Part shown: piece by piece, positions 1-64,000 of the stretch
How the letters are laid out: each line of letters begins with the position of its first letter
Numbering within the stretch: the first letter of the stretch is position 1
Assembly: GCA_035571835.1 (NCBI GenBank)
Contig: DATNBU010000033.1
Location: 1 to 64,000, forward strand
Length of the DNA stretch: 64,000 bases
Source of the DNA: Candidatus Limnocylindrales bacterium
GTDB taxonomy: Bacteria > Desulfobacterota > Binatia > UBA1149 > CAITLU01
Reading direction: 5' to 3'
The notes under the pieces: model-generated
What the model was told of the DNA's origin: nothing
The model's database searches: none
Seen by the model: the letters and a program-made list of their open reading frames with translations, nothing else
Made by a program: the position numbers and the translations under genes

Positions 1-303
1 CAGATGAGCAGCTTGCGCTTGCCCATCTGCGCGGCACGCACCGCCATCACGACCGTAAGACTGCTGCACAGTAGCACTGCGGTATTGATCGCGCCGAGAG
101 GGACCTTGATGCTGCTGCTGGCAGCGGCAAAGTCAGTGAAATAATTCAGCCGGTACACCAGATAGGCGAGGAACATCCCGCCAAAGAACATGATTTCCGT
201 ACCCAGGAAAAGCCACATCCCCAGCGATGCAGAGTTCCTCTGCTGCTCTTCGTCGGCGAAGTGGTGCAGCAACTCAGGACGATGTTCGGTGGCGGCGTGG
301 CTA

Positions 304-311
<8 letters not shown>
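1..311 (-). CDS. coxC: Cytochrome c oxidase subunit III, partial (3' end lies outside the window)
   Basis: This is the N-terminal ~103 residues of the third membrane subunit of the caa3-type oxidase. The reading begins [20 protein letters not shown], followed by the typical first helix ([20 protein letters not shown]) and a second helix. I chose the GTG at 309-311 because a strong GAGGAGG ribosome-binding site lies 7 nt upstream, inside the end of coxA, and the start overlaps the coxA stop by 8 nt. That overlap points to translational coupling and the same operon. Subunit III has no redox centre and stabilises the oxidase. The C-terminal part and any subunit IV would lie to the left of this window. 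Confidence 0.9.
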
Positions 312-1935
<1,624 letters not shown>

Positions 1936-1958
1936 CGTATGCCCCTCTCCGAGCGCGC

Positions 1959-2999
1959 TCACTGATGAGCCTGCGCGCTCTGCGAAGTGCCGAGAGACTT
2001 GATGTATGCGATCAAGGACATGACCTGTTCCTCTGTGAGCTGGCCACCGAACGTCGGCATCGCCGGCGGGTAGCCTTTAACGACCTTGGCAAGCGGCGTC
2101 AGGATGGACTCGCGAAGATACGCGTCATCCGCAAGCACTTTGTCGCCGGACGCAAGCTCGACCTCGCTGCCCGGAACACCGACCAGGATCGGACCGATGC
2201 CGCCGGGCGTCGTGATGTGGCACGTCGCGCATGCCTTCTCCTGAAACAGCGCGGCCCCCGCCTGCACGGGTGAAGCTGCGGCACCGGCCGCGCCCTGCAC
2301 GACCGATGCGCCGCCCGCCGAGCCCGACGCCGGACCGGCGGTACCCGCGGCGATCTCGACCGGCGACGGATTGCCGGTCGTCAGCCATGCTTCGTAGTCG
2401 GCAGCATCCATGACGGTGACGCTTCCGATCATGCGCGAGTGCTCGGTGCCGCAGTATTCGGCGCAGAAGAGGTGGAACGTTCCGGTCTGGGTCGCCTCGA
2501 ACCACATCGTCGCGTAGCGGCCCGGGACCACGTCGGCCTTCACGCGGAACGCCGGCACGTAGAAGCTGTGGATCACGTCTTCGGAGGCCATCGTCAGCTT
2601 GACCGGGCGGCCGATCGGAACGTGCAGGTTGTTGATCTCGCGCCGGCCGTTCATGTGCTGGATCTTCCACATCCACTGCTTGCCGGTCACGAAGATTTCC
2701 ATCGAGTTGGCCGGAGGAATCTCGAGCTTGAAGTAAAGGCTCGTTCCCCACGCGAAGATGCCCATGACGATGAAGAACGGGATGATCGACCAGACGATCT
2801 CCAGCGCGGTCGAGCCGTGGATATCCGCGCCGACGAGATTCTCGGGCGTGCGCCGGTACTTGATCCCCATGTAGATCATCGCGGCGATGACGGCGAAGGC
2901 GACCGCCCCGCAAAGCAGGACCATCATCACGTAGATCAGGTCCACTTCGGCGGCGTTCGTGGACGCCTGCGGCGGGAACAGCGACAACTGCAAAAACAT
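1959..2999 (-). CDS. coxB: Cytochrome c oxidase subunit II with fused C-terminal cytochrome c domain
   Basis: This subunit accepts electrons and passes them through CuA to CoxA. The protein is 346 residues from the ATG at 2999, which follows GAGGAG with 9 nt spacing. It has two N-terminal membrane helices (about 20-47 and 68-90) and then the cupredoxin domain. CuA ligands are visible as His144, Cys179, Glu181, Cys183, His187 and Met190 ([12 protein letters not shown]). After a Gly/Ala-rich linker (about 215-250) comes a class I cytochrome c domain with CATCH (257-261) and a likely axial Met314 in PPAMPTF. The fused heme domain makes this a caa3 enzyme, which suits direct electron transfer from ACIII encoded upstream in the same operon. 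Confidence 0.96.
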
Positions 3000-3004
3000 T
3001 CTGG

Positions 3005-3868
3005 TCAGCTCCTCGAAGTGGAAGGATGCGTCTCGCGCCATCGGCTGAGGCCGATGAAACCGGCCAGGGAGAGAAGGGTCGCGATGCCACCGAGACGGAC
3101 CAGCGCCAGGATCGAGGCACTGTACTTGCCCGTGGCCGGATCGTAGCGGTAGCAGTAAAGCATCAGCTGCTCGGCGAGCCCGCCGATCTTGCTGTCGGCG
3201 GCCTCGACGAACGCCAGCTTGAGATCGCGGCTCGAGAATTCGACGCCGAAGAAATAGCGCGAAAGCTGGCCGAGGCTGGTCAGCACGTAGATCGACGCGG
3301 CGTGCGCGTACTCGCCGGTGGCCGGCACGAACTTGTAGTGAAAGCCGACGGCGTCGGCGACGGCGCGAATCTGCGCCTCCTCACCGGTCAGGAAATGGAA
3401 CCCGCCTTCGCTTCCCTTGCGTCCGTAGTTCTCGACGTAGGCGGCCTTCTTCTGGCGCGCGAGCTCGGGCGTTTCCTTCGGATTGATGCTGATGACGATC
3501 ACGTCAAACTCGCTCGCCGCGCTGAACGTGAGCGGCCGCAGCGCCTTGATCATGCCGTTGAGCACCAGCGTGCACAGCATCGGGCATTCGAAGTACGCCA
3601 TCGCGAGCACAGCCGGTTTCTTGTCGGGGCCGAAGTAGTCGCCGATGCGGACCTGCTTTCCCTCGTCGTCGACGAACGTCGCGTCCAGCGGCAGGCTCTG
3701 GCCGAGGTGCTGCTCGATGCCGACGCCCTGCAGCGGCCCCGGCGTGACGTTGGCCTGCTGGTCTAGCGAGCCGAGCGGCGCCGGCGCGATCGGAGCGGCG
3801 AACGCCGGCATCGCAACAGCGAGCGCGACGAACGCAACTCCAATCCGTCTGGCGACAGGCGAAAACAT
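3005..3868 (-). CDS. SCO1/SenC-family copper chaperone with extra C-terminal membrane helix
   Basis: SCO proteins deliver copper to, or keep reduced, the CuA site of oxidase subunit II. The 287-residue product has a signal peptide (MFSPVARRIGVAFVALAVAM), a thioredoxin-fold body with the CxxxC copper site Cys95-Cys99 (FECPMLC), and the conserved metal His189 (EYAHAAS). A second hydrophobic stretch near the C-terminus (ILALVRLGGIATLLSLAGFI) would anchor it by its tail, unlike classical SCO1, which is N-terminally anchored. The ATG shares its A with the TGA of the upstream gene. The position directly before coxB fits a dedicated CuA assembly factor. Confidence 0.9.
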   Translation of the reverse strand: MFSPVARRIGVAFVALAVAMPAFAAPIAPAPLGSLDQQANVTPGPLQGVGIEQHLGQSLPLDATFVDDEGKQVRIGDYFGPDKKPAVLAMAYFECPMLCTLVLNGMIKALRPLTFSAASEFDVIVISINPKETPELARQKKAAYVENYGRKGSEGGFHFLTGEEAQIRAVADAVGFHYKFVPATGEYAHAASIYVLTSLGQLSRYFFGVEFSSRDLKLAFVEAADSKIGGLAEQLMLYCYRYDPATGKYSASILALVRLGGIATLLSLAGFIGLSRWRETHPSTSRS

Positions 3869-4473
3869 CAGTGGCCGTGCGCCTCCGCTTCGTGTGCAGC
3901 GCTGCCGTGAGCCGGAGCTTCGGCGTGGCCTCCAGCAGCATGACCTTCGCCGTGCCCGCCTTCGCCCTGAAGATCGCGACTGATCTTCCAGCCGCCGTCC
4001 CAGTCGGGCGCGCCGGAAGCTTCCGCGTGCTGCTCGGGAGCCTGGCCGTGCGGCGACATCGATGCGGGCACCTCGCCCTGGCGTGCCGGCAGGCCCTTGG
4101 CGACCAGCATTTCCATTGCGCGCTCGATCGGCACCTGGACGACGCCGGCTTCCTTGTCGACCCACGCGAGAGTCGACAGGCTCTTCTCTTCTGCCGCACG
4201 AAGCTGCGTAAGATCGTCCTTCGGGCGCAGCTGGAGCCGCGGCTCGGGCGGCTCTTTGGCAGCGTACTTCTCGGCAAGCGGATTGGCAGCAGGAGACGTG
4301 GCCTTCGCACGCTCGGCAAGGCCGAAATAGACGTAGTTCGCCGCGATCGTGAACACGATCGTGAATATCGCAAGGCCGAGGACCGAGAGGGCAACCGGCC
4401 TGGTCGCGACGTCGGTCGGTTCGTACCGGACGGTCTCGTTGCCGTGCGAGGTCGAATGCTCGTGTTCGCTCAT
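3868..4473 (-). CDS. Single-span membrane protein with His-rich tail, ACIII/caa3 operon accessory
   Basis: I do not recognise a named family with certainty. The 201-residue protein has a His-containing N-terminus (MSEHEHSTSHG), one membrane helix (about 28-50, VALSVLGLAIFTIVFTIAAN), and a soluble part with the stretch LAWVDKEAGVVQVPIERAME. A similar 'WVD...G.V.IPI..AM' segment is, from memory, common in proteins beside SCO/ACIII genes. The last ~60 residues are very rich in His, Glu and Gly (HGEGHAAGGHAEAPAHG) and could bind Cu or Zn. Its end overlaps the SCO start and its start overlaps the actF stop, so it is co-translated with both. A role in copper handling or in linking ACIII to the oxidase is inference. 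Confidence 0.75.
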   Translation of the reverse strand: MSEHEHSTSHGNETVRYEPTDVATRPVALSVLGLAIFTIVFTIAANYVYFGLAERAKATSPAANPLAEKYAAKEPPEPRLQLRPKDDLTQLRAAEEKSLSTLAWVDKEAGVVQVPIERAMEMLVAKGLPARQGEVPASMSPHGQAPEQHAEASGAPDWDGGWKISRDLQGEGGHGEGHAAGGHAEAPAHGSAAHEAEAHGH

Positions 4474-5666
4474 GCGTGCTCCAGCTCGGCTTCGACGACC
4501 GGATCGTTGACCGCGATGACAGGATACGCGGTCAGGTTACCGATGTAGCGCCAGATCCACACGCCGCCGATTCCCAGGAACGTGGTCAGGTGCAGCGGAT
4601 GGACGAAGAACGTCGTCGAGAACGACGGCGTGATCCACCAGAAGACGTCCACGTAGCGCATGCACCACAGCAGAGTGGCCACGCCTGCGATCGCCATCGG
4701 CTTGCGCTTGCGCGTACGCGACAGCAGCAGCCCGAACGGCACGACGAAGTGGAAGATGAACAGGAAGAGCGTGAGCCAGTGCCAGCCGTTCTGGTTGCGG
4801 ACCACGTACCACCCGATTTCCTCGGGCAGGTTGGCTCCCCACATGATCAGGAACTGCGAGAGCTGGAAGTAGGTCCAGATCATCACGAATGCCAGGAGCA
4901 GCTTGCCGAGATCGAGGAACCGGTCCGGCGAGATCACGACCGACACCGGCCGGTGATCGGCAATGCGCGCCGACATCAGAATCGCCAGGCACATCGCCGT
5001 CAGGATCTGGCCGCCGGCAAACATCAGCCCGTAGATGTGCGAGAACCAGACGACCTCGATCGACATCGCCCAGTCGATCGCGGCCAGCGACATCGACAGC
5101 AGCCAGATGATGATGCCGATGTGGCTGAGCACGCTGACGCGCCCGGTGCGCGTGGCGCTGCGGCCCTCGACGTCGTCCTGGCGCGACCATGCGGTGAGAC
5201 GCGTAGCCAGCGTGATCCAGATGGCAAAGTAGATGATCGCCCGCACGACGAACATCGTCGGGTTGAGGTACTGCGACTTGTACTGCAGGACGGCGCTCGC
5301 CTGCACCTGGGCCTGGTCGGCCCACGGGTAGATCTGGCTCATCCCGATGACGACGGGGATGAAGAACAGCGCCATCAGCGGCACGTTCATCGCAGCGGCC
5401 TCGGCCGGACGCCGGATCGCGGCGCCCCAGCGGCCGCCGCTCACGTACTGCATCATCAGCAGCACGGTGCTGCCGAGCGCGTTGGCGAGCCAGAAGATGA
5501 ACGCGACGAGCCACGCCTGAAAGAACGCCTTCGGCCAAACCATCGCTCCGACCAGACTTGCGACCAGACCGATCGCGCCGATGCCGAGCGCGGGCATCTG
5601 AATCTTTCGCAGCACGTTGCTCGCCGACAGGTCGAGCTCCTGGCGCGTGAACCTCGACTCACTCAC
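4470..5666 (-). CDS. actF: Alternative complex III membrane subunit ActF
   Basis: This is a polytopic membrane subunit of quinol:electron acceptor oxidoreductase ACIII, homologous to the NrfD/PsrC-type subunit ActC. The product is 398 residues. I chose the GTG at 5666 (VSESRFTRQELDL) because AAGGAGG lies 5-6 nt upstream; an in-frame ATG 18 nt further upstream is weaker. It is hydrophobic nearly throughout, with about ten predicted helices (for example LGIGAIGLVASLVGAMVW and FVMIWTYFQLSQFLIMWG). The YFQLSQFLIMWGANLPEE stretch is typical of ActF. The start overlaps the end of actE by 8 nt, so the two are translationally coupled. Confidence 0.93.
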   Translation of the reverse strand: MSESRFTRQELDLSASNVLRKIQMPALGIGAIGLVASLVGAMVWPKAFFQAWLVAFIFWLANALGSTVLLMMQYVSGGRWGAAIRRPAEAAAMNVPLMALFFIPVVIGMSQIYPWADQAQVQASAVLQYKSQYLNPTMFVVRAIIYFAIWITLATRLTAWSRQDDVEGRSATRTGRVSVLSHIGIIIWLLSMSLAAIDWAMSIEVVWFSHIYGLMFAGGQILTAMCLAILMSARIADHRPVSVVISPDRFLDLGKLLLAFVMIWTYFQLSQFLIMWGANLPEEIGWYVVRNQNGWHWLTLFLFIFHFVVPFGLLLSRTRKRKPMAIAGVATLLWCMRYVDVFWWITPSFSTTFFVHPLHLTTFLGIGGVWIWRYIGNLTAYPVIAVNDPVVEAELEHA

Positions 5667-6336
5667 CGTGGGCCTCCTTGCCATGCTCGGAGCCGTGCTC
5701 GGCGCCTTCGGCAGGAGCGGGCTCGGGCTCGGGCGTGTCGAGCCGCACGCGCTCCTCGGACGTGAGGTCCTGGACGCTCGCATGATGGCTGAGCTGCAGG
5801 GCCTTGATGTATGCCGCGATCGCCCAGCGATCCTCGGCCGCAACCTGAAGCGAATACGACGGCATCACTCCGAATCCGTTGGTCATGACCTGGAAGAAGT
5901 AGCCCGGCACCATCGCGCGCAGGCGCTCGTCGTGGAACGACGGCGGATGCTTGTAGCCGCGCTGTGCGATCATTCCGTTGCCGTCGCCGATGCGCGAGTG
6001 GCACGGCGTGCAGTAGATGTTGAACCGTTCGCGGCCGCGCGCGAGCACGCCGGCCGTCACCGGGAACGGGAACGTGTCGCTGATCGCGTCGCCGTTCTTG
6101 CCGGTGAACAGGAGCTTGTCTTCCTTGAGCTGACCGCGGGCGATCGTTCCGGGTATGAGCTGCCGCGACGCGCGCTGGTCCTTGAAGAACGGACTCTTTT
6201 CGAGCGGCTCGTACTTGGCGGCGTCATGCATGTCCTGGCGGCATGCGGACGCCGACGCGGCCAGAACCAATGCCAGAGCGAAGCGGCCGAGCCCGCGACG
6301 CAGACCTCGGAGGTCCGAAGAGAAAACCTGCTTCAC
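5659..6336 (-). CDS. actE: Alternative complex III monoheme cytochrome c subunit ActE (lipoprotein)
   Basis: This is a 225-residue cytochrome c with one heme site, CTPCH, at about residues 109-113, and a candidate axial Met in GFGVMPSY. The N-terminus has a signal sequence ending in a lipobox-like ASASAC, so it is probably lipid-anchored on the periplasmic face. The tail is rich in Glu, His and Pro (EHGSEHGKEAHGE). In ACIII this subunit is the likely exit point for electrons towards the caa3 oxidase. It starts with GTG overlapping the actD stop by 4 nt and ends overlapping actF, in the order known for act operons. Confidence 0.92.
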   Translation of the reverse strand: MKQVFSSDLRGLRRGLGRFALALVLAASASACRQDMHDAAKYEPLEKSPFFKDQRASRQLIPGTIARGQLKEDKLLFTGKNGDAISDTFPFPVTAGVLARGRERFNIYCTPCHSRIGDGNGMIAQRGYKHPPSFHDERLRAMVPGYFFQVMTNGFGVMPSYSLQVAAEDRWAIAAYIKALQLSHHASVQDLTSEERVRLDTPEPEPAPAEGAEHGSEHGKEAHGE

Positions 6337-6875
6337 GAGTCGACCTCCGACACCGAGGCCGAGCCGAGGCCGGCAAGGAAGGTCTTGACGCTGGAAGCAT
6401 CGAACTTGGGATCGATCGCTTCGATGCAGACGAAGAACCGGTCCTGCGACGCGCGCGCGAAGGCCGGCACGTTCCAGACCGGATGGTACAGCAGCGGAAG
6501 GCCGTTGATCGCGAGCATGCCGAAGACGGCAGTGAGCGAAGCCAGCAGGACCGTGGTTTCGAAAACCGGCGGGATGAACGCCGGCCAGCTGAACAGCGGG
6601 CGGCCGCCGATGTTGACCGGATAGCCGACCATGCTGACCCAGGTTGCCAGCGCGAATCCGCCGAGGCCGCCGAGGATGCCTCCGATCAGTACCATGAGCG
6701 CGACCGGATTCTGCGGAAGCCCGGCCGCCTGGCTGGCTTCGTGGATCGGGAACGGACTGTAGCCGTCGAACTTCGTGTAGCCGGCCGCGCGGATCTTGCG
6801 CAGCGCCGCGACGAACTCGTCTGGCGTCACGAACTCGGCCATCACGCCGTGAATGGTGTGCGTTGGTGCGTGCAT
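6333..6875 (-). CDS. actD: Alternative complex III subunit ActD (DUF3341)
   Basis: The 180-residue protein matches the DUF3341 pattern. A cytoplasmic alpha/beta N-terminal part (FVTPDEFVAALRKIRAAGYT, then DGYSPFPIHE) is followed by two membrane helices (about 57-80 and 100-125) and a short C-terminal domain containing DRFFVCIEA. ActD is a structural membrane subunit of ACIII without cofactors. It begins 2 nt after the actC stop, preceded by a G-rich Shine-Dalgarno run, and overlaps actE by 4 nt. The size and motif agree with orthologues, so I am confident of the family. Confidence 0.93.
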   Translation of the reverse strand: MHAPTHTIHGVMAEFVTPDEFVAALRKIRAAGYTKFDGYSPFPIHEASQAAGLPQNPVALMVLIGGILGGLGGFALATWVSMVGYPVNIGGRPLFSWPAFIPPVFETTVLLASLTAVFGMLAINGLPLLYHPVWNVPAFARASQDRFFVCIEAIDPKFDASSVKTFLAGLGSASVSEVDS

Positions 6876-6876
6876 G

Positions 6877-11288
<4,412 letters not shown>

Positions 11289-11325
11289 CGTATTCCCTTT
11301 GGCCCTATGGCTGGATTAGCGGCTG

Positions 11326-12003
11326 TCAGCGGTGACACGTCGAGCAGTCGGTGCGCGGCTCGACGTGATATTCTTTGACCAGCTTCGCTCCGATCTCCTG
11401 CTGGCTCATTTTCTCGCCGTTCTCGTCATGCTCGTCCTCGGCCCGCCACGTGGTGTCGAACAGCTTGGCTTTCGGACGGATGGCGCTTGCCGGATTGCGA
11501 TGACAGTCGAGGCACCATCCCATCGTCAGGGGCGCCACCGAATACGTCAGGTTCATCTTCGTGACGTCGCCGTGGCAGCTCGCGCACCCGACGCCTTTGG
11601 CGAGATGGGCCGCGTGATTGAAGTAGACGAAATCGGGAAGATCGTGGACGCGCGTCCACTCGAGCGACTCGCCGGTGCGGAAGCTCGAGCGCACCGGCTC
11701 GAGAATCGGCGCGTCCTTCCACATCTGCGAATGGCAGTTCATGCAGACCTGCGTCGGCGGGATGCCCGCGAACGTCGATTTCTCGACCGACAGGTGGCAG
11801 TAGCGGCAGTCGATCCCGAGCTCGCCGTTGTGGTGCTTGTGGCTGAACTGGACCGGCTGCTCGAGCGCCTCCCGGTTGCGCGTGACGAGCTCCAGCGAGT
11901 TGAACTCGTAGAGCCCCGCGAAGGCGACGCCGCCCAGCAGGCCAACGGTGGCGAGAACTACACGGAAGTAGGTATTGCTGCTCGGCTTGAAGACCTGGGC
12001 CAT
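11326..12003 (-). CDS. actA: Alternative complex III pentaheme cytochrome c subunit ActA
   Basis: The 225-residue protein has an N-terminal membrane anchor (about 14-32) and five CxxCH heme-binding motifs: CRYCH, CMNCH, CASCH, CLDCH and CSTCH. Extra His residues (FSHKHH, FNHAAHL) are likely distal ligands. Five hemes and this length match ActA of characterised ACIII complexes. It is the first gene of the 12-kb operon. The ATG at 12003 has only a weak Shine-Dalgarno (GCGGATCCC), and a perfect inverted repeat lies 29-47 nt upstream. Cymredoxin-type or NapC/NrfH cytochromes are less likely given the neighbours actB-F. Confidence 0.95.
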   Translation of the reverse strand: MAQVFKPSSNTYFRVVLATVGLLGGVAFAGLYEFNSLELVTRNREALEQPVQFSHKHHNGELGIDCRYCHLSVEKSTFAGIPPTQVCMNCHSQMWKDAPILEPVRSSFRTGESLEWTRVHDLPDFVYFNHAAHLAKGVGCASCHGDVTKMNLTYSVAPLTMGWCLDCHRNPASAIRPKAKLFDTTWRAEDEHDENGEKMSQQEIGAKLVKEYHVEPRTDCSTCHR

Positions 12004-12031
12004 GGGATCCGCAAAATCTCCGACCGTTGGG

Positions 12032-12050
12032 GGTAACGCAAAACGTTACC
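12032..12050. promoter_or_regulatory. Inverted repeat ahead of the ACIII/caa3 operon (possible operator or leader hairpin)
   Basis: GGTAACG (12032-12038) and CGTTACC (12044-12050) are perfect 7-bp arms around a 5-nt spacer. The element ends 29 nt upstream of the actA start. It could be a dimeric-repressor operator or, if transcribed, a 5' leader hairpin. There is no U tract, so an intrinsic terminator is unlikely. No sigma-70 boxes can be called with confidence around it. Confidence 0.45.
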
Positions 12051-12388
12051 TTAATCTGCCTGCGAAGCTCTTGAAGCGATTCTAATTCCAGCAGACCTGA
12101 TTCCGAGATCGGGCTTCCGGTCTTCTGTGCTGGTGAGCGCGAACGCGCCTCCATAGAGAGTTCACGCTTTCCGGTCGAACGCTTCGCGCACAATTGTTCG
12201 TTCGGATCCGCAGACGTCGGTTGGATGTCGGCCAAACCCGCAGCGCCCGGCGCGTGCGTGCTCAGGTCGGGACCCGATTCGGACCGAATGTCGTCCGCGG
12301 GCTCACTTCCACGCTGGCTGATCCGGCTGCCGGACAGCTATGGTGACGCCGATTCGCCGGTTCGCCGGGTTCCGAGGGGGCATCTTTC
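12051..12388. other. Intergenic region between divergent actA and the beta-helix gene
   Basis: About 385 nt separate the two divergent starts. Besides the inverted repeat at 12032-12050 I see no RNA gene, convincing promoter boxes or protein-coding signal. A minus-strand frame crosses it without a recognisable product. The region must carry both promoters. Confidence 0.5.
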
Positions 12389-14725
12389 ATGTCGGTCTTT
12401 ACAGCCAGTGCGGGAAAACCGCGACGCGTCCACGTTTCCGCCGAAAAGCGCGAACCCCGCGGTTTTTCTGGGTTTTTTCTGGGCCGCAGCGCGCTTTTGG
12501 TGGCCTCGGCGATGCTTTTCACCGGATTTGGCGGCCTTTCGGCCACGCAGGCCGCGGCGGCGATCCTCTCTGTTCCGGCCGGCTTCGCGACGATCCAGGC
12601 TGCGGTCAACGCGGCGGGCCCTGGCGATACGGTCGAAGTCTCGACCGGCACGTACCATGAATTCGTCAGCTTTCCGGCCAGCGGCACGGCGGGAAATCCG
12701 ATCACGCTGGCGGCCAAAGCCGGAAACACCCCTGTCATTGATGGAACCGGCCTGGCGACGAGCGACCTCGACGGCCTCGTCTACATCGAGAACCGCTCGT
12801 ACATCACCATCTCCGGCATGGAGATCGCCAACCTTTCGGCCTCGAACCCGAGCCACTTCCCGGCCGGAATCTGGGTGCGCGGCACGTCGCACCACATCCA
12901 GCTGCTCGGCAACACGGTCCATCACATCGAGAACGCCGGCTGCGCGAGCTGCGGGGCCCACGGCATCGCCGTCTACGGAACCAGCGGCACGAGCTCGCTG
13001 CACGACGTGACCATCGACGGCAACGAGGTGCGCAACTGCATCCTCGGCTGGAGCGAGTCGATGGTCGTCAACGGCAACGTCGAAGACTTCACGATCACGA
13101 ACAACGTGGTCCACGACAACAACAACATCGGCATCGTCGCGATCGGGTTCGAAGGCGAGTGCGTCGGCTGCAGCGATGCGCTCGACCAGGCACGCGACGG
13201 CGTCATCGCCGATAACCTCGTCTACAACATCGATTCGCAGGGTAATCCGTCTTACGGAAACGAACGGTCGGCCAACGGCATTTACGTGGACGGCGGCGCG
13301 CGCATCGTGATCGAGCGCAACATCGTGCACGACAGCAACATCGGCATCGAGCTTGCGAGCGAACATGGAGGCAAGGCGACGAGCGACGTCACCGTGCGCA
13401 GCAATTTCGTCTACCGCTCGCAGACGATCGGCATGTCGATCGGCGGCTACGACAAGCAGCGCGGCAGCACCGAGAACTGCCGGATCGTGCACAACACGCT
13501 CTACGACAACGACACCGACCACTCCGGCGGCGGCGAGCTGCTGATGCAGTACGACACGCAGGGCAACGTGATCGAGAACAATATCATCTACGCGAATTCG
13601 CAGAACCAGTTCATCGCCAACGAGTTCACGCTGAATTCGGGCAACACGATCGATCACAACATCTACTACAGCACAGCGGGTGCCGCGGGTTCGTTCTGGG
13701 TCTGGAAGACCACGCCGTACGACGGCTTCGCGGCGTGGAAGGCGGGAAGCGGCAACGATGCGAGCTCGCTGTTCACCGATCCCATGCTGGTGAGCCCGGC
13801 TGCCGGAAACCTGCATGTCAGCGCCGGCTCGCCGGCAATCGGCGCAGCGGTTGCACTCGCCGGCGGCGCGGCCGGCACGCTCGACATCGACAGCACGGCG
13901 CGGGTTTCCGGAGGCGCGGCCGAAATCGGCGCCGACGAGCTCGCATGCGGCAACAACGTGACCGAAGGCGACGAGGAATGCGACGACGGCAATTCGACGA
14001 GCGGCGACGGATGCGACGCCAACTGCACGAACACAGCATGCGGCAACGGCATCGCGACCCTCGGTGAAAGTTGCGACGACGGGAATCTCGCGGCCGGCGA
14101 CTGCTGCAACGCCGCGTGCCAGTTCGAGAGTGCGGGATCGTCGTGCGACGACGGTGAGGTCTGCACGTTCGGTGACGAGTGCAACGGCGCCGGCGTCTGT
14201 GCAGGCACGGCCGAGCTCGAGCCCTCGTGCCTGACGCCGGATCCGGCAACCGGCGGCTCGCGTCTGAAGCTGCGCGGCGAAGGAACTTCGGCCGACCGCC
14301 TTTCGTGGGCGTGGGGCAAAGGAGACGCGATCGACCTCGGTACGCTCGGCGACCCGACGGCGACCGACGACTATGCATTCTGCGTGTTCGTCAATGACGG
14401 CGTGACGCCTTCGCTGCTGATGAGCGCACTCGCGCCTGCCGGCTCATCGTGGGCCTTTACTTCGAGCTCGCTCAAGTTCGCGAGCTCGAGCCTCGCGCCT
14501 GACGGCCTCAAGCAGATCCTCTTCAAGGCCGGCGATGCGGGCCGCGGCAAGATCAAGCTCAAGGGCCAGGGCAGCGCGCTTGGTCTTTCGAGCCTCGGGT
14601 TCGGACCGATGGCGACGGTGTCCGCCGAGCTGCGCAACGTCGCGACCGGCGAGTGCTACGGCGCGACCTATGCGTCGCCGTTCCGCACCGACGAGCCGAC
14701 GCGCTTCGACGACAAGACCGACTGA
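12389..14725 (+). CDS. Secreted right-handed beta-helix protein with Cys-rich repeats and a C-terminal domain
   Basis: The 778-residue protein has a basic N-terminus and a hydrophobic signal (SALLVASAMLFTGFGGL, cleavage probably near ATQAAAA). Residues about 60-515 form a parallel beta-helix of the NosD/pectate-lyase type, with recurring 'NxIxxNxVxxxxxxGI' coils (for example NVIENNIIYAN). About 525-615 is a Cys-rich module with CDDGNSTSGDGCDANC and CDDGNLAAGDCCNAAC, the myxobacterial Cys-rich repeat pattern (DUF4215-like). The last ~155 residues (KLRGEGTSADRLSWAWGKG ... FDDKTD) form a separate domain. GAGGGGG lies 8 nt before the ATG. Catalytic activity is not evident; a cell-surface or polysaccharide-binding role is likely. 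Confidence 0.8.
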   Translation: MSVFTASAGKPRRVHVSAEKREPRGFSGFFLGRSALLVASAMLFTGFGGLSATQAAAAILSVPAGFATIQAAVNAAGPGDTVEVSTGTYHEFVSFPASGTAGNPITLAAKAGNTPVIDGTGLATSDLDGLVYIENRSYITISGMEIANLSASNPSHFPAGIWVRGTSHHIQLLGNTVHHIENAGCASCGAHGIAVYGTSGTSSLHDVTIDGNEVRNCILGWSESMVVNGNVEDFTITNNVVHDNNNIGIVAIGFEGECVGCSDALDQARDGVIADNLVYNIDSQGNPSYGNERSANGIYVDGGARIVIERNIVHDSNIGIELASEHGGKATSDVTVRSNFVYRSQTIGMSIGGYDKQRGSTENCRIVHNTLYDNDTDHSGGGELLMQYDTQGNVIENNIIYANSQNQFIANEFTLNSGNTIDHNIYYSTAGAAGSFWVWKTTPYDGFAAWKAGSGNDASSLFTDPMLVSPAAGNLHVSAGSPAIGAAVALAGGAAGTLDIDSTARVSGGAAEIGADELACGNNVTEGDEECDDGNSTSGDGCDANCTNTACGNGIATLGESCDDGNLAAGDCCNAACQFESAGSSCDDGEVCTFGDECNGAGVCAGTAELEPSCLTPDPATGGSRLKLRGEGTSADRLSWAWGKGDAIDLGTLGDPTATDDYAFCVFVNDGVTPSLLMSALAPAGSSWAFTSSSLKFASSSLAPDGLKQILFKAGDAGRGKIKLKGQGSALGLSSLGFGPMATVSAELRNVATGECYGATYASPFRTDEPTRFDDKTD

Positions 14726-14770
14726 GCCGTGCCCTGGTGCGTGACCCAACGCTAGCGGGCGGGACAGCCT

Positions 14771-15178
14771 TCAGGGCACGACGCACGGCAGACAAAGCTG
14801 CGACTGCTTGACGAGCGTGACTTCGGTTGGTCCACCAGAGCTTGGACCCTGGAGAGCGAGCGAGTGAACGGCAGACCCCGCCGTCTTCGGATCGCACTTC
14901 GATTTGAAACAACACGTCGTGCCGGCTGCGACATGTGCCGCATCGCCGTTGATCGCTGCCGGGATGCAGACGGACGCCAGCTTGCCGATTTCGCACGTTG
15001 CGGTCGGTACTCCGGAAGTCGAGGAACCGGAGTCCACGCTGCTGAAAATCGGAACGATCGCAGACGAAGCACCGGTTTTGACCTTGTAGCAGTTGTACTC
15101 CTGCGCCGAAGCCGGTGCTGCAATGGCCAGCAGCCCGAGCGCCCACAAAGAGATCGACAGCGTAGTGTTATGTTTCAT
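14771..15178 (-). CDS. Small secreted Cys-rich protein
   Basis: The 135-residue product has a clear signal peptide (SLWALGLLAIAAPASAQ, cleavage after ASA). The mature part begins EYNCYKVKTG and contains eight cysteines, including TTCCFKSKC and the terminal LCLPC. The 'CYKVK ... LCLP' arrangement recalls a family (DUF7450-like) that I remember as frequent in secreted proteins of deltaproteobacterial-type genomes; I cannot verify this. The function is unknown. The gene converges on the beta-helix gene, with 45 nt between their stops. The 219 nt between its start and the next gene hold no feature that I can support. Confidence 0.6.
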   Translation of the reverse strand: MKHNTTLSISLWALGLLAIAAPASAQEYNCYKVKTGASSAIVPIFSSVDSGSSTSGVPTATCEIGKLASVCIPAAINGDAAHVAAGTTCCFKSKCDPKTAGSAVHSLALQGPSSGGPTEVTLVKQSQLCLPCVVP

Positions 15179-15397
15179 GGAACCGGCTTACCATCTTGCC
15201 ACCCACGAAAGATAGTCGAACGTACCAGATAGAGCGCACCGGCGGATCTTTCGCAGCTCACGCGTACGCCAACCGTTGAAGCCGCAGCGAATCCGGGAGC
15301 GTGGCGGCGTCCCGCCTGGACCGAGAGTTTTACGGGGATTGAGGTTGGCGACCCGCACGACTCGCGACGCTGGCCGGTTCCCGCTACACGCCGGTTC

Positions 15398-17038
15398 GTG
15401 AGCGTCGATCCTCTCGCCGGAAAACCCGCGCCGCGAAACATCCTCGTGCATGTTCCGCGGCTCGTCGCTTCGTATTACTCACTGACGCCTGATCCTGCCG
15501 AGCCGTCCCATCGCGTCGCGTTCGGGACGTCGGGTCATCGAGGATCGGCGCTGCGCCATTCGTTCAACGAAGCGCACATCCTTGCGATCGCGCAGGCGGT
15601 CTGCGAGCTGCGCGCCGGCGAAAATACGACCGGCCCGTGTTACGTCGGCGTCGACACGCATGCGCTGTCGGATCCCGCGTTCATCACGACGCTCGAGGTG
15701 TTCGCGGCCAACGGCGTCGAGACCATCATCCAGGACGGATTCGGCGCAACGCCGACGCCCGTGATCTCGCACGCGATTCTGTCGCACAATCGCGGGCGTA
15801 AAGACGGCCTGGCCGACGGCGTCGTGATCACGCCGTCGCACAATCCGCCCGAGGACGGCGGCTTCAAGTACAACCCGCCGTCGGGCGGACCGGCCGACAC
15901 GGACATCACCAGGCGGATCGAAGACCGCGCCAACCAGCTGATTCGCGAGAATCTCTCCGGCGTGCGGCGCGTACCGTTCAGCCGGGCACTCGCGTCGGCG
16001 TGCGTGCACCGCCACGACTACATCACGCCGTACGTCGGCGATCTCGGTAGCGTGCTCGAGCTCGAGCCGATCGCCGCGGCGAAGATCCGGATCGGCGTCG
16101 ATCCGCTCGGCGGATCCAACATCGACTACTGGGATCCGATCGCGTCGCGCTACGGCCTCGACCTCGAAGTCGTCAACCGCGTCGTCGATCCCACATTCGC
16201 GTTCATGCCCGTCGACAAGGACGGCAAGATCCGCATGGACTGTTCGTCGCCTTACGCGATGGCGAACCTCGTCGCACTCCGGAACGATTTCCGGATCGCG
16301 TTCGGCAACGACGCCGACTCGGACCGCCACGGCATCGTCACGCCCGGCGGCGGGCTGATGAATCCGAACCACTACCTCGCCGTTGCCATCGAGTATCTGT
16401 TTTCGCGCCGCTCGGGCTGGAAGCCCGATACCGCGATCGGCAAGACGCTCGTCTCGTCTTCGATGATCGACCGCGTCGCAGCGGATCTCGGACGCCGGCT
16501 CATCGAGGTTCCGGTGGGATTCAAGTGGTTCGTGCCGGGTCTTCTCGACGGATCGTGCGGTTTCGGCGGCGAGGAAAGCGCCGGGGCTTCGTTCCTGCGC
16601 CGCGACGGCACGGTGTGGACCACCGACAAGGACGGAATCCTGCTCGATCTGCTCGCGGCGGAGATCACGGCAACGACGGAGCGCGATCCGTCCGAGCACT
16701 ACCGTGCGCTGGAACAGAAATTCGGCTCGCCGGTCTACGAGCGCATCGATGCGCCGGTTTCACCGGAAGGAAAAAAGAAACTCGCCGCGCTCTCGCCGGA
16801 CTCGGTCAAAGCCACGACGCTTGCCGGCGAGCCCATCGAAGCACGGCTTACGCGTGCGCCAGGCAACGACGCGCCGATCGGCGGCCTCAAGGTTACCGCG
16901 AAGAGCGGATGGTTCGCGGCGCGGCCGTCGGGAACCGAAGACGTCTACAAGATCTATGCGGAAAGTTTCGTCGGCGGCGAGCATCTGAAGCGCATCCAGG
17001 AGGAAGCGGCGGCAATCGTAGCGGCCGCGCTCGCGTAA
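15398..17038 (+). CDS. pgm: Phosphoglucomutase (alpha-D-glucose phosphate-specific)
   Basis: This enzyme interconverts glucose 1-phosphate and glucose 6-phosphate, linking glycolysis to UDP-glucose and glycogen metabolism. At 546 residues it has the same length as E. coli Pgm and aligns with it throughout. Visible features are the N-terminal FGTSGHRGS, the active-site phosphoserine Ser147 in [11 protein letters not shown], the Mg-binding [11 protein letters not shown], the sugar-recognition loop [11 protein letters not shown] and the phosphate-binding ARPSGTED near the C-terminus. The start is GTG, with no strong ribosome-binding site. It converges with the acyltransferase gene, only 11 nt separating the stops. 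It could supply UDP-glucose for the OpgGH glucan pathway encoded at about 45-49 kb. Confidence 0.95.
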
Positions 17039-17049
17039 GCGGCGGCTGT

Positions 17050-18249
17050 TCAGGCGATTCGCGATTTCCAGAGCAGAAACGGCCTTTCGATGAACCGGTA
17101 CGTAAAGTGGGAGATCGACAGGCACAGGCCGGTCGCTGCGAACCCGACCACGACCGTCACTGCGTTCCAGCCCGTATTCCAGCGGAGCCCGAGCCTGGTC
17201 ATGACGTCGAAGAACGTCGTGATCAGCGGTACGTGCCACATGTAGATCGAGTACGAGCAGATCCCGAGCCACTGCAGAGCGGGGTTTCGAAGCATCGTTC
17301 TCGCACGCGTCGGCGTCATCAGCACCGCGGCCAGGATCGCGGCCCACAGAATCGCTTCGGCGACATGCCAGCACTGCCACGGCGGCACCTCGGCGTCCCA
17401 ATGGAAGGTGGACACTTTCCATTGCAGCAGTCGTCCCAGCAAAACGACGAGAACGACTACGCCAAGGTCTGCACCCCAGCGGCGAACCCACGCGGAGTTG
17501 CCGAGCATGGAGACCAGCCGCGGACCGTAAAAGAGATGAACGGCCGCAACGGCGATGCCTGCGAGGAACGCCGAGCCGCGACCGAACACCGTGAGCTCGA
17601 GCGTGAGCTCACCAGCGAGCGAGTGCATGGTCCAGGCATACGTCAGATAGCCCACGTACGCTGCCGCGTATGCGGAGAGCACGCCGAGCGCGGCGATCCT
17701 GCCGCCGCGCGTGCGGACGAACAGAGGAAGGAGCGGCAGCAGCAGGTAGAACTGCACCTCCGTCGCGAGGCTCCACCACACCGCACTGTACGCACCCAGG
17801 TCCTCGGTCCATCCGGCGACCGACTGCAGGAAAGCGAGATAGGGCACAGCGTGCCAGAGGTCGCCGGCGGTCGTCGCTGTCATCACGGTGCCGACGACCA
17901 CCGCCACGTAATAGAGCGGGAGGATGCGCAATGCGCGGCGTCCGGCGTAGCGGGCGACGCTGACGGGTCGGCCTCCAACGGCCTCCGCCAGAAACGGCAG
18001 CGAAAGCAGGAAGCCGCTCAGCACGAAGAACAGAGTTACTCCGGTGTGGCCGGCGCGGATGAAGGCGAGCCATTGCGGGACCTCTCGAAGCTGCGGGTCG
18101 GTCTGTTCGGGAGCGACGAAGGCGTCGAGGTGAAACGCATACACGAGCGCGATCGCGATCCCGCGCAAGGATTCGAGCTCGGGAACATACGAACGGTCCG
18201 AAGACAGTCCGATGGCCGTGTGCTCCACCGATCCTTCGTCCGGCAACAT
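17050..18249 (-). CDS. Membrane O-acyltransferase (acyltransferase 3 family, OafA-like)
   Basis: Acyltransferase-3 proteins move acyl groups onto surface polysaccharides or lipids. The signature LESLRGIAIALVYAFHLDAF near the N-terminus, TLFFVLSGFLLSLPFL, and the C-terminal YSIYMWHVPLITTF are diagnostic. About ten membrane helices are visible in roughly 400 residues. I place the start at the ATG at 18249 (MLPDEGSVEH). A GTG/ATG extension to 18369 is open, but it would overlap the coding part of the divergent gene. It lies back to back with the GT-C-like gene, so the pair may modify the same surface glycan. The substrate is unknown. Confidence 0.85.
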   Translation of the reverse strand: MLPDEGSVEHTAIGLSSDRSYVPELESLRGIAIALVYAFHLDAFVAPEQTDPQLREVPQWLAFIRAGHTGVTLFFVLSGFLLSLPFLAEAVGGRPVSVARYAGRRALRILPLYYVAVVVGTVMTATTAGDLWHAVPYLAFLQSVAGWTEDLGAYSAVWWSLATEVQFYLLLPLLPLFVRTRGGRIAALGVLSAYAAAYVGYLTYAWTMHSLAGELTLELTVFGRGSAFLAGIAVAAVHLFYGPRLVSMLGNSAWVRRWGADLGVVVLVVLLGRLLQWKVSTFHWDAEVPPWQCWHVAEAILWAAILAAVLMTPTRARTMLRNPALQWLGICSYSIYMWHVPLITTFFDVMTRLGLRWNTGWNAVTVVVGFAATGLCLSISHFTYRFIERPFLLWKSRIA

Positions 18250-18274
18250 CCGCAGATCCAAGCCCCGGAGGACA

Positions 18275-19843
18275 ATGCTGGAAAAAGGAACCTGCGTAAA
18301 GGCCCGGTGCAGTTTGACCGTGTGTACACCGCCCCGTACTCCATCGCCGTTGCATCGTTCGACGTTCACGGAATGGTTGCTGATGCTCGCTGCCGTGGGT
18401 GCTGCGGGCCTCGTCTACTATCCAGTCGTCAATATCTGGTTCTTCTCCGATGACTTCGTTCATCTGATCCAGATCATCGAGCACAGCTTCTTCCATTTCA
18501 TCATGTCGCTGTTCGGCGGCCACATGTACATCACGCGCAACGTCGTCTTCTGGCTGAGCTGGCACGCGTTCGGACTCAATCCCGTACCTTACTACGTGAT
18601 GGCGCTTGCGACGCATCTGCTCAATACGTGGCTGCTCTTCCGGCTGGTGCGCGCTTCTACGGACGACGCTGTGCTCGCATGCCTCGGTGCGGCCGCATTC
18701 GGGACCGCGCCGGCCTGCGTGGGCACGATCGGATGGTATTCGGTCTACGGCCACGCATTGGCGACGACGATCCTTCTCGTCGTGCTGCTGGATCTCTTCC
18801 GGCTCGAAAAGCAGCAGAGGCCGCCTTCCGCCGGACGGATTTCGTTATGGGCCGCGCTGCTGCTGGTCGGCACCACGTGCTTCGGAGTCGGGATCGGAAT
18901 CGCGCTCGCTTTTCCCGTCGCCGCGTATCTCGTCGCTCCCGCGTCGTATTCCGACCGGCGCGGCCGCTGGGTCCTCGCGCTGCTTCCCGTCGCTGTTCTC
19001 GCTCTGTACTGGACCTGCCGTCAGATCAGCAGCTCACTCGAGCCGCTGCGAATGGAAGAGGTCCTCATCTACGAACAGGGATTCAGCAAGTTGCTTCCGA
19101 TCGTGGTGATGACCGGGCATCTGCTCAAGACCGGCATCGCCCAGCTGTTGCCCGGCTTCCGCTTTCCCGCGACGGAGCATTTTACTTTCGCCGTCACGTG
19201 CTGGTCGATCGCCGTCACGACGGCGTTCGCGCTCGCCTCGGGCCGCGTGCGGCGGCAGATCCTCGCGCTGCTCGCGATTGCTGCAGGCGCGTATGGCATC
19301 ATTGCGGTCGGTCGCGCGAATATAAGGCTCGAGCACTATCCGATCGCTTCAGCCGCCATGGCGCTCCGTTACCATTACGCCGGTCTGGTACCGCTGGTGG
19401 TCGTCAGCTGCATCGCGTTGCAATGGATCACCCGACGCCTTCCGCATGCTGAGGCGATGCGCTGGACGCTTCTCGGAGCATGGTTCGTCATCGCGGGAAC
19501 AGGTTCTTTCCGCTCCGACTGGCGCATCGACGAGCATCCGGAGTGCCGCAGCTGGTTCGTTTCGACGCTCGCAGACGTCGAGCACAGCATCGATTCGGCG
19601 CCGCCCGGCGGCGACGTCGTGATAACCAATCAGCATCCGCACCCAGGCTGTATTGGCCTCGTGCTGCGGCCGTCGGACTTTCCAGGCAGCGTCGCCGTTT
19701 TCGAGCTGGCGCACGACGAGGACGTGGTCCGCGGACACCACGTCCGCTTCGTCGAACCGGATCTCGACTTCTCGATCCGCATTGCAGCAGATCGCTATCC
19801 GCGCATCGACCGGTTGCTGGGATTTTCTGCCGCGGCGCCGTGA
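18275..19843 (+). CDS. Polytopic membrane protein, probable GT-C-type glycosyltransferase
   Basis: The ~522-residue protein has an N-terminal helix followed by FFSDDFVHL, an acidic first-loop motif typical of GT-C enzymes, and about ten membrane helices (for example PYYVMALATHLLNTWLLF). A soluble C-terminal part follows (from about residue 420, DWRIDEHPEC onwards). The architecture resembles PMT/ArnT-like transferases using polyprenyl-linked sugars, but I cannot assign a subfamily. I chose the ATG at 18275 because GGAGG lies just upstream (3 nt spacing); ATG 18212 and 18380 are alternatives. Only 25 nt separate it from the divergent acyltransferase start, so promoters must overlap the genes or the starts differ. 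Confidence 0.6.
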   Translation: MLEKGTCVKARCSLTVCTPPRTPSPLHRSTFTEWLLMLAAVGAAGLVYYPVVNIWFFSDDFVHLIQIIEHSFFHFIMSLFGGHMYITRNVVFWLSWHAFGLNPVPYYVMALATHLLNTWLLFRLVRASTDDAVLACLGAAAFGTAPACVGTIGWYSVYGHALATTILLVVLLDLFRLEKQQRPPSAGRISLWAALLLVGTTCFGVGIGIALAFPVAAYLVAPASYSDRRGRWVLALLPVAVLALYWTCRQISSSLEPLRMEEVLIYEQGFSKLLPIVVMTGHLLKTGIAQLLPGFRFPATEHFTFAVTCWSIAVTTAFALASGRVRRQILALLAIAAGAYGIIAVGRANIRLEHYPIASAAMALRYHYAGLVPLVVVSCIALQWITRRLPHAEAMRWTLLGAWFVIAGTGSFRSDWRIDEHPECRSWFVSTLADVEHSIDSAPPGGDVVITNQHPHPGCIGLVLRPSDFPGSVAVFELAHDEDVVRGHHVRFVEPDLDFSIRIAADRYPRIDRLLGFSAAAP

Positions 19844-19853
19844 TCCCGGCGAA

Positions 19854-20888
19854 TCACCGCCGGTTGATTTCGATCGGCTGGTCGAGCTCTGCAACGATCC
19901 GTCGCAGCAACTCCCGAGCCGCAGGGCTGGCGAGCGTTTTTTCGACCGCCGGCCACAGCAGCTCCGCCCACGGCTCGACGAGACCGTCGCCGGTCGCACC
20001 GATGCTCGCAAGCCATTCGCCCACCGTCTGGTCGCCGTGTTCGTCGACGAATGCCTGCGCGGCGTCGCGAATCCTCGCAGCGAGACGGTCATTGGCAACC
20101 AGCGCCAGCAGGATCTCCTCGATCGCAACACCGACATCGGCAGCGGCGGCGGCGTCGACGCGTGCCAGCAGCTCGGCGAGCGACTGCGTGTAGAGGAAGA
20201 TCACCAGATTCTTGCGAAGCTGGATGAACTTGGGATCGGCCGACTTCGCGAGGAAGACCTCGGCGAGCTGGCCGGTGGCGCGCTTGGAAAACGGTGCGAG
20301 GAACTTGCGGATCTCCGGCTCGAGGCGGCGCTCGAACTCGCTGCGCAGCGCTTCCATCGAGGCCAGGATCACGCTGCCGCCGATCGGCATGCGTTTCAGA
20401 AACGACGGAAGGCCCCAGTCGGCGAAGAATGGATTGACGGACGTGTTGAACTGCGTGAGGCCGTCGTAGAGCGTGTCGTAGATCGCGTCCTGTACGGCCT
20501 GCTGCTCGAAGAGCTTGCGCACCAGCGCTTCCGGGATGAGGTCGCGACGCTCGAGCAGCATGTCGATCGCACGGCGCGCCATCTCGGGCACGTAGTCGCC
20601 GAGCGCGGTCTCGTCCTTCTTGAGCAGTGCGACGAGGTCGGAATGAAGGTCTCGAAGCAGCGGGCCAAAAAGGTCGCGAACGCTCTCCGGCGTTGCGACC
20701 GATCTCAGTCCGGCCGCGATGTCGTCCGGGCGAATCGTGTCGCGGATCGGCTTCGACAGCGCGCGGTCCCAGGTTTCACGGCAGAGCCGGAGCCACTCGT
20801 CCCGGGTTGAAATCGAAGCGAGCTGCTCGTCGATGAGTGCGAGCGAATGATCGGATGTCGCATCCGGGGATCGGCTGGGCGCGGACAT
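19854..20888 (-). CDS. Helical protein of unknown function
   Basis: I do not recognise the family. The 344-residue product (ATG at 20888; a GTG at 20906 is possible) has no signal peptide or membrane segment. It is predicted almost entirely helical, with many acidic and basic pairs and Leu-rich stretches (ALLKKDETALGDYVPEMARR, IEEILLALVANDRLAARIRD). No Cys pairs or catalytic motifs stand out. A conserved-looking central part reads WGLPSFLKRMPIGGSVIL. It is flanked by a REP-like palindrome upstream and converges on the GT-C-like gene (10 nt gap). Codon use resembles its neighbours, so it is likely a real gene. Confidence 0.6.
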   Translation of the reverse strand: MSAPSRSPDATSDHSLALIDEQLASISTRDEWLRLCRETWDRALSKPIRDTIRPDDIAAGLRSVATPESVRDLFGPLLRDLHSDLVALLKKDETALGDYVPEMARRAIDMLLERRDLIPEALVRKLFEQQAVQDAIYDTLYDGLTQFNTSVNPFFADWGLPSFLKRMPIGGSVILASMEALRSEFERRLEPEIRKFLAPFSKRATGQLAEVFLAKSADPKFIQLRKNLVIFLYTQSLAELLARVDAAAAADVGVAIEEILLALVANDRLAARIRDAAQAFVDEHGDQTVGEWLASIGATGDGLVEPWAELLWPAVEKTLASPAARELLRRIVAELDQPIEINRR

Positions 20889-20954
20889 GGGCGGACCTGA
20901 TAGCACGGGCCGCCCGCATGAAAACCGAGCCCGCGCGCAGGCGGGGAGTTTTGA

Positions 20955-20996
20955 GGACAGGTACGATTTCGCAGAGTTACGAAATTGTACCTGTCC
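20955..20996. repeat. REP-like palindrome, family 2 (GGACAGGTAC)
   Basis: GGACAGGTAC-GATTTCG and CGAAATT-GTACCTGTCC form a 17-bp stem with one G-T wobble and an 8-nt loop. It lies between the end of the DJ-1-like gene and the start of the helical protein gene. A degenerate relative sits at 60776-60820 and a half-site at 44211-44226. It shares GGACAG with the REP copies around the RAYT gene. Confidence 0.75.
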
Positions 20997-21007
20997 CCTT
21001 TATTCCG

Positions 21008-21664
21008 TCAGGCCGCTGCGCCTTCGTTTTCGGTGCGGTTTGCGCCCATCGCGGCGAGCACCATGTCGACGAGATGCGCCGGGGCCTTGCTCGGCGCGCC
21101 GCAGTCGAACGGCGGCTGCGGGTCGTACTCGATCGCGAGCTGGATGGCCTTCGCATAGTCGTCGCCGCATTCGGCGGCGAGCAGCGTAAGACCCATGTCG
21201 ATGCCCGCCGACACGCCGGCGCCGGTGATGACTTTTCCCTGACGCACGACGCGCTTCTCCGTGTAGCGCGCGCCGAACGACTCGAGCCTCGCGACGCGCG
21301 ACCAGTGGGTCGTCGCTTCGAGACCTTTGAGGATTCCGGCCGCACCGAGGATCAGCGATCCGGTGCAGACCGACGTCGTCCACTTCGTCGTCTCGTGTGC
21401 GCGGCGGACCCAGTCCAGCGTTTCCGCGTCCTCGATCGCCGCTTCGTCGCCGGGGCCGCCGGGAATCAGCAGGATGTCGGGCTTCGATACGTCGCGCAGC
21501 GCCGCTTCGGCAACGACGCTCAGCATGCCGGTGTCGGTCGTGACCGGCCCCGCGTTCTTCGCAATGAAGCGCAGGCGTGCGCCGGGAATGCGGCTGATGA
21601 TCTCGTACGGGCCGATGCAGTCGAGCGCAGTGAAACGGTCATACAGCAGAATCGTGATTTCCAT
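21008..21664 (-). CDS. DJ-1/PfpI-family protein (isonitrile hydratase-like)
   Basis: The 218-residue protein has the class I glutamine-amidotransferase-like fold of the DJ-1/PfpI superfamily. The likely nucleophile is Cys100 in the elbow TSVCTGSLILGAAG, with Asp15/Glu21-type residues near LDCIGPYEI and LLIPGGPGDE upstream. The GLEATTHW and GAGVSAGIDMGL segments match the isocyanide-hydratase (InhA) branch, but substrate specificity cannot be read from sequence. Its start lies 26 nt inside the end of the GlxA-type regulator, which itself carries a DJ-1 domain, so the two are co-translated and the regulator probably senses a ligand related to this enzyme's substrate. Confidence 0.85.
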   Translation of the reverse strand: MEITILLYDRFTALDCIGPYEIISRIPGARLRFIAKNAGPVTTDTGMLSVVAEAALRDVSKPDILLIPGGPGDEAAIEDAETLDWVRRAHETTKWTTSVCTGSLILGAAGILKGLEATTHWSRVARLESFGARYTEKRVVRQGKVITGAGVSAGIDMGLTLLAAECGDDYAKAIQLAIEYDPQPPFDCGAPSKAPAHLVDMVLAAMGANRTENEGAAA

Positions 21665-22673
21665 GTTCCCTCTCCGTCCGGAACCGGGCGCGGTATGCGC
21701 TCGGGTTGATGGCGAGGCCGCGCAGGAACGCGCGCCTCATCGTCTCGGCCGTGCCGAATCCGCACGATTCGGCGATCTGGTCGACGCCGCTCGTCGTGTC
21801 CTCGAGCCGCCGCCGGGCGGCTCCGAGGCGCACCTGTTCGACGAAACGTGCAGGCGTCATTCCGGTTTCGCGCGCGAACGCGCGCGCAAAGTTGCGCGGG
21901 CTCATGCCGGCCCGCCGGGCGAGCAGCTCGACCCGCAGGTCCTCGTCGGGATGATCGACGATCCACGTCTGCAGGTCGCGAAGCGGCTCGCGCTCGGCGA
22001 GCTGCGACGCAAGCTGCGCGCTGAACTGCGACTGGCCGCCCGGCCGCTTGAGGAAGATCACCATCATGCGTGCCGCAGCCAGCGCGAGATGACGGCCGTG
22101 ATCCTCCTCGACCATCGCGAGCGCGAGATCCATGCCGGCGGTGACGCCGGCCGACGTCCACACGTTTTCGTCGCGCACGAAGATCGAATCGGGCTCGATG
22201 CGGATGTCGGGGTTCTCCGCCGCCAGCACGTCGCAGAATCTCCAGTGCGTCGTCGCGCGGCGCCCCTTGAGAAGGCCCGCCGCCGCAAGCACCCGCGCTC
22301 CCGTGCAGACCGAAGCGACCCGCCGCGACGTCGCCGCGGTGCGCTCGAGCCACGACATGTAGCGCGGGCGATGCATCGTGACGCTGACTCCGTCGCCGCC
22401 CGGAACGATCACCGTGTCGACCGGCCCGCGAAACGAACGGAGGCTCCGTGCAGCGAGGATCTGCAGACCGGATTCCATCCGAAGCGGCCCGGAGTGCTCG
22501 GCGACGATCTCGACGCGATATGCGGGCTGGCCCGGCGCCATGCCTTCGCCGCGGTAGGCCAGGATGCGCGAAGCCACCGAGAAGACTTCGAGGGGACCGA
22601 CGACGTCGATCATTTCGGCGCCGTCGAAGGCAGCCATGACGATTCGCCGGGGTTCGATGGCAGGAGGGGTCAT
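21639..22673 (-). CDS. GlxA-type transcriptional regulator (DJ-1 domain plus AraC HTH)
   Basis: The 344-residue protein has an N-terminal DJ-1/PfpI domain (about 10-190), with Cys123 at the nucleophile elbow (SVCTGARVLAAAG), and a C-terminal AraC-type double helix-turn-helix (about 240-335). The latter includes LARRAGMSPRNFARAFARE and the second helix IAESCGFGTAETMRRAFLR. GlxA family members usually act as activators, their DJ-1 part serving as a ligand sensor rather than an enzyme. The gene overlaps the downstream DJ-1 hydrolase by 26 nt, so it likely controls that two-gene operon and itself. Confidence 0.88.
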   Translation of the reverse strand: MTPPAIEPRRIVMAAFDGAEMIDVVGPLEVFSVASRILAYRGEGMAPGQPAYRVEIVAEHSGPLRMESGLQILAARSLRSFRGPVDTVIVPGGDGVSVTMHRPRYMSWLERTAATSRRVASVCTGARVLAAAGLLKGRRATTHWRFCDVLAAENPDIRIEPDSIFVRDENVWTSAGVTAGMDLALAMVEEDHGRHLALAAARMMVIFLKRPGGQSQFSAQLASQLAEREPLRDLQTWIVDHPDEDLRVELLARRAGMSPRNFARAFARETGMTPARFVEQVRLGAARRRLEDTTSGVDQIAESCGFGTAETMRRAFLRGLAINPSAYRARFRTEREHGNHDSAV

Positions 22674-22755
22674 GGGGCCGGAGTATGGTCTGCCGGCCGG
22701 ATGGCCGCAATGTCATAGACCCCTCGGATCCGGCCATCGGGTGGCGGCCCGGGCG

Positions 22756-23793
22756 TCAGTGGCGCTTCATCTTCTCGAGCTCGGACCGGTACTTCTCGCA
22801 CGGATCCGTGTCGTCGGTGCGCGGCGTGAACAGCACGAAGTCGAACGGAAGGGTCGCCGCGTGAAACGCGGCAGCGTAATCCGCCGGCGAGGTGGCGTCG
22901 GGCATGACCTCGACGAACGCCACCGAAACGATGCGGCGGTCGGGCTGCTTCTGACGCAGCGTCAGCGGGACGCCGGAGTCCTTACGTGCGTGCGCGAATC
23001 CGCAGACGAGCACCGCTCCCGGACGAACGACTGGTGACGTCGTGCCGCTCGCGTGCGCAGCCGGCTCTTCGTAGCCACGCACGCGCGCAGCCGACGCTTC
23101 GAATCCGCGCGCAAGCGCAGCCGCCATTTCCGCATCGCGCCGGCGCTGCGCTTCGATCATCATCGAAACCATCGCCGGCTGCGCGTAGCCGCAGTGCGAT
23201 TCCTCGACCTCTGCCGCCATCGAATGCCGTGCGACATCCGGCAGCGGAACCAGCGCTGGATCGGCCGGATCGAGCGCGTGCGGATCGGAGAACATCGCGT
23301 GGAGCTTTGCGCGCGAGAGGTTCGCGGCGAGGATCGGCAGTCGCGCGGCGAGCGCGGTTTCGAAGATCGGCCGGTACAGATCGAACCGGGGCCATCCACT
23401 TTTGTCCCACGCCACCGCGGCGGCGGTCGCGCTCGCCTGCGCAGCCGGAGGTGCGCCGGCGGAGTCCGCAAGCGCGCGATCGACTGCGGCCTGATTTTCC
23501 AGATCGAGTTGCTCGAATGCGACCGCCGGCCTGCGACCGGACGCAACGAGGTCCGTGATGATCCCGGCCTGCAGGCGATGATGGTCGGCGTTGTCGTGCT
23601 GCTCGCCGAGCAGAACGAAATCCGCGGAAATCGCGGCCTCGATGAGCGTTTTGCGCGGAACCATGCGCCCGCGCGCGACGTCGAAAATCTGCCCGACGAG
23701 CACGTGATCGCGGGCAACCGGCGAAACCCACGTGCGCTGCGACGCGGACGTGGAACACGAAGTCGCCCCGAACAGGGCTGCGATCGCGATCAT
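22756..23793 (-). CDS. ChaN-family heme/iron-associated lipoprotein
   Basis: The 345-residue protein starts MIAIAALFGATSCSTS, a very short lipoprotein signal with Cys13 as the candidate lipidated residue. No in-frame upstream start gives a longer one before the divergent ndh gene. The body matches the ChaN/Tiki-like fold: LLGEQHDNADHHRLQ (the GExHD...HH signature), AFEQLD, then SHCGYAQPAMVSMMIEAQRRRDAEMA and a late GFAHARKDSGVPL. ChaN of Campylobacter binds heme as a lipoprotein. A heme-binding role here is by family only. It is divergent from type II NADH dehydrogenase. Confidence 0.8.
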   Translation of the reverse strand: MIAIAALFGATSCSTSASQRTWVSPVARDHVLVGQIFDVARGRMVPRKTLIEAAISADFVLLGEQHDNADHHRLQAGIITDLVASGRRPAVAFEQLDLENQAAVDRALADSAGAPPAAQASATAAAVAWDKSGWPRFDLYRPIFETALAARLPILAANLSRAKLHAMFSDPHALDPADPALVPLPDVARHSMAAEVEESHCGYAQPAMVSMMIEAQRRRDAEMAAALARGFEASAARVRGYEEPAAHASGTTSPVVRPGAVLVCGFAHARKDSGVPLTLRQKQPDRRIVSVAFVEVMPDATSPADYAAAFHAATLPFDFVLFTPRTDDTDPCEKYRSELEKMKRH

Positions 23794-23844
23794 GACGCGT
23801 AACGTCGATGGCCTGCGGCGAATGCTCGTGCCAACCTTCCAGCG

Positions 23845-25311
23845 ATGACTTCGAGTGCACTGCGTGTCGCGAAAGATCCGTCTACGGGTCCGGTTGCGAA
23901 CGAGTCCGCGATTGCGGACGACATCAAGAAACCCGAATCGACCGGCGTCGCGAATCCGGCGCCGGCATCGCAGCCGCATCACGTCGTGATCATCGGCGGA
24001 GGTTTCGGCGGGCTGGCTGCCGCGCGCGGGCTCGCCAACAAGGACGGCGTTCACGTTACGTTGATCGACAAGCGCAACTTTCATCTGTTCCAGCCTCTCC
24101 TCTACCAGGTGGGGACGGGCTCGCTTTCGCCGGGCGACGTCGCCGCACCACTGCGCGAGATCCTGCGCAAAGGGAAGAACGTGACCGTCCTTCTCGGCAA
24201 CGTCACCGCGATCGATGTCGCAACTCGAACCGTCGCGCTCGGCGACGCGATGTCGGCGTCGTCGGACCACAGCGTACCGTACGATACGCTGATCGTCGCC
24301 GCAGGCCTCGTCAGCAACTACTTCGGCAAGGACGAATGGGAGCGCTATGCCCCCGGGCTCAAATCCGTCGAGGACGCGACCGAAGTCCGCTCGCGCCTCC
24401 TGCTCGCCTTCGAGGAGGCCGAGCGCACTTCCGACCCCGTCAAGCGCCGGCGCCTGCTCACGTTCGTGATCGTCGGCGCCGGTCCGACCGGCGTCGAGAT
24501 GGCCGGCGCGATCTCGGAAATCGCCGCCGACACGCTTCCGACCGAGTTCAAGCGCATCGCGCACGAGGAGATCCGCGTGGTGCTCGTCGATGCCGGACCG
24601 CGCGTGCTCGCGGCGTTTCACGAGAAGCTCTCGAGCGCCGCGCTTCGCGACCTGACGAAGATGGGCGTCGAAGTCCGCACGTCGACGATGGTCAAGGCGC
24701 TCGATGCAACCGGAGTGCTGGTTGAGCACGCCGGCATGGGCGGCGCGCCCGCGGTCAGTCAGCGCATCGACGCGCACGTGATCGTCTGGGCCGCCGGTGT
24801 TCGCGGCACGAAGCTCGCCGCCGATCTCGCGGCACAATCGGGAGCCGTGCTCACGCGCCAGTGCACGATCGAGGTCCACAAGGATCTGACGATCGCCGGT
24901 CACCCGGAGATTCTCGTGATCGGCGACGCCGCGAGTTTCCGTGAGGGTCTGGAGCGCCCGCTGCCGGGCGTCGCGCAGGTGGCCATCCAGCAGGGCGACT
25001 ACGCCGCGCAATCGATTGTTGCGAAGCTCGCGGGAAAGGAAGTTCGCGGGTTCGAGTACGTCGACCGCGGCTCGATGGCGACGATCGGACGCGCGAAGGC
25101 GGTCGCCGATCTCAATTTCGTCAAGCTGACGGGCTTCGTCGCGTGGCTCGCGTGGCTGTTCGTGCACCTGCTCGCGCTCGTCGGCTACGAAAATCGCGTG
25201 CTCGTGCTGACGCAGTGGGCATGGTTCTACGTATGGAGGCGTCGCAGCGCCCGGCTGATCACGGCCTGGCAGCTCGACGAGAAGACGCCAACCAGTTTCG
25301 ATCTCGCGTAG
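23845..25311 (+). CDS. ndh: Type II NADH:quinone oxidoreductase (NDH-2)
   Basis: This single-subunit FAD enzyme passes electrons from NADH to quinone without pumping protons. The 488-residue protein has an unusual ~45-residue Ser/Pro/Ala-rich N-terminal extension before the FAD-binding motif VVIIGGGFGGLAAARGL (47-63). The NADH-binding motif FVIVGAGPTGVEMAGAI follows at about 205. The quinone-site segment PLPGVAQVAIQQGDYAA is intact. A hydrophobic C-terminus (TGFVAWLAWLFVHLLALVGY) provides the membrane association. It would feed the quinol pool used by ACIII. Divergent from the ChaN-like gene, with 51 nt between starts. Confidence 0.93.
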   Translation: MTSSALRVAKDPSTGPVANESAIADDIKKPESTGVANPAPASQPHHVVIIGGGFGGLAAARGLANKDGVHVTLIDKRNFHLFQPLLYQVGTGSLSPGDVAAPLREILRKGKNVTVLLGNVTAIDVATRTVALGDAMSASSDHSVPYDTLIVAAGLVSNYFGKDEWERYAPGLKSVEDATEVRSRLLLAFEEAERTSDPVKRRRLLTFVIVGAGPTGVEMAGAISEIAADTLPTEFKRIAHEEIRVVLVDAGPRVLAAFHEKLSSAALRDLTKMGVEVRTSTMVKALDATGVLVEHAGMGGAPAVSQRIDAHVIVWAAGVRGTKLAADLAAQSGAVLTRQCTIEVHKDLTIAGHPEILVIGDAASFREGLERPLPGVAQVAIQQGDYAAQSIVAKLAGKEVRGFEYVDRGSMATIGRAKAVADLNFVKLTGFVAWLAWLFVHLLALVGYENRVLVLTQWAWFYVWRRRSARLITAWQLDEKTPTSFDLA

Positions 25312-25380
25312 CAGCCTCGCCCGGACCGTGCGATTGCAAAGGTCGCGTCGCGAACCGTGCTGCTTCGGCGCCTCAGGGTT

Positions 25381-25938
25381 TCAGCGCACGCGCTCCAGAT
25401 ACTGACCCGTCGTCGTATCGATGCGGATCTTCTCGCCCTGTTTGACGAAGGCCGGAACGTTGACGACGAGGCCCGTCTCGAGCGTGGCGGGTTTCGGGCT
25501 GTTGGCGGCCGTTGCGCCGCGCATTTCGGGCGGTGTCTCGATGACTCTCAGCTCGATGATCGGCGCCGGCGTGATGCCGATCGGCTTTCCTTCGTAGGTC
25601 TCGACCTCGATCTCGGTGCCGTCGATCAGGTAGTAGACGTTGTCGCCGAGGGCTTCGGCATCGAGCGTGATCTGCTCGTAATCCTCGGTGTTCATGAAGT
25701 GGTATTCGTCGCCCTCTTTGTAGAGGTACTGCATCTTGTGCTGCTCGAGCGACACGCGTTCGACCGATTCGGTCGAGCTGAAGCGGACCTCGGTCGCGAG
25801 CCCGGTCAGAAGGTTGCGAATGCGAGCCTGCACGAACGCGCGCAGGTTGCCCGGCGTACGGTGCTGGAACTCGAGCACGCGATGCGGCGCACCGTTGTAG
25901 TTGATGACAATGCCGCGACGGATTTCGCTCGCGTTCAT
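25381..25938 (-). CDS. efp: Translation elongation factor P
   Basis: EF-P relieves ribosome stalling at polyproline stretches. The 185-residue protein starts at the ATG at 25938, preceded by AAGGAGGGAC, and has the three beta-barrel domains of the family (IRNLLTG; KMQYLYKEGDEYHFMN; GLVVNVPAFVKQGEKIRIDT at the end). The loop that reaches the peptidyl-transferase centre reads RTPGNLRAFVQ: where E. coli has Lys34 (PGKGQAF) and others have a rhamnosylated Arg, this protein has Asn31. No epmA/epmB or earP lies nearby. Numerous poly-Pro and Pro/Ala-rich proteins in this window would be natural clients. Confidence 0.93.
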   Translation of the reverse strand: MNASEIRRGIVINYNGAPHRVLEFQHRTPGNLRAFVQARIRNLLTGLATEVRFSSTESVERVSLEQHKMQYLYKEGDEYHFMNTEDYEQITLDAEALGDNVYYLIDGTEIEVETYEGKPIGITPAPIIELRVIETPPEMRGATAANSPKPATLETGLVVNVPAFVKQGEKIRIDTTTGQYLERVR

Positions 25939-26186
25939 GCGTAGTCCCTCCTTCCTGACCGCGTTCGCGTCTGGACAGCAGTTGCCGGGGAAATTACGAG
26001 GCTTCCGGCCCCGGCAAAGATTCGGGACCATACACGAGCGCGGCTTTTGGCGGAAACGCTTGCGCGGCCGACGCGTCGGGCGACGCGACCACGCGACGAA
26101 CCGTGCATCGCCGCCGAAGGATTCGAGATCGCGAGGGATCGGGTTAGAGTCGGCCGCCCGTCAGGTCCCATTCAGGAGGCAAGTCG

Positions 26187-26957
26187 TTGCAGGAATCTCC
26201 GATCGAGCTGCATCAGTTCTCGCATTCGCACTTCAACGAAAAGGCGCGCTGGGCGCTCGACTACAAGAACGTGCCGCACGTCCGCATCTGTTACCTGCCG
26301 GGCCCGCACCTGCCTTTGATCCGACGCATGACGGGCCAGAACCAGACTCCGGTGCTCGGCATCGACGGCCGGTTCATCTCCGGTTCGACGACGATCCTCG
26401 AGACCCTCGAGCAGCGCTTTCCGGCGCCGGCGCTCTATCCGTCCGATCCGGACGCGAGGGCCGAGGCGGTGTCCCTCATCGACCGGTTCGACCGCGAGCT
26501 CGGTCCGGAGCTGCGCCGCGCGGTCTTCGATACGACGATCGACGACGCCGGATACGCGGTCGCGACGTTCGCGTCGGAAAAAGCGGCCTGGAAGCAGCGG
26601 CTCTACTACGCCGCGTTCCCACTGGTGCGCGTGGCGATGACGAAATCGATGAACATCACGCCCGAGACCGGACGCCGCTCGAAGGAGCGGGTAGACGAGC
26701 TTCTCGATTTCCTCGCCGGCAAAGTCGCCGCTACCGGCTATCTCGTCGGCGATACGTTCAGCGTGGCGGACCTGACATGCGCCGCGCTTCTGGCGCCGGG
26801 CGCATTCGTCGAGCATCCCGACATGAAGGAGCCCGAGCCGCGTCCGCCGCGATACTCGCGGCTTTGTGCAGAGTGGGCGGCGCATCCGGCCATGCAGTGG
26901 GTGCTCGAGATCTACCGGAAACATCGGCCGCCGCGGCGCGGGGTCGTCATCGCGTAG
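26187..26957 (+). CDS. Glutathione S-transferase-fold protein
   Basis: The 256-residue protein has an N-terminal thioredoxin-fold domain (ELHQFSHSHFNEKARWALDY, then the cis-Pro region QNQTPVLGIDG and ISGSTTILETLEQRFP) and an all-helical C-terminal domain (about 95-240) with GYLVGDTFSVADLTCAALL, the N-capping motif of GSTs. The start is TTG at 26187, 7 nt after AGGAGG, which is stronger than any later ATG. The typical catalytic Tyr/Ser/Cys at the N-terminus is not obvious: Ser12 and Ser14 are candidates. It abuts the next gene with no gap and is likely co-transcribed with it. The substrate is unknown. Confidence 0.85.
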   Translation: MQESPIELHQFSHSHFNEKARWALDYKNVPHVRICYLPGPHLPLIRRMTGQNQTPVLGIDGRFISGSTTILETLEQRFPAPALYPSDPDARAEAVSLIDRFDRELGPELRRAVFDTTIDDAGYAVATFASEKAAWKQRLYYAAFPLVRVAMTKSMNITPETGRRSKERVDELLDFLAGKVAATGYLVGDTFSVADLTCAALLAPGAFVEHPDMKEPEPRPPRYSRLCAEWAAHPAMQWVLEIYRKHRPPRRGVVIA

Positions 26958-28700
26958 ATGCGGAGCAAGCCTTCCCAGCGGCTCGTCATGGCAGCACACG
27001 GTGCGCTTCATGCCCTGGCGGTGTGGCTGCTCGTGCACAACTGGCCGGCCGACCAGGTTTGGGCCATGCGGTTTTTCGCAATGGTCACGTTCGCCGTGAC
27101 GAGCGGCGTCGTCGTCCACATGGCACGATGCGAAACCGGAAAGGCCCGGCTGATCCTGTCGAGCACCGCAATCGGCCTGGTCTTCGCGGCGCTCGCGTGG
27201 CGAATCGCATCGCTGCAGCCGCCCGAGAAAGCTCTCTTCGAGGGCGATGAAATCCTTGCCAGGAGCGGCTTTCTCGTCGGGATCGTCGTGCTCTACATCG
27301 TCGGCCCTTTCATTCAGCTCTATGTTGCAACCGGCACCGCCCGGTTCCCGTACGCCGGGCTGCACGAGCGCGCGTGGAGCAATTTCTTCATCGCGTGCCT
27401 GGGCGGCCTCTACATGGTCCTTTTCTGGGTCGTGCTGGGACTGTGGGCTCAACTGTTCACCCTCGTCGAAATCGATCTGTTTCGCGAGACGTTTCGCAAC
27501 GGCTGGTTCGCGTTTCCATTTACGGGCGCGGCGCTGGGATACGGGCTTGCGGTGGCTCGCGAGAGCGAGTCGATCGTCGTCACGCTGCGGACGCTGTCGT
27601 CGCGGCTGCTCACCACCCTGCTGCCGCTGGTCGCGGTCGTCACCGTCGCGTTTCTCGCGACGCTCGTCGTGGTGGGAGTGCAGCACCTTCTCGATACGCA
27701 CTCGACGGCAAGCCTCGTCGCCGCGTGGTGTGTCGTGTACTTCATACTGCTGAACGGCGTCTACGAAGACGGCTCGAATCCCCCGCCCTACGGGCCGGCC
27801 GTCTGCCGCGTCATCGAAGGCGCGATCCTCGTCATGCCGGTCTTCGTCGTGCTGGCGGGCTACGCGCTCGAGTTGCGAATCGCAGAGTACGGCCTCATGC
27901 CGGAGCGAGTATTCGCCGTCGCCGGCATCGTGCTGCTCGGCATGTACTCGGTGGGCTACGCGATCGCCGCTCTCGTTCGCGGAAAGCCGTGGCTGCCGCG
28001 GATCCGAACCGCCAACATCGCAATGTGTCCGATCGTGGTCGCGGTCGGTATTGCCCTTCACCTGCCGGTCCTCGACCCCGTCCGCCTCAGCGTCGACGAC
28101 CAGCTCCGACGTCTGAAGAGCGGCGCAGTTCCGATCGAGAAGTTCGACTTCGGCGCGCTGCGGTTCTCGCTCGGCAGGAACGGCTTCGAAGCGCTCGCCG
28201 ATCTGGAGAGAGACGGTGCGCCCGGTGATGTGAAGCTGCTGCACGAGCGGATCGCACGTGTTCGCAGCGCTCAGAACCGGCGGCAGCTGGACAAGCGGGA
28301 ATGGCTGGAGTCGGGCGCGCTCGTCGCGGCAGACAACAGTCCTCCCGTGCCGGTGGACTTTCTCGAAGACCTCAAGACGAGCCAGCCTCTCTGGCAGTCG
28401 CTCAGCTGTACGGCAGAGAACCCTTGCCGCGCTCTGCTGCTCGACGTGGATGGCGACGGAACCGAGGAGCTTCTCGTCGCAACGACGTCGGCGACATGGT
28501 TCTACGAAATGCCCATGTTCAAGCGCGACCAGACGGGAACATGGACGACCCGTGGAGCGTTCCGGGTTCCCCCGGCGGCAAGAGACGTCCCCGCCCTGGC
28601 CGACGCGTTCCGGCGCGGCGACGTGCATCCCACAGCGCCGCTGATTCCCGATCTCCTGCTCGGTGACCAGCGCCTGAACTGGGCAGAACGGGAGCCCTGA
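26958..28700 (+). CDS. Polytopic membrane protein (DUF4153-like)
   Basis: The 580-residue protein has about twelve membrane helices in its first ~380 residues and a soluble C-terminal domain of ~190 residues. The pattern LEIDLFRETFRNGWFAFPFTGAALGYGLAVARE, and later ELRIAEYGLMPERVFAV before paired helices, agrees with the DUF4153 family of unknown function. In the tail the segment LLLDVDGDGTEELLVAT resembles an FG-GAP/calcium-binding loop. It starts directly after the stop of the GST-like gene, so the two form an operon. It converges with sdhB. Confidence 0.65.
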   Translation: MRSKPSQRLVMAAHGALHALAVWLLVHNWPADQVWAMRFFAMVTFAVTSGVVVHMARCETGKARLILSSTAIGLVFAALAWRIASLQPPEKALFEGDEILARSGFLVGIVVLYIVGPFIQLYVATGTARFPYAGLHERAWSNFFIACLGGLYMVLFWVVLGLWAQLFTLVEIDLFRETFRNGWFAFPFTGAALGYGLAVARESESIVVTLRTLSSRLLTTLLPLVAVVTVAFLATLVVVGVQHLLDTHSTASLVAAWCVVYFILLNGVYEDGSNPPPYGPAVCRVIEGAILVMPVFVVLAGYALELRIAEYGLMPERVFAVAGIVLLGMYSVGYAIAALVRGKPWLPRIRTANIAMCPIVVAVGIALHLPVLDPVRLSVDDQLRRLKSGAVPIEKFDFGALRFSLGRNGFEALADLERDGAPGDVKLLHERIARVRSAQNRRQLDKREWLESGALVAADNSPPVPVDFLEDLKTSQPLWQSLSCTAENPCRALLLDVDGDGTEELLVATTSATWFYEMPMFKRDQTGTWTTRGAFRVPPAARDVPALADAFRRGDVHPTAPLIPDLLLGDQRLNWAEREP

Positions 28701-28721
28701 AGCGCGGCCAGCGGCTGCGCT
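28701..28721. terminator. Possible bidirectional terminator hairpin between convergent genes
   Basis: AGCGCGGCC and GGCTGCGCT pair around a 3-nt loop with one G-T wobble. The stem begins immediately after the DUF4153-like stop and lies 40 nt past the sdhB stop. There is no U tract on either strand, so it could simply be GC-rich noise. Confidence 0.3.
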
Positions 28722-28760
28722 CGTCTGCCGTTGCTGCGACCCCTCGGGCCTTGATCTTCT

Positions 28761-29528
28761 CTACGACTTGAGCGACGCGCGAATGAACTCGCGCTGCAGC
28801 AGCTGGATGTTCTTCGTCGATATGTTCTTGGGGCAGACCGCTTCGCACTCGCCTTCGTTCGAGCATGCGCCGAAGCCTTCGTGCTCCATCGTCTCGACCA
28901 TTCGCACGACCCGGCGCGAGCGCTCCGGCTGCCCCTGCGGAAGATATGAAAGATGCGCAACCTTGGCGCCGACGAACAGCATGGCCGCCGCATTCTTGCA
29001 GGCCGCCACGCACGCGCCGCAACCGATGCACGCCGCCGCCTCGAAAGCCTTGTCGGCGACGTCCTTGCCGATCAGCATCTCGTTGCCGTCGCGCGCCGCG
29101 CCGGTGGCCGCCGAAATGTAACCGCCGGCCGCCATGATGCGGTCGAACGCGCTGCGATCGACGACCAGATCCTTGATGACCGGGAACGCCTTCGCGCGGA
29201 ACGGCTCGACGGTGATCGTCTCGCCGCTCGCGAACACGCGCATGAACAGCTGGCACGCGGTCTTGCCGCTGCCCGGGCCGTGCGCGACACCGTTGATCAT
29301 GCAGCCGCACGAGCCGCAGATTCCCTCCCGGCAGTCCGAATCGAACGAGACCGTGTCCTCGCCGCGTGCGACGAGCTGCTCGTTGAGCACGTCGAGCATC
29401 TCGACGAACGACATGTCGGGCACGACGCCGTCGACGGTGTAATCGACGAGGCGGCCGGGAGCATTGGGCGAGTCCTGGCGCCAGATGCGTACCTTGACCG
29501 TCATCGACTCTTTTTTCTCCGGACTCAT
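28761..29528 (-). CDS. sdhB: Succinate dehydrogenase iron-sulfur subunit
   Basis: This subunit carries electrons from the flavoprotein SdhA to quinone. The 255-residue protein holds the plant-type [2Fe-2S] site (CREGICGSC at 66-74, then Cys92 in TACQ) and two ferredoxin-like cluster groups (CIGCGACVAACKNAA, and CSNEGECEAVCP). The exact start is uncertain: ATG at 29528 (MSPEKKES) or ATG at 29504 (MTVKVRIW). The order sdhC-sdhA-sdhB and the NAAAMLFVGAKVAHLSYLPQG segment agree with the B-type enzymes found in Bacillus, epsilon- and deltaproteobacteria. It is the last gene of the operon, 34 nt after sdhA. Confidence 0.94.
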   Translation of the reverse strand: MSPEKKESMTVKVRIWRQDSPNAPGRLVDYTVDGVVPDMSFVEMLDVLNEQLVARGEDTVSFDSDCREGICGSCGCMINGVAHGPGSGKTACQLFMRVFASGETITVEPFRAKAFPVIKDLVVDRSAFDRIMAAGGYISAATGAARDGNEMLIGKDVADKAFEAAACIGCGACVAACKNAAAMLFVGAKVAHLSYLPQGQPERSRRVVRMVETMEHEGFGACSNEGECEAVCPKNISTKNIQLLQREFIRASLKS

Positions 29529-29562
29529 CTCTTCGCCAGTCTACTCGCAGCCTGCCGGCCGC

Positions 29563-31545
29563 TCATTTGTAGCTTCGCTGCTTGAGCTCGATGCTCTTGA
29601 ACTCGAGCGGCTCCTTGTGGAGGTCCGGAGCAGCGCCCGCACCCTTGAACTCCCAGGCGGCGACGTACGCGAACTCGGCGTCGTTGCGATGGCACTCTCC
29701 GTCCTCGGTCTGGTACTCCTCGCGGAAATGGCAGCCGCATGACTCTTCGCGGCCCAGCGCGTCGCGAACCATCATGTCGGCGAACTCCATGTAATCGTCG
29801 ACCCGCAGCGCGTACTCGAGCTGCTTGTTGACGTTGTCGCCGGGGCCGACGACGCGCACGTTCTCGCGGTACTCGCCGCGAAGCGCCGTCACCTCTGCGA
29901 GCGCCTGCTCGAGACCCGCGCGATTGCGCGCCATGCCGACGCGATCCCACAGCACGCGGCCGAGCGCGCGGTGATATTCCTTGACGCTCTTGTCGCCATT
30001 GACGGACAGAAGTGACGTCGTGCGTTCGCTGACGGCGGCTTCGGCCTCGCGGAATGCCGCATCGTCGGTCGAGACCTTCTCGAGCTTCACGCCGCCGAGA
30101 TAGTTCGCGAGCGTGTACGGCACGATGAAGTAACCGTCGGCAAGTCCCTGCATGAGCGCGCTGGCTCCGAGCCGATTGGCGCCGTGATCGGAGAAGTTGG
30201 CTTCGCCGAGCACGAACAATCCGTCGAGGTTGCTCATCAGGCTGTAGTCCACCCACAGCCCTCCCATCGTGTAGTGCACGGCCGGATAGATGCGCATCGG
30301 CTGCTGGTACGGATCCTCGCCCGAGATGTGGTGGTACATCTCGAACAGGTTGCCGTAGCGGTCGCGGATGACGTCTTCGCCGCAGCGCTTGATTGCATCG
30401 GCGAAGTCGAGGTAGACCGATCGGCCGGTGGCTCCGACGCCGAAGCCTTCGTCGCAGACCGCCTTGGATGCGCGCGACGCCACGTCGCGAGGCACCAGGT
30501 TGCCGAACGCCGGATAGCGCCGCTCGAGGTAGTAGTCGCGCTCGCCTTCGGGAATGTCGCGCGGGTGGCGGCTGTCGCCGGCCTTCTTCGGTACCCATAC
30601 CCTGCCGTCGTTGCGCAGGCTCTCCGACATCAGCGTCAGCTTGCTCTGGTGCGTGCCGCTTTCGGGAATGCACGTCGGATGGATCTGCGTGAAGCTCGGA
30701 TTGGCGAAGTACGCGCCGCGACGCGCGCAGCGCCACGCCGCCGTCACGTTGCTGTTGCCGGCATTGGTCGAAAGGTAGTACGCGTTTCCGTAGCCGCCGG
30801 TGCACAGCAGCACGGCATCGGCCGCATATCTCTCGTAGCTGCCGTCCAGAAGATTGCGCACGACGATCCCGCGAGCACGGCCGCCCACCATGACGAGATC
30901 GAGCATCTCGCGGCGCGCCAGCACCGTGACGGTTCCGGCATCGACCTGGCGCATCATCGCGCTGTAGGCGCCGATGAGCAGCTGCTGCCCGGTCTGGCCT
31001 CGCGCGTAGAACGTGCGCGAGACCTGCGCGCCGCCGAACGAGCGATTGTCGAGCAGGCCGCCGTACTCGCGGGCAAACGGAACGCCCTGGGCAACGCACT
31101 GGTCGATGATGTGCACGCTCATTTCGGCGAGACGATGCACGTTGCCTTCGCGCGCGCGATAGTCGCCGCCCTTGATCGTGTCGTAGAAGAGCCGGTAGAC
31201 CGAGTCGCCGTCGTTCTTGTAGTTCTTGGCAGCGTTGATGCCGCCCTGCGCAGCAATCGAATGCGAGCGGCGGGGGCTGTCGAGGATCGTCAGCGCGAGC
31301 ACGTTGTAGCCGAGCTCGCCGAGGCTCGCCGCCGCCGAAGCACCGGCAAGCCCGGTGCCGACGACGATCACGTTGAACTTCCTGCGATTGGCGGGGCTGA
31401 CCAGATTGGCGTGGCCCTTGAAATCGTCCCACTTCGATTCGATGGGGCCGGACGGAACCTTGCCGTCCAAGGATCCGGTGCGCAGCGCCGGGCGTTCAGA
31501 AGCTCCAACGGATCCGCTCTGGATCGCACGCGCGGAGCCGCTCAC
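29563..31545 (-). CDS. sdhA: Succinate dehydrogenase flavoprotein subunit
   Basis: This is the catalytic subunit oxidising succinate to fumarate, 660 residues. I chose the GTG at 31545 ([10 protein letters not shown]) because GGAGG lies 6 nt upstream and the start overlaps the sdhC stop by 4 nt. A longer in-frame reading continues to 31968 but lies inside sdhC. The FAD fold starts [16 protein letters not shown] (57-72), covalent-FAD His95 is in [11 protein letters not shown], and the active-site region includes HPTCIP and the C-terminal [20 protein letters not shown]. The [24 protein letters not shown] segment is typical of B-type (SdhCAB, diheme) enzymes. Confidence 0.95.
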
Positions 31546-32207
31546 GATGCACCTCCGCCGAGCAGCACGTAGACGGGCACCGCCATAAAGCCGAGCGTGA
31601 GCACTACAGCGATCGCCTGGCCGAGTCGCCGCAGCTCGCTGCTGTATGCGACACCGAGAGACTCGAAGCCGCTTCCGAATCCATGCCATGCGTGCGCGCC
31701 GAGAACCGGCAGCGCGATCAGATACCACGCCGTGTAAAGCGGGCTGTGAAAGATCTCGATCACCAGACGATAGAGGTCGCGCATGCGGCCGTCGGCAGTC
31801 GTGTACCACGGGCCGTACTTGAACGTCGCGATGTGCAGCGGAACGAACACGAGCATCACGATGCCGCTTGCGATCATCGTCGTCGAAGCGAGGCTCTTGC
31901 GCCCGGTGCGGTCGGCGCGAACCTTCATCGTGTAACCGTCGGGCCGTGCAGCGCGATTGCGCATCCACACGAGAATCCCGGAGACGAAGTGGCTGACGAA
32001 GAACACCAGCAGACCGAGCTCGGCGAGATAGATGAGAGGATTGCCGGTCAGCTTGTGGCTGTACTCGTTGTAACCGTCCCTGTTGAACAGCACGAGCAGG
32101 TTGGCGAGCATGTGTGTGATCAGGAACGCAATGAGCAGGAGCCCGGTGACGCCCATCAGGGCTTTGCGGCCGATGTCCGTCCGCACGAGAGCGAGGAGCC
32201 GCTTCAT
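31542..32207 (-). CDS. sdhC: Succinate dehydrogenase cytochrome b558 subunit (B-type, diheme)
   Basis: The single membrane anchor of B-type succinate dehydrogenases has five helices and binds two hemes b. The 221-residue protein starts [20 protein letters not shown]. Candidate heme-ligand His residues lie on helices: [29 protein letters not shown] and [16 protein letters not shown]. Size and helix pattern match the Wolinella FrdC / Bacillus SdhC family. It starts the operon and overlaps sdhA by 4 nt. About 100 nt separate it from the ATP-grasp-like gene downstream in the same orientation map; the sdh promoter must lie there. Confidence 0.9.
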
Positions 32208-32311
32208 GGCAATTCCCGGTGTAATCCTAAAAGCAGGAATAGCCACGCATGCGATGCGGCCGGCTTATGGATTCGCAAGCGAAAGCTAATGGTGCGCGGG
32301 AATGCTGGGGA

Positions 32312-33601
32312 TCAGGCTGCGCTCGCAGCCGCGGATTCCGTGAAGACCGGGGCGAATCCGCCGCCGATCGTCCGGAAGTTCGTCGTCTGCCCCTGATAGA
32401 GGCGAGACGCGACGAGCTGCACCTTGCCGTCGTACACGTAGCAGCGCACGTCGAGCTTGAGCGGAACTTCGACGCCGCCGATGACGACGGTGCGTTCGCT
32501 CGGCGGCACGATGTGCTGCGCGACGTAGCTGCGTCCTGCCATCTCTTCCCATACTCCGCGCGTCAGCTTGTCGCCGCGATACGCGGCCTTGCTGCCGTAG
32601 CCGCCGGCGGGCTTGAAGAAGTTGCGCTTGCGCTGCTGCCAGAGCGCATCGCGGTTGTCGTTGCCGACGACGACGGTCGCCGGCACCGCTTCGGCGAGCA
32701 GTGCGATCGTCGTCTGCGCGACGCCCATCGCGCGAAGCTCGTCCGCGTTCGACAGCATCGCGAGGTGTCGCTTGTCGGCATAGAGCGCGTGCGCGCGCGG
32801 ACCGGGGGTAACGACGACGTCTCCTGACGCATAAGCCGCGCCGAGCGCGGCGCTCGACGGCTTTTCGAAATAGAAATCGGTGAGCCGGTTGTAGACGAGA
32901 TCGATCGCGTCGTTACCGGCGCGAAGCGTGCGGCCGTCGTGCGCGAGCTCGCCGGGGTCGACTATTCTGGCGTCGAGCCCGGCTTTGCCGAACAGCTCGC
33001 GGAACATCAGGAACTCGGGATACAGGTACTGCGAGGGCGGATCGTCGTCGACGATCGCGATGCTGGCGAGCGGCGCATCGCCGCGCTGAAGCCGCCATTC
33101 GCGGCGGAACATCGAGACGAATTCGGCTTCGGCGCCTTCGCCGGCTCCCGGCGCCGACAGCGCCTGTTCGACCTCGAGGCAGCATGCGCGCTGCGCGCGC
33201 GCCAGCGCGACGTTGAGCAGCGCGCCGCCGGCGTTGGTGTTGATCTCGATCAGCCGCGGCCCTTCGGCACCGAGATGGAAATCGTAACCGAGGAACGCGC
33301 CCTTGGTGCCGTGGTCGATCCGTGCGATCGCAGGTGCGAGCGACAGTGCATACTCGCGAAACTCCGGCCGCGCGTGGACTTCCTCGACCGCTGCGACCAC
33401 CGCTTCCATCTGCACGAAGTGACGCCGCGACAGGAACACCGCGGTCTCGGAGAAAAGATGCGGCTGATCGCGAAGGATCGACGCGTAGAGCCCGTCCGTC
33501 GCTGCGCCTTCTTCAAGCGCGCCCGCGAGCCGAGCCGCGTCCACCGCAACGCAGCGACAGCTTCGATTGAGCTGCTCGGTCAGATCATCCCCGGACGGCA
33601 C
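32312..33601 (-). CDS. ATP-grasp-like protein of unknown function
   Basis: The 429-residue protein starts with GTG. It lacks signal or membrane segments. Segments suggesting an ATP-grasp fold, possibly circularly permuted, are GPRLIEINTNAGGALLNVA (an ExN metal-binding type motif, about residues 135-155), the Lys-Gly-rich loop FFKPAGGYGSKAAYRG (about 335-350), and SYVAQHIVPPSERT followed by LKLDVRCYVYDGKVQLVASRLYQG. These resemble peptide or polyamine ligases such as the glutathionylspermidine-synthetase-like group, but the match is by eye only. No partner genes lie beside it. The REP/RAYT element begins just upstream. Confidence 0.5.
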   Translation of the reverse strand: MPSGDDLTEQLNRSCRCVAVDAARLAGALEEGAATDGLYASILRDQPHLFSETAVFLSRRHFVQMEAVVAAVEEVHARPEFREYALSLAPAIARIDHGTKGAFLGYDFHLGAEGPRLIEINTNAGGALLNVALARAQRACCLEVEQALSAPGAGEGAEAEFVSMFRREWRLQRGDAPLASIAIVDDDPPSQYLYPEFLMFRELFGKAGLDARIVDPGELAHDGRTLRAGNDAIDLVYNRLTDFYFEKPSSAALGAAYASGDVVVTPGPRAHALYADKRHLAMLSNADELRAMGVAQTTIALLAEAVPATVVVGNDNRDALWQQRKRNFFKPAGGYGSKAAYRGDKLTRGVWEEMAGRSYVAQHIVPPSERTVVIGGVEVPLKLDVRCYVYDGKVQLVASRLYQGQTTNFRTIGGGFAPVFTESAAASAA

Positions 33602-33624
33602 GGCGCGACGCTAACAGAAACGGG

Positions 33625-33647
33625 AAATCGGGGACAGACACTGATTT
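33625..33647 (+). repeat. REP-like element, family 1, left flank of the RAYT gene
   Basis: The copy contains GGGGACAGACACTGATTT flanked by AAATC. It lies about 100 nt upstream of the RAYT start and is inverted relative to the copies at 34603-34652, so the transposase gene sits between inverted REPs. The same core is found at 51803-51853. Confidence 0.8.
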
Positions 33648-33748
33648 CCGCAAATCGGAGCGGAGATGCCCAATTCATAATGAATGACGGACGCAGATTT
33701 TGACTGCTATGACATTGGCAACCTCCTTCTGACGCGCGAGCCTGCGGC

Positions 33749-34435
33749 ATGCCGAGAGGCCCTCGCATTGCCCCCGGAGGCTGGATCTTTCACGTCCTAA
33801 ACCGTCGGTGTGGCAAGGAGAACCTGTTCGACGCGTCCCCATCCTACCGCGACTTTCTCGGGATCGTTGGCGAAGCGGCCATGCGCGATCAAATGCGAGT
33901 CCTGGCCTATTGCGCAATGCCCACGCACTGGCACATGCTCTTGTGGCCAAGAGCCGACGGCGAGCTCGCGCGCTTCGTCCAGCGTGTGACGACGCGACAT
34001 ACGCATCGGTGGCACCAACGACACCTGACCAAGGGTCGTGGTCATCTTTACCAGGCTCGGTACAAGAGCTTCCCGGTGCTCGCGGACGATCACCTGCTCA
34101 CAGTGTGCCGGTACATCGAGCGAAACCCGCTGCGCGCCGGGCTGATCGAACCGGCCGAAGCGTGGCCGTGGTCAAGTGCCGCCGCTCGCATCCAGGCGAA
34201 AGACGACGGAGCCCTTTGTGATGTCAATGCGGTTCCACTGACGCCGCTCCCGACTGCATCGCCGCGAGACTGGAGCCGCTGGTTGAACGAACCGCAGACC
34301 GCTGCGGAGTTGGCGTCCATGCGTTCGTGCGTGCAGCGCGGGCTCCCCTACGGCGATCCTCTATGGACTGAAGATGCCGCAGCAACGCTCGGGATTCGCC
34401 TCGAGTTGGGGCGGGCCGGCCGGCCGAAGAAGTGA
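33749..34435 (+). CDS. REP-associated tyrosine transposase (RAYT, IS200/IS605-related)
   Basis: RAYTs are single-strand Y1 HUH transposases that are thought to mobilise REP palindromes. The 228-residue protein has the start pattern PRIAPGGWIFHVLNRR, the HUH motif as His60-Trp-His62 (AMPTHWHMLLWP), and the catalytic Tyr122 in VCRYIERNPLRAGL followed by WPWSS. The C-terminus ends in a basic GRAGRPKK tail, common in this group. All key residues are intact, so it may be active. The ATG at 33749 lacks a strong ribosome-binding site. Inverted REP copies on both sides (33625-33647 and 34603-34652) mark this as a REPtron-like unit. Confidence 0.92.
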   Translation: MPRGPRIAPGGWIFHVLNRRCGKENLFDASPSYRDFLGIVGEAAMRDQMRVLAYCAMPTHWHMLLWPRADGELARFVQRVTTRHTHRWHQRHLTKGRGHLYQARYKSFPVLADDHLLTVCRYIERNPLRAGLIEPAEAWPWSSAAARIQAKDDGALCDVNAVPLTPLPTASPRDWSRWLNEPQTAAELASMRSCVQRGLPYGDPLWTEDAAATLGIRLELGRAGRPKK

Positions 34436-34551
34436 ACCCGTGGTCGGTCGGCCTGAGCAGTGAACCACCGCCGGCAGAAGGAGGCTTTCACGTCATCCCA
34501 TCCATTTCGATGAAGATGGCCATATAGAACCAGCCGGGCGCGGGCGTGTCA

Positions 34552-34652
34552 GAAAATCATTCTGTCCCGCAGACCCCAGCTCCAGCGATGCGGCCGGTCA
34601 GAAAATCAGTGTCTGTCCCCGATTTCCCGAAATCAGTGTCTGTCCCCGATTT
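34552..34652 (-). repeat. REP-like elements, family 1, right flank of the RAYT gene (two full copies and a remnant)
   Basis: Full copies at 34603-34625 and 34630-34652 carry AATCAGTGTCTGTCCCC, the reverse complement of the left-flank copy, spaced 27 nt apart. A degenerate copy (AAATCATTCTGTCCC) lies at about 34552-34566. The last copy ends exactly where the leuD stop codon begins. The rest of 34436-34551 shows no gene. Confidence 0.8.
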
Positions 34653-35255
34653 CTAAAAGTGCAGGTACGGCAGGGATTCGGCGGTGCGGGCGATCTGGGG
34701 TTTGCCTTCGAGGAGCTGGCCGATCGGGTCCCATTGGCCGGTCATCAGGGCTTCGCGGGCGGCGGGCTTGATCGCGAGCGGCAGGACGAGGTCGCCGGCG
34801 CGCACCTGCTCGGCTTCGAGGTCGATCGTGATCGCGGTTTGCGGCGCCGACTCCACCAGATCGGCAAGCCGGCGGACATCGGCGGGCGTCAGCACGACGC
34901 ACGGCAGGCCGAGCGTCGTCGAGTTGCCGAAGAAGATCTCCGCGAAGCCCTCGGCGATGACGGCCTTGAAGCCGGCTTTGGCGATCGCCTGCGGAGCATG
35001 CTCGCGCGACGACCCGCAGCCGAAGTTCTGGTTCGAGATGAGAATGCTCGCGCCGGCAAAGCGCGCGTCGTTCAGCGGATGCGCGAGCGCGTTGCCGTCC
35101 CTGTCGAACCGCACGTCGTGGAACAGCCGCGCGCCGAGCCCGTCGAACGTCACGCATTTCATGTACGCAGCCGGAATGATGCGATCGGTGTCGATGTCGT
35201 TGCCGGGAACGTAGACGCCGCGGCCGGTGACGGTCGTGATCTTTGCCAGTGCCAT
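34653..35255 (-). CDS. leuD: 3-isopropylmalate dehydratase small subunit
   Basis: LeuD forms the swivel domain of isopropylmalate isomerase in leucine synthesis. The 200-residue protein starts at the ATG at 35255 after GAGGAG, 12 nt downstream of leuC. Diagnostic segments are GNDIDTDRIIPA near the N-terminus, NFGCGSSREHAPQAI at about 72, and AEGFAEIFFGNS. The length matches the bacterial LeuD group of about 200 residues. The coding end abuts a REP copy, so no room remains for a conventional terminator except the REP stem itself. Homoaconitase small subunits look similar, but the divergent LysR regulator and pairing favour leucine synthesis. Confidence 0.93.
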   Translation of the reverse strand: MALAKITTVTGRGVYVPGNDIDTDRIIPAAYMKCVTFDGLGARLFHDVRFDRDGNALAHPLNDARFAGASILISNQNFGCGSSREHAPQAIAKAGFKAVIAEGFAEIFFGNSTTLGLPCVVLTPADVRRLADLVESAPQTAITIDLEAEQVRAGDLVLPLAIKPAAREALMTGQWDPIGQLLEGKPQIARTAESLPYLHF

Positions 35256-35266
35256 CGAATGTCTCC

Positions 35267-36676
35267 TCAGATCCCGAACGTCTGCCGCGCGTCGGCCACG
35301 CAGCCTTCGATGGCTGCGGCCGCCACCATGACCGGGCTCATCAGCACCGTGCGTCCGGTCGTGCTGCCCTGGCGTCCCTTGAAATTGCGATTCGACGACG
35401 ATGCGCAGAACTGGTCGCCGATGAGCTTGTCGGGGTTCATCGCGAGGCACATCGAGCAGCCGGCCTCGCGCCACTCGAACCCCGCTTCGGTGAAGATGCG
35501 GTCGAGCCCTTCGGCGATCGCGGCGCGAGCGACTTCCTGTGAGCCCGGCACCGCGAGCGCGCGCACGTGCGGCGCGACCTTGCGGCCCTTCAGGTAGTGC
35601 GCGACCTCGCGAAAGTCGGACAGGCGCCCGTTCGTGCAGCTGCCGATGAAGCACACGTCGACTTTCGCACCGCGGATCGGCTTTCCGCCGTCGAGCTTCA
35701 TGTATTCGAGCGCTTCGCGGATGCCGGCCGCTTCGTTCTCGTCTTTCGCGTCGGCGACGCTCGGGATGTTCTCGGTCACCGCGATCGCCTGGCCCGGATT
35801 GATTCCCCACGTCACGGTCGGCGCGATGTCGGCCGTGCTGATGCGCACGACGTCGTCGTAGTCCGCGTCCGCATCGGATGCGATCTCTTTCCAGTACGCG
35901 ACCGCGCGATCCCACGCATCGCCCTTCGGCACGAACTCGCGCCCTTTCAGGAACGCGAACGTCTTCTCGTCGGGGTTGACGTAGCCGACGCGCGCGCCGC
36001 CTTCGATCGCCATGTTGCAGACCGTCATGCGCTCTTCCATCGACAGGCCTTCGATCGTCGAGCCGGCAAACTCGTACGCGAACCCGGTTCCGCCGTTGAC
36101 GCCGAGCGTGCGGATGATGTGCAGGATGATGTCTTTCGCGTAGACGCCGGCACCGAGCTTGCCGTCGATCTCGATGCGGCGGACCTTGAGCGGCGCCAGC
36201 GCGAGTGTCTGCGTTGCGAGCACGTCGCGCACCTGCGTGGTGCCGATGCCGAACGCGATCGCGCCGAACGCACCGTGCGTCGAGGTGTGCGAGTCGCCGC
36301 ACGCGATCGTCATGCCGGGCTGCGTGATGCCGAGCTCCGGACCGATCACGTGCACGATGCCCTGGTGGCCGGTCTCGGGTCCGAAGAAGCGTATGCCGAA
36401 CTCGCCGCACGCCTTCTCGAGCGCGACCATCATCCCTTCGGCGAGCGGGTCCTCATACGGGCGCACCCGGGTATCGGTCGGCACGATGTGATCGACGGTC
36501 GCGAACGTGCGGTCGGGCCGCAGCACGCCGAGGCCGAGATCGCGCAGCATGCCGAACGCCTGCGGGCTGGTGACCTCGTGGATCAGATGGGCGCCGATGA
36601 AGAGCTGGTCGGCCCCGCCGGGCAGCCGCCGGACGGTGTGCCGGTCCCAGACTTTCCTGAAAAGACTTTTTCCCAT
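35267..36676 (-). CDS. leuC: 3-isopropylmalate dehydratase large subunit
   Basis: LeuC carries the [4Fe-4S] cluster and catalyses isomerisation of 2-isopropylmalate to 3-isopropylmalate. The 469-residue protein matches E. coli LeuC in length. Visible are TVDHIVPTD, the substrate-binding [15 protein letters not shown], the cluster cysteine in [13 protein letters not shown], and the CSMC pair in [13 protein letters not shown]. The C-terminal [12 protein letters not shown] is also conserved. It begins 71 nt from the divergent LysR-type gene, and the palindrome in that gap is the likely control site. Confidence 0.96.
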
Positions 36677-36717
36677 CCGGCGAGTATCGGCCGGATCGAC
36701 CGTTTAGTCTAATGAAA

Positions 36718-36742
36718 CATTCTTAGCAGTCTGCTAAGAATG
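36718..36742. promoter_or_regulatory. Perfect palindrome between leuC and lysR-type gene (probable operator)
   Basis: CATTCTTAGCA (36718-36728) and TGCTAAGAATG (36732-36742) are perfect 11-bp inverted arms separated by GTC. The palindrome ends 5 nt before the regulator's ATG and starts 41 nt before the leuC start. It contains a T-N11-A type core expected for LysR family binding. It is AT-rich against a very GC-rich background. Position suggests autorepression of the regulator and control of leuCD. Confidence 0.8.
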
Positions 36743-36747
36743 GCTTC

Positions 36748-37764
36748 ATGTTCGACGCTTCCCTGCTGCCTGCTCTTCACGATGCGCTGACGGTTGCGCG
36801 ACACGGCTCGGTCGCGCGCGCTGCGGCGGCGCTGTTCAAGACGCCGTCGGCCGTCAGCCAGCAGCTGCGCCGCATCGAGACGCAGTTCGGTGTCGCACTG
36901 TTCGAGCGCGACGGACGCGGAATCCGGCTGACGGCCGCGGGCGAAGCGTTTCTCGGAGCTGCGACCCGCCTGTTCGATGAAGCCGAGTCCGTCTACCAGG
37001 TGCTCGGCCAGATGTCGGGTGCGCCGGTTTCCACGGTGCGCATCGCCGTCAGCGATTATCTCGGAAAGGAGCTTCTCGCTCCGGTGCTTCGCGACATTCA
37101 TTCGCCGGTGGCGCGATCGGCCGGCGCGCCGCCGGTTCGCGTCGCGATCACGACTGCGCATTCGTCCGATGCGGTCCGTCTTCTCGAGCTCGGACAGGTC
37201 GACGCGGCGATCGTCAGCACGGCCGCATCGCATCCGGCTCTCGACGAGCATCTGCTGTTCGAGCAACCGATGCGCTGGATCGCCGCGCGCAGGGATCCGT
37301 CGCTTCCTGTCGCCGAGCGGCTCTCGACCGAACCGGTGCTTCGGCTGTCGCCCGGAAGCCATGGCCGCGCGATCCTCGACGCATGGCTCGAGAGGAGCGA
37401 CATCCATCCTGCATCGACGATCGACGTGCCCAGCGTCTCGCTGCTCGTCGCATACGCCGTGACCGGATGCGGAATCGGACTCGCTCCGGCGCTGCCGCTA
37501 CGCGACGTGGATGCGCAGAAAGTCTTCCTCGCCGACGCCGACGTCGAGCCGCTGGCCGTACGCCTCGTGCTGCGCCCGAGCTTTCCCGTCGGCCCCGCGC
37601 TGGCATCGGTTCTCGAGCGGGTAAAGGCGCAGGGGATTTCGATTCGCGAGCAGTTGACCTCGCCGGCTGCCGCGCTGACCGCACGCCGCAACGCAAAAGC
37701 CGGTAAAACAGCCGCCGGATCGCGTGCGGGCTCCCGGCTTTCCCGCACAAGACGACCGCGTTAG
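36748..37764 (+). CDS. LysR-family transcriptional regulator, divergent from leuCD
   Basis: The 338-residue protein has the LysR winged helix at its N-terminus (about 5-65: ALTVARHGSVARAAAALFKTPSAVSQQLRRIE) and a periplasmic-binding-like effector domain (about 90-300). The N-terminal motif is intact. After about residue 305 there is a basic, Ala/Arg-rich tail (TARRNAKAGKTAAGSRAGSR) not typical of the family. It starts 5 nt after a perfect palindrome shared with leuC. Its likely job is control of leucine synthesis, perhaps with an isopropylmalate effector as for LeuO/LeuR-like regulators, but this is inference from position. Confidence 0.9.
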   Translation: MFDASLLPALHDALTVARHGSVARAAAALFKTPSAVSQQLRRIETQFGVALFERDGRGIRLTAAGEAFLGAATRLFDEAESVYQVLGQMSGAPVSTVRIAVSDYLGKELLAPVLRDIHSPVARSAGAPPVRVAITTAHSSDAVRLLELGQVDAAIVSTAASHPALDEHLLFEQPMRWIAARRDPSLPVAERLSTEPVLRLSPGSHGRAILDAWLERSDIHPASTIDVPSVSLLVAYAVTGCGIGLAPALPLRDVDAQKVFLADADVEPLAVRLVLRPSFPVGPALASVLERVKAQGISIREQLTSPAAALTARRNAKAGKTAAGSRAGSRLSRTRRPR

Positions 37765-37777
37765 CTTCTGCGCCTTC

Positions 37778-38368
37778 ATGTCCTGGGGACGAGATACAGC
37801 CGATTCATCGAAACAGGCCGGACGCCTTCTGAAGTGGAACGACGGCCGCGGCTTCGGGTTCATCCTTCCGGAAGCCGGCGGCGATACGGTGTTCGTGCAC
37901 ATTTCGGGGTTCCTGCCCGGGGCCCGGCGTCCGAAGGAAGGTGATGTCGTCTACTACGACATCGAGCACGAACAGCGCCGGACCAAGGCCGTCAACGTGC
38001 GCATCAAGGCGCTGCCGCTGCCCGATACGGTCAAGGTCGCATACGGCGTGGGCCTTCTGTGGCTCGCGATCTTCTTTCTGTTTCTCGCCGGAGTGGTCGA
38101 GCCGGCGCTGCCGATCATCGGCTATCTCGTGATGAGCATCGTCACATTCGGCTTCTACTACGCCGACAAGAAAAGGGCCGAGACCAATCGCTGGCGCATT
38201 ACCGGCACCAGCCTGCATGTGCTCGAAGCGGTCGGCGGCTGGCCCGGCGCGGTGCTCGCAATGGCGATGCTTCGCCACCTGACGCGCAAGCGCGAGCACC
38301 TGACGATGCTGTGCGCGATCATCGCGATTCACGTTGCAGTGTGGGTGGTCTGGTATCTGTTCACCTGA
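37778..38368 (+). CDS. Cold-shock domain fused to DUF1294 membrane domain
   Basis: The 196-residue protein joins an N-terminal cold-shock (OB) domain, residues about 10-70 with GRLLKWNDGRGFGFILP and DTVFVHISGF (RNP1- and RNP2-like aromatic motifs), to a C-terminal membrane domain with four helices and the DUF1294 signature YYADKKRAETNRWRITGTSLHVLEAVGGWPGA. The fusion is known in proteobacteria; its function is not established. The DUF1294 part places a nucleic-acid-binding domain at the membrane. I chose the ATG at 37778, since upstream residues are unrelated to the family. No good ribosome-binding site is visible. Confidence 0.88.
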   Translation: MSWGRDTADSSKQAGRLLKWNDGRGFGFILPEAGGDTVFVHISGFLPGARRPKEGDVVYYDIEHEQRRTKAVNVRIKALPLPDTVKVAYGVGLLWLAIFFLFLAGVVEPALPIIGYLVMSIVTFGFYYADKKRAETNRWRITGTSLHVLEAVGGWPGAVLAMAMLRHLTRKREHLTMLCAIIAIHVAVWVVWYLFT

Positions 38369-38389
38369 ACGCGCGCTCGCAGCGCGTTT
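38368..38389 (+). terminator. Possible terminator hairpin after the cold-shock/DUF1294 gene
   Basis: AACGCGC and GCGCGTT form a perfect 7-bp stem with a 7-nt loop (GCTCGCA), followed by only a short T run. It begins at the last base of the stop codon. The stem is strong but the T tract is weak. Confidence 0.4.
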
Positions 38390-38410
38390 GGCTGCCTGCA
38401 CACTCCGGCA

Positions 38411-38473
38411 AACCTGCGATCCGATCGAGCAAGCCTGCGATCTGACCGAGCAAGCCTGCGAGCGGATGGATCA
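38411..38473. repeat. Three 21-bp direct repeats at the end of the penicillin-binding protein gene
   Basis: Units AACCTGCGATCCGATCGAGC, AGCCTGCGATCTGACCGAGC and AGCCTGCGAGCGGATGGATC (each plus A) run head to tail and end at the stop of the PBP gene. Read on the minus strand in another frame they encode repeats of AGLLxxI type, so a 7-residue repeat in a lost C-terminal extension is possible. Confidence 0.6.
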
Positions 38474-41044
38474 GCCGTCCGCAGGAAACCGCGGCAGCGG
38501 CTCGCGCCGCGTCGACGCGGCGTCGCGGTCGAGATACTTCGCCGGGATCTGCCCGCGCGGAAATCCGAACCAGCCCTCGCCGATCTTGACGAGCACCGCC
38601 TCGTCCGGAATCCCGATGCGCGGCGGCACGGTCGGCTCGAGGCTGTCCATGATCTTCATCCACGCCGGCAGCGAAGTGACGCCGCCGGTTTCCTTCGGAC
38701 CGATGCTTTCCGGACCGTCCGATCCGACCCAGACCGCAATGGTGTGATTGGCGTCGAACCCGACGAACCACGCATCGACGCATTCGTTGGTCGTGCCGGT
38801 CTTGCCGGCGCGATCGTAGCCTTCCTTGAATGCGCGCTTCGCCGTCCCTGTCTTGATCGGCTCGCGCATCATGTCGGCGAGCTCGTAGGCGATTCCGGCC
38901 GGAAGCGCGCGCGGCTGCGGCGCACCCGGAAGCTTTCCGACCGTCTCTCCGTCGACGACGACGTTGCCGCCGGCCACGCCGAGAAGCTTTCCCGCCTGGT
39001 CGCGGATCGAGTCGATCATGACCGGCTCGGTCGGCGCGCCCATGCGCGCGATCGTCGTGTAGGCGATCGCGAGATCCATGGGCGTCACTTCGCTGCTGCC
39101 GAGCGCGATCGACATGTCGGCACGAAGCGGCGTGCGCACGCCCATTGCGCGCGCCGTTTCGACCACGCGCCTCGGACCGAGCTCCTTCACGAAGCGCACC
39201 GAGACGGTGTTCAGGCTCTTCGCGAGCGCGTTGCGCATCGGCAGATTGCCGTAATACTTGTCCTCGTAGTTGGCCGGCGACCAGATCTTGCCGTTGCCGC
39301 CCGGCAGCGAGATCGGCGCGTCGTGCACGATGTCGAGCTGGTTCTTTCCGGACTTGAGCGCGGTCGCATAGACGAACGGCTTGAAGCTGCTGCCCGGCTG
39401 GCGCCGCGCCTGCGTGGCGCGCACGAAGCCTTCGAGCACGTCATGGTATCCGCCGACCAGCGCACGCACGCGTCCGGTCGCGTTGTCGATCACGACCGAA
39501 GCGCCTTCTGCCCACGGCTTGGGATCGAGCCTGACGGACTTGTCGTCGATCAAGCAGACCTTGAGCACGTCGCCGGTGCCGGCAACCGACGACAGCATGT
39601 GCCGGCTCTTGCCGTCGGTCCCGCGTACGGTCACCGAGCGATCGCCTTTGACGAGCGCGAACGAGAACGGTCCGGCCTGGAGATCGTCGAGACCGCGCTT
39701 GCCGACCATCGCTTCGAAACAGTCGTCGGGCCGCGGCCTCGCGACCGGCGGGATCGCCGGTATCGGTAGCGGAGCGGCAGGCTTCGCCGCACCCTTCTTG
39801 ATGTTCTGGCCCGGCTTTTTCGCCGCGGCTTCGGCGAGCTTGCGAGCCTCCTCGGCCTTTGCGGCAAGCGCGGCTTCCTCGGTTTCGCGGTCGCCCGGGG
39901 CATCGAGCGATTCCGGCGAGGCAATGCGCTGGAGCCCGGCAGCGCGCGCGAGAAACGCCTGGCGCTGCGTCTCGCCTCCGAGGTGCTCGACGACGCCGCG
40001 TCGCCCGCGCCGATCGTCCACGGCATGCAGCGCATCGCGCACCGCGGTTTCGGCCGTGGCCTGCGTCGTAAGATCGAGCGGCGTGTAGACGTGGAAACCC
40101 TGGGCCAGCGGAGTGTCGCTGCCGAACAGGCGGCGGATCTCGCGACGGACTTCGGTCAGGTACGCCAGGCCGACGTCGGTGCGCGTGGGTTTCTCGATCG
40201 GAAGAACCACCGGCTCCTGTGCGAAAGTGCGAGCGTCTCCGAGCGTGATGTATCCTTCCTCGACCATGCGGCCGAGCACGTAGCTCCTGCGTGCGAGGGC
40301 ACTCTCGGGATGTTTGTGAGGCGAATATCGCGTCGGCGCCGGCACGAGGCCGGCAAGCATCGCCGCCTGGCCGGCATCGAGCTCGGCCGCGGGCTTGCCG
40401 AAGTAGTCGAGGGCAGCGGCTTCAACTCCGTAATTTCCCGAGCCGAGGTAGACGTAGTTGATGTAGAGCTCGAGCAGCTCCTTCTTGGTCAGCTCGCGCT
40501 CGAGACGCATCGCGAGCACGGCTTCGCGCATCTTGCGGATGTAGCTTCGCTCTTTTCCGACGAGAAGATTCTTGACGATCTGCTGCGTGATCGTCGAGCC
40601 GCCCTGATGCACGCCGCCTTTGAAATAGTTGCTCGCGAGCGCGCGCAGGATGCCGGCGGGGTCGACACCCCGGTGAGTAAAAAACCTGCGGTCTTCGGCA
40701 GCAACGAACGCCTGCCAGATGTGGTCGGGAAGGTCCTTGATCGGAACCCAGATGCGGCGCTCGACATAAAATTCGTCGACGGGAGTGCCGGCCGCATCGT
40801 AGATCACGCAGTTCGACGGCGGCCTGTACGCCTGCACGTGCGCGAGATTTTCGGGAAGTGTCGACAGGACGTTTTGATCGAACCAGCGCGAGCCCCATAC
40901 TGCACCGGCGACGCCGGCGATCATGCAGATGAGTAGCACCCCTCGCAGGAAGCGGCGCGTCCGTCTCAGCCGTACCTTCTTCTTCGGCTTCTTTGCGGGC
41001 AGCACCGGCTGGGTTTCGTCGTTCGCGATATCGTCGTTCGCCAT
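38471..41044 (-). CDS. Class A penicillin-binding protein (PBP1A-like transglycosylase/transpeptidase)
   Basis: This bifunctional peptidoglycan synthase has 857 residues from the ATG at 41044 (MANDDIAND). After a basic cytoplasmic tail and one membrane helix (about 35-55) comes the GT51 domain with AAEDRRFFTHRGVD, GGSTITQQIVKNLL and the ELYINYVYLGSGNYGVEAAA segment. A low-complexity Ala/Lys/Pro insert (about 385-445) and an OB-like domain follow. The transpeptidase has SSFK (in PGSSFKPFVYA), SLN and KTGTTNE. It acts in the periplasm in wall growth. The 5' end is back to back with, and probably overlaps, the divergent lipoprotein gene. Confidence 0.93.
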   Translation of the reverse strand: MANDDIANDETQPVLPAKKPKKKVRLRRTRRFLRGVLLICMIAGVAGAVWGSRWFDQNVLSTLPENLAHVQAYRPPSNCVIYDAAGTPVDEFYVERRIWVPIKDLPDHIWQAFVAAEDRRFFTHRGVDPAGILRALASNYFKGGVHQGGSTITQQIVKNLLVGKERSYIRKMREAVLAMRLERELTKKELLELYINYVYLGSGNYGVEAAALDYFGKPAAELDAGQAAMLAGLVPAPTRYSPHKHPESALARRSYVLGRMVEEGYITLGDARTFAQEPVVLPIEKPTRTDVGLAYLTEVRREIRRLFGSDTPLAQGFHVYTPLDLTTQATAETAVRDALHAVDDRRGRRGVVEHLGGETQRQAFLARAAGLQRIASPESLDAPGDRETEEAALAAKAEEARKLAEAAAKKPGQNIKKGAAKPAAPLPIPAIPPVARPRPDDCFEAMVGKRGLDDLQAGPFSFALVKGDRSVTVRGTDGKSRHMLSSVAGTGDVLKVCLIDDKSVRLDPKPWAEGASVVIDNATGRVRALVGGYHDVLEGFVRATQARRQPGSSFKPFVYATALKSGKNQLDIVHDAPISLPGGNGKIWSPANYEDKYYGNLPMRNALAKSLNTVSVRFVKELGPRRVVETARAMGVRTPLRADMSIALGSSEVTPMDLAIAYTTIARMGAPTEPVMIDSIRDQAGKLLGVAGGNVVVDGETVGKLPGAPQPRALPAGIAYELADMMREPIKTGTAKRAFKEGYDRAGKTGTTNECVDAWFVGFDANHTIAVWVGSDGPESIGPKETGGVTSLPAWMKIMDSLEPTVPPRIGIPDEAVLVKIGEGWFGFPRGQIPAKYLDRDAASTRREPLPRFPADG

Positions 41045-43388
41045 CTTGTTTCTTATAGCAGTGACGGGTTGCCGATCCGGCACTCCTGCACCGAAAAATC
41101 CGCTCGACGATGTGTGGACTCCGTCGGAGGAGGACGTCTACCCGGCGGCGTCCGAGATCCGCATCGAGCCGATCCAGGATTTCGGGGGGCACCGTTACGC
41201 GCACGAAGTCGCGGGCATCGTGGTCGCGCTGTACGAAACGGGTCTCGCCGATCTCAGCGGCGTCGTGCCGCATTACGACCAGCACGGGCCTCCGCCCGGA
41301 ATCGACCGCTGGCTGACCGGCGCATCCAAGCATTGGACCGCGAAGTTCTCGTTCGGCTACGACCGCGACGCGCTGCAGATCGTGCTGCGCCTGTGTCCGT
41401 CGAGCGGTCCGTGCAAAGGCGCGTCGGCTTCGGGTCCGCGCGAGCTTCCCGAAGGTGCGATCACCGAGCTGCTCGTATGGACGGCCGGACAGATCCACGC
41501 TCCGGTTCCCGCCGGGCTGGTCGAGGCGTGGTCGAAGCCGCTGTCGCACGATCGCTATGCGGTCCTGGTGCTCGGGCGCGCCGCGGCGTCGTGGTACGGG
41601 ATGGTCGATCCGGTCAACCCGGAAGAACGCGGCATCCCGGGCAAGGATCCGCTCGCGCGTGTCGTGCTGATCGACCCTTCGCTGTCGATGGCGCACTACA
41701 TCATGGCGCGCCGCGCGCTCGACATCGGGCACCAGGGTGTCGCCGTCCGTGCATTCGAGCGCGCCCGCGAAAACACGCCCGATCGCTTCGTCTACCAGGC
41801 CGCCAGTGCGGCGGCATTTGCAGCCGCAGGCCAGTGGGCCGACGCGCGCAAATCCTGGGACGAGCTCGACGCGCGCTGGCCCGACGACAGCCGTTTCGTG
41901 ATCCCACGCGTCGAAACCTACCTAGCAAGCGGCATGGCCAGGGAAGCCCAGGGCGTGATCGACGAGCTTCCCGACCGCTTCGACCACGATCCCGAAATCG
42001 CACGGCTTCGCGTCGGCATCGCAGACAAGATCGGGCCGGGGCCCGACTACGAAAAACTGATCTCCGAATGGGAGACGGCAGCCGAGTACGATCCCGAGCC
42101 GGTGCGCCGCCATATCGCCCTTCGCCTGCGCGACGGCCGCTTCGAGGAAGCTTTCGAGCTTCTCCCGAAGCTCGAGGCGCGCGGCGCATCGGCCGAGGCC
42201 AAGCAGATGATGATCGCGATCGGTGCCGGGATCGGGCGTTTCGACGAAGCCGCCAGGCAGGCCGCACTCGTCGGAAGCGATTCGCTCGCGCAGCGGCTTC
42301 GGATTCGCGCGGTACTCGAGAAAGAACCGCGTAGTGTACCGCCTGCGCTGCTGAATCTCGGTGAGACCGATGCGCGGCTGCTGGCCGCGAAGCTGCTCGG
42401 ACAGAGCAATCCCACGCAGGCTCTCGCCGATGTGCAGGCGATCCTGCGCGAGGACCGGTTTCTTGCCGAAGCGATCGTGCTCGAGGTCAATCTGCTCGAG
42501 AGGCTCGGACGCACCGAGGAGGCGATCCAGGCGCGAGAGCGGCTTCAGTTTGCCGATCCGGCGTTCGTATCGGGACCGCGCGTGGTGGCCGGAGCGACCG
42601 CCAAGGCTTCCGGATCATCGGCTTCCGGATCTCAGAACGGAGCTTCGTCGTCATCGCCGCCGCGACCTGGCGAAGCAGGTTTGCCCGAAGGCCGGGCTGG
42701 CGGTTCCGGTGCGCGCACGGGCGGCGCAGGAATGACTCTGCCATCGACAGAGCGCGGAGGCGGAGGAGCGGGCGCCACGCCGCTCTCCATAGACTTCGCC
42801 GGGACGCGTGCAGGCGGCGCCGCCACTGCTCCGCCCGAGGATCGCGCAGGCGGAGCGGGAGCTCCTCTGTCAGGAGCTCGTACTGCAGGTGGAGCGACTT
42901 CTCCGAATGGAACGCGCGCCGCCGGCACCGAGCCCCCTGTTTCCGGAGCGCGCGCTGCAGGCGGAGATGCGCCGTTGCCCGGGACACGACCGCTTGCCGG
43001 CGAAGCCGCACGCGCATCGGAAGCGCGACCGGTCGTGGGCGCCGGCACTCCTTTGTCGGAAGCGCGACCGGTTGCCGGTGCAGCCGCGCGCGCATCGGAA
43101 GCGCGACCCGCCGCAGGTCCCGCCGCGGCTTTGTCCGGAGCGCGACCAGCTGCCGGCGCCGATTTGTCTGCGCCGCGAGCCGTTGCACCTGTACCTGCGC
43201 CTGCTCCTGCGGCGCCGGCGCGCGCTGCCGCTGCACCGGCCGTCTTGCCGGCAGCAGCTCCAGTCGCAGGCAAAGCCCCCTCGGCCTCTTCGGGTGCCGG
43301 CGCGGGCGGCGGCGGTGGCGGCGGACCCAGAACCGTTCCGGGTGCGACGTCGGCAGGCTCGCAGCCGCACGCGTCGTCGTCCGAATAA
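40923..43388 (+). CDS. Putative lipoprotein with TPR-like repeats and a long low-complexity tail
   Basis: The 821-residue reading has a basic N-terminus, a long hydrophobic stretch and a lipobox (LIAVTGC, Cys at about 50). About 55-240 is a globular domain with ALQIVLRLCP and WTAGQIHAPVPAGLVEAWSK. About 235-545 contains helical repeats of TPR type (AVRAFERARENTPDRFVYQAA, WADARKSWDELDARWPDD). After about 555 it is Gly/Ala/Pro/Ser-rich with 13-residue repeats. If the ATG at 40923 is right, it overlaps the PBP gene by ~120 nt; the only later start before the lipobox is a TTG at 41046. The last 757 nt overlap the opposite-strand gene. Function unknown; an outer-membrane assembly or secretion role is a guess. 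Confidence 0.6.
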   Translation: MQMSSTPRRKRRVRLSRTFFFGFFAGSTGWVSSFAISSFAILFLIAVTGCRSGTPAPKNPLDDVWTPSEEDVYPAASEIRIEPIQDFGGHRYAHEVAGIVVALYETGLADLSGVVPHYDQHGPPPGIDRWLTGASKHWTAKFSFGYDRDALQIVLRLCPSSGPCKGASASGPRELPEGAITELLVWTAGQIHAPVPAGLVEAWSKPLSHDRYAVLVLGRAAASWYGMVDPVNPEERGIPGKDPLARVVLIDPSLSMAHYIMARRALDIGHQGVAVRAFERARENTPDRFVYQAASAAAFAAAGQWADARKSWDELDARWPDDSRFVIPRVETYLASGMAREAQGVIDELPDRFDHDPEIARLRVGIADKIGPGPDYEKLISEWETAAEYDPEPVRRHIALRLRDGRFEEAFELLPKLEARGASAEAKQMMIAIGAGIGRFDEAARQAALVGSDSLAQRLRIRAVLEKEPRSVPPALLNLGETDARLLAAKLLGQSNPTQALADVQAILREDRFLAEAIVLEVNLLERLGRTEEAIQARERLQFADPAFVSGPRVVAGATAKASGSSASGSQNGASSSSPPRPGEAGLPEGRAGGSGARTGGAGMTLPSTERGGGGAGATPLSIDFAGTRAGGAATAPPEDRAGGAGAPLSGARTAGGATSPNGTRAAGTEPPVSGARAAGGDAPLPGTRPLAGEAARASEARPVVGAGTPLSEARPVAGAAARASEARPAAGPAAALSGARPAAGADLSAPRAVAPVPAPAPAAPARAAAAPAVLPAAAPVAGKAPSASSGAGAGGGGGGGPRTVPGATSAGSQPHASSSE

Positions 43389-44116
43389 CAGATCGCGCCG
43401 GATACGAGCATCACGCCTTCGACGGGAACCGCTCCCGGGCAGAGAAACCCGCCGCCGAACGCGATGATCGCAATCAGCGGAGCGCGCTTGCGCGCGAGCG
43501 GAGAGTCGAATCTCGACTCGGTCACGAGCGCGGCCGGCGCAGGATCGGGAAATCCCGAAGCCGGCACCAGTGCAGGCTCGCAGCCGTGAAGCAGCGGCTC
43601 GACGTAATGCTCCTGCCACGACGAGGTTTCCGGATATTGCCGCACGAGGTCGTCGACCCGCGACAGCAGAGTGCTGATCTTGTGGCTGGTCTCCGGATCG
43701 AGCAGCGGCTGCACGGTCGGCTCGACGGTCAGGTTTTCGATGCGGCGTCCCTGGACGCGCGCGCTCTGCACCGCATCGCGAAAGGCCCGCCCGAGCTCGC
43801 GCGTACGCGCGCCGAGGTCGAGCAGCCAGTCGGTCTTGCAGTCGGGCGGCTCCTTGGTCAGCGCGCGCTTCTGGCCGAATTCGTTGTGCACGCGAAACAT
43901 GGCGGTGCCGATCGCTTCGGCTTCGTCGACGAGGCGCTCCAGCCGCAGGATCGCTTCGTTGGCCTGCACCAGACCGGGAGCGAGGATCGACGAATCGATT
44001 CCATCCGAACGCGCGGCCAGCGCCGGGGACGCCGCCGCCAGCAGCACGGGGACTGCGAGGCACAGGAAAAGCCCGGCCGGGACCGGCGCGGACGGGAAGC
44101 TCGGGCGTGCGAACAT
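42632..44116 (-). CDS. Secreted protein with Pro/Ala-rich repeat tail, antisense to the lipoprotein tail
   Basis: The 494-residue protein starts with a good signal peptide (AGLFLCLAVPVLLAAASPALA). About 30-195 is a helical domain with LERLVDEAEAIGTAMFRVHN, CKTDWLLDLGARTRELGRAF and HKISTLLSRVDDLVRQY. A hydrophobic stretch APLIAIIAFGGGFLC precedes SDDDACGCEPAD and a poly-Pro run of seven. The remaining ~210 residues are Pro/Ala/Gly-rich with 13-residue units beginning GRASD or GRAPD. This part is antisense to the tail of the plus-strand lipoprotein gene. I do not recognise the family. The signal peptide and globular part make the gene credible; whether the whole tail is translated is uncertain. 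Confidence 0.6.
   Translation of the reverse strand: MFARPSFPSAPVPAGLFLCLAVPVLLAAASPALAARSDGIDSSILAPGLVQANEAILRLERLVDEAEAIGTAMFRVHNEFGQKRALTKEPPDCKTDWLLDLGARTRELGRAFRDAVQSARVQGRRIENLTVEPTVQPLLDPETSHKISTLLSRVDDLVRQYPETSSWQEHYVEPLLHGCEPALVPASGFPDPAPAALVTESRFDSPLARKRAPLIAIIAFGGGFLCPGAVPVEGVMLVSGAICYSDDDACGCEPADVAPGTVLGPPPPPPPAPAPEEAEGALPATGAAAGKTAGAAAARAGAAGAGAGTGATARGADKSAPAAGRAPDKAAAGPAAGRASDARAAAPATGRASDKGVPAPTTGRASDARAASPASGRVPGNGASPPAARAPETGGSVPAARVPFGEVAPPAVRAPDRGAPAPPARSSGGAVAAPPARVPAKSMESGVAPAPPPPRSVDGRVIPAPPVRAPEPPARPSGKPASPGRGGDDDEAPF
42945..43150. repeat. 39-bp tandem repeats, open on both strands
   Basis: The anchor AGCGCGACC recurs at 43022, 43061, 43100 and 43139, an exact 39-bp period, with weaker units to the left. 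On the minus strand each unit encodes 13 residues (GRASDARAAAPAT, GRASDKGVPAPTT, GRASDARAASPAS). On the plus strand it encodes Ala/Gly/Glu/Arg-rich 13-mers. Confidence 0.85.
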
Positions 44117-44210
44117 CGCCTGCCGCGAGTACCCAACCTCCCACCACCGTTCAAACCAAAGCCGCGACCGGCCCGCTTTTTTGCCCACCCTGGCGATAGT
44201 CGCACGCGAG

Positions 44211-44226
44211 AACTGTACCTGTCCCG
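44211..44226. repeat. REP-like half-site, family 2
   Basis: AACTGTACCTGTCCCG matches the right arm of the palindrome at 20955-20996 (GTACCTGTCC). No left arm is visible. It lies between the divergent starts of the secreted protein and terC-like genes. It may be a decayed copy. Confidence 0.4.
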
Positions 44227-44294
44227 GTTTTCGCGACATCGTGCGATCGAACCCGCGATCGTTACGCGGGAACCTCGAGCCAACCCCAAACCGT

Positions 44295-45023
44295 ATGCAC
44301 TGGATCTTTGAACCCGAATCGTGGGTCGCGCTTCTGACGCTGACGTCGCTCGAGATCGTGCTCGGCATCGACAACGTCGTCTTCCTTGCGATCCTTGCCG
44401 GCAAGCTTCCGGAAGAAGAACGCGCGAAGGCGCGCTTCATCGGCCTCGGCCTCGCGATGTTCCTTCGCATCGGCCTGCTTCTCGCCTTGGGCTGGGTGAT
44501 GAGCCTGACGGCGCCGCTCTTCACGCTGCTGGTCACGGAGATCTCGGGGCGCGACCTGATCCTGATCGTCGGCGGTCTGTTCCTGATCGGAAAGTCGACC
44601 TACGAGATCCATCACAAGATGGAAGACCCGAAGATGGTCGGCGGCGCCGGACGCGCGAGCTTCCTCGGTACCCTCGCCCAGATTCTGATTCTCGACATCG
44701 TCTTCTCGCTCGACTCGGTGATCACGGCGGTCGGCATGGCCAACGAGATCGCAGTCATGGTGACTGCCGTCGTCGCGGCGGTCGCGTTCATGATGGTCTT
44801 CGCCGGGGCGATCGGGGAATTTGTCGAACGTCACCCGACCATCAAGATGCTTGCGCTCAGCTTCCTGCTGCTGATCGGCACGGCGCTCGTCGCGGACGGC
44901 TTCGATCAGCACATCCCGAAAGGCTACATCTACTTCGCGATGGGCTTCTCGGTATTCGTCGAGGCGCTCAATCTCCGCAGCGGCAACCGCAGCGCGAACC
45001 ACAGCGCCAAGGCCCACGATTGA
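44295..45023 (+). CDS. TerC-family integral membrane protein
   Basis: TerC proteins export metal ions, manganese in characterised cases, and are linked to tellurite resistance. The 242-residue protein has seven or so helices. The diagnostic acidic membrane motifs are LEIVLGIDNVVFLAI near the N-terminus and LDIVFSLDSVITAVGMA in the middle, plus FLLLIGTALVADGFDQHIPKGYIYFAMGFS. It has no C-terminal CBS/CorC domains, which places it with the short TerC group (YgjT/Alx-like). The ATG at 44295 is the first Met of the conserved MHWIFEPESW start. It may be the first gene of an operon with opgGH, but a 120-nt gap separates them. Confidence 0.88.
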   Translation: MHWIFEPESWVALLTLTSLEIVLGIDNVVFLAILAGKLPEEERAKARFIGLGLAMFLRIGLLLALGWVMSLTAPLFTLLVTEISGRDLILIVGGLFLIGKSTYEIHHKMEDPKMVGGAGRASFLGTLAQILILDIVFSLDSVITAVGMANEIAVMVTAVVAAVAFMMVFAGAIGEFVERHPTIKMLALSFLLLIGTALVADGFDQHIPKGYIYFAMGFSVFVEALNLRSGNRSANHSAKAHD

Positions 45024-45143
45024 GTGCGTTTCCTTGTGACCCCGGGCCGGTTCCTCAATAATCGCGCGGCTGTGGCAACGGGCGCTGTCGGGCGAACCGC
45101 GCCACACCCGCTGCAGGCCCGATCAAGGAGCCGACACACCGAG

Positions 45144-46715
45144 ATGCAACAGTCGATGTCACGACGAGGGTCGGAGCGTTCCCGGAATACCGCCGCATAC
45201 GCCGCACGGTTCCGGTCGGCCGCGCTTGCCGTCCTGCCGGTGCTGCTCTGCCCGCTGCTCGCCGCGTCGCCGGCCGGCGCGTTCAGCCTCGACGACGTTG
45301 CCAGGAAGGCGAGCTCGCTTGCCTCCCAGCCGTTTCAGGATCCCGTCGCCACCGTGCCGTCCTGGCTCGAGGAGCTGAGCTACGACCAGTGGCGCGACAT
45401 CCGTTTCCGGCCCGAGCGCGCGCTGTGGCGCGACAAGGACCTGCCGTTCGAAGTGCAGTTCTTTCACCCCGGCCTGTACTACAACCGCATCGTCACGCTG
45501 AACGAAGTCGATTCGACCGGCGTGCATCCGGTCACGTTCTCGCCCGGCCTTTTCGACTACGGCAGGAACGACATCGGCAGCCGCGTGCCGCAGGATCTCG
45601 GCTTCGCCGGATTCCGACTGCACTATCCGATCAAGGCTCCCGCCTACAAGGACGAGGTCATCGTCTTTCTCGGCGCGACGTATTTCCGCGCGATCGGAAA
45701 AGACCAGGGGTTCGGACTGTCCTCGCGCGGCCTCGCGATCGATACCGCCGCGCCGTCGGGCGAAGAGTTTCCGTGGTTCAAGGAATTCTGGCTCGTGCGG
45801 CCCGCCAAGGGCGCGACCGAAGTCGAGGTCTTTGCGCTTCTCGACAGTCCGAGCGTCGCCGGTGCGTACCGCTTCGTGATCTATCCCGGCACGCAGACCA
45901 TCGTCGACGTCGAAGCGCGTCTTTACCGGCGCAAGGAAATCGCCAAGCTCGGCATCGCGCCGATGACGAGCATGTTCCTGTTCGGCGAGAACTCGACGCG
46001 ATGCTTCGACAACTACCGGCCCGAGGTCCACGACTCGGACGGAATCCTGCTGTACTCCGACACCGGCGAATGGCTGTGGCGGCCGCTCGACAATCCCGAG
46101 ACGCTGCAGGTTCACAGCTACGAGATGACCAACCCGCGAGGGTTCGGCCTGCTGCAGCGCGACCGCGATTTTCACAACTACCAGGATCTCGAGACCATGC
46201 AGGAGAAGCGGCCGAGCGACTGGATCACGCCCAAAGGCCAGTGGGGGCCGGGCCGCGTCGAGATCGTCGAGATCCCGACCGACAAGGACATCCACGACAA
46301 CATCAACGTCTACTGGGTGCCGGACCACGTGCCGCCGATCAGCGAACCGTTCACGTTCGCGTACCGCATCAATGCGTTCGGCGATGACCCGCTGCGGCCT
46401 CCGGCCGGGCGCGTGACCGCAACGCGCCGCGAGCGCGACCCGAGGAACGGAGGCCAGCGCTTCGTCGTCGACTTTCAGGGCAAGCAGCTCGAGAAGATTC
46501 CCGCCGACGACGTGCTGCGCGCGGTCGTCAGCATCAGCGGAGACGACAATGCGAAAGTCGCCTCGCAGTACGTGATCAAGAATCCCGCAACCGGCGGATG
46601 GCGGCTCGGCTTCGAGGTCGCGCCCGTCGGCAGGGCTCCGATCGAGGTCCGTGCGTATCTCGACAAGGCCGGCAGCGCGCTGACCGAGACCTGGTCGTAC
46701 TCGATGATCCCATGA
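45144..46715 (+). CDS. opgG: Periplasmic glucan biosynthesis protein OpgG
   Basis: OpgG is needed for beta-1,6 branching and release of osmoregulated periplasmic glucans. The 523-residue protein has a signal peptide (AALAVLPVLLCPLLAASPAGA) and the two MdoG domains: FRPERALWRDKDLPFEVQFFHPG and IKAPAYKDEVIVFLGATYFRA early, then SMFLFGENS, RPEVHDSDGLL-like RPEVHDSDGILLY, and LQRDRDFHNYQDLE. A late immunoglobulin-like domain has VYWVPDHVP and FAYRINAFGDDP. The start is uncertain: ATG 45144 or 45156, or an extension to 45024. Its stop overlaps the opgH ATG by 4 nt, so the two are translated together. Confidence 0.92.
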   Translation: MQQSMSRRGSERSRNTAAYAARFRSAALAVLPVLLCPLLAASPAGAFSLDDVARKASSLASQPFQDPVATVPSWLEELSYDQWRDIRFRPERALWRDKDLPFEVQFFHPGLYYNRIVTLNEVDSTGVHPVTFSPGLFDYGRNDIGSRVPQDLGFAGFRLHYPIKAPAYKDEVIVFLGATYFRAIGKDQGFGLSSRGLAIDTAAPSGEEFPWFKEFWLVRPAKGATEVEVFALLDSPSVAGAYRFVIYPGTQTIVDVEARLYRRKEIAKLGIAPMTSMFLFGENSTRCFDNYRPEVHDSDGILLYSDTGEWLWRPLDNPETLQVHSYEMTNPRGFGLLQRDRDFHNYQDLETMQEKRPSDWITPKGQWGPGRVEIVEIPTDKDIHDNINVYWVPDHVPPISEPFTFAYRINAFGDDPLRPPAGRVTATRRERDPRNGGQRFVVDFQGKQLEKIPADDVLRAVVSISGDDNAKVASQYVIKNPATGGWRLGFEVAPVGRAPIEVRAYLDKAGSALTETWSYSMIP

Positions 46716-49351
46716 CGACGACCGCGACGGGCAGATCCCCTTCGGCCACACGCGCCGTCTCGGAAGCCCTCGCCGCTGCTCCCGAAAGGCTCCTTCACGA
46801 CTGGCGACGCGCGTACCGGCGCTCGGTCGAGTACCTGTCGCATCTCGGTGTCGACGAGAAGACGAGCGCAGAGATCGCGCAGGATGCGATCTCGCGCGCC
46901 GTCGAGCGCGAGAGCTGGGAAGCCGGTGGCGATGCGTACTCCGAAGCGCTGCGCGCAATGCGCGAGATCGTCGTCGAGCGTTACCCGCGCGCGACGGCGG
47001 CCGGGTGCGCCGACCTCGATCCGTTCACGGCGTGGCGCGTCGCTGCAGCCGCCGGGCGCACGGGCGATTCCAGCGCGACGTCTGCGCCGGTTGCATCGAT
47101 GCCTCCGATCCTTCGCGGCTCGATGCCGCGTGCAAAGCTCGAGCGCCGCTTCTTCCGGCCGCAGGTGGCCAAGGCGCGCGCCGACGTCGAAGCGGTTCCC
47201 GAGGAGCACGAAACACCGGAGGCCGCGGACGAAGGCGACAGCAAGCCCGGCGGCTCGGCCCGGCGCCAGCGGCGCTGGCTCCCGTGGACGCGGCGCGCCG
47301 CACGCCGGCGGCGAATCCTGAGCACGCTGGTATTGGTGCCGAGCATCCTCGCGAGCTGGCTGATGATGAGCGTGCTGCCGGAAAAAGGCGGCAACACGAT
47401 GGAGATGCTCATCGTCGTGTTCTTCGGCCTGCTGTTCGCGTGGATCTCGATCGGCTTCTGGACGGCGCTCTACGGTTTCTACACGCTGCTTCGGCGCGAA
47501 GAGCGCTTCAAGATCATGCATCTGCCGAAGGGGCAGCAGTACGCGCCGATCGACGAGTCCGCGCGCACGGCCATCGTGATGCCGATCTGCGAAGAGCCGG
47601 TCGAGCGCGTGTTCGCCGGGCTGCGCGCGATCCAGCAGTCGGTCGATCGCACGCCGAGCGGACACCGCTTCGACTTCTTCGTGATCAGCGACAGTGCGAC
47701 GCCCGAAACCGGCATCCGCGAGGAAGAAGCGTGGCTGCGCTGGTGCCGGGAGACCGGCGGCTTCGGCCGCATCTTCTACCGGCGCCGCCGGATCCGCCTC
47801 AAGAGAAAGAGCGGCAACGTCGCCGACTTCTGCCGGCGCTGGGGCAGGAAGTACCGCTACATGATCATGCTCGACGCCGATTCGGTGATGAGCGGCGAGA
47901 GCCTCGAACGCCTGGTGCAGCTGATGGAAGCGCATCCGGCCGCCGGCATGATCCAGACCGCTCCGTCCGCCGTCTACCGCCGGTCGATCTTCGGCCGCGT
48001 GCAGCAGTTCTCGGGACGCGCGTACGGGCCGATGTTCACCGCAGGCCTCCACTACTGGCAGCTCGGCGACGGTCAGTACTGGGGCCACAACACGATCATC
48101 CGCATCGCGCCGTTCATGCAGCATTGCGGGCTGCCGCCGCTTCCCGGAAAACCGCCGCTCGGCGGCGACATCCTGAGCCACGACTTCGTCGAAGCCGCGC
48201 TGATGGGCCGCGCGGGTTGGTCGATCTGGCTCGCGTACGATCTGCCCGGAAGCTTCGAAGAGACGCCGTCGTCGATGCTCGAAGAGATGAAGCGCGACCG
48301 GCGCTGGTGCCAGGGAAACCTCCAGCACGTGCGCCTGCTGTTCACCGAAGGGCTCTTCGGCGCGCACCGCGCGCTGTTTCTGAACGGCGCGCTCTCGTAC
48401 GTCTCGGCGCTGCTGTGGTTCAGCTTCCTGCTGCTGAGCACCGCCGAAGCGATTCACCACGCGCTCGCCGAGACGCACTATTTCCCCGACGGACGAAGCC
48501 TGTTCCCGCAGTGGCCGGTTTGGCGACCGGACTGGGCGATCATGCTGCTGGCGGTGACCGGCGTCGTGCTGTTCCTGCCGAAAGTGCTGAGCATCCTGCT
48601 CATTCTGTTTCGCGGCCAGGCGCGGATGTTCGGAGGCGCGACGCGGGTGCTGATCAGCGTGCCGATCGAGATCATCCTGTCGAGCCTGTTCGCGCCGATC
48701 CGCATGGTGTTCCACACCCGCTTCGTCATCACGAACCTGATGGGACGCACGGTCGGATGGAAGTCGTCTCCGCGCGAGGACGCCGAGACCAGCTGGACCG
48801 AAGCGATCACGCACCACGGCGCCGATACGATCTTCGCGTGCATCTGGGCAGGGCTCCTGTTCTGGCTCAGCCCCGCGTATTTCTGGTGGGTGACGCCGGT
48901 CGTCGGCGCGCTCATCCTTTCGATTCCTGTTTCGGTGCTGGTCAGCAAGATCGAGCTCGGCGACTGGGTGCGCCGCATGGGCTTTTTCGTGATTCCCGAG
49001 GAAGTCCAGCCGCCGCGCGAGCTCGACGAAGTCGATGCCAACATCGCCGCGGCCTGCGCGTCCGCGGTCCTGCGGCCCGAAGCCTGGTCCGACGGTTTCG
49101 TGATGGCCGTCGCCGATCCCGCGATGAACGCCGTGCATCGCTCGCTGCTCGGGCCGAAGCGCAGGAAGAAAGCGGCCATCCGCGAGCAGCGGCGAGTCAT
49201 CATGGAGTCCGTGCTCGAGAAAGGACCGGAGTCGGCCGACCGACGCGCGCGCAACATCATCCTGAACGACCAGGACCTGATCGAAGACATTCACACACGC
49301 GTCTGGCGCTGCGACGACGACGATACGTGCCGGCGCTGGGGCATCGGCTGA
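46712..49351 (+). CDS. opgH: Membrane glucan glucosyltransferase OpgH
   Basis: OpgH polymerises the beta-1,2-glucose backbone of periplasmic glucans from UDP-glucose at the inner membrane. The 879-residue protein has an N-terminal cytoplasmic part, two helices (about 200-260), the GT2 domain with VISDSATPETGIREEEAW, the DxD in IMLDADSVMSG, SHDFVEAALMGRAGW and the product motif RDRRWCQGNLQH, followed by about six C-terminal helices. It starts with ATGA coupling to opgG. The N-terminal ~190 residues are divergent and Ala/Glu-rich compared with E. coli. The pathway needs UDP-glucose, made from the product of pgm at 15.4 kb. Confidence 0.94.
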   Translation: MTTTATGRSPSATRAVSEALAAAPERLLHDWRRAYRRSVEYLSHLGVDEKTSAEIAQDAISRAVERESWEAGGDAYSEALRAMREIVVERYPRATAAGCADLDPFTAWRVAAAAGRTGDSSATSAPVASMPPILRGSMPRAKLERRFFRPQVAKARADVEAVPEEHETPEAADEGDSKPGGSARRQRRWLPWTRRAARRRRILSTLVLVPSILASWLMMSVLPEKGGNTMEMLIVVFFGLLFAWISIGFWTALYGFYTLLRREERFKIMHLPKGQQYAPIDESARTAIVMPICEEPVERVFAGLRAIQQSVDRTPSGHRFDFFVISDSATPETGIREEEAWLRWCRETGGFGRIFYRRRRIRLKRKSGNVADFCRRWGRKYRYMIMLDADSVMSGESLERLVQLMEAHPAAGMIQTAPSAVYRRSIFGRVQQFSGRAYGPMFTAGLHYWQLGDGQYWGHNTIIRIAPFMQHCGLPPLPGKPPLGGDILSHDFVEAALMGRAGWSIWLAYDLPGSFEETPSSMLEEMKRDRRWCQGNLQHVRLLFTEGLFGAHRALFLNGALSYVSALLWFSFLLLSTAEAIHHALAETHYFPDGRSLFPQWPVWRPDWAIMLLAVTGVVLFLPKVLSILLILFRGQARMFGGATRVLISVPIEIILSSLFAPIRMVFHTRFVITNLMGRTVGWKSSPREDAETSWTEAITHHGADTIFACIWAGLLFWLSPAYFWWVTPVVGALILSIPVSVLVSKIELGDWVRRMGFFVIPEEVQPPRELDEVDANIAAACASAVLRPEAWSDGFVMAVADPAMNAVHRSLLGPKRRKKAAIREQRRVIMESVLEKGPESADRRARNIILNDQDLIEDIHTRVWRCDDDDTCRRWGIG

Positions 49352-49364
49352 TTCGTGGGGCCGG

Positions 49365-49465
49365 ACGTCGATAAGGGCCCATCTGCTGCGTTGGATTCCG
49401 GCTTCGTTCGGTCGACGTACGGGAAGTACGACTCCCTCTCTACGCCGGAATCCGCCTTGCATCTG
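49365..49465. repeat. Large imperfect palindrome upstream of the biotin carboxylase gene
   Basis: Outer arms contain GGATTCCGGC (left) and GCCGGAATCC (right), with further matches GGGCCCA...TGC against GCA...TGGACCC outside and GTAC/GTAC near the centre. The whole spans about 95 nt in a 293-nt gap with no gene. It resembles intergenic dispersed palindromes known in other GC-rich genomes. The remaining 49466-49644 sequence shows nothing that I can name. Confidence 0.5.
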
Positions 49466-49644
49466 GACCCTTCTCGACGCCCGGCTCGTAATGCGAACGC
49501 TCTCGTCGCTCGGCGTCTGCACGAGCGGCACATCGCCTGCGGCTCCGCGTGCATTCGGGAGACAATTGAGATTGTATTCGCCGACTTCGGGTCAGGCCGG
49601 CTGCTTCTGCACGAGTCCGGTCGCAACCAAGCGGGAGCAGGGGA

Positions 49645-51027
49645 ATGTTTCACAAGGTTCTGATCGCCAATCGCGGCGAGATCGCCATCCGTGTCGCCAA
49701 GGCCTGCCGTGAGCTCGGCGTAAAGTCGGTCGCCATTTATTCGGACGCCGACGCCGACGCTCCGCACGTCCATGCGTGCGACGAAGCCGTCCATGTCGGC
49801 AAATCGCCGAGCCGCGAAAGCTACCTGAGCATCGACAACATCATCCAGGCAGCGCATTCGGTCGGCGCCGACGCCATACACCCCGGTTACGGGTTCCTTT
49901 CGGAGAACGCCCATTTCGCGCGCGCGATCTCCGACGCCGGCATCGTGCTGATCGGCCCGTCGCCGTCGGCGATCGCGGCGATGGGCGACAAGACCGAAGC
50001 GCGTGCGCTCGTGCGCACGGTCGGCGTTCCGGTAACGCCCGCGATCGAAGCGCCGCCGAGCGACGTCAAGGAGCTCGAGGCCCAGGCAACCCGCATCGGC
50101 TTTCCGCTGCTCGTCAAGGCTGCCGCCGGCGGCGGCGGCCGCGGCATGCGCATCGTCCGCGAGATCGGCGAGCTCGCCGAAGCGCTCGAGAGCGCCGGCC
50201 GCGAGGCAACGTCCGCGTTCGGCGACGGGCGCGTGTTCATCGAGCGCTACGTCGAGTATCCGCGCCACATCGAGATGCAGATCCTCGCCGACCGCTACGG
50301 CAACGTCGTGCATTTCGGCGAGCGCGAGTGCTCGCTGCAGCGTCGCCATCAGAAAGTCATCGAGGAAGCGCCGTCGGCCAACGTCGACGCGGCGCTGCGG
50401 GCGCGCCTAGCCGCTGCGGCAACTGCGGCGGCCCGCTGCGTGGCGTACGTCAACGCCGGCACCGTCGAGTTCCTGGTCGACAAGCACCGCAACATCTACT
50501 TCCTCGAAATGAATACCCGCATCCAGGTCGAGCATCCGGTGACCGAATGGGTCTACGGCGTCGACCTCGTGCAGGCGCAGATCCGCATCGCGGCCGGCGA
50601 GCCGATGTGGATCAAGCAGGACGATGTGGTCGCGCGCGGACATGCGATCGAAGCGCGAATCTACGCCGAGGATCCGGCCGCCGGGTTCCGCCCGGCGCCG
50701 GGCAGGATCGAGCAGCTCGTCGAGCCGCGCGGCCTCGGCATCCGCGTCGACTCGGGCGTGCGTACCGGATGGCAGATCCCGCTGTACTACGATTCGATGA
50801 TCTCGAAGCTGTCGGTCTGGGCCGGCGATCGTGAATCGGCGCGCCGTCGCCTGCTCGCCGCGCTCGACGAATACCGCGTCGACGGCGTGACGACCAACAT
50901 CCCGTTCCTCAAGGCGCTGATCAGCCACCCCGACTACGTGACCAACAACGTGTCGACCGGTTTCCTCGGAGACCATCTCCCGGAAATCCTCGAGGCCGCA
51001 GCCGCCCTGCAGACGCCCGCAGAGTAA
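49645..51027 (+). CDS. accC: Biotin carboxylase (acetyl-CoA or other acyl-CoA carboxylase)
   Basis: This subunit carboxylates biotin on a carrier protein using ATP and bicarbonate. The 460-residue protein is stand-alone, without a fused biotin carrier domain. It has the N-terminal FHKVLIANRGEIAIRV, the HPGYGFLSENAHFA segment, the ATP-grasp glycine loop KAAAGGGGRGMR, ERYVEYPRHIEMQIL, ECSLQRRHQKVIEEAP, and the bicarbonate/biotin region FLEMNTRIQVEHPVTEWVYGVDLV. The last part (FRPAPGRIEQ..., TNIPFLKALISHPDY) is complete. No accB lies next to it, which is unusual because accBC are commonly paired. It could serve fatty-acid synthesis or a propionyl-CoA-type carboxylase. Confidence 0.93.
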   Translation: MFHKVLIANRGEIAIRVAKACRELGVKSVAIYSDADADAPHVHACDEAVHVGKSPSRESYLSIDNIIQAAHSVGADAIHPGYGFLSENAHFARAISDAGIVLIGPSPSAIAAMGDKTEARALVRTVGVPVTPAIEAPPSDVKELEAQATRIGFPLLVKAAAGGGGRGMRIVREIGELAEALESAGREATSAFGDGRVFIERYVEYPRHIEMQILADRYGNVVHFGERECSLQRRHQKVIEEAPSANVDAALRARLAAAATAAARCVAYVNAGTVEFLVDKHRNIYFLEMNTRIQVEHPVTEWVYGVDLVQAQIRIAAGEPMWIKQDDVVARGHAIEARIYAEDPAAGFRPAPGRIEQLVEPRGLGIRVDSGVRTGWQIPLYYDSMISKLSVWAGDRESARRRLLAALDEYRVDGVTTNIPFLKALISHPDYVTNNVSTGFLGDHLPEILEAAAALQTPAE

Positions 51028-51063
51028 ATTGAGCGCGAGAGCGCGAAAGTAGAGTCGCAGTAG

Positions 51064-51765
51064 ATGCAGGCCGAGAATCCACGGCACTACAAGTACTACG
51101 ACCTGGTGATGGCGGCGTTCGTCACCGTGCTCCTGTGCTCGAACATCATCGGGCCGGGCAAGGTCTGCCGGATCTGGGGATTCTCGTTCGGCGCCGGCAA
51201 TCTGTTCTTCCCGATCAGCTACATCTTCGGCGACATTCTTACCGAGGTGTACGGCTACGCGCGTGCGCGCAAGGTCATCTGGGCCGGCTTCGGTGCGATG
51301 CTGTTCGCGACGATCATGAGCCAGATCGTGCTCGGCATGCCGGCCGATCCCAATGAACCGTACAATGCGGTGATCGACCCAGCGCTGCACACCGTCTTCG
51401 GCAACACGTGGCGCATCGTTGCCGGTTCGATGCTGGCGTTCTGGGCCGGCGATTTCCTCAACTCGTTCGTGCTCGCGAAGATGAAGGTCTGGACGCAGGG
51501 CAAGTACCTGTGGACGCGCACGATCGGCTCGACCGCAGCCGGACAGGCGATCGACAGCCTGATCTTCTACCCGGTCGCGTTCTGGGGACTGTGGGACCCG
51601 GCGACGATGATGTCGGCGATCGCGTTCAACTACGTGCTCAAGGTGTCATGGGAAGCGATCAACACGCCGGTCACCTATGCGATCGTCGGTTTCCTCAAAC
51701 GCGCAGAGAATGAAGACTGGTTCGACAACCAGACCGACTTCACACCGTTTTCCCTCCAGGATTGA
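51064..51765 (+). CDS. Queuosine precursor transporter (YhhQ/QPTR family)
   Basis: YhhQ family proteins import queuosine precursors such as preQ0/preQ1 for tRNA modification. The 233-residue protein has six helices. The signature segments are FFPISYIFGDILTEVYGYARARKVIWAGF near residue 48-78 and the late SFVLAKMKVWTQGKYLWTRTIGSTAAGQAIDSLIFYPVAFWG. Both match the family well. No queuosine biosynthesis gene or preQ1 riboswitch is visible nearby, so function follows from family only. The gap to accC is 36 nt, with no strong ribosome-binding site (GTAGAGTCGCAGTAG). Confidence 0.9.
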   Translation: MQAENPRHYKYYDLVMAAFVTVLLCSNIIGPGKVCRIWGFSFGAGNLFFPISYIFGDILTEVYGYARARKVIWAGFGAMLFATIMSQIVLGMPADPNEPYNAVIDPALHTVFGNTWRIVAGSMLAFWAGDFLNSFVLAKMKVWTQGKYLWTRTIGSTAAGQAIDSLIFYPVAFWGLWDPATMMSAIAFNYVLKVSWEAINTPVTYAIVGFLKRAENEDWFDNQTDFTPFSLQD

Positions 51766-51802
51766 GCTCCGCTCCTCATTCGGTGCCCGACCGCAACCAA
51801 TA

Positions 51803-51878
51803 ATCGGGGACAGACACTGATTTCGGGTAATCGGGGACAGACACCGATTTCGGATAATCGGCGTCTGTCCCGGATTTC
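51803..51878. repeat. REP-like cluster, family 1 (two direct copies and one inverted)
   Basis: Direct copies lie at 51803-51827 and 51829-51853 (GGGGACAGACAC then TGATTTCGG or CGATTTCGG), 26 nt apart. An inverted, shortened copy (CGGCGTCTGTCCCGGATT) follows at 51858-51875. The mixed orientation is like a bacterial interspersed mosaic element. It sits between the stop of the YhhQ gene and the secreted PAP2 gene. Confidence 0.8.
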
Positions 51879-51916
51879 GGCCTGACTTCGGCGGATTTCA
51901 CCGATAAAAGGGTGGG

Positions 51917-54124
51917 ATGCCATCCGTGACAGCCCGCCCCGGGCGCCCGTATCTCCGTGCAGTCTCCCGTGGGCTTGCGGCTGTCGTCCTCTCCCTGCTT
52001 GCAGCCACTGCGTCACCCGGCCGCTCGATCGCCGGAGTCCCGCTGACGACGACGACCGTTACCGAGGCAACCACGACGACCGTCGAGCCCGCAACGACGA
52101 CGACGCTCGCCGATGCAACCACGACGACGACTCTGGTCGCGGCGACTACCACGACGACGCTTCCCATACCGCCCGACTTCGAGCCGATCCGCCAGTGCGG
52201 CGACGCGTCCGGCGACGGTGTCGTCCGCGCCGGCGATGCGCTGCTGATCCTCAACGCGGCCGTCGAGAACTACGACGGCTGCTCGGCCATGGTCTGCGAC
52301 GCGACCGGCGGCATCAACGGAGTCAACGCGAGCGATGCGCTGGTCGTGCTCAAACGTGCGGTCGAGGCCGTGCCGCCGTCCGCGCTGCGCTGTCCGAGCG
52401 CCGCGCGCCTGTGGATGGAGCAGCTGCTCGCCGCGATCCGCCTCGACATCCCGCGGCCCACCGTGCACGCCCGCAACCTCTTCCACCTGTCGGTCGCGAT
52501 GTGGGACGCGTGGGTCGCGTACGACCACAAGACCAGCGCGGCGCCGTATCTGTTCGCCGAAAAGCCCGAGATCGACCCGGATGTCTACACCGCGCGCAGC
52601 GTTGCGATCAGTTACGCGTCGTACCGCATCCTTACGCACCGCTTCGTCGTCGGCCCGGGACACGTGGCAACGCAGGCGCATCTCGACGCCGCGATGGACG
52701 CTCTCGGTTTCGACCGTAGCTTCACATCGACGGAAGGGGACAATCCGGCCGCCGTCGGAAATCGCATTGCGGCCACCGTCATCGCGTACGGCGCAAGCGA
52801 CGGTGCCAACGAAGCGAACAACTACGCCGACGATTCCGGCTACGTGCCGGTCAACGAACCGCTCTACCCGGCCCTCAGCGGCGCGACGATGGTCGATCCG
52901 AACCGCTGGCAGCCGCTGTCGCTCAAGTTCACCGTTACACAGAACGGCATTCCGCTGCCGATCACCAAGCAGACGTTCATCTGTCCGCACTGGGGCGAGG
53001 TCAAAGGTTTCGCGCTCGTGCCCGTCGATCCGGGTCCGCCCCCGCAGCTCGGCGGCGAGGGCGATCAGGAGTTCAAGAACTCGGCTCTCGAAGTCGTGCG
53101 ATACAGCTCGCGGCTCGATCCGGCCGACGGCGTGGCGATCGACATCTCGCCGGGCGCAAAAGGCAACAGCGACCTCGGCACCAACAACGGCACAGGTCAT
53201 CCGCTCAATCCGGCAACCGGCCAGCCGTACGCGCCGCAGGTGGTCAAGCGCGCCGACTGGGCGCGCGTGCTGGCGGAGTTCTGGGCCGATGGTCCCGATT
53301 CGGAAACGCCGCCCGGGCACTGGAACGTGATCGCCGATTACGTCGCCGATCATCCGCTCTTCGAGAAGAGGCTCGGCGGCACCGGCGATGTCCTCGACAA
53401 CCTCCAGTGGGACGTCAAGGTGTATCTCGCGATCAACGGCGCGGTGCACGACGCGGCGATCTCGGCGTGGGGAAACAAGGGCATCTACGATTCGGCGCGA
53501 CCGATCTCGATGATCCGCTACATGGCCGCACTCGGACAATCGTCGAATCCGGACGGACCGTCGTACGATCCGAACGGCATTCCGCTCGAGGACGGCGTCG
53601 TCGAAGTCATCACCAGCGAGAGCGCAGCTCCCGGCGGACGGCACGCGCATCTGGCCGAGCACGTCGGCGAAATTGCGATCCGAGCATGGCTTGGAAATCC
53701 CGAGCATCCCGACGTGGAGACCGGCGGCGTCGGATGGATCCTCGGCATCGACTGGGTGCCGTACCAGAAAGATACGTTCGTCACGCCGGCATTCGCCGGC
53801 TACTTTTCCGGCCACAGCACGTTCAGCCGCTCGGCCGCCGAAGCAATGACGCAGATCACCGGCACGCCGTTCTTCCCGGGCGGTCTTGCCGAATTCCATG
53901 CGGCGGCCCATCAGTTCCTCACGTTCGAAGATGGTCCGACCACGGACGTGACACTGGAGTGGGCCACGTATCAGGACGCCGCCGACGAAGCCGGACTGTC
54001 GCGTCTGTACGGCGGCATTCACATCCGTGCCGACGACTTCACCGGGCGCATCCTCGGCTACGACATCGGCCGCAACGCCGCCGCGCTTGCGAAGAAATAC
54101 TGGGACGGCACGGTCGACCAGTAA
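51917..54124 (+). CDS. Secreted vanadium-haloperoxidase-type PAP2 enzyme with Thr-rich linker and dockerin-like module
   Basis: The 735-residue protein has a signal peptide (GLAAVVLSLLAATASPGRSIAG), then a Thr-rich linker with five TTTT(T) runs (about 44-88) and a dockerin-like calcium module (CGDASGDGVVRAGDALLILNA, then GGINGVNASDALVVLKRAV). The remaining ~570 residues form a vanadium-dependent chloroperoxidase/PAP2 domain. The full vanadate/phosphate signature is present: KGIYDSARP (K-x6-R-P), GYFSGHSTFSR (SGH), and RLYGGIHIRADD (R-x5-H...D). It could act as a haloperoxidase or an acid phosphatase; sequence cannot decide. REP copies lie just upstream and 21-bp repeats just downstream. Confidence 0.85.
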   Translation: MPSVTARPGRPYLRAVSRGLAAVVLSLLAATASPGRSIAGVPLTTTTVTEATTTTVEPATTTTLADATTTTTLVAATTTTTLPIPPDFEPIRQCGDASGDGVVRAGDALLILNAAVENYDGCSAMVCDATGGINGVNASDALVVLKRAVEAVPPSALRCPSAARLWMEQLLAAIRLDIPRPTVHARNLFHLSVAMWDAWVAYDHKTSAAPYLFAEKPEIDPDVYTARSVAISYASYRILTHRFVVGPGHVATQAHLDAAMDALGFDRSFTSTEGDNPAAVGNRIAATVIAYGASDGANEANNYADDSGYVPVNEPLYPALSGATMVDPNRWQPLSLKFTVTQNGIPLPITKQTFICPHWGEVKGFALVPVDPGPPPQLGGEGDQEFKNSALEVVRYSSRLDPADGVAIDISPGAKGNSDLGTNNGTGHPLNPATGQPYAPQVVKRADWARVLAEFWADGPDSETPPGHWNVIADYVADHPLFEKRLGGTGDVLDNLQWDVKVYLAINGAVHDAAISAWGNKGIYDSARPISMIRYMAALGQSSNPDGPSYDPNGIPLEDGVVEVITSESAAPGGRHAHLAEHVGEIAIRAWLGNPEHPDVETGGVGWILGIDWVPYQKDTFVTPAFAGYFSGHSTFSRSAAEAMTQITGTPFFPGGLAEFHAAAHQFLTFEDGPTTDVTLEWATYQDAADEAGLSRLYGGIHIRADDFTGRILGYDIGRNAAALAKKYWDGTVDQ

Positions 54125-54131
54125 CCGGTCC

Positions 54132-54238
54132 GGGAGCGGCGCCGCGATCTTCGCGAGCGGCGCAGTGATTTGCGCGAGCGGCGCAGCGACTTCGGTGAGC
54201 GGCGCAACGCCTTCCGTGAGCCGCGCAGCGATTTCCGA
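54132..54238. repeat. Five 21-bp tandem repeats after the PAP2 gene
   Basis: GAGCGGCG recurs at 54134, 54155, 54176 and 54197, and as GAGCCGCG at 54218, an exact 21-bp period. Units read roughly 'TTCGCGAGCGGCGCAGYGAY'. They fill the gap between the PAP2 stop and the enoyl-CoA isomerase gene. On either strand they encode no recognised protein. Confidence 0.8.
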
Positions 54239-54276
54239 CGCTTCGCATTGCCGGAATTTCCCGCTAGCAGTCGCGC

Positions 54277-55065
54277 ATGGACTACCAGCGTTTCCGCCTC
54301 GAGATTGCCGACGGCGTCGCCGAGATCACTTTCGCGCGGCCCGAAGGTGCCAACGCAATTGACCTCATCTGTTCCCAGGAGCTCGCCGAGCTTGCGCTCG
54401 TCTGCGACCAGTCGGACGAGATTCGCGCGGTGCTGTTTCGCGCCGAAGGCCCGATGTTCTGTGCGGGCGGCGACGTGCGCAGCTTTCGCGACGCCGGCGA
54501 CGATCTGCCTGCGCTGCTGAAGCGCGTCACGCAGGGACTGCATACCGCGATCTCGCGCTTCTCGCGCATGGACCCGCCGGTCATCGCGGCGGTCGGCGGA
54601 ACAGCCGCCGGCGGAGGCATGAGCCTCGCGTGCTCGGCCGACATCGTCATCGCGTCCGAGAACGCGCGCTTCACGATGGCGTATACACGCATCGGCCTGG
54701 TGCCCGACGGCGCGTCCACGTTCGTGCTTCCGCGTCGAATCGGCATCGGACGCGCGCGCGAGCTGATGCTTCGCAACCGCGTGCTCGGCGCAACCGAAGC
54801 GCACGAGCTCGGTCTCGTCGAGTACGTGGTCGCGCACGAGCGCCTCGACGACGAAGCGCGAAAGATCGCCCGCGAGCTCGCCGCCGGTCCGACGCGTGCG
54901 CACGGCGCCGTGAAGCGACTTCTGCTCGGCACCTACGACCACGGCCTCGAAACACAGATGGAGCTCGAAACCATCGGCATCGCCTCGATGGGCGCGACCG
55001 CCGACGCCAAAGAAGGCCTCGCCGCCTTCTTCGAAAAACGACCCCCGAAATTCCAAGGGAAATAA
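54277..55065 (+). CDS. Enoyl-CoA hydratase/isomerase family protein (PaaG-like)
   Basis: The 262-residue crotonase-fold protein has the oxyanion-hole segments MFCAGGDVRSF and GGTAAGGGMSLACSADIV. The hydratase Glu at the usual PE position is absent (FTMAYTRIGLVPDG), while Asp in LVPDG is kept, as in isomerases such as PaaG. The C-terminal EGLAAFFEKRPPKFQGK also resembles PaaG (EGVSAFLAKRSPQFTGK in E. coli, from memory). So double-bond isomerisation is more likely than hydration. It stands alone and no other beta-oxidation or phenylacetate gene is beside it. No clear ribosome-binding site precedes the ATG. Confidence 0.85.
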   Translation: MDYQRFRLEIADGVAEITFARPEGANAIDLICSQELAELALVCDQSDEIRAVLFRAEGPMFCAGGDVRSFRDAGDDLPALLKRVTQGLHTAISRFSRMDPPVIAAVGGTAAGGGMSLACSADIVIASENARFTMAYTRIGLVPDGASTFVLPRRIGIGRARELMLRNRVLGATEAHELGLVEYVVAHERLDDEARKIARELAAGPTRAHGAVKRLLLGTYDHGLETQMELETIGIASMGATADAKEGLAAFFEKRPPKFQGK

Positions 55066-55134
55066 AAAAGGGCTCTTCGCGAGCTTGCGTGGGTGCACGG
55101 GGGCCCGAGCGGAGCGCGATCCCCGACGACGTCT

Positions 55135-56544
55135 TCACGGCGCGGCCGCCATCGCCTGGCGGTCGACGGCACGACATTCCGCGGGGAATGTTCGCGCATC
55201 GGCGAGATTGCCGCGCTTCGCATCCATGAAGTCGCGGCCGAAGTCGAGGTCGGCCTGATACTGGTTGTGTGCGGCGCAGCGCAGCTCGATGTTCCCGGGC
55301 GTAGGAGGTCCGCCCATCGCGAAGGGAGCTTTGTGGTGGAACTCGATGTTGCCCGTTTCGCGGCAGCGACGTCCTCGGCCGTCTACGTAGCAGCAACGTC
55401 CGGAGTCGCGTTGCCATACTTCGCGCCGCACGGCCGCGGGGATGGTGCGCGATCGCTGTCCTCGCTGCGATTCCGTCGTATCGGCGGTGGGCGTTGCGGC
55501 GGGACGATCGGGGCATTCCGCGTTCGTCGACGTGGTCGACCCCGGTCGATCGGTGCATTTTTCTTTCGGAGACGTCGTCGATTTCGGTCGATCGGTCGAG
55601 CCTGCCTTGCGCGCGAGTGTCCGGACGAGCAGCACGTCGATCGCACGACTGATGATCGCGGCCGCGTCGCGACCCGTCGCCGAGCGGCCCAGCAGATCCT
55701 GCAGCGACCGGAGCTTGTCGTGCGTTTCTTCGTCTATGGTGATCTCGATCTTGTAACGACGCGGGCTGAGCGGAACGATCGGCTTCGCTGACCGTGGAGC
55801 GTTCGCGAGGCCGACGACCGCGGAGTCCGGCGAGTCCGGCCGATTACTCGAACAACCGACCGACTCGCGGTCTGTCGAAGTGCACCGATCGCTCGCGCAG
55901 CCGACCGACTCGCGCTCTGTCGAAGCGGGCCGATCGGTCGCACCGCCGGCCTCTTCGCAATCCGGCGAAGCTCCGTCGCCCAAGACCGCCGGCTGAGCGT
56001 TCGCACCGCCGGCATCCTCGTGACCCGGCGAAGTCCCGCCGTCCAACGTTGGCGCCGCCACCGCCGGCCCAATGTTCGCCGCGCCCGCACCGCGACGCCC
56101 GGGCATCGCCCGAACACGCGACGCCACATCCGCTCGCGGCGCCAGCTCGGCAACCAGTCGCTCGACCTCACGCGAGCTCTTGTGCCTGGCGCGCTCGAGT
56201 ACTCGCAGGTGGTTCTCGGTGGTCAGATGTCTTGCAAGCAGATGGATCGCGCTCAGATGCAGCTCGCCGCGCGCGACCAGGTCGAGGACGACCGGAAAGC
56301 GACGCGCCGTGCGCGCAGCCCAGAGCCGCTTGGCAGTTACCTGCTCCGACATGTGGAAACGCTCCATGCAGAAGCTGAACATGGAGGAGCAGGCATGCCT
56401 GGCCCACAGCTTGCGCTCGTCGATTTCGGCGATCGCGACGAGGAGCGCCGCGGTCGTTCGACGGTCGCGAGCGACGAGGTTCTCGAAATGATCGAGCAGT
56501 TCCTGTTCGGAGAGTCTTGCAATGATGTCGAAGGATGTCGTCAT
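55135..56544 (-). CDS. HNH endonuclease-domain protein with DUF222-like N-terminus and repeat linker
   Basis: The 469-residue protein starts at the ATG at 56544 (MTTSFDIIARLSEQELL) after AAGGG. About 1-140 is a helical DUF222-like domain (KLWARHACSSMFSFCMERFHMSE...ARRFPVVLDLVARGELHLSA). Two low-complexity blocks follow: 15-residue units around TDRPASTERESVGC and 14-residue units around TDRPGSTTSTNAEC. Between them is a helical segment with KIEITIDEETHDKLRSLQDLLGRS. The C-terminus is an HNH nuclease (RDSGRCCYVDGRGRRC, EFHHKAPFAMGG, NIELRCAAHNQYQA). Proteins of this layout are often multi-copy and linked to mobile DNA, but the function is unproven. Confidence 0.85.
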   Translation of the reverse strand: MTTSFDIIARLSEQELLDHFENLVARDRRTTAALLVAIAEIDERKLWARHACSSMFSFCMERFHMSEQVTAKRLWAARTARRFPVVLDLVARGELHLSAIHLLARHLTTENHLRVLERARHKSSREVERLVAELAPRADVASRVRAMPGRRGAGAANIGPAVAAPTLDGGTSPGHEDAGGANAQPAVLGDGASPDCEEAGGATDRPASTERESVGCASDRCTSTDRESVGCSSNRPDSPDSAVVGLANAPRSAKPIVPLSPRRYKIEITIDEETHDKLRSLQDLLGRSATGRDAAAIISRAIDVLLVRTLARKAGSTDRPKSTTSPKEKCTDRPGSTTSTNAECPDRPAATPTADTTESQRGQRSRTIPAAVRREVWQRDSGRCCYVDGRGRRCRETGNIEFHHKAPFAMGGPPTPGNIELRCAAHNQYQADLDFGRDFMDAKRGNLADARTFPAECRAVDRQAMAAAP

Positions 56545-56704
56545 GACGACCCTTGTAACACGGGTTTTCCAGGCGTCGTTTTCCGCAAGGACGTGACGAC
56601 CCACAGGTATGCGCCTTTCGCGACAAAGCGCGAGGTCTGAGCGGCGATACGGGCGGAGTCGCGAAAAAAGCAGAGCGCTCCGTTTCGCTTCGCTATAGGC
56701 GACC

Positions 56705-57168
56705 TCAAGCGGCGAAATATCGCGTCAAGCGAAATCGACATCGTGACGACGCTTCAATAACAAAAGTGGCATAGCCGGCCGTGACCCACGTCCAACTCGG
56801 CGCGTGTTTTTCGACGAACTTTTCAAACCCGCCGGCCGCGTATCCAAGCCCGCCGCCGCACGTATCCGAGCCCGACGCCGCGCGCGTATGATCCGACAAA
56901 ACCTTTCGGACCCGTCGCCATCGCCCATCTCGAGCACGTGCTCAAGACACCGATCACTCTGAGCGCTGACGCATCGGACGTAACGTGCATCACATTCCCC
57001 GCGGAATGCTCGTGCACCACGACCGCGCTGGCCGTGCTGCGCATCGCAACAACAAGTCCATCGCCGGTAGCGACATCGACACGAGCCGGTGTCCAGCCGC
57101 ATGAATCAACGCTTGACGCTAACCAAGCCATAGGATCGTCCGGCGTCGTATATGCGACGAAGAGTCAC
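56705..57168 (-). pseudogene. Possible decayed coding remnant (beta-propeller-like)
   Basis: The gap of ~795 nt between the HNH and VOC genes has no intact gene. A minus-strand frame from 57168 reads LFVAYTPDDPMAWLASSVDSC, continues with GDGLVVAMRSTASAVVVHEHSAG, and stops near 56823. The adjacent frame continues with GGLGYAAGGFEKFVEKHAPS and WTWVTAGYATFVIEASS and stops at 56705. The protein-like composition, Trp/Gly spacing and frame switch suggest a broken beta-strand-rich protein. No start or signal peptide is seen. The evidence is by eye only. Confidence 0.3.
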
Positions 57169-57338
57169 TCAGGCTGAAGTCGCTGACGATGACGCGCCAG
57201 CAATCTGAACAGTGCCCGTTTGATCAAAAAGCCAGAAACAGGGACCCATGCCCCCGATAAAAAGCGAACAGGTCCATCTACGCGTCGCGTCGGCCAACGC
57301 GCGCGCAGACAACGGGGACAGCTTCCGCGGAGGATGAA

Positions 57339-58109
57339 ATGCGAATCCGACAGATTGCGCTGGTCGCGGCCGATCTCGATCGTGCGCTCGGCGACCTCAC
57401 CGACGTCTTCGCGCTGAAGGTCGGGTTTCACGATCCGGGCGTCGGCGTCTTCGGCCTTCACAATGGTGTGATGCCGGTCGGCGAGCAGTTCCTCGAAGTG
57501 GTTTCTCCCGTCGCGGAGGACACATCGGCCGGCCGTTATCTCGAGCGCCGCCGCCGCCCCGGCATGGCCGGGCCCGATGCAGGCGACGGCGGCTACATGG
57601 TGATCTTCCAGACGCGCGACCTCGAGCGCCGCCGGCGCCACTTCGCCGACGAGCACGTGCGCGTCGCATGGGAGATCGCGTTCGACGACATCGCGACCGT
57701 GCATCTGCATCCGCGCGACACCGGCGGCGCGATCGTTTCCGTTGACGAGGCGCGCCCGTGGGAAAGCTGGCGCTGGGCGGGCCCGGACTGGCGCGATCAC
57801 ATCTCGACGACGCGCGTCACAGGCATCCGCGGCGTCGAAATCCAGAGCGACGATCCGGAGCGGCTGCGTGCGCGATGGGCACAGATCTTCGAGCTCGACG
57901 CGGCGCGTACAGCGAACGTTCTCGCGCTCGACGACGGCAACTGGATTTCGTTCTGCGAAGCCGCCGACGGCCGCGGTGAAGGAATTCGCACTGTTGCGCT
58001 GTCCACGCGCGATGCACCGGCGATTCGCGACGCGGCGCGTGCACGCGGCCTCGAGATCGACGACGACGGCGCGGTTGTCGTCGCCGGAAATCGTTTCTCC
58101 CTCGACTAA
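57339..58109 (+). CDS. VOC-superfamily (glyoxalase/dioxygenase-fold) protein
   Basis: The 256-residue protein starts MRIRQIALVAADLDRALGDL after GGAGG, with two VOC modules. The first (about 1-130) has the opening betaalpha motif, GVMPVGEQFLEVVSP and DGGYMVIFQTRDLERRRRHF. The second (about 150-256) is shorter and starts VTGIRGVEIQSDDPERLRARW. Metal ligands of glyoxalase I (His/Glu pattern) are not clearly in place, so enzyme activity is uncertain. It is probably a small-molecule-binding or dioxygenase-like protein. Nothing beside it indicates a substrate. Confidence 0.8.
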   Translation: MRIRQIALVAADLDRALGDLTDVFALKVGFHDPGVGVFGLHNGVMPVGEQFLEVVSPVAEDTSAGRYLERRRRPGMAGPDAGDGGYMVIFQTRDLERRRRHFADEHVRVAWEIAFDDIATVHLHPRDTGGAIVSVDEARPWESWRWAGPDWRDHISTTRVTGIRGVEIQSDDPERLRARWAQIFELDAARTANVLALDDGNWISFCEAADGRGEGIRTVALSTRDAPAIRDAARARGLEIDDDGAVVVAGNRFSLD

Positions 58110-58186
58110 GGGAGAGCCTGTTTTTGCGCGCGCGCCGGAAAGTCCAGCGCATTGACCCTCCTGCTGTGCTACTTTGCCGGCCTTCT

Positions 58187-59248
58187 ATGCTGAAAAACTT
58201 AGTTGGTGTTACCGGAGCAGCCGCTCTGCTGGTCGGGGTCTGCCTTCCACTGCCGTCATCGGCCACGGGAAGCTCTGCGACTACGGCGGAGTCTGTCCAA
58301 CCCGCCCCTTCCGTCGCTAGCGATGCGGGCAACAAGCCCGACGTCATTGCGAGCCGTGAAAAGCTGCATCTCAATCCGACGTTCGATGCCGGACACGTTC
58401 CGTTCTCGATCCGCATCAATGGAATCGACACGTCGTGGACGACGATGTCGGCGTTCGTGATGCCGAACCAGACGCTCGAGCTTTCGGCGTCCGGTGGAGC
58501 GGGAGCATTCTCGGCCGAAGCTGCGACCGGTACGCTCGCAGCAACCGGAGCTGCGACGTGGAAATGGACCGCGCCCGCGCAGAGCGGCAGCCAGCAGATC
58601 CGCGTGCGCAACGCCGACGGAAGCAAGACCGCTGTCGTCGAGGTGTTCGTGCTGACGCCGTACGACGGCAACGGCAGCGTGGGCAGTTACAAGATCGGCG
58701 AGTACAAGGCCGAGGCCAAAGACGGCAACCCCGCGTACAACCGTCCGGTCGGATTCGTCGAAGTCACCGCGCAGAACATCGACACCAGGCTGTCGCCGCA
58801 TTTCCGGCTCGGCCAGTTCCTCTGCAAAGGCAGCGATCAGTTTCCCAAATACGTTGCGCTCCAGACCGCGCTTCTGGTCAAGCTCGAAAACCTGATGGAA
58901 GCGCTCGCCGACCGCGGCCTTCCTGCCGAAACCCTCCACGTGATGAGCGGATACCGGACGCCTGCCTACAACGCCGGCATCGGCAACGAGACGACCTACA
59001 GCCGTCACACCTACGGCGACGCCGCTGACGTGTTCCTCGACCGTGACGGCGACGGAAAGATGGACGACCTCGATCACGACGGCGCGAGCACCAAAGAGGA
59101 CGCGCGCATTCTCTACCAGCTGGTCGAGGACACGCTCGACCCGAAGCTGCCGGGGGAGTTCGCCGGCGGACTCGCGATCTACAGTCCGACCCCGTCGCAC
59201 GGTCCGTTCGTGCACATCGATACGCGCGGAAAGCGCGCCCGCTGGTAG
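58187..59248 (+). CDS. Secreted peptidase M15A-like protein (VanY/DUF882 type)
   Basis: The 353-residue protein has a signal peptide (LVGVTGAAALLVGVCLPLPSSATG). A beta-rich domain follows (about 75-180, INGIDTSWTTMSAFVMPNQ). The C-terminal domain (about 200-353) carries the M15 zinc peptidase pattern: SGYRTPAYNAGIG, SRHTYGDAADVFLD (H...D zinc ligands) and the final HGPFVHIDTRG (second His). This fold trims peptidoglycan peptides or binds them. A DRDGDGKMDDLDHDG stretch inside the catalytic domain looks like a calcium-binding loop. The start at 58187 gives a clean signal peptide, but no good ribosome-binding site is seen. Confidence 0.85.
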   Translation: MLKNLVGVTGAAALLVGVCLPLPSSATGSSATTAESVQPAPSVASDAGNKPDVIASREKLHLNPTFDAGHVPFSIRINGIDTSWTTMSAFVMPNQTLELSASGGAGAFSAEAATGTLAATGAATWKWTAPAQSGSQQIRVRNADGSKTAVVEVFVLTPYDGNGSVGSYKIGEYKAEAKDGNPAYNRPVGFVEVTAQNIDTRLSPHFRLGQFLCKGSDQFPKYVALQTALLVKLENLMEALADRGLPAETLHVMSGYRTPAYNAGIGNETTYSRHTYGDAADVFLDRDGDGKMDDLDHDGASTKEDARILYQLVEDTLDPKLPGEFAGGLAIYSPTPSHGPFVHIDTRGKRARW

Positions 59249-59324
59249 CGACCCGGCGCTCACCCGTTCCCTCCGGAACGAGCGTTCCATTGCGGCACCG
59301 TCAACCTGCCGCTAAGAACGCGCG

Positions 59325-60797
59325 ATGATCGACATCACCACTGCCTCGGCCGGCCAGCTCGCCGAAGCGATCCGCCGCCGCGAGATCGGATCGCTCGAGC
59401 TACTCGACGCCTATGCTGCCCGCATCGCCACGCACGACCGCAACCTGAACGCCGTCGTCACGCTCGATCTCGATCGTGCACGCAAGCGTGCGCGCGAAGC
59501 CGACGACGCCCTCGTGCGCGGCGAGAGCTGGGGTCCGCTCCACGGGCTGCCGATCACGGTCAAGGATTCGTTCGAGACCGCCGGCATCCTGACGACGTCC
59601 GGATTCTCCCAGTTCGCAAAGCATGTTCCCGAAAGCGATGCGGTGATCGTCGATCGCACGGTTCGGGCCGGCGCGATCGTATTCGGCAAGACCAACCTGC
59701 CGACGCTCGCCGCCGACTTCCAGTCGTACAACCCGCTGTTCGGCACGACCAACAATCCGTGGAACGTCGAACGTGTTCCCGGCGGCTCCTCGGGCGGAAG
59801 CGCCGCCGCGCTGGCCGCCGGATTCACGTCGTTCGAGATCGGCAGCGACATCGGCGGCTCGATCCGCACGCCGTGCAACTGGTGCGGCGTCTACGGGCAC
59901 AAGCCGACGCACGGGATCATTCCGGGACGCGGACATATTCCTGGCCCGCCGGGCACGCTCGCGGAGATCGATCTCGCCGTGGTCGGTCCGATGGCGCGAA
60001 GCGCCGATGATCTCGATCTGCTGCTCGGCATACAGGGCGGAGCATCCACCGATCGTGCGACCGCGTGGAAGCTCGACCTGCCCGCGCCGCGCCGCCGAAG
60101 GCTTGCCGAATATCGCGCCGCGCTGTGGACCGACGACGACGCCTTCCCGGTCGATCCCGCCGTGCAGAGCGTGCTCGCGGACGCGGCGCGAGCGCTGCGT
60201 TCGGCCGGAGTGGTCGTCGATGAAGATGCGCGGCCGGCAATCCGGCTCGCGGACGTCTATGACACATACTTCCGGCTGCTCGCGCCCGTGATGGTGGCCG
60301 GATTTTCATCCGAGCAGTACGCAATGATGGAAGCCATCGCCGCTTCGGCTCCGGCCGATGCCCAAGACGCCGCGACGCTGATGGCGCGCTACGGTACCGA
60401 CTCGCATCGCACGTGGCTCGGCGCCAACGAAGCGCGCGAACGGATCCGCGCCGCATTCGCCGATTTCTTCACGCGCTACGACGTCCTGCTGACGCCGGTC
60501 ACGCCGGTCACGGCGATCGCGCACGACCACAGCGACCCGCAGTCGCTGCGCACGATCACCGTCGCGGGAAAGAAGAGACCGTATTTCGACCTGCTCGGCT
60601 GGATCGCACCGGCCACGTGCGCGCTGCTTCCGGCCACCGCTGCACCGGTCGGCATCGCGGCCGACGGCATGCCGGTCGGCATGCAGATCGTCGGCCCGTA
60701 CCTCGAAGACCGCACGACCATCGATTTCGCAAAACAGATGTCCGAAGTCGTCGGAGGCTTCCGCGCGCCGAAAATGGGGACAGGTACAATTTCGTAA
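59325..60797 (+). CDS. Amidase (amidase-signature family)
   Basis: The 490-residue protein has the Ser-cisSer-Lys triad: Lys in LPITVKDSFETAG (about 85), cis-Ser in VPGGSSGGSAAALAAG, and nucleophile Ser in GSDIGGSIRTPCNWCG. The length and C-terminal LLPATAAPVGIAADGMPVGMQIVGPYLEDRTTIDFA are typical of the family. The substrate cannot be read; GatA is unlikely because gatB and gatC are missing. The final residues MGTGTIS and the TAA stop come from a REP-like element (60776-60820), so the natural C-terminus may have been altered. The next gene, an amidohydrolase, follows after 67 nt on the same strand. Confidence 0.92.
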   Translation: MIDITTASAGQLAEAIRRREIGSLELLDAYAARIATHDRNLNAVVTLDLDRARKRAREADDALVRGESWGPLHGLPITVKDSFETAGILTTSGFSQFAKHVPESDAVIVDRTVRAGAIVFGKTNLPTLAADFQSYNPLFGTTNNPWNVERVPGGSSGGSAAALAAGFTSFEIGSDIGGSIRTPCNWCGVYGHKPTHGIIPGRGHIPGPPGTLAEIDLAVVGPMARSADDLDLLLGIQGGASTDRATAWKLDLPAPRRRRLAEYRAALWTDDDAFPVDPAVQSVLADAARALRSAGVVVDEDARPAIRLADVYDTYFRLLAPVMVAGFSSEQYAMMEAIAASAPADAQDAATLMARYGTDSHRTWLGANEARERIRAAFADFFTRYDVLLTPVTPVTAIAHDHSDPQSLRTITVAGKKRPYFDLLGWIAPATCALLPATAAPVGIAADGMPVGMQIVGPYLEDRTTIDFAKQMSEVVGGFRAPKMGTGTIS

Positions 60798-60820
60798 ACC
60801 TGCGAAATCATTACTGTCAG
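60776..60820. repeat. REP-like palindrome, family 2, overlapping the amidase stop codon
   Basis: GGGGACAGGTACAATTTCG on the left and a degenerate right arm CGAAATCATTACTGTCAG. The left arm matches the element at 20955-20996. The TAA directly after TTTCG ends the amidase reading frame. Confidence 0.7.
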
Positions 60821-60864
60821 CTTTTCGACGAACACACGACGGGCCGGATTCCCTGGAGGATCTC

Positions 60865-62598
60865 GTGAGCGGAACGCAGTTGTACAGGGGCGGGCGCGTG
60901 CGTCCGATGGATGGTGCCCGCAGCAGCGATGCATCCGCGCCGGGCGCCGGCGACACGACGGCGCTCGTCATAAAGGATGGCCGAATCATCGCGACCGGAA
61001 GCGACGCCGACATGCGCGCGCTCGCCGGCTCGGGCGCAACGACGATCGACCTCGACGGCGCGACGGTGCTTCCGGGCTTCGTCGACACGCACCCGCACCT
61101 CTTCCACTTCAGCCTGCTCGAATACCCGCTCGTGCGCCTGTGGGATGCGACGTCGCACGACGACATCGTCCAGCGGATCTCCGCACGCGCCGCCACGACG
61201 CCGGCCGGCGAGTGGATCATGGCGACGCCCGTCGGCGAGCCGCACTACTTCATCCGCCGCTCGTGGCGCGATCTCGCCGAGCACGTGCTTCCCGACCGGC
61301 ACGTGCTCGATCGCGCAGCGCCGGACCATCCGGTCTGGCTGCAGGCGTGGGGCCCGACGACGCCGAACATCTGCGTGTTCAATTCGGCGGCGCTTCGTGC
61401 GCTCGGCATCGACCGCGCGACCGACAGCCGTCAGAGCAACGTCTGGATCGAAAAAGACAGGAACGGTGATCCGACCGGACGGCTGAGCGGGCCGGTCAAC
61501 ATCTACTACACCGGCGACGCATACATGGACGAGCTGCTGATGCGCGTGCCGCCGCTCGACCCGTCGATCGCGATTCCAGCGACGCTCGACGGCGTCGCGA
61601 GCTACCACCGCCTCGGCGTGACCACGATCTACGAAGGCCACGTGATGGGTCCGGCGGAGATCGGCCTGTTCCAGGCGCTGCGCCAGATGAATCAGCTTCG
61701 CATGCGCGTGCTGACGTCGCTCGAAGCCGAGCAGTACTCGATGCCGTGGCAGAAGCCGATCAGCGACGAAGAGTTCGTCGACAACCTGACGCTGTCACGC
61801 GACATGACGTCGACGTCCGACGATCTGCTGCGCCACAACGGCGTCACGCTGTCGCGCGGCGGACCGCTGAACCCCGGCTTCCTGCGCATGCGAGAGCCGT
61901 ACATCGGCCCCTACGGCGAGCTGACGCGCGGCCGTGAGTTCGTTGCGCCGGCGCGCGAGCGTGTTGCGCTCGAGTTCTGCGCCGCGCACGACGTACGGCT
62001 CAACTTCATCGGCGCCGGCTACGCGGACCACGACGACTTTCTCGCCAACGCCGAAGAGCTCGCCGCGCGCGTGCCGATCCGGCACCGCCGCTGGATACTG
62101 CAGCACAACTACCTGTGCACCGAGGATCATGCGCGCCGCTACGCCGGGCTCGGCTTCGTGGTCACGACCAGCATGTCGTTCTCGTGCGCGAAGGGAGACC
62201 TGTTCGAGAAACGCATCGGCTCGCATGTCTGGAAAGACCTGATTCCGCTGCGGCGGCTTCTCGATGCGGGTCTTACGGTCGCGGGCGGAAGCGACTGGGG
62301 ACCGAAGAACATCTTCGAGCACATCGCGCTCGCCGAGACGCACGAGTTCTGGGGCAGCGGCCGGCGCAACGACGGACCGGCGCAGAAGATCGGCCGCGAA
62401 GACGCGTTGCGGATGTGGACATGCGACGCGGCAAGCGCACTCGGCTGGGAAGGCGTCGGGTCGCTCGCACCCGGCAATCACGCCGATCTCATCGTCGTCG
62501 ACCGCGATACGCTCACGTGCCCCACCGAAGACCTGGCCGCGACGAAAGTCCTGCGTACGGTCCTCGGCGGCGAGGTCGTGCACGACACGATGACCTGA
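60865..62598 (+). CDS. Amidohydrolase family 3 protein (YtcJ-like)
   Basis: The 577-residue protein starts with GTG after GGAGG. It opens with a small beta domain (ALVIKDGRIIATGSDADM) and TVLPGFVDTHPHLFHF, the HxH metal motif. The TIM barrel continues with TTIYEGH, LNFIGAGYADHDDFL, RRWILQHNYLCTEDHARRY and the metal/catalytic Asp in AGGSDWGPKNIFEH, ending with PGNHADLIVVDRD. All elements of the amidohydrolase-3/YtcJ group are present. The substrate is unknown. Its position after the amidase suggests joint turnover of an amide or N-acyl compound, which is inference. Confidence 0.9.
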   Translation: MSGTQLYRGGRVRPMDGARSSDASAPGAGDTTALVIKDGRIIATGSDADMRALAGSGATTIDLDGATVLPGFVDTHPHLFHFSLLEYPLVRLWDATSHDDIVQRISARAATTPAGEWIMATPVGEPHYFIRRSWRDLAEHVLPDRHVLDRAAPDHPVWLQAWGPTTPNICVFNSAALRALGIDRATDSRQSNVWIEKDRNGDPTGRLSGPVNIYYTGDAYMDELLMRVPPLDPSIAIPATLDGVASYHRLGVTTIYEGHVMGPAEIGLFQALRQMNQLRMRVLTSLEAEQYSMPWQKPISDEEFVDNLTLSRDMTSTSDDLLRHNGVTLSRGGPLNPGFLRMREPYIGPYGELTRGREFVAPARERVALEFCAAHDVRLNFIGAGYADHDDFLANAEELAARVPIRHRRWILQHNYLCTEDHARRYAGLGFVVTTSMSFSCAKGDLFEKRIGSHVWKDLIPLRRLLDAGLTVAGGSDWGPKNIFEHIALAETHEFWGSGRRNDGPAQKIGREDALRMWTCDAASALGWEGVGSLAPGNHADLIVVDRDTLTCPTEDLAATKVLRTVLGGEVVHDTMT

Positions 62599-62601
62599 TC
62601 G

Positions 62602-63726
62602 TCAGGATTCGAGCTCGGCGATGGTCTCGACGTGCTCGGTGTACGGGAACAGCGCGTACGGCGTCAGCCGCCGCAGCCGAAGGCTTCCGGCGCTGACGAG
62701 CTCGCCAACGTCGCGGCGCAGAGACTCCGGATCGCAGCTCACGTAAAGCAGCTGCTGCGGCGGCTTCGCCCGAAGCTGCGCGACGAGAGCCGCATCGAGC
62801 CCCTTGCGCGGCGGATCGACGATCACCGTCGATGCTCCGGCCAGCACACCGATGGCCGCACCCGCTTCGCCGGCGACAACCTTGGTTTTTCTTCGCAGGT
62901 CCCGGCCAAGCGCATCGAGGCCGAGCTCGAGCCCGCGCAACCCGTGCGGGCTGACCTCGTTGAACCGCACTTCGCGCGAACGTGCGACCAGCCCGAGCCC
63001 GATCGCACCGACGCCGCAGTAGAGCTCGGCCACCACACGATCGGCAGGCACGCGCGAATGCACGTCGGCAACCATCCGGTCGGCGACGTCGAGGTTGCTC
63101 TGGCCGAACGCGCCGGCCGGGAAGAACACGACCGTGCCGCCGATCGTCTCGCGCACGGCTTCGCTGCCGTGCAGCAGTCGCCATTCCGCACCGAAAATCG
63201 CGTTGGTACGCTCAGCGTTCCCGTTCCACCACAGACCTTGAATCCGGGGGCCGATCGCTGCGATGAGCTGGCCGGCCATCGGCCGCATCGATTGTTCGTC
63301 GCGATCGTTGGCGACCAGAACGATCTGGAGCATGCCCGAGCTTCGCTCGACGACGATCTGCACGTACCGCAGAAGGCCGACATGAGGCCGGTCCGCATAC
63401 GGAGCCGCGCCGCTGGCGCGAATAGCCGCGCGAATCGCGCGTGCCGCGTCGTTGATCGCCGGATGATGGATTGTACACGACGGGATGTCGGCGATGCGGT
63501 GAGATCCTTCCTGGAAGATACCGAGCTTCGGAGACGACGCGCGGCCGCGGACGGCAAGGCGTGCCCGAACCCGGAACGCGGTCGGCGCTCCTTCGACGAC
63601 CGCATCGAGCGCGGCGCCGGATCCGGCAGCGATCTCGCGAAGGATCGCAAGCGCGCTGTCGGCGATCCCGCGCTCGCCGTAGCGAGGACAGCCGGGACAC
63701 GGCGGCCGGTGCGTGCACGGGATCAT
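62602..63726 (-). CDS. TrmA/RlmD-type RNA 5-methyluridine methyltransferase
   Basis: This SAM-dependent enzyme family methylates uridine C5 in rRNA or tRNA. The 374-residue protein starts MIPCTHRPPCPGCPRYGE: Cys4, Cys10 and Cys13 with a later Cys in IPSCTIHH form the [4Fe-4S] site of this family. The methyltransferase domain has GAFGQSN, the SAM motif VVAELYCGVGAIGLGLV, DPPRKGLD and the nucleophile Cys in LYVSCDPESLRRD, ending HVETIAELE, where Glu is the general base. A TRAM domain is not visible at the N-terminus. Which RNA position is modified cannot be said. It is convergent with the amidohydrolase gene. Confidence 0.92.
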   Translation of the reverse strand: MIPCTHRPPCPGCPRYGERGIADSALAILREIAAGSGAALDAVVEGAPTAFRVRARLAVRGRASSPKLGIFQEGSHRIADIPSCTIHHPAINDAARAIRAAIRASGAAPYADRPHVGLLRYVQIVVERSSGMLQIVLVANDRDEQSMRPMAGQLIAAIGPRIQGLWWNGNAERTNAIFGAEWRLLHGSEAVRETIGGTVVFFPAGAFGQSNLDVADRMVADVHSRVPADRVVAELYCGVGAIGLGLVARSREVRFNEVSPHGLRGLELGLDALGRDLRRKTKVVAGEAGAAIGVLAGASTVIVDPPRKGLDAALVAQLRAKPPQQLLYVSCDPESLRRDVGELVSAGSLRLRRLTPYALFPYTEHVETIAELES

Positions 63727-63792
63727 CGGGTCGCCTGCGTAGAGAGCTTTTCGGCGCTATCGATAATCTCAGCAATAGTGTACCCGGCTCGC

Positions 63793-63957
63793 ATGATCGA
63801 GAGCGACATCCACTGCGGCCTGTGCGTCCCGATGTGTCCCGTCGCCCGCCTCGACGACGCAGCAGCGAAAGACGCCCTGTCCGGCGACGCCGTCGGCGCC
63901 CGCATCCGCGACTTGCAGGCTCCGGCCGGCGAGCCGTCGGGGCACGTATGGCGATGA
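63793..63957 (+). CDS. Small Cys-rich protein with a single CxxCxxxCP motif (ferredoxin-like fragment)
   Basis: The 54-residue reading begins MIESDIHCGLCVPMCPVARL, with Cys8, Cys11 and Cys15 plus Pro in the ferredoxin pattern, followed by a charged tail. Only one cluster motif with three Cys is present, fewer than a full 4Fe-4S site needs. Codons are GC-rich at the third position, like its neighbours. Its stop overlaps the ATG of the next gene (ATGGCGATGA), which suggests coupling. It may be a remnant or an N-terminal piece of a split ferredoxin-domain protein. Confidence 0.4.
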   Translation: MIESDIHCGLCVPMCPVARLDDAAAKDALSGDAVGARIRDLQAPAGEPSGHVWR

Positions 63958-64000
63958 CTGCCGAAACCTCGATCCGCTTTCGCAGTGGTGCGATCGATCT
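63948..64000 (+). CDS. Start of an unidentified gene, cut by the window edge
   Basis: Only about 17 codons are visible, MAMTAETSIRFRSGAID, from the ATG at 63948 (or 63954), which overlaps the stop of the small Cys-rich gene. The product cannot be named. Confidence 0.35.
   Translation, partial: MAMTAETSIRFRSGAID

Follow-up and report, generated by a model that had tools for sequence, protein, structure and literature searches.

A probable ActG subunit of alternative complex III with an apparently lineage-specific His-rich tail, encoded between actF and SCO

The window analyzed here, a stretch of 64,000 nucleotides at the beginning of a contig from a bacterium of the class Binatia, carries on its minus strand the genes actA, actB, actC, actD, actE, actF, actG, SCO, cox2, and cox1, in this order (Table 1). 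The contig begins where the window does, and genes past cox1 lie outside our view. The gene under study, actG, starts with ATG and ends with TGA. As the initial annotation had reported, it overlaps both neighbors: 4 bases (ATGA, 4470 to 4473) belong both to its start and to the end of the actF open reading frame (ORF), and in the sequence TGATG, the actG stop and the SCO start have one base in common (3868). Overlaps of such size are frequent in operons, and we attach no special weight to them. That the ORF is a real gene follows from its conservation, since homologues are present in 50 of 145 genomes of the window's class, its own genome included. The start codon of actF is uncertain, with the ORF open to position 5843, and ActF matched no Pfam model at 1e-5. 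By-eye reading of the SCO translation reveals the motif CPMLC and, toward the C terminus, a hydrophobic stretch. A divergent ORF of 778 aa on the plus strand (12389 to 14725), with matches to right-handed beta-helix and DUF4215 models, adjoins the act operon.

Table 1. Genes of the act-SCO-cox cluster in the window and features of the ActG protein
Feature	Coordinates	Strand	Basis
cox1	304..1962	-	Pfam COX1, E 4.2e-147
cox2, fused cytochrome c domain, caa3 type	1959..3041	-	Pfam COX2 and cytochrome c domains
SCO1/SenC	3005..3868	-	Pfam PF02630, E 2.6e-11
actG, probable single-TM accessory subunit of ACIII, 201 aa	3868..4473	-	PDB ActG profile match and F-G-SCO synteny
His/Gly/Ala/Glu-rich tail of ActG, residues 133-201, 9 His	3871..4077	-	His count of relatives; pLDDT mostly under 50
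Conserved ActG core, residues 75-132, PPEPRLQ ... WVD ... VPIERAM ... GLPAR	4078..4251	-	alignments A1, A2
Predicted ActG membrane helix, about residues 27-47	4333..4395	-	hydropathy; model helix 24-58
actF	4470..5684	-	PDB ActF chains 6lod_F E 5.7e-72, 8k9e_F E 6.9e-57
actE, monoheme cytochrome c	5659..6336	-	6f0k_E E 4.1e-47, 8k9e_E E 7.9e-43
actD	6333..6875	-	Pfam PF11821 ActD, E 3.8e-61
actC, NrfD-like	6877..8490	-	Pfam NrfD E 1.7e-23 and position
actB	8271..11288	-	8k9e_B and 6lod_B, E printed as 0
actA, multiheme cytochrome c	11326..12003	-	8k9e_A E 3.9e-60

Queried alone, the 201-aa protein matched no Pfam or NCBIfam model at E values up to 1, and a single-sequence search of the PDB returned one weak match, to ActG (E = 0.09); residues 109 to 132 were the first stretch of the window protein to match PDB ActG. 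The initial annotation had proposed a profile search of the domain. A profile of eight sequences (A1; the window protein and 7 relatives) matched PDB ActG with an E value of 7.9e-7, and one of 23 sequences (A2; the window protein and 22 relatives) did so with an E value of 2.5e-7, ActG being the sole PDB sequence matched by either profile at E values up to 1. The matched ActG is chain G of entries 8k9e, 8k9f, 8x2j, and 9ilt, which we take to be the Chloroflexus aurantiacus complex. Chains A, B, E, and F of those same entries are the respective matches of ActA, ActB, ActE, and ActF from the window. The ActG match covers the C-terminal part: the profile-PDB alignments span only the last 45 to 46 residues of ActG and leave its membrane helix outside. 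Across the eight A1 members, every Pfam or NCBIfam model that matched did so in a single member: DUF6479 (0.00062), FixQ (0.01), and DUF6404 (0.088) in Pfam and PspM (0.01) in NCBIfam. These matches were rejected on that ground.

The window protein thus combines sequence homology to ActG with a single predicted N-terminal helix and a gene position within the act cluster, and it has no heme c or Fe-S motif, because it contains no Cys at all. On these grounds, it is very probably ActG, the small single-pass membrane subunit of alternative complex III (ACIII). The initial annotation had regarded the protein as unassigned, a status that does not survive its homology to a named chain of solved ACIII complexes. 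As a member of an established subunit family it is unremarkable; what sets it apart is a tail specific to its lineage. An apparently unassigned gene is thereby placed in a named family, though without a Pfam or NCBIfam match, and the profiles built here recover ActG in three separately drawn phylum groups.

In the core of the 23 A2 sequences, the invariant or nearly invariant columns hold E, P, L, R, D, W, G, and A; they sit in PPEPRLQ, in the Trp/Asp motif, at a Gly, and in IPI.RAM at P, R, and A. This set shows no Cys conservation, and neither His nor Met occupies any invariant or nearly invariant column, Met120 being invariant in the smaller sets A1 and A3 but not in A2. Hydropathy analysis detected one hydrophobic segment, at about residues 27 to 47, which bears out the single transmembrane helix described in the initial annotation. 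A structure model made with 4 sequences (mean pLDDT, 55.7; pTM, 0.23) places a helix at residues 24 to 58, with low overall confidence, and the core was modeled, likewise with low confidence, as a helix, a beta-hairpin, and a helix. When the 23 sequences were inspected for the positive-inside rule, Lys/Arg counts were alike on both sides of the helix. At least one His precedes the helix in 20 of the 23, with 3 in the window protein and up to 5 in relatives.

Beyond the 50 genomes of the class, an even draw from the window's phylum recovered ActG in 5 of 198 genomes, all five belonging to the class, while the phylum of locus L002 (Acidobacteriota) had it in 59 of 149 and that of locus L004 (Planctomycetota) in 15 of 149. 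ActD, used as a marker of ACIII, was found in 99 of the 145 class genomes. It lies 1.5 to 2.1 kb upstream of ActG, on the same contig and strand, in 46 of the 50 class genomes with ActG and on another contig in two (G226 and G325); it was not seen in G316 and G332, where the contigs are only 3.5 and 5.2 kb. A match in G162 (locus L011; E = 1.7e-4) was discarded: it covered residues 77 to 200, mostly low-complexity tail, contained an internal stop, and was gone when profile A2 was used.

Gene order was examined in 121 regions, one per matching genome (49 in the class, 58 in the phylum of L002, and 14 in that of L004), a set that omits the window's own genome as well as G336 (locus L002) and G338 (locus L004); genes were sorted by best domain match. 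SCO is the gene directly 3' of ActG in all 121 regions (L042 to L090 and L150 to L221), and ActF lies directly 5' in 118, the exceptions being L050 and L071, with nothing upstream on the contig, and L162, with actE upstream. SCO, cox2, and cox1 follow ActG in order in 112 regions. The initial annotation had put forward co-occurrence with act and SCO genes for examination; all 121 homologues lie within act/cox loci, and the view of the protein as an accessory subunit linked to the ACIII-SCO-caa3 cluster stands. In a separate set of four loci, three show the order F-G-SCO, and the fourth (L005, Planctomycetota), which is outside the 121, breaks the pattern: its order is F-G-cox2, its SCO gene lies elsewhere on the other strand, and its ActG, at about 5767 to 6225, is split over two reading frames. 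The order in L162 is A-B-E-G-SCO-cox2-cox1-C-F, in which actG-SCO-cox resembles the Chloroflexus Cr operon and actC and actF come after cox1.

Act loci that lack ActG offer a comparison. We chose 27 such loci of the class (7 plus 20), a subset of such copies. The fetched stretches reach about 5 to 8 kb to each side, and several end at contig ends, so that an absence of cox or SCO from them carries little weight. A cox gene is next after actF, on the same strand, in 16 of the 27 (14 with the order F-2-1 and two with F-1-2), and only one of the 27 stretches contained an SCO match (L097, order F-E-SCO-cox1); neither L097 nor L223, with its irregular order, is counted among the 16. In the 7 F-2-1 loci measured, 168 to 243 bases separate the actF and cox2 domain matches, a distance too short for an ActG or SCO gene, and a 967-base gap in the F-1-2 locus L091 contained no ActG or SCO match. 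In L225, L227, and L232, ActD was missed by the in-house profile and found by the Pfam model. L091 and L092 are second ACIII clusters of two genomes (G211 and G219), each with actA/actB on the opposite strand, cox after actF, and no ActG or SCO match. Linkage of ACIII and caa3 genes is thus independent of ActG. What does seem to go with ActG, judging by gene content, is SCO: the two tend to be present or absent together in these loci, a mildly new observation. The pairing may in part reflect shared ancestry, since the ActG-less and ActG-bearing ACIII differ in lineage. It nevertheless provides a testable lead on the role of ActG and may be the only part of these results of possible interest to specialists.

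Past residue 132, the window protein has 9 His in 69 residues, in agreement with the His-rich tail described in the initial annotation. Five or more His past the core were found in none of 119 relatives (0 of 48 from the class and 0 of 71 from the other phyla), and 42 of the 48 and 58 of the 71 have none at all. The congener (L046) has 4 His in 43 residues, and L169 and L172, from the Acidobacteriota draw, likewise have 4. The window tail was cut by hand and those of relatives at the profile end, a cut that would shorten the window tail by about five residues and still leave 9 His; L090 and L185, with no domain match covering the end of the core, were excluded from the count. Most of the tail has a pLDDT below 50 in the model and is probably disordered. 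Because it is confined to the window species and, weakly, the congener, the His-rich tail looks like a recent, lineage-specific add-on, and it cannot explain the family role of ActG. It may bind or buffer metal ions, an activity that would fall outside the shared function of the family. Two other products of the operon have His at their C termini: ActE terminates in a His/Glu/Gly stretch, EHGSEHGKEAHGE, and ActC in GGHH, and their last 30 residues hold 3 and 2 His, respectively. Among the ActE proteins of five family members, the last 30 residues hold 4 His in L055 and 0 to 2 in the others.

The tail could also be functionless, a GC-rich low-complexity extension that arose by chance, whatever the identity of the core; we put this at somewhat below an even chance. 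The nearest relatives differ widely in the length and composition of the tail, and the low model confidence is what disorder would give, but congener G239 retains SGAPDW in the alignment and has a His/Glu/Gly end, though a shorter one, and the window's ActE has a terminal stretch of the same kind. Another reading would make the protein a copper-delivery factor or SCO partner for the CuA site of caa3 that uses the His-rich tail, in keeping with the 9 His of the tail, with the pre-helix His of many family members, and with the genomic association, SCO being the next gene in every ActG region and in the fetched stretch of a single ActG-less locus. This reading appears very improbable. Copper chaperones or CuA assembly factors would be expected to show conserved Cys, His, or Met ligands, and the 23 A2 sequences lack a conserved Cys as well as any His or Met that is invariant or close to it, the invariance of Met120 being limited to the smaller sets; not one of the 119 relatives reaches 5 His in its tail; solved ACIII includes an ActG chain; the SCO protein of the window brings a CPMLC motif and a hydrophobic C-terminal stretch of its own; and ActG occurs in a Chloroflexus act cluster for which the excerpts of PMC3150298 list no cox or SCO genes. 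Copper loading, as suggested by the initial annotation, is therefore not supported as the function of the family.

The initial annotation had alternatively proposed a subunit linking the complexes, which would join ACIII to caa3 in a supercomplex. Such a role is compatible with identity as ActG and agrees with the regular succession of SCO, cox2, and cox1 after ActG in 112 of the 121 regions, and an ACIII-caa3 supercomplex of Rhodothermus marinus has been described from a 20-Å map (PMC5928083, in excerpt). An obligatory linker, however, should be found wherever act and cox genes are linked, and 16 of the 27 ActG-less loci have cox next after actF on the same strand, with intervening gaps (168 to 243 bases in seven, 967 bases in L091) that yielded no ActG. 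Conversely, the Cp operon of C. aurantiacus has actG and, in the excerpts of PMC3150298, no cox genes. The obligatory form of the proposal is weakened by both observations, and we consider a linking role unlikely overall.

We favor a role for ActG within ACIII itself. ACIII is a quinol oxidase that passes electrons towards the caa3 oxidase. ActG would be anchored by its N-terminal helix, and its conserved C-terminal core would pack against other Act subunits; carrying no redox cofactor, it could aid the assembly or stability of the complex at its membrane arm. The packing site and the stabilizing role are inferred, as are the disorder of the tail and any part it plays, whereas homology to ActG, gene position, core conservation, and the restricted occurrence of the tail were calculated. 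A more elaborate scenario, which we regard as quite unlikely, starts from ActG and SCO as a conserved pair within ACIII-caa3 operons, both absent between actF and cox in the 16 ActG-less clusters, and would make ActG a docking point on the ACIII side at which copper-loaded caa3 is handed over during supercomplex assembly, with the His tail of this genus as a later, metal-buffering addition.

PDB ActG (8k9e chain G) shares the homologous C-terminal core, Y/L-G/A-Y/W .. G.V.IPI.RAM...GLP.R, with the window protein and belongs to the complex that also supplies the matches of the window neighbors (chains A, B, E, and F). It differs in length (112 aa, compared to 201 aa in the window), in having no counterpart of the 69-residue His-rich tail, and in a two-residue gap after the aromatic motif. 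In C. aurantiacus, according to the excerpts of PMC3150298, actG corresponds to Caur_0627 and Caur_2139; SCO1/SenC and four cox genes come directly after the latter, and the Cr operon is printed with the order actG-SCO-cox.

As far as the excerpts of PMC5928083 go, ActG of R. marinus was identified in the preparation by peptide mass fingerprinting, yet no density was assigned to it in the map, and it is missing from some act clusters and apparently dispensable for catalysis; the sources conflict on whether this organism has the same ActG as C. aurantiacus, PMC5928083 reporting an ActG and PMC9316378, also in excerpt, stating that the protein is absent from R. marinus. Compared by its description in PMC5928083, R. 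marinus ActG resembles the window protein in having one predicted transmembrane helix and no redox cofactor, and its act cluster is followed by an oxidase cluster, as in the window. Act clusters without actG are described for Nitrospirales and Melioribacter in the excerpted parts of PMC12342949 and PMC3534657. In the excerpts of PMC8407424, which do not use the term ActG, the ACIII-A2 caa3 superoperon of Acidobacteriota has act genes followed by caa3 genes, the same arrangement as in the window, and among our 58 Acidobacteriota regions, ActG lies between the act and the SCO-cox genes in 57, L162 being the exception.
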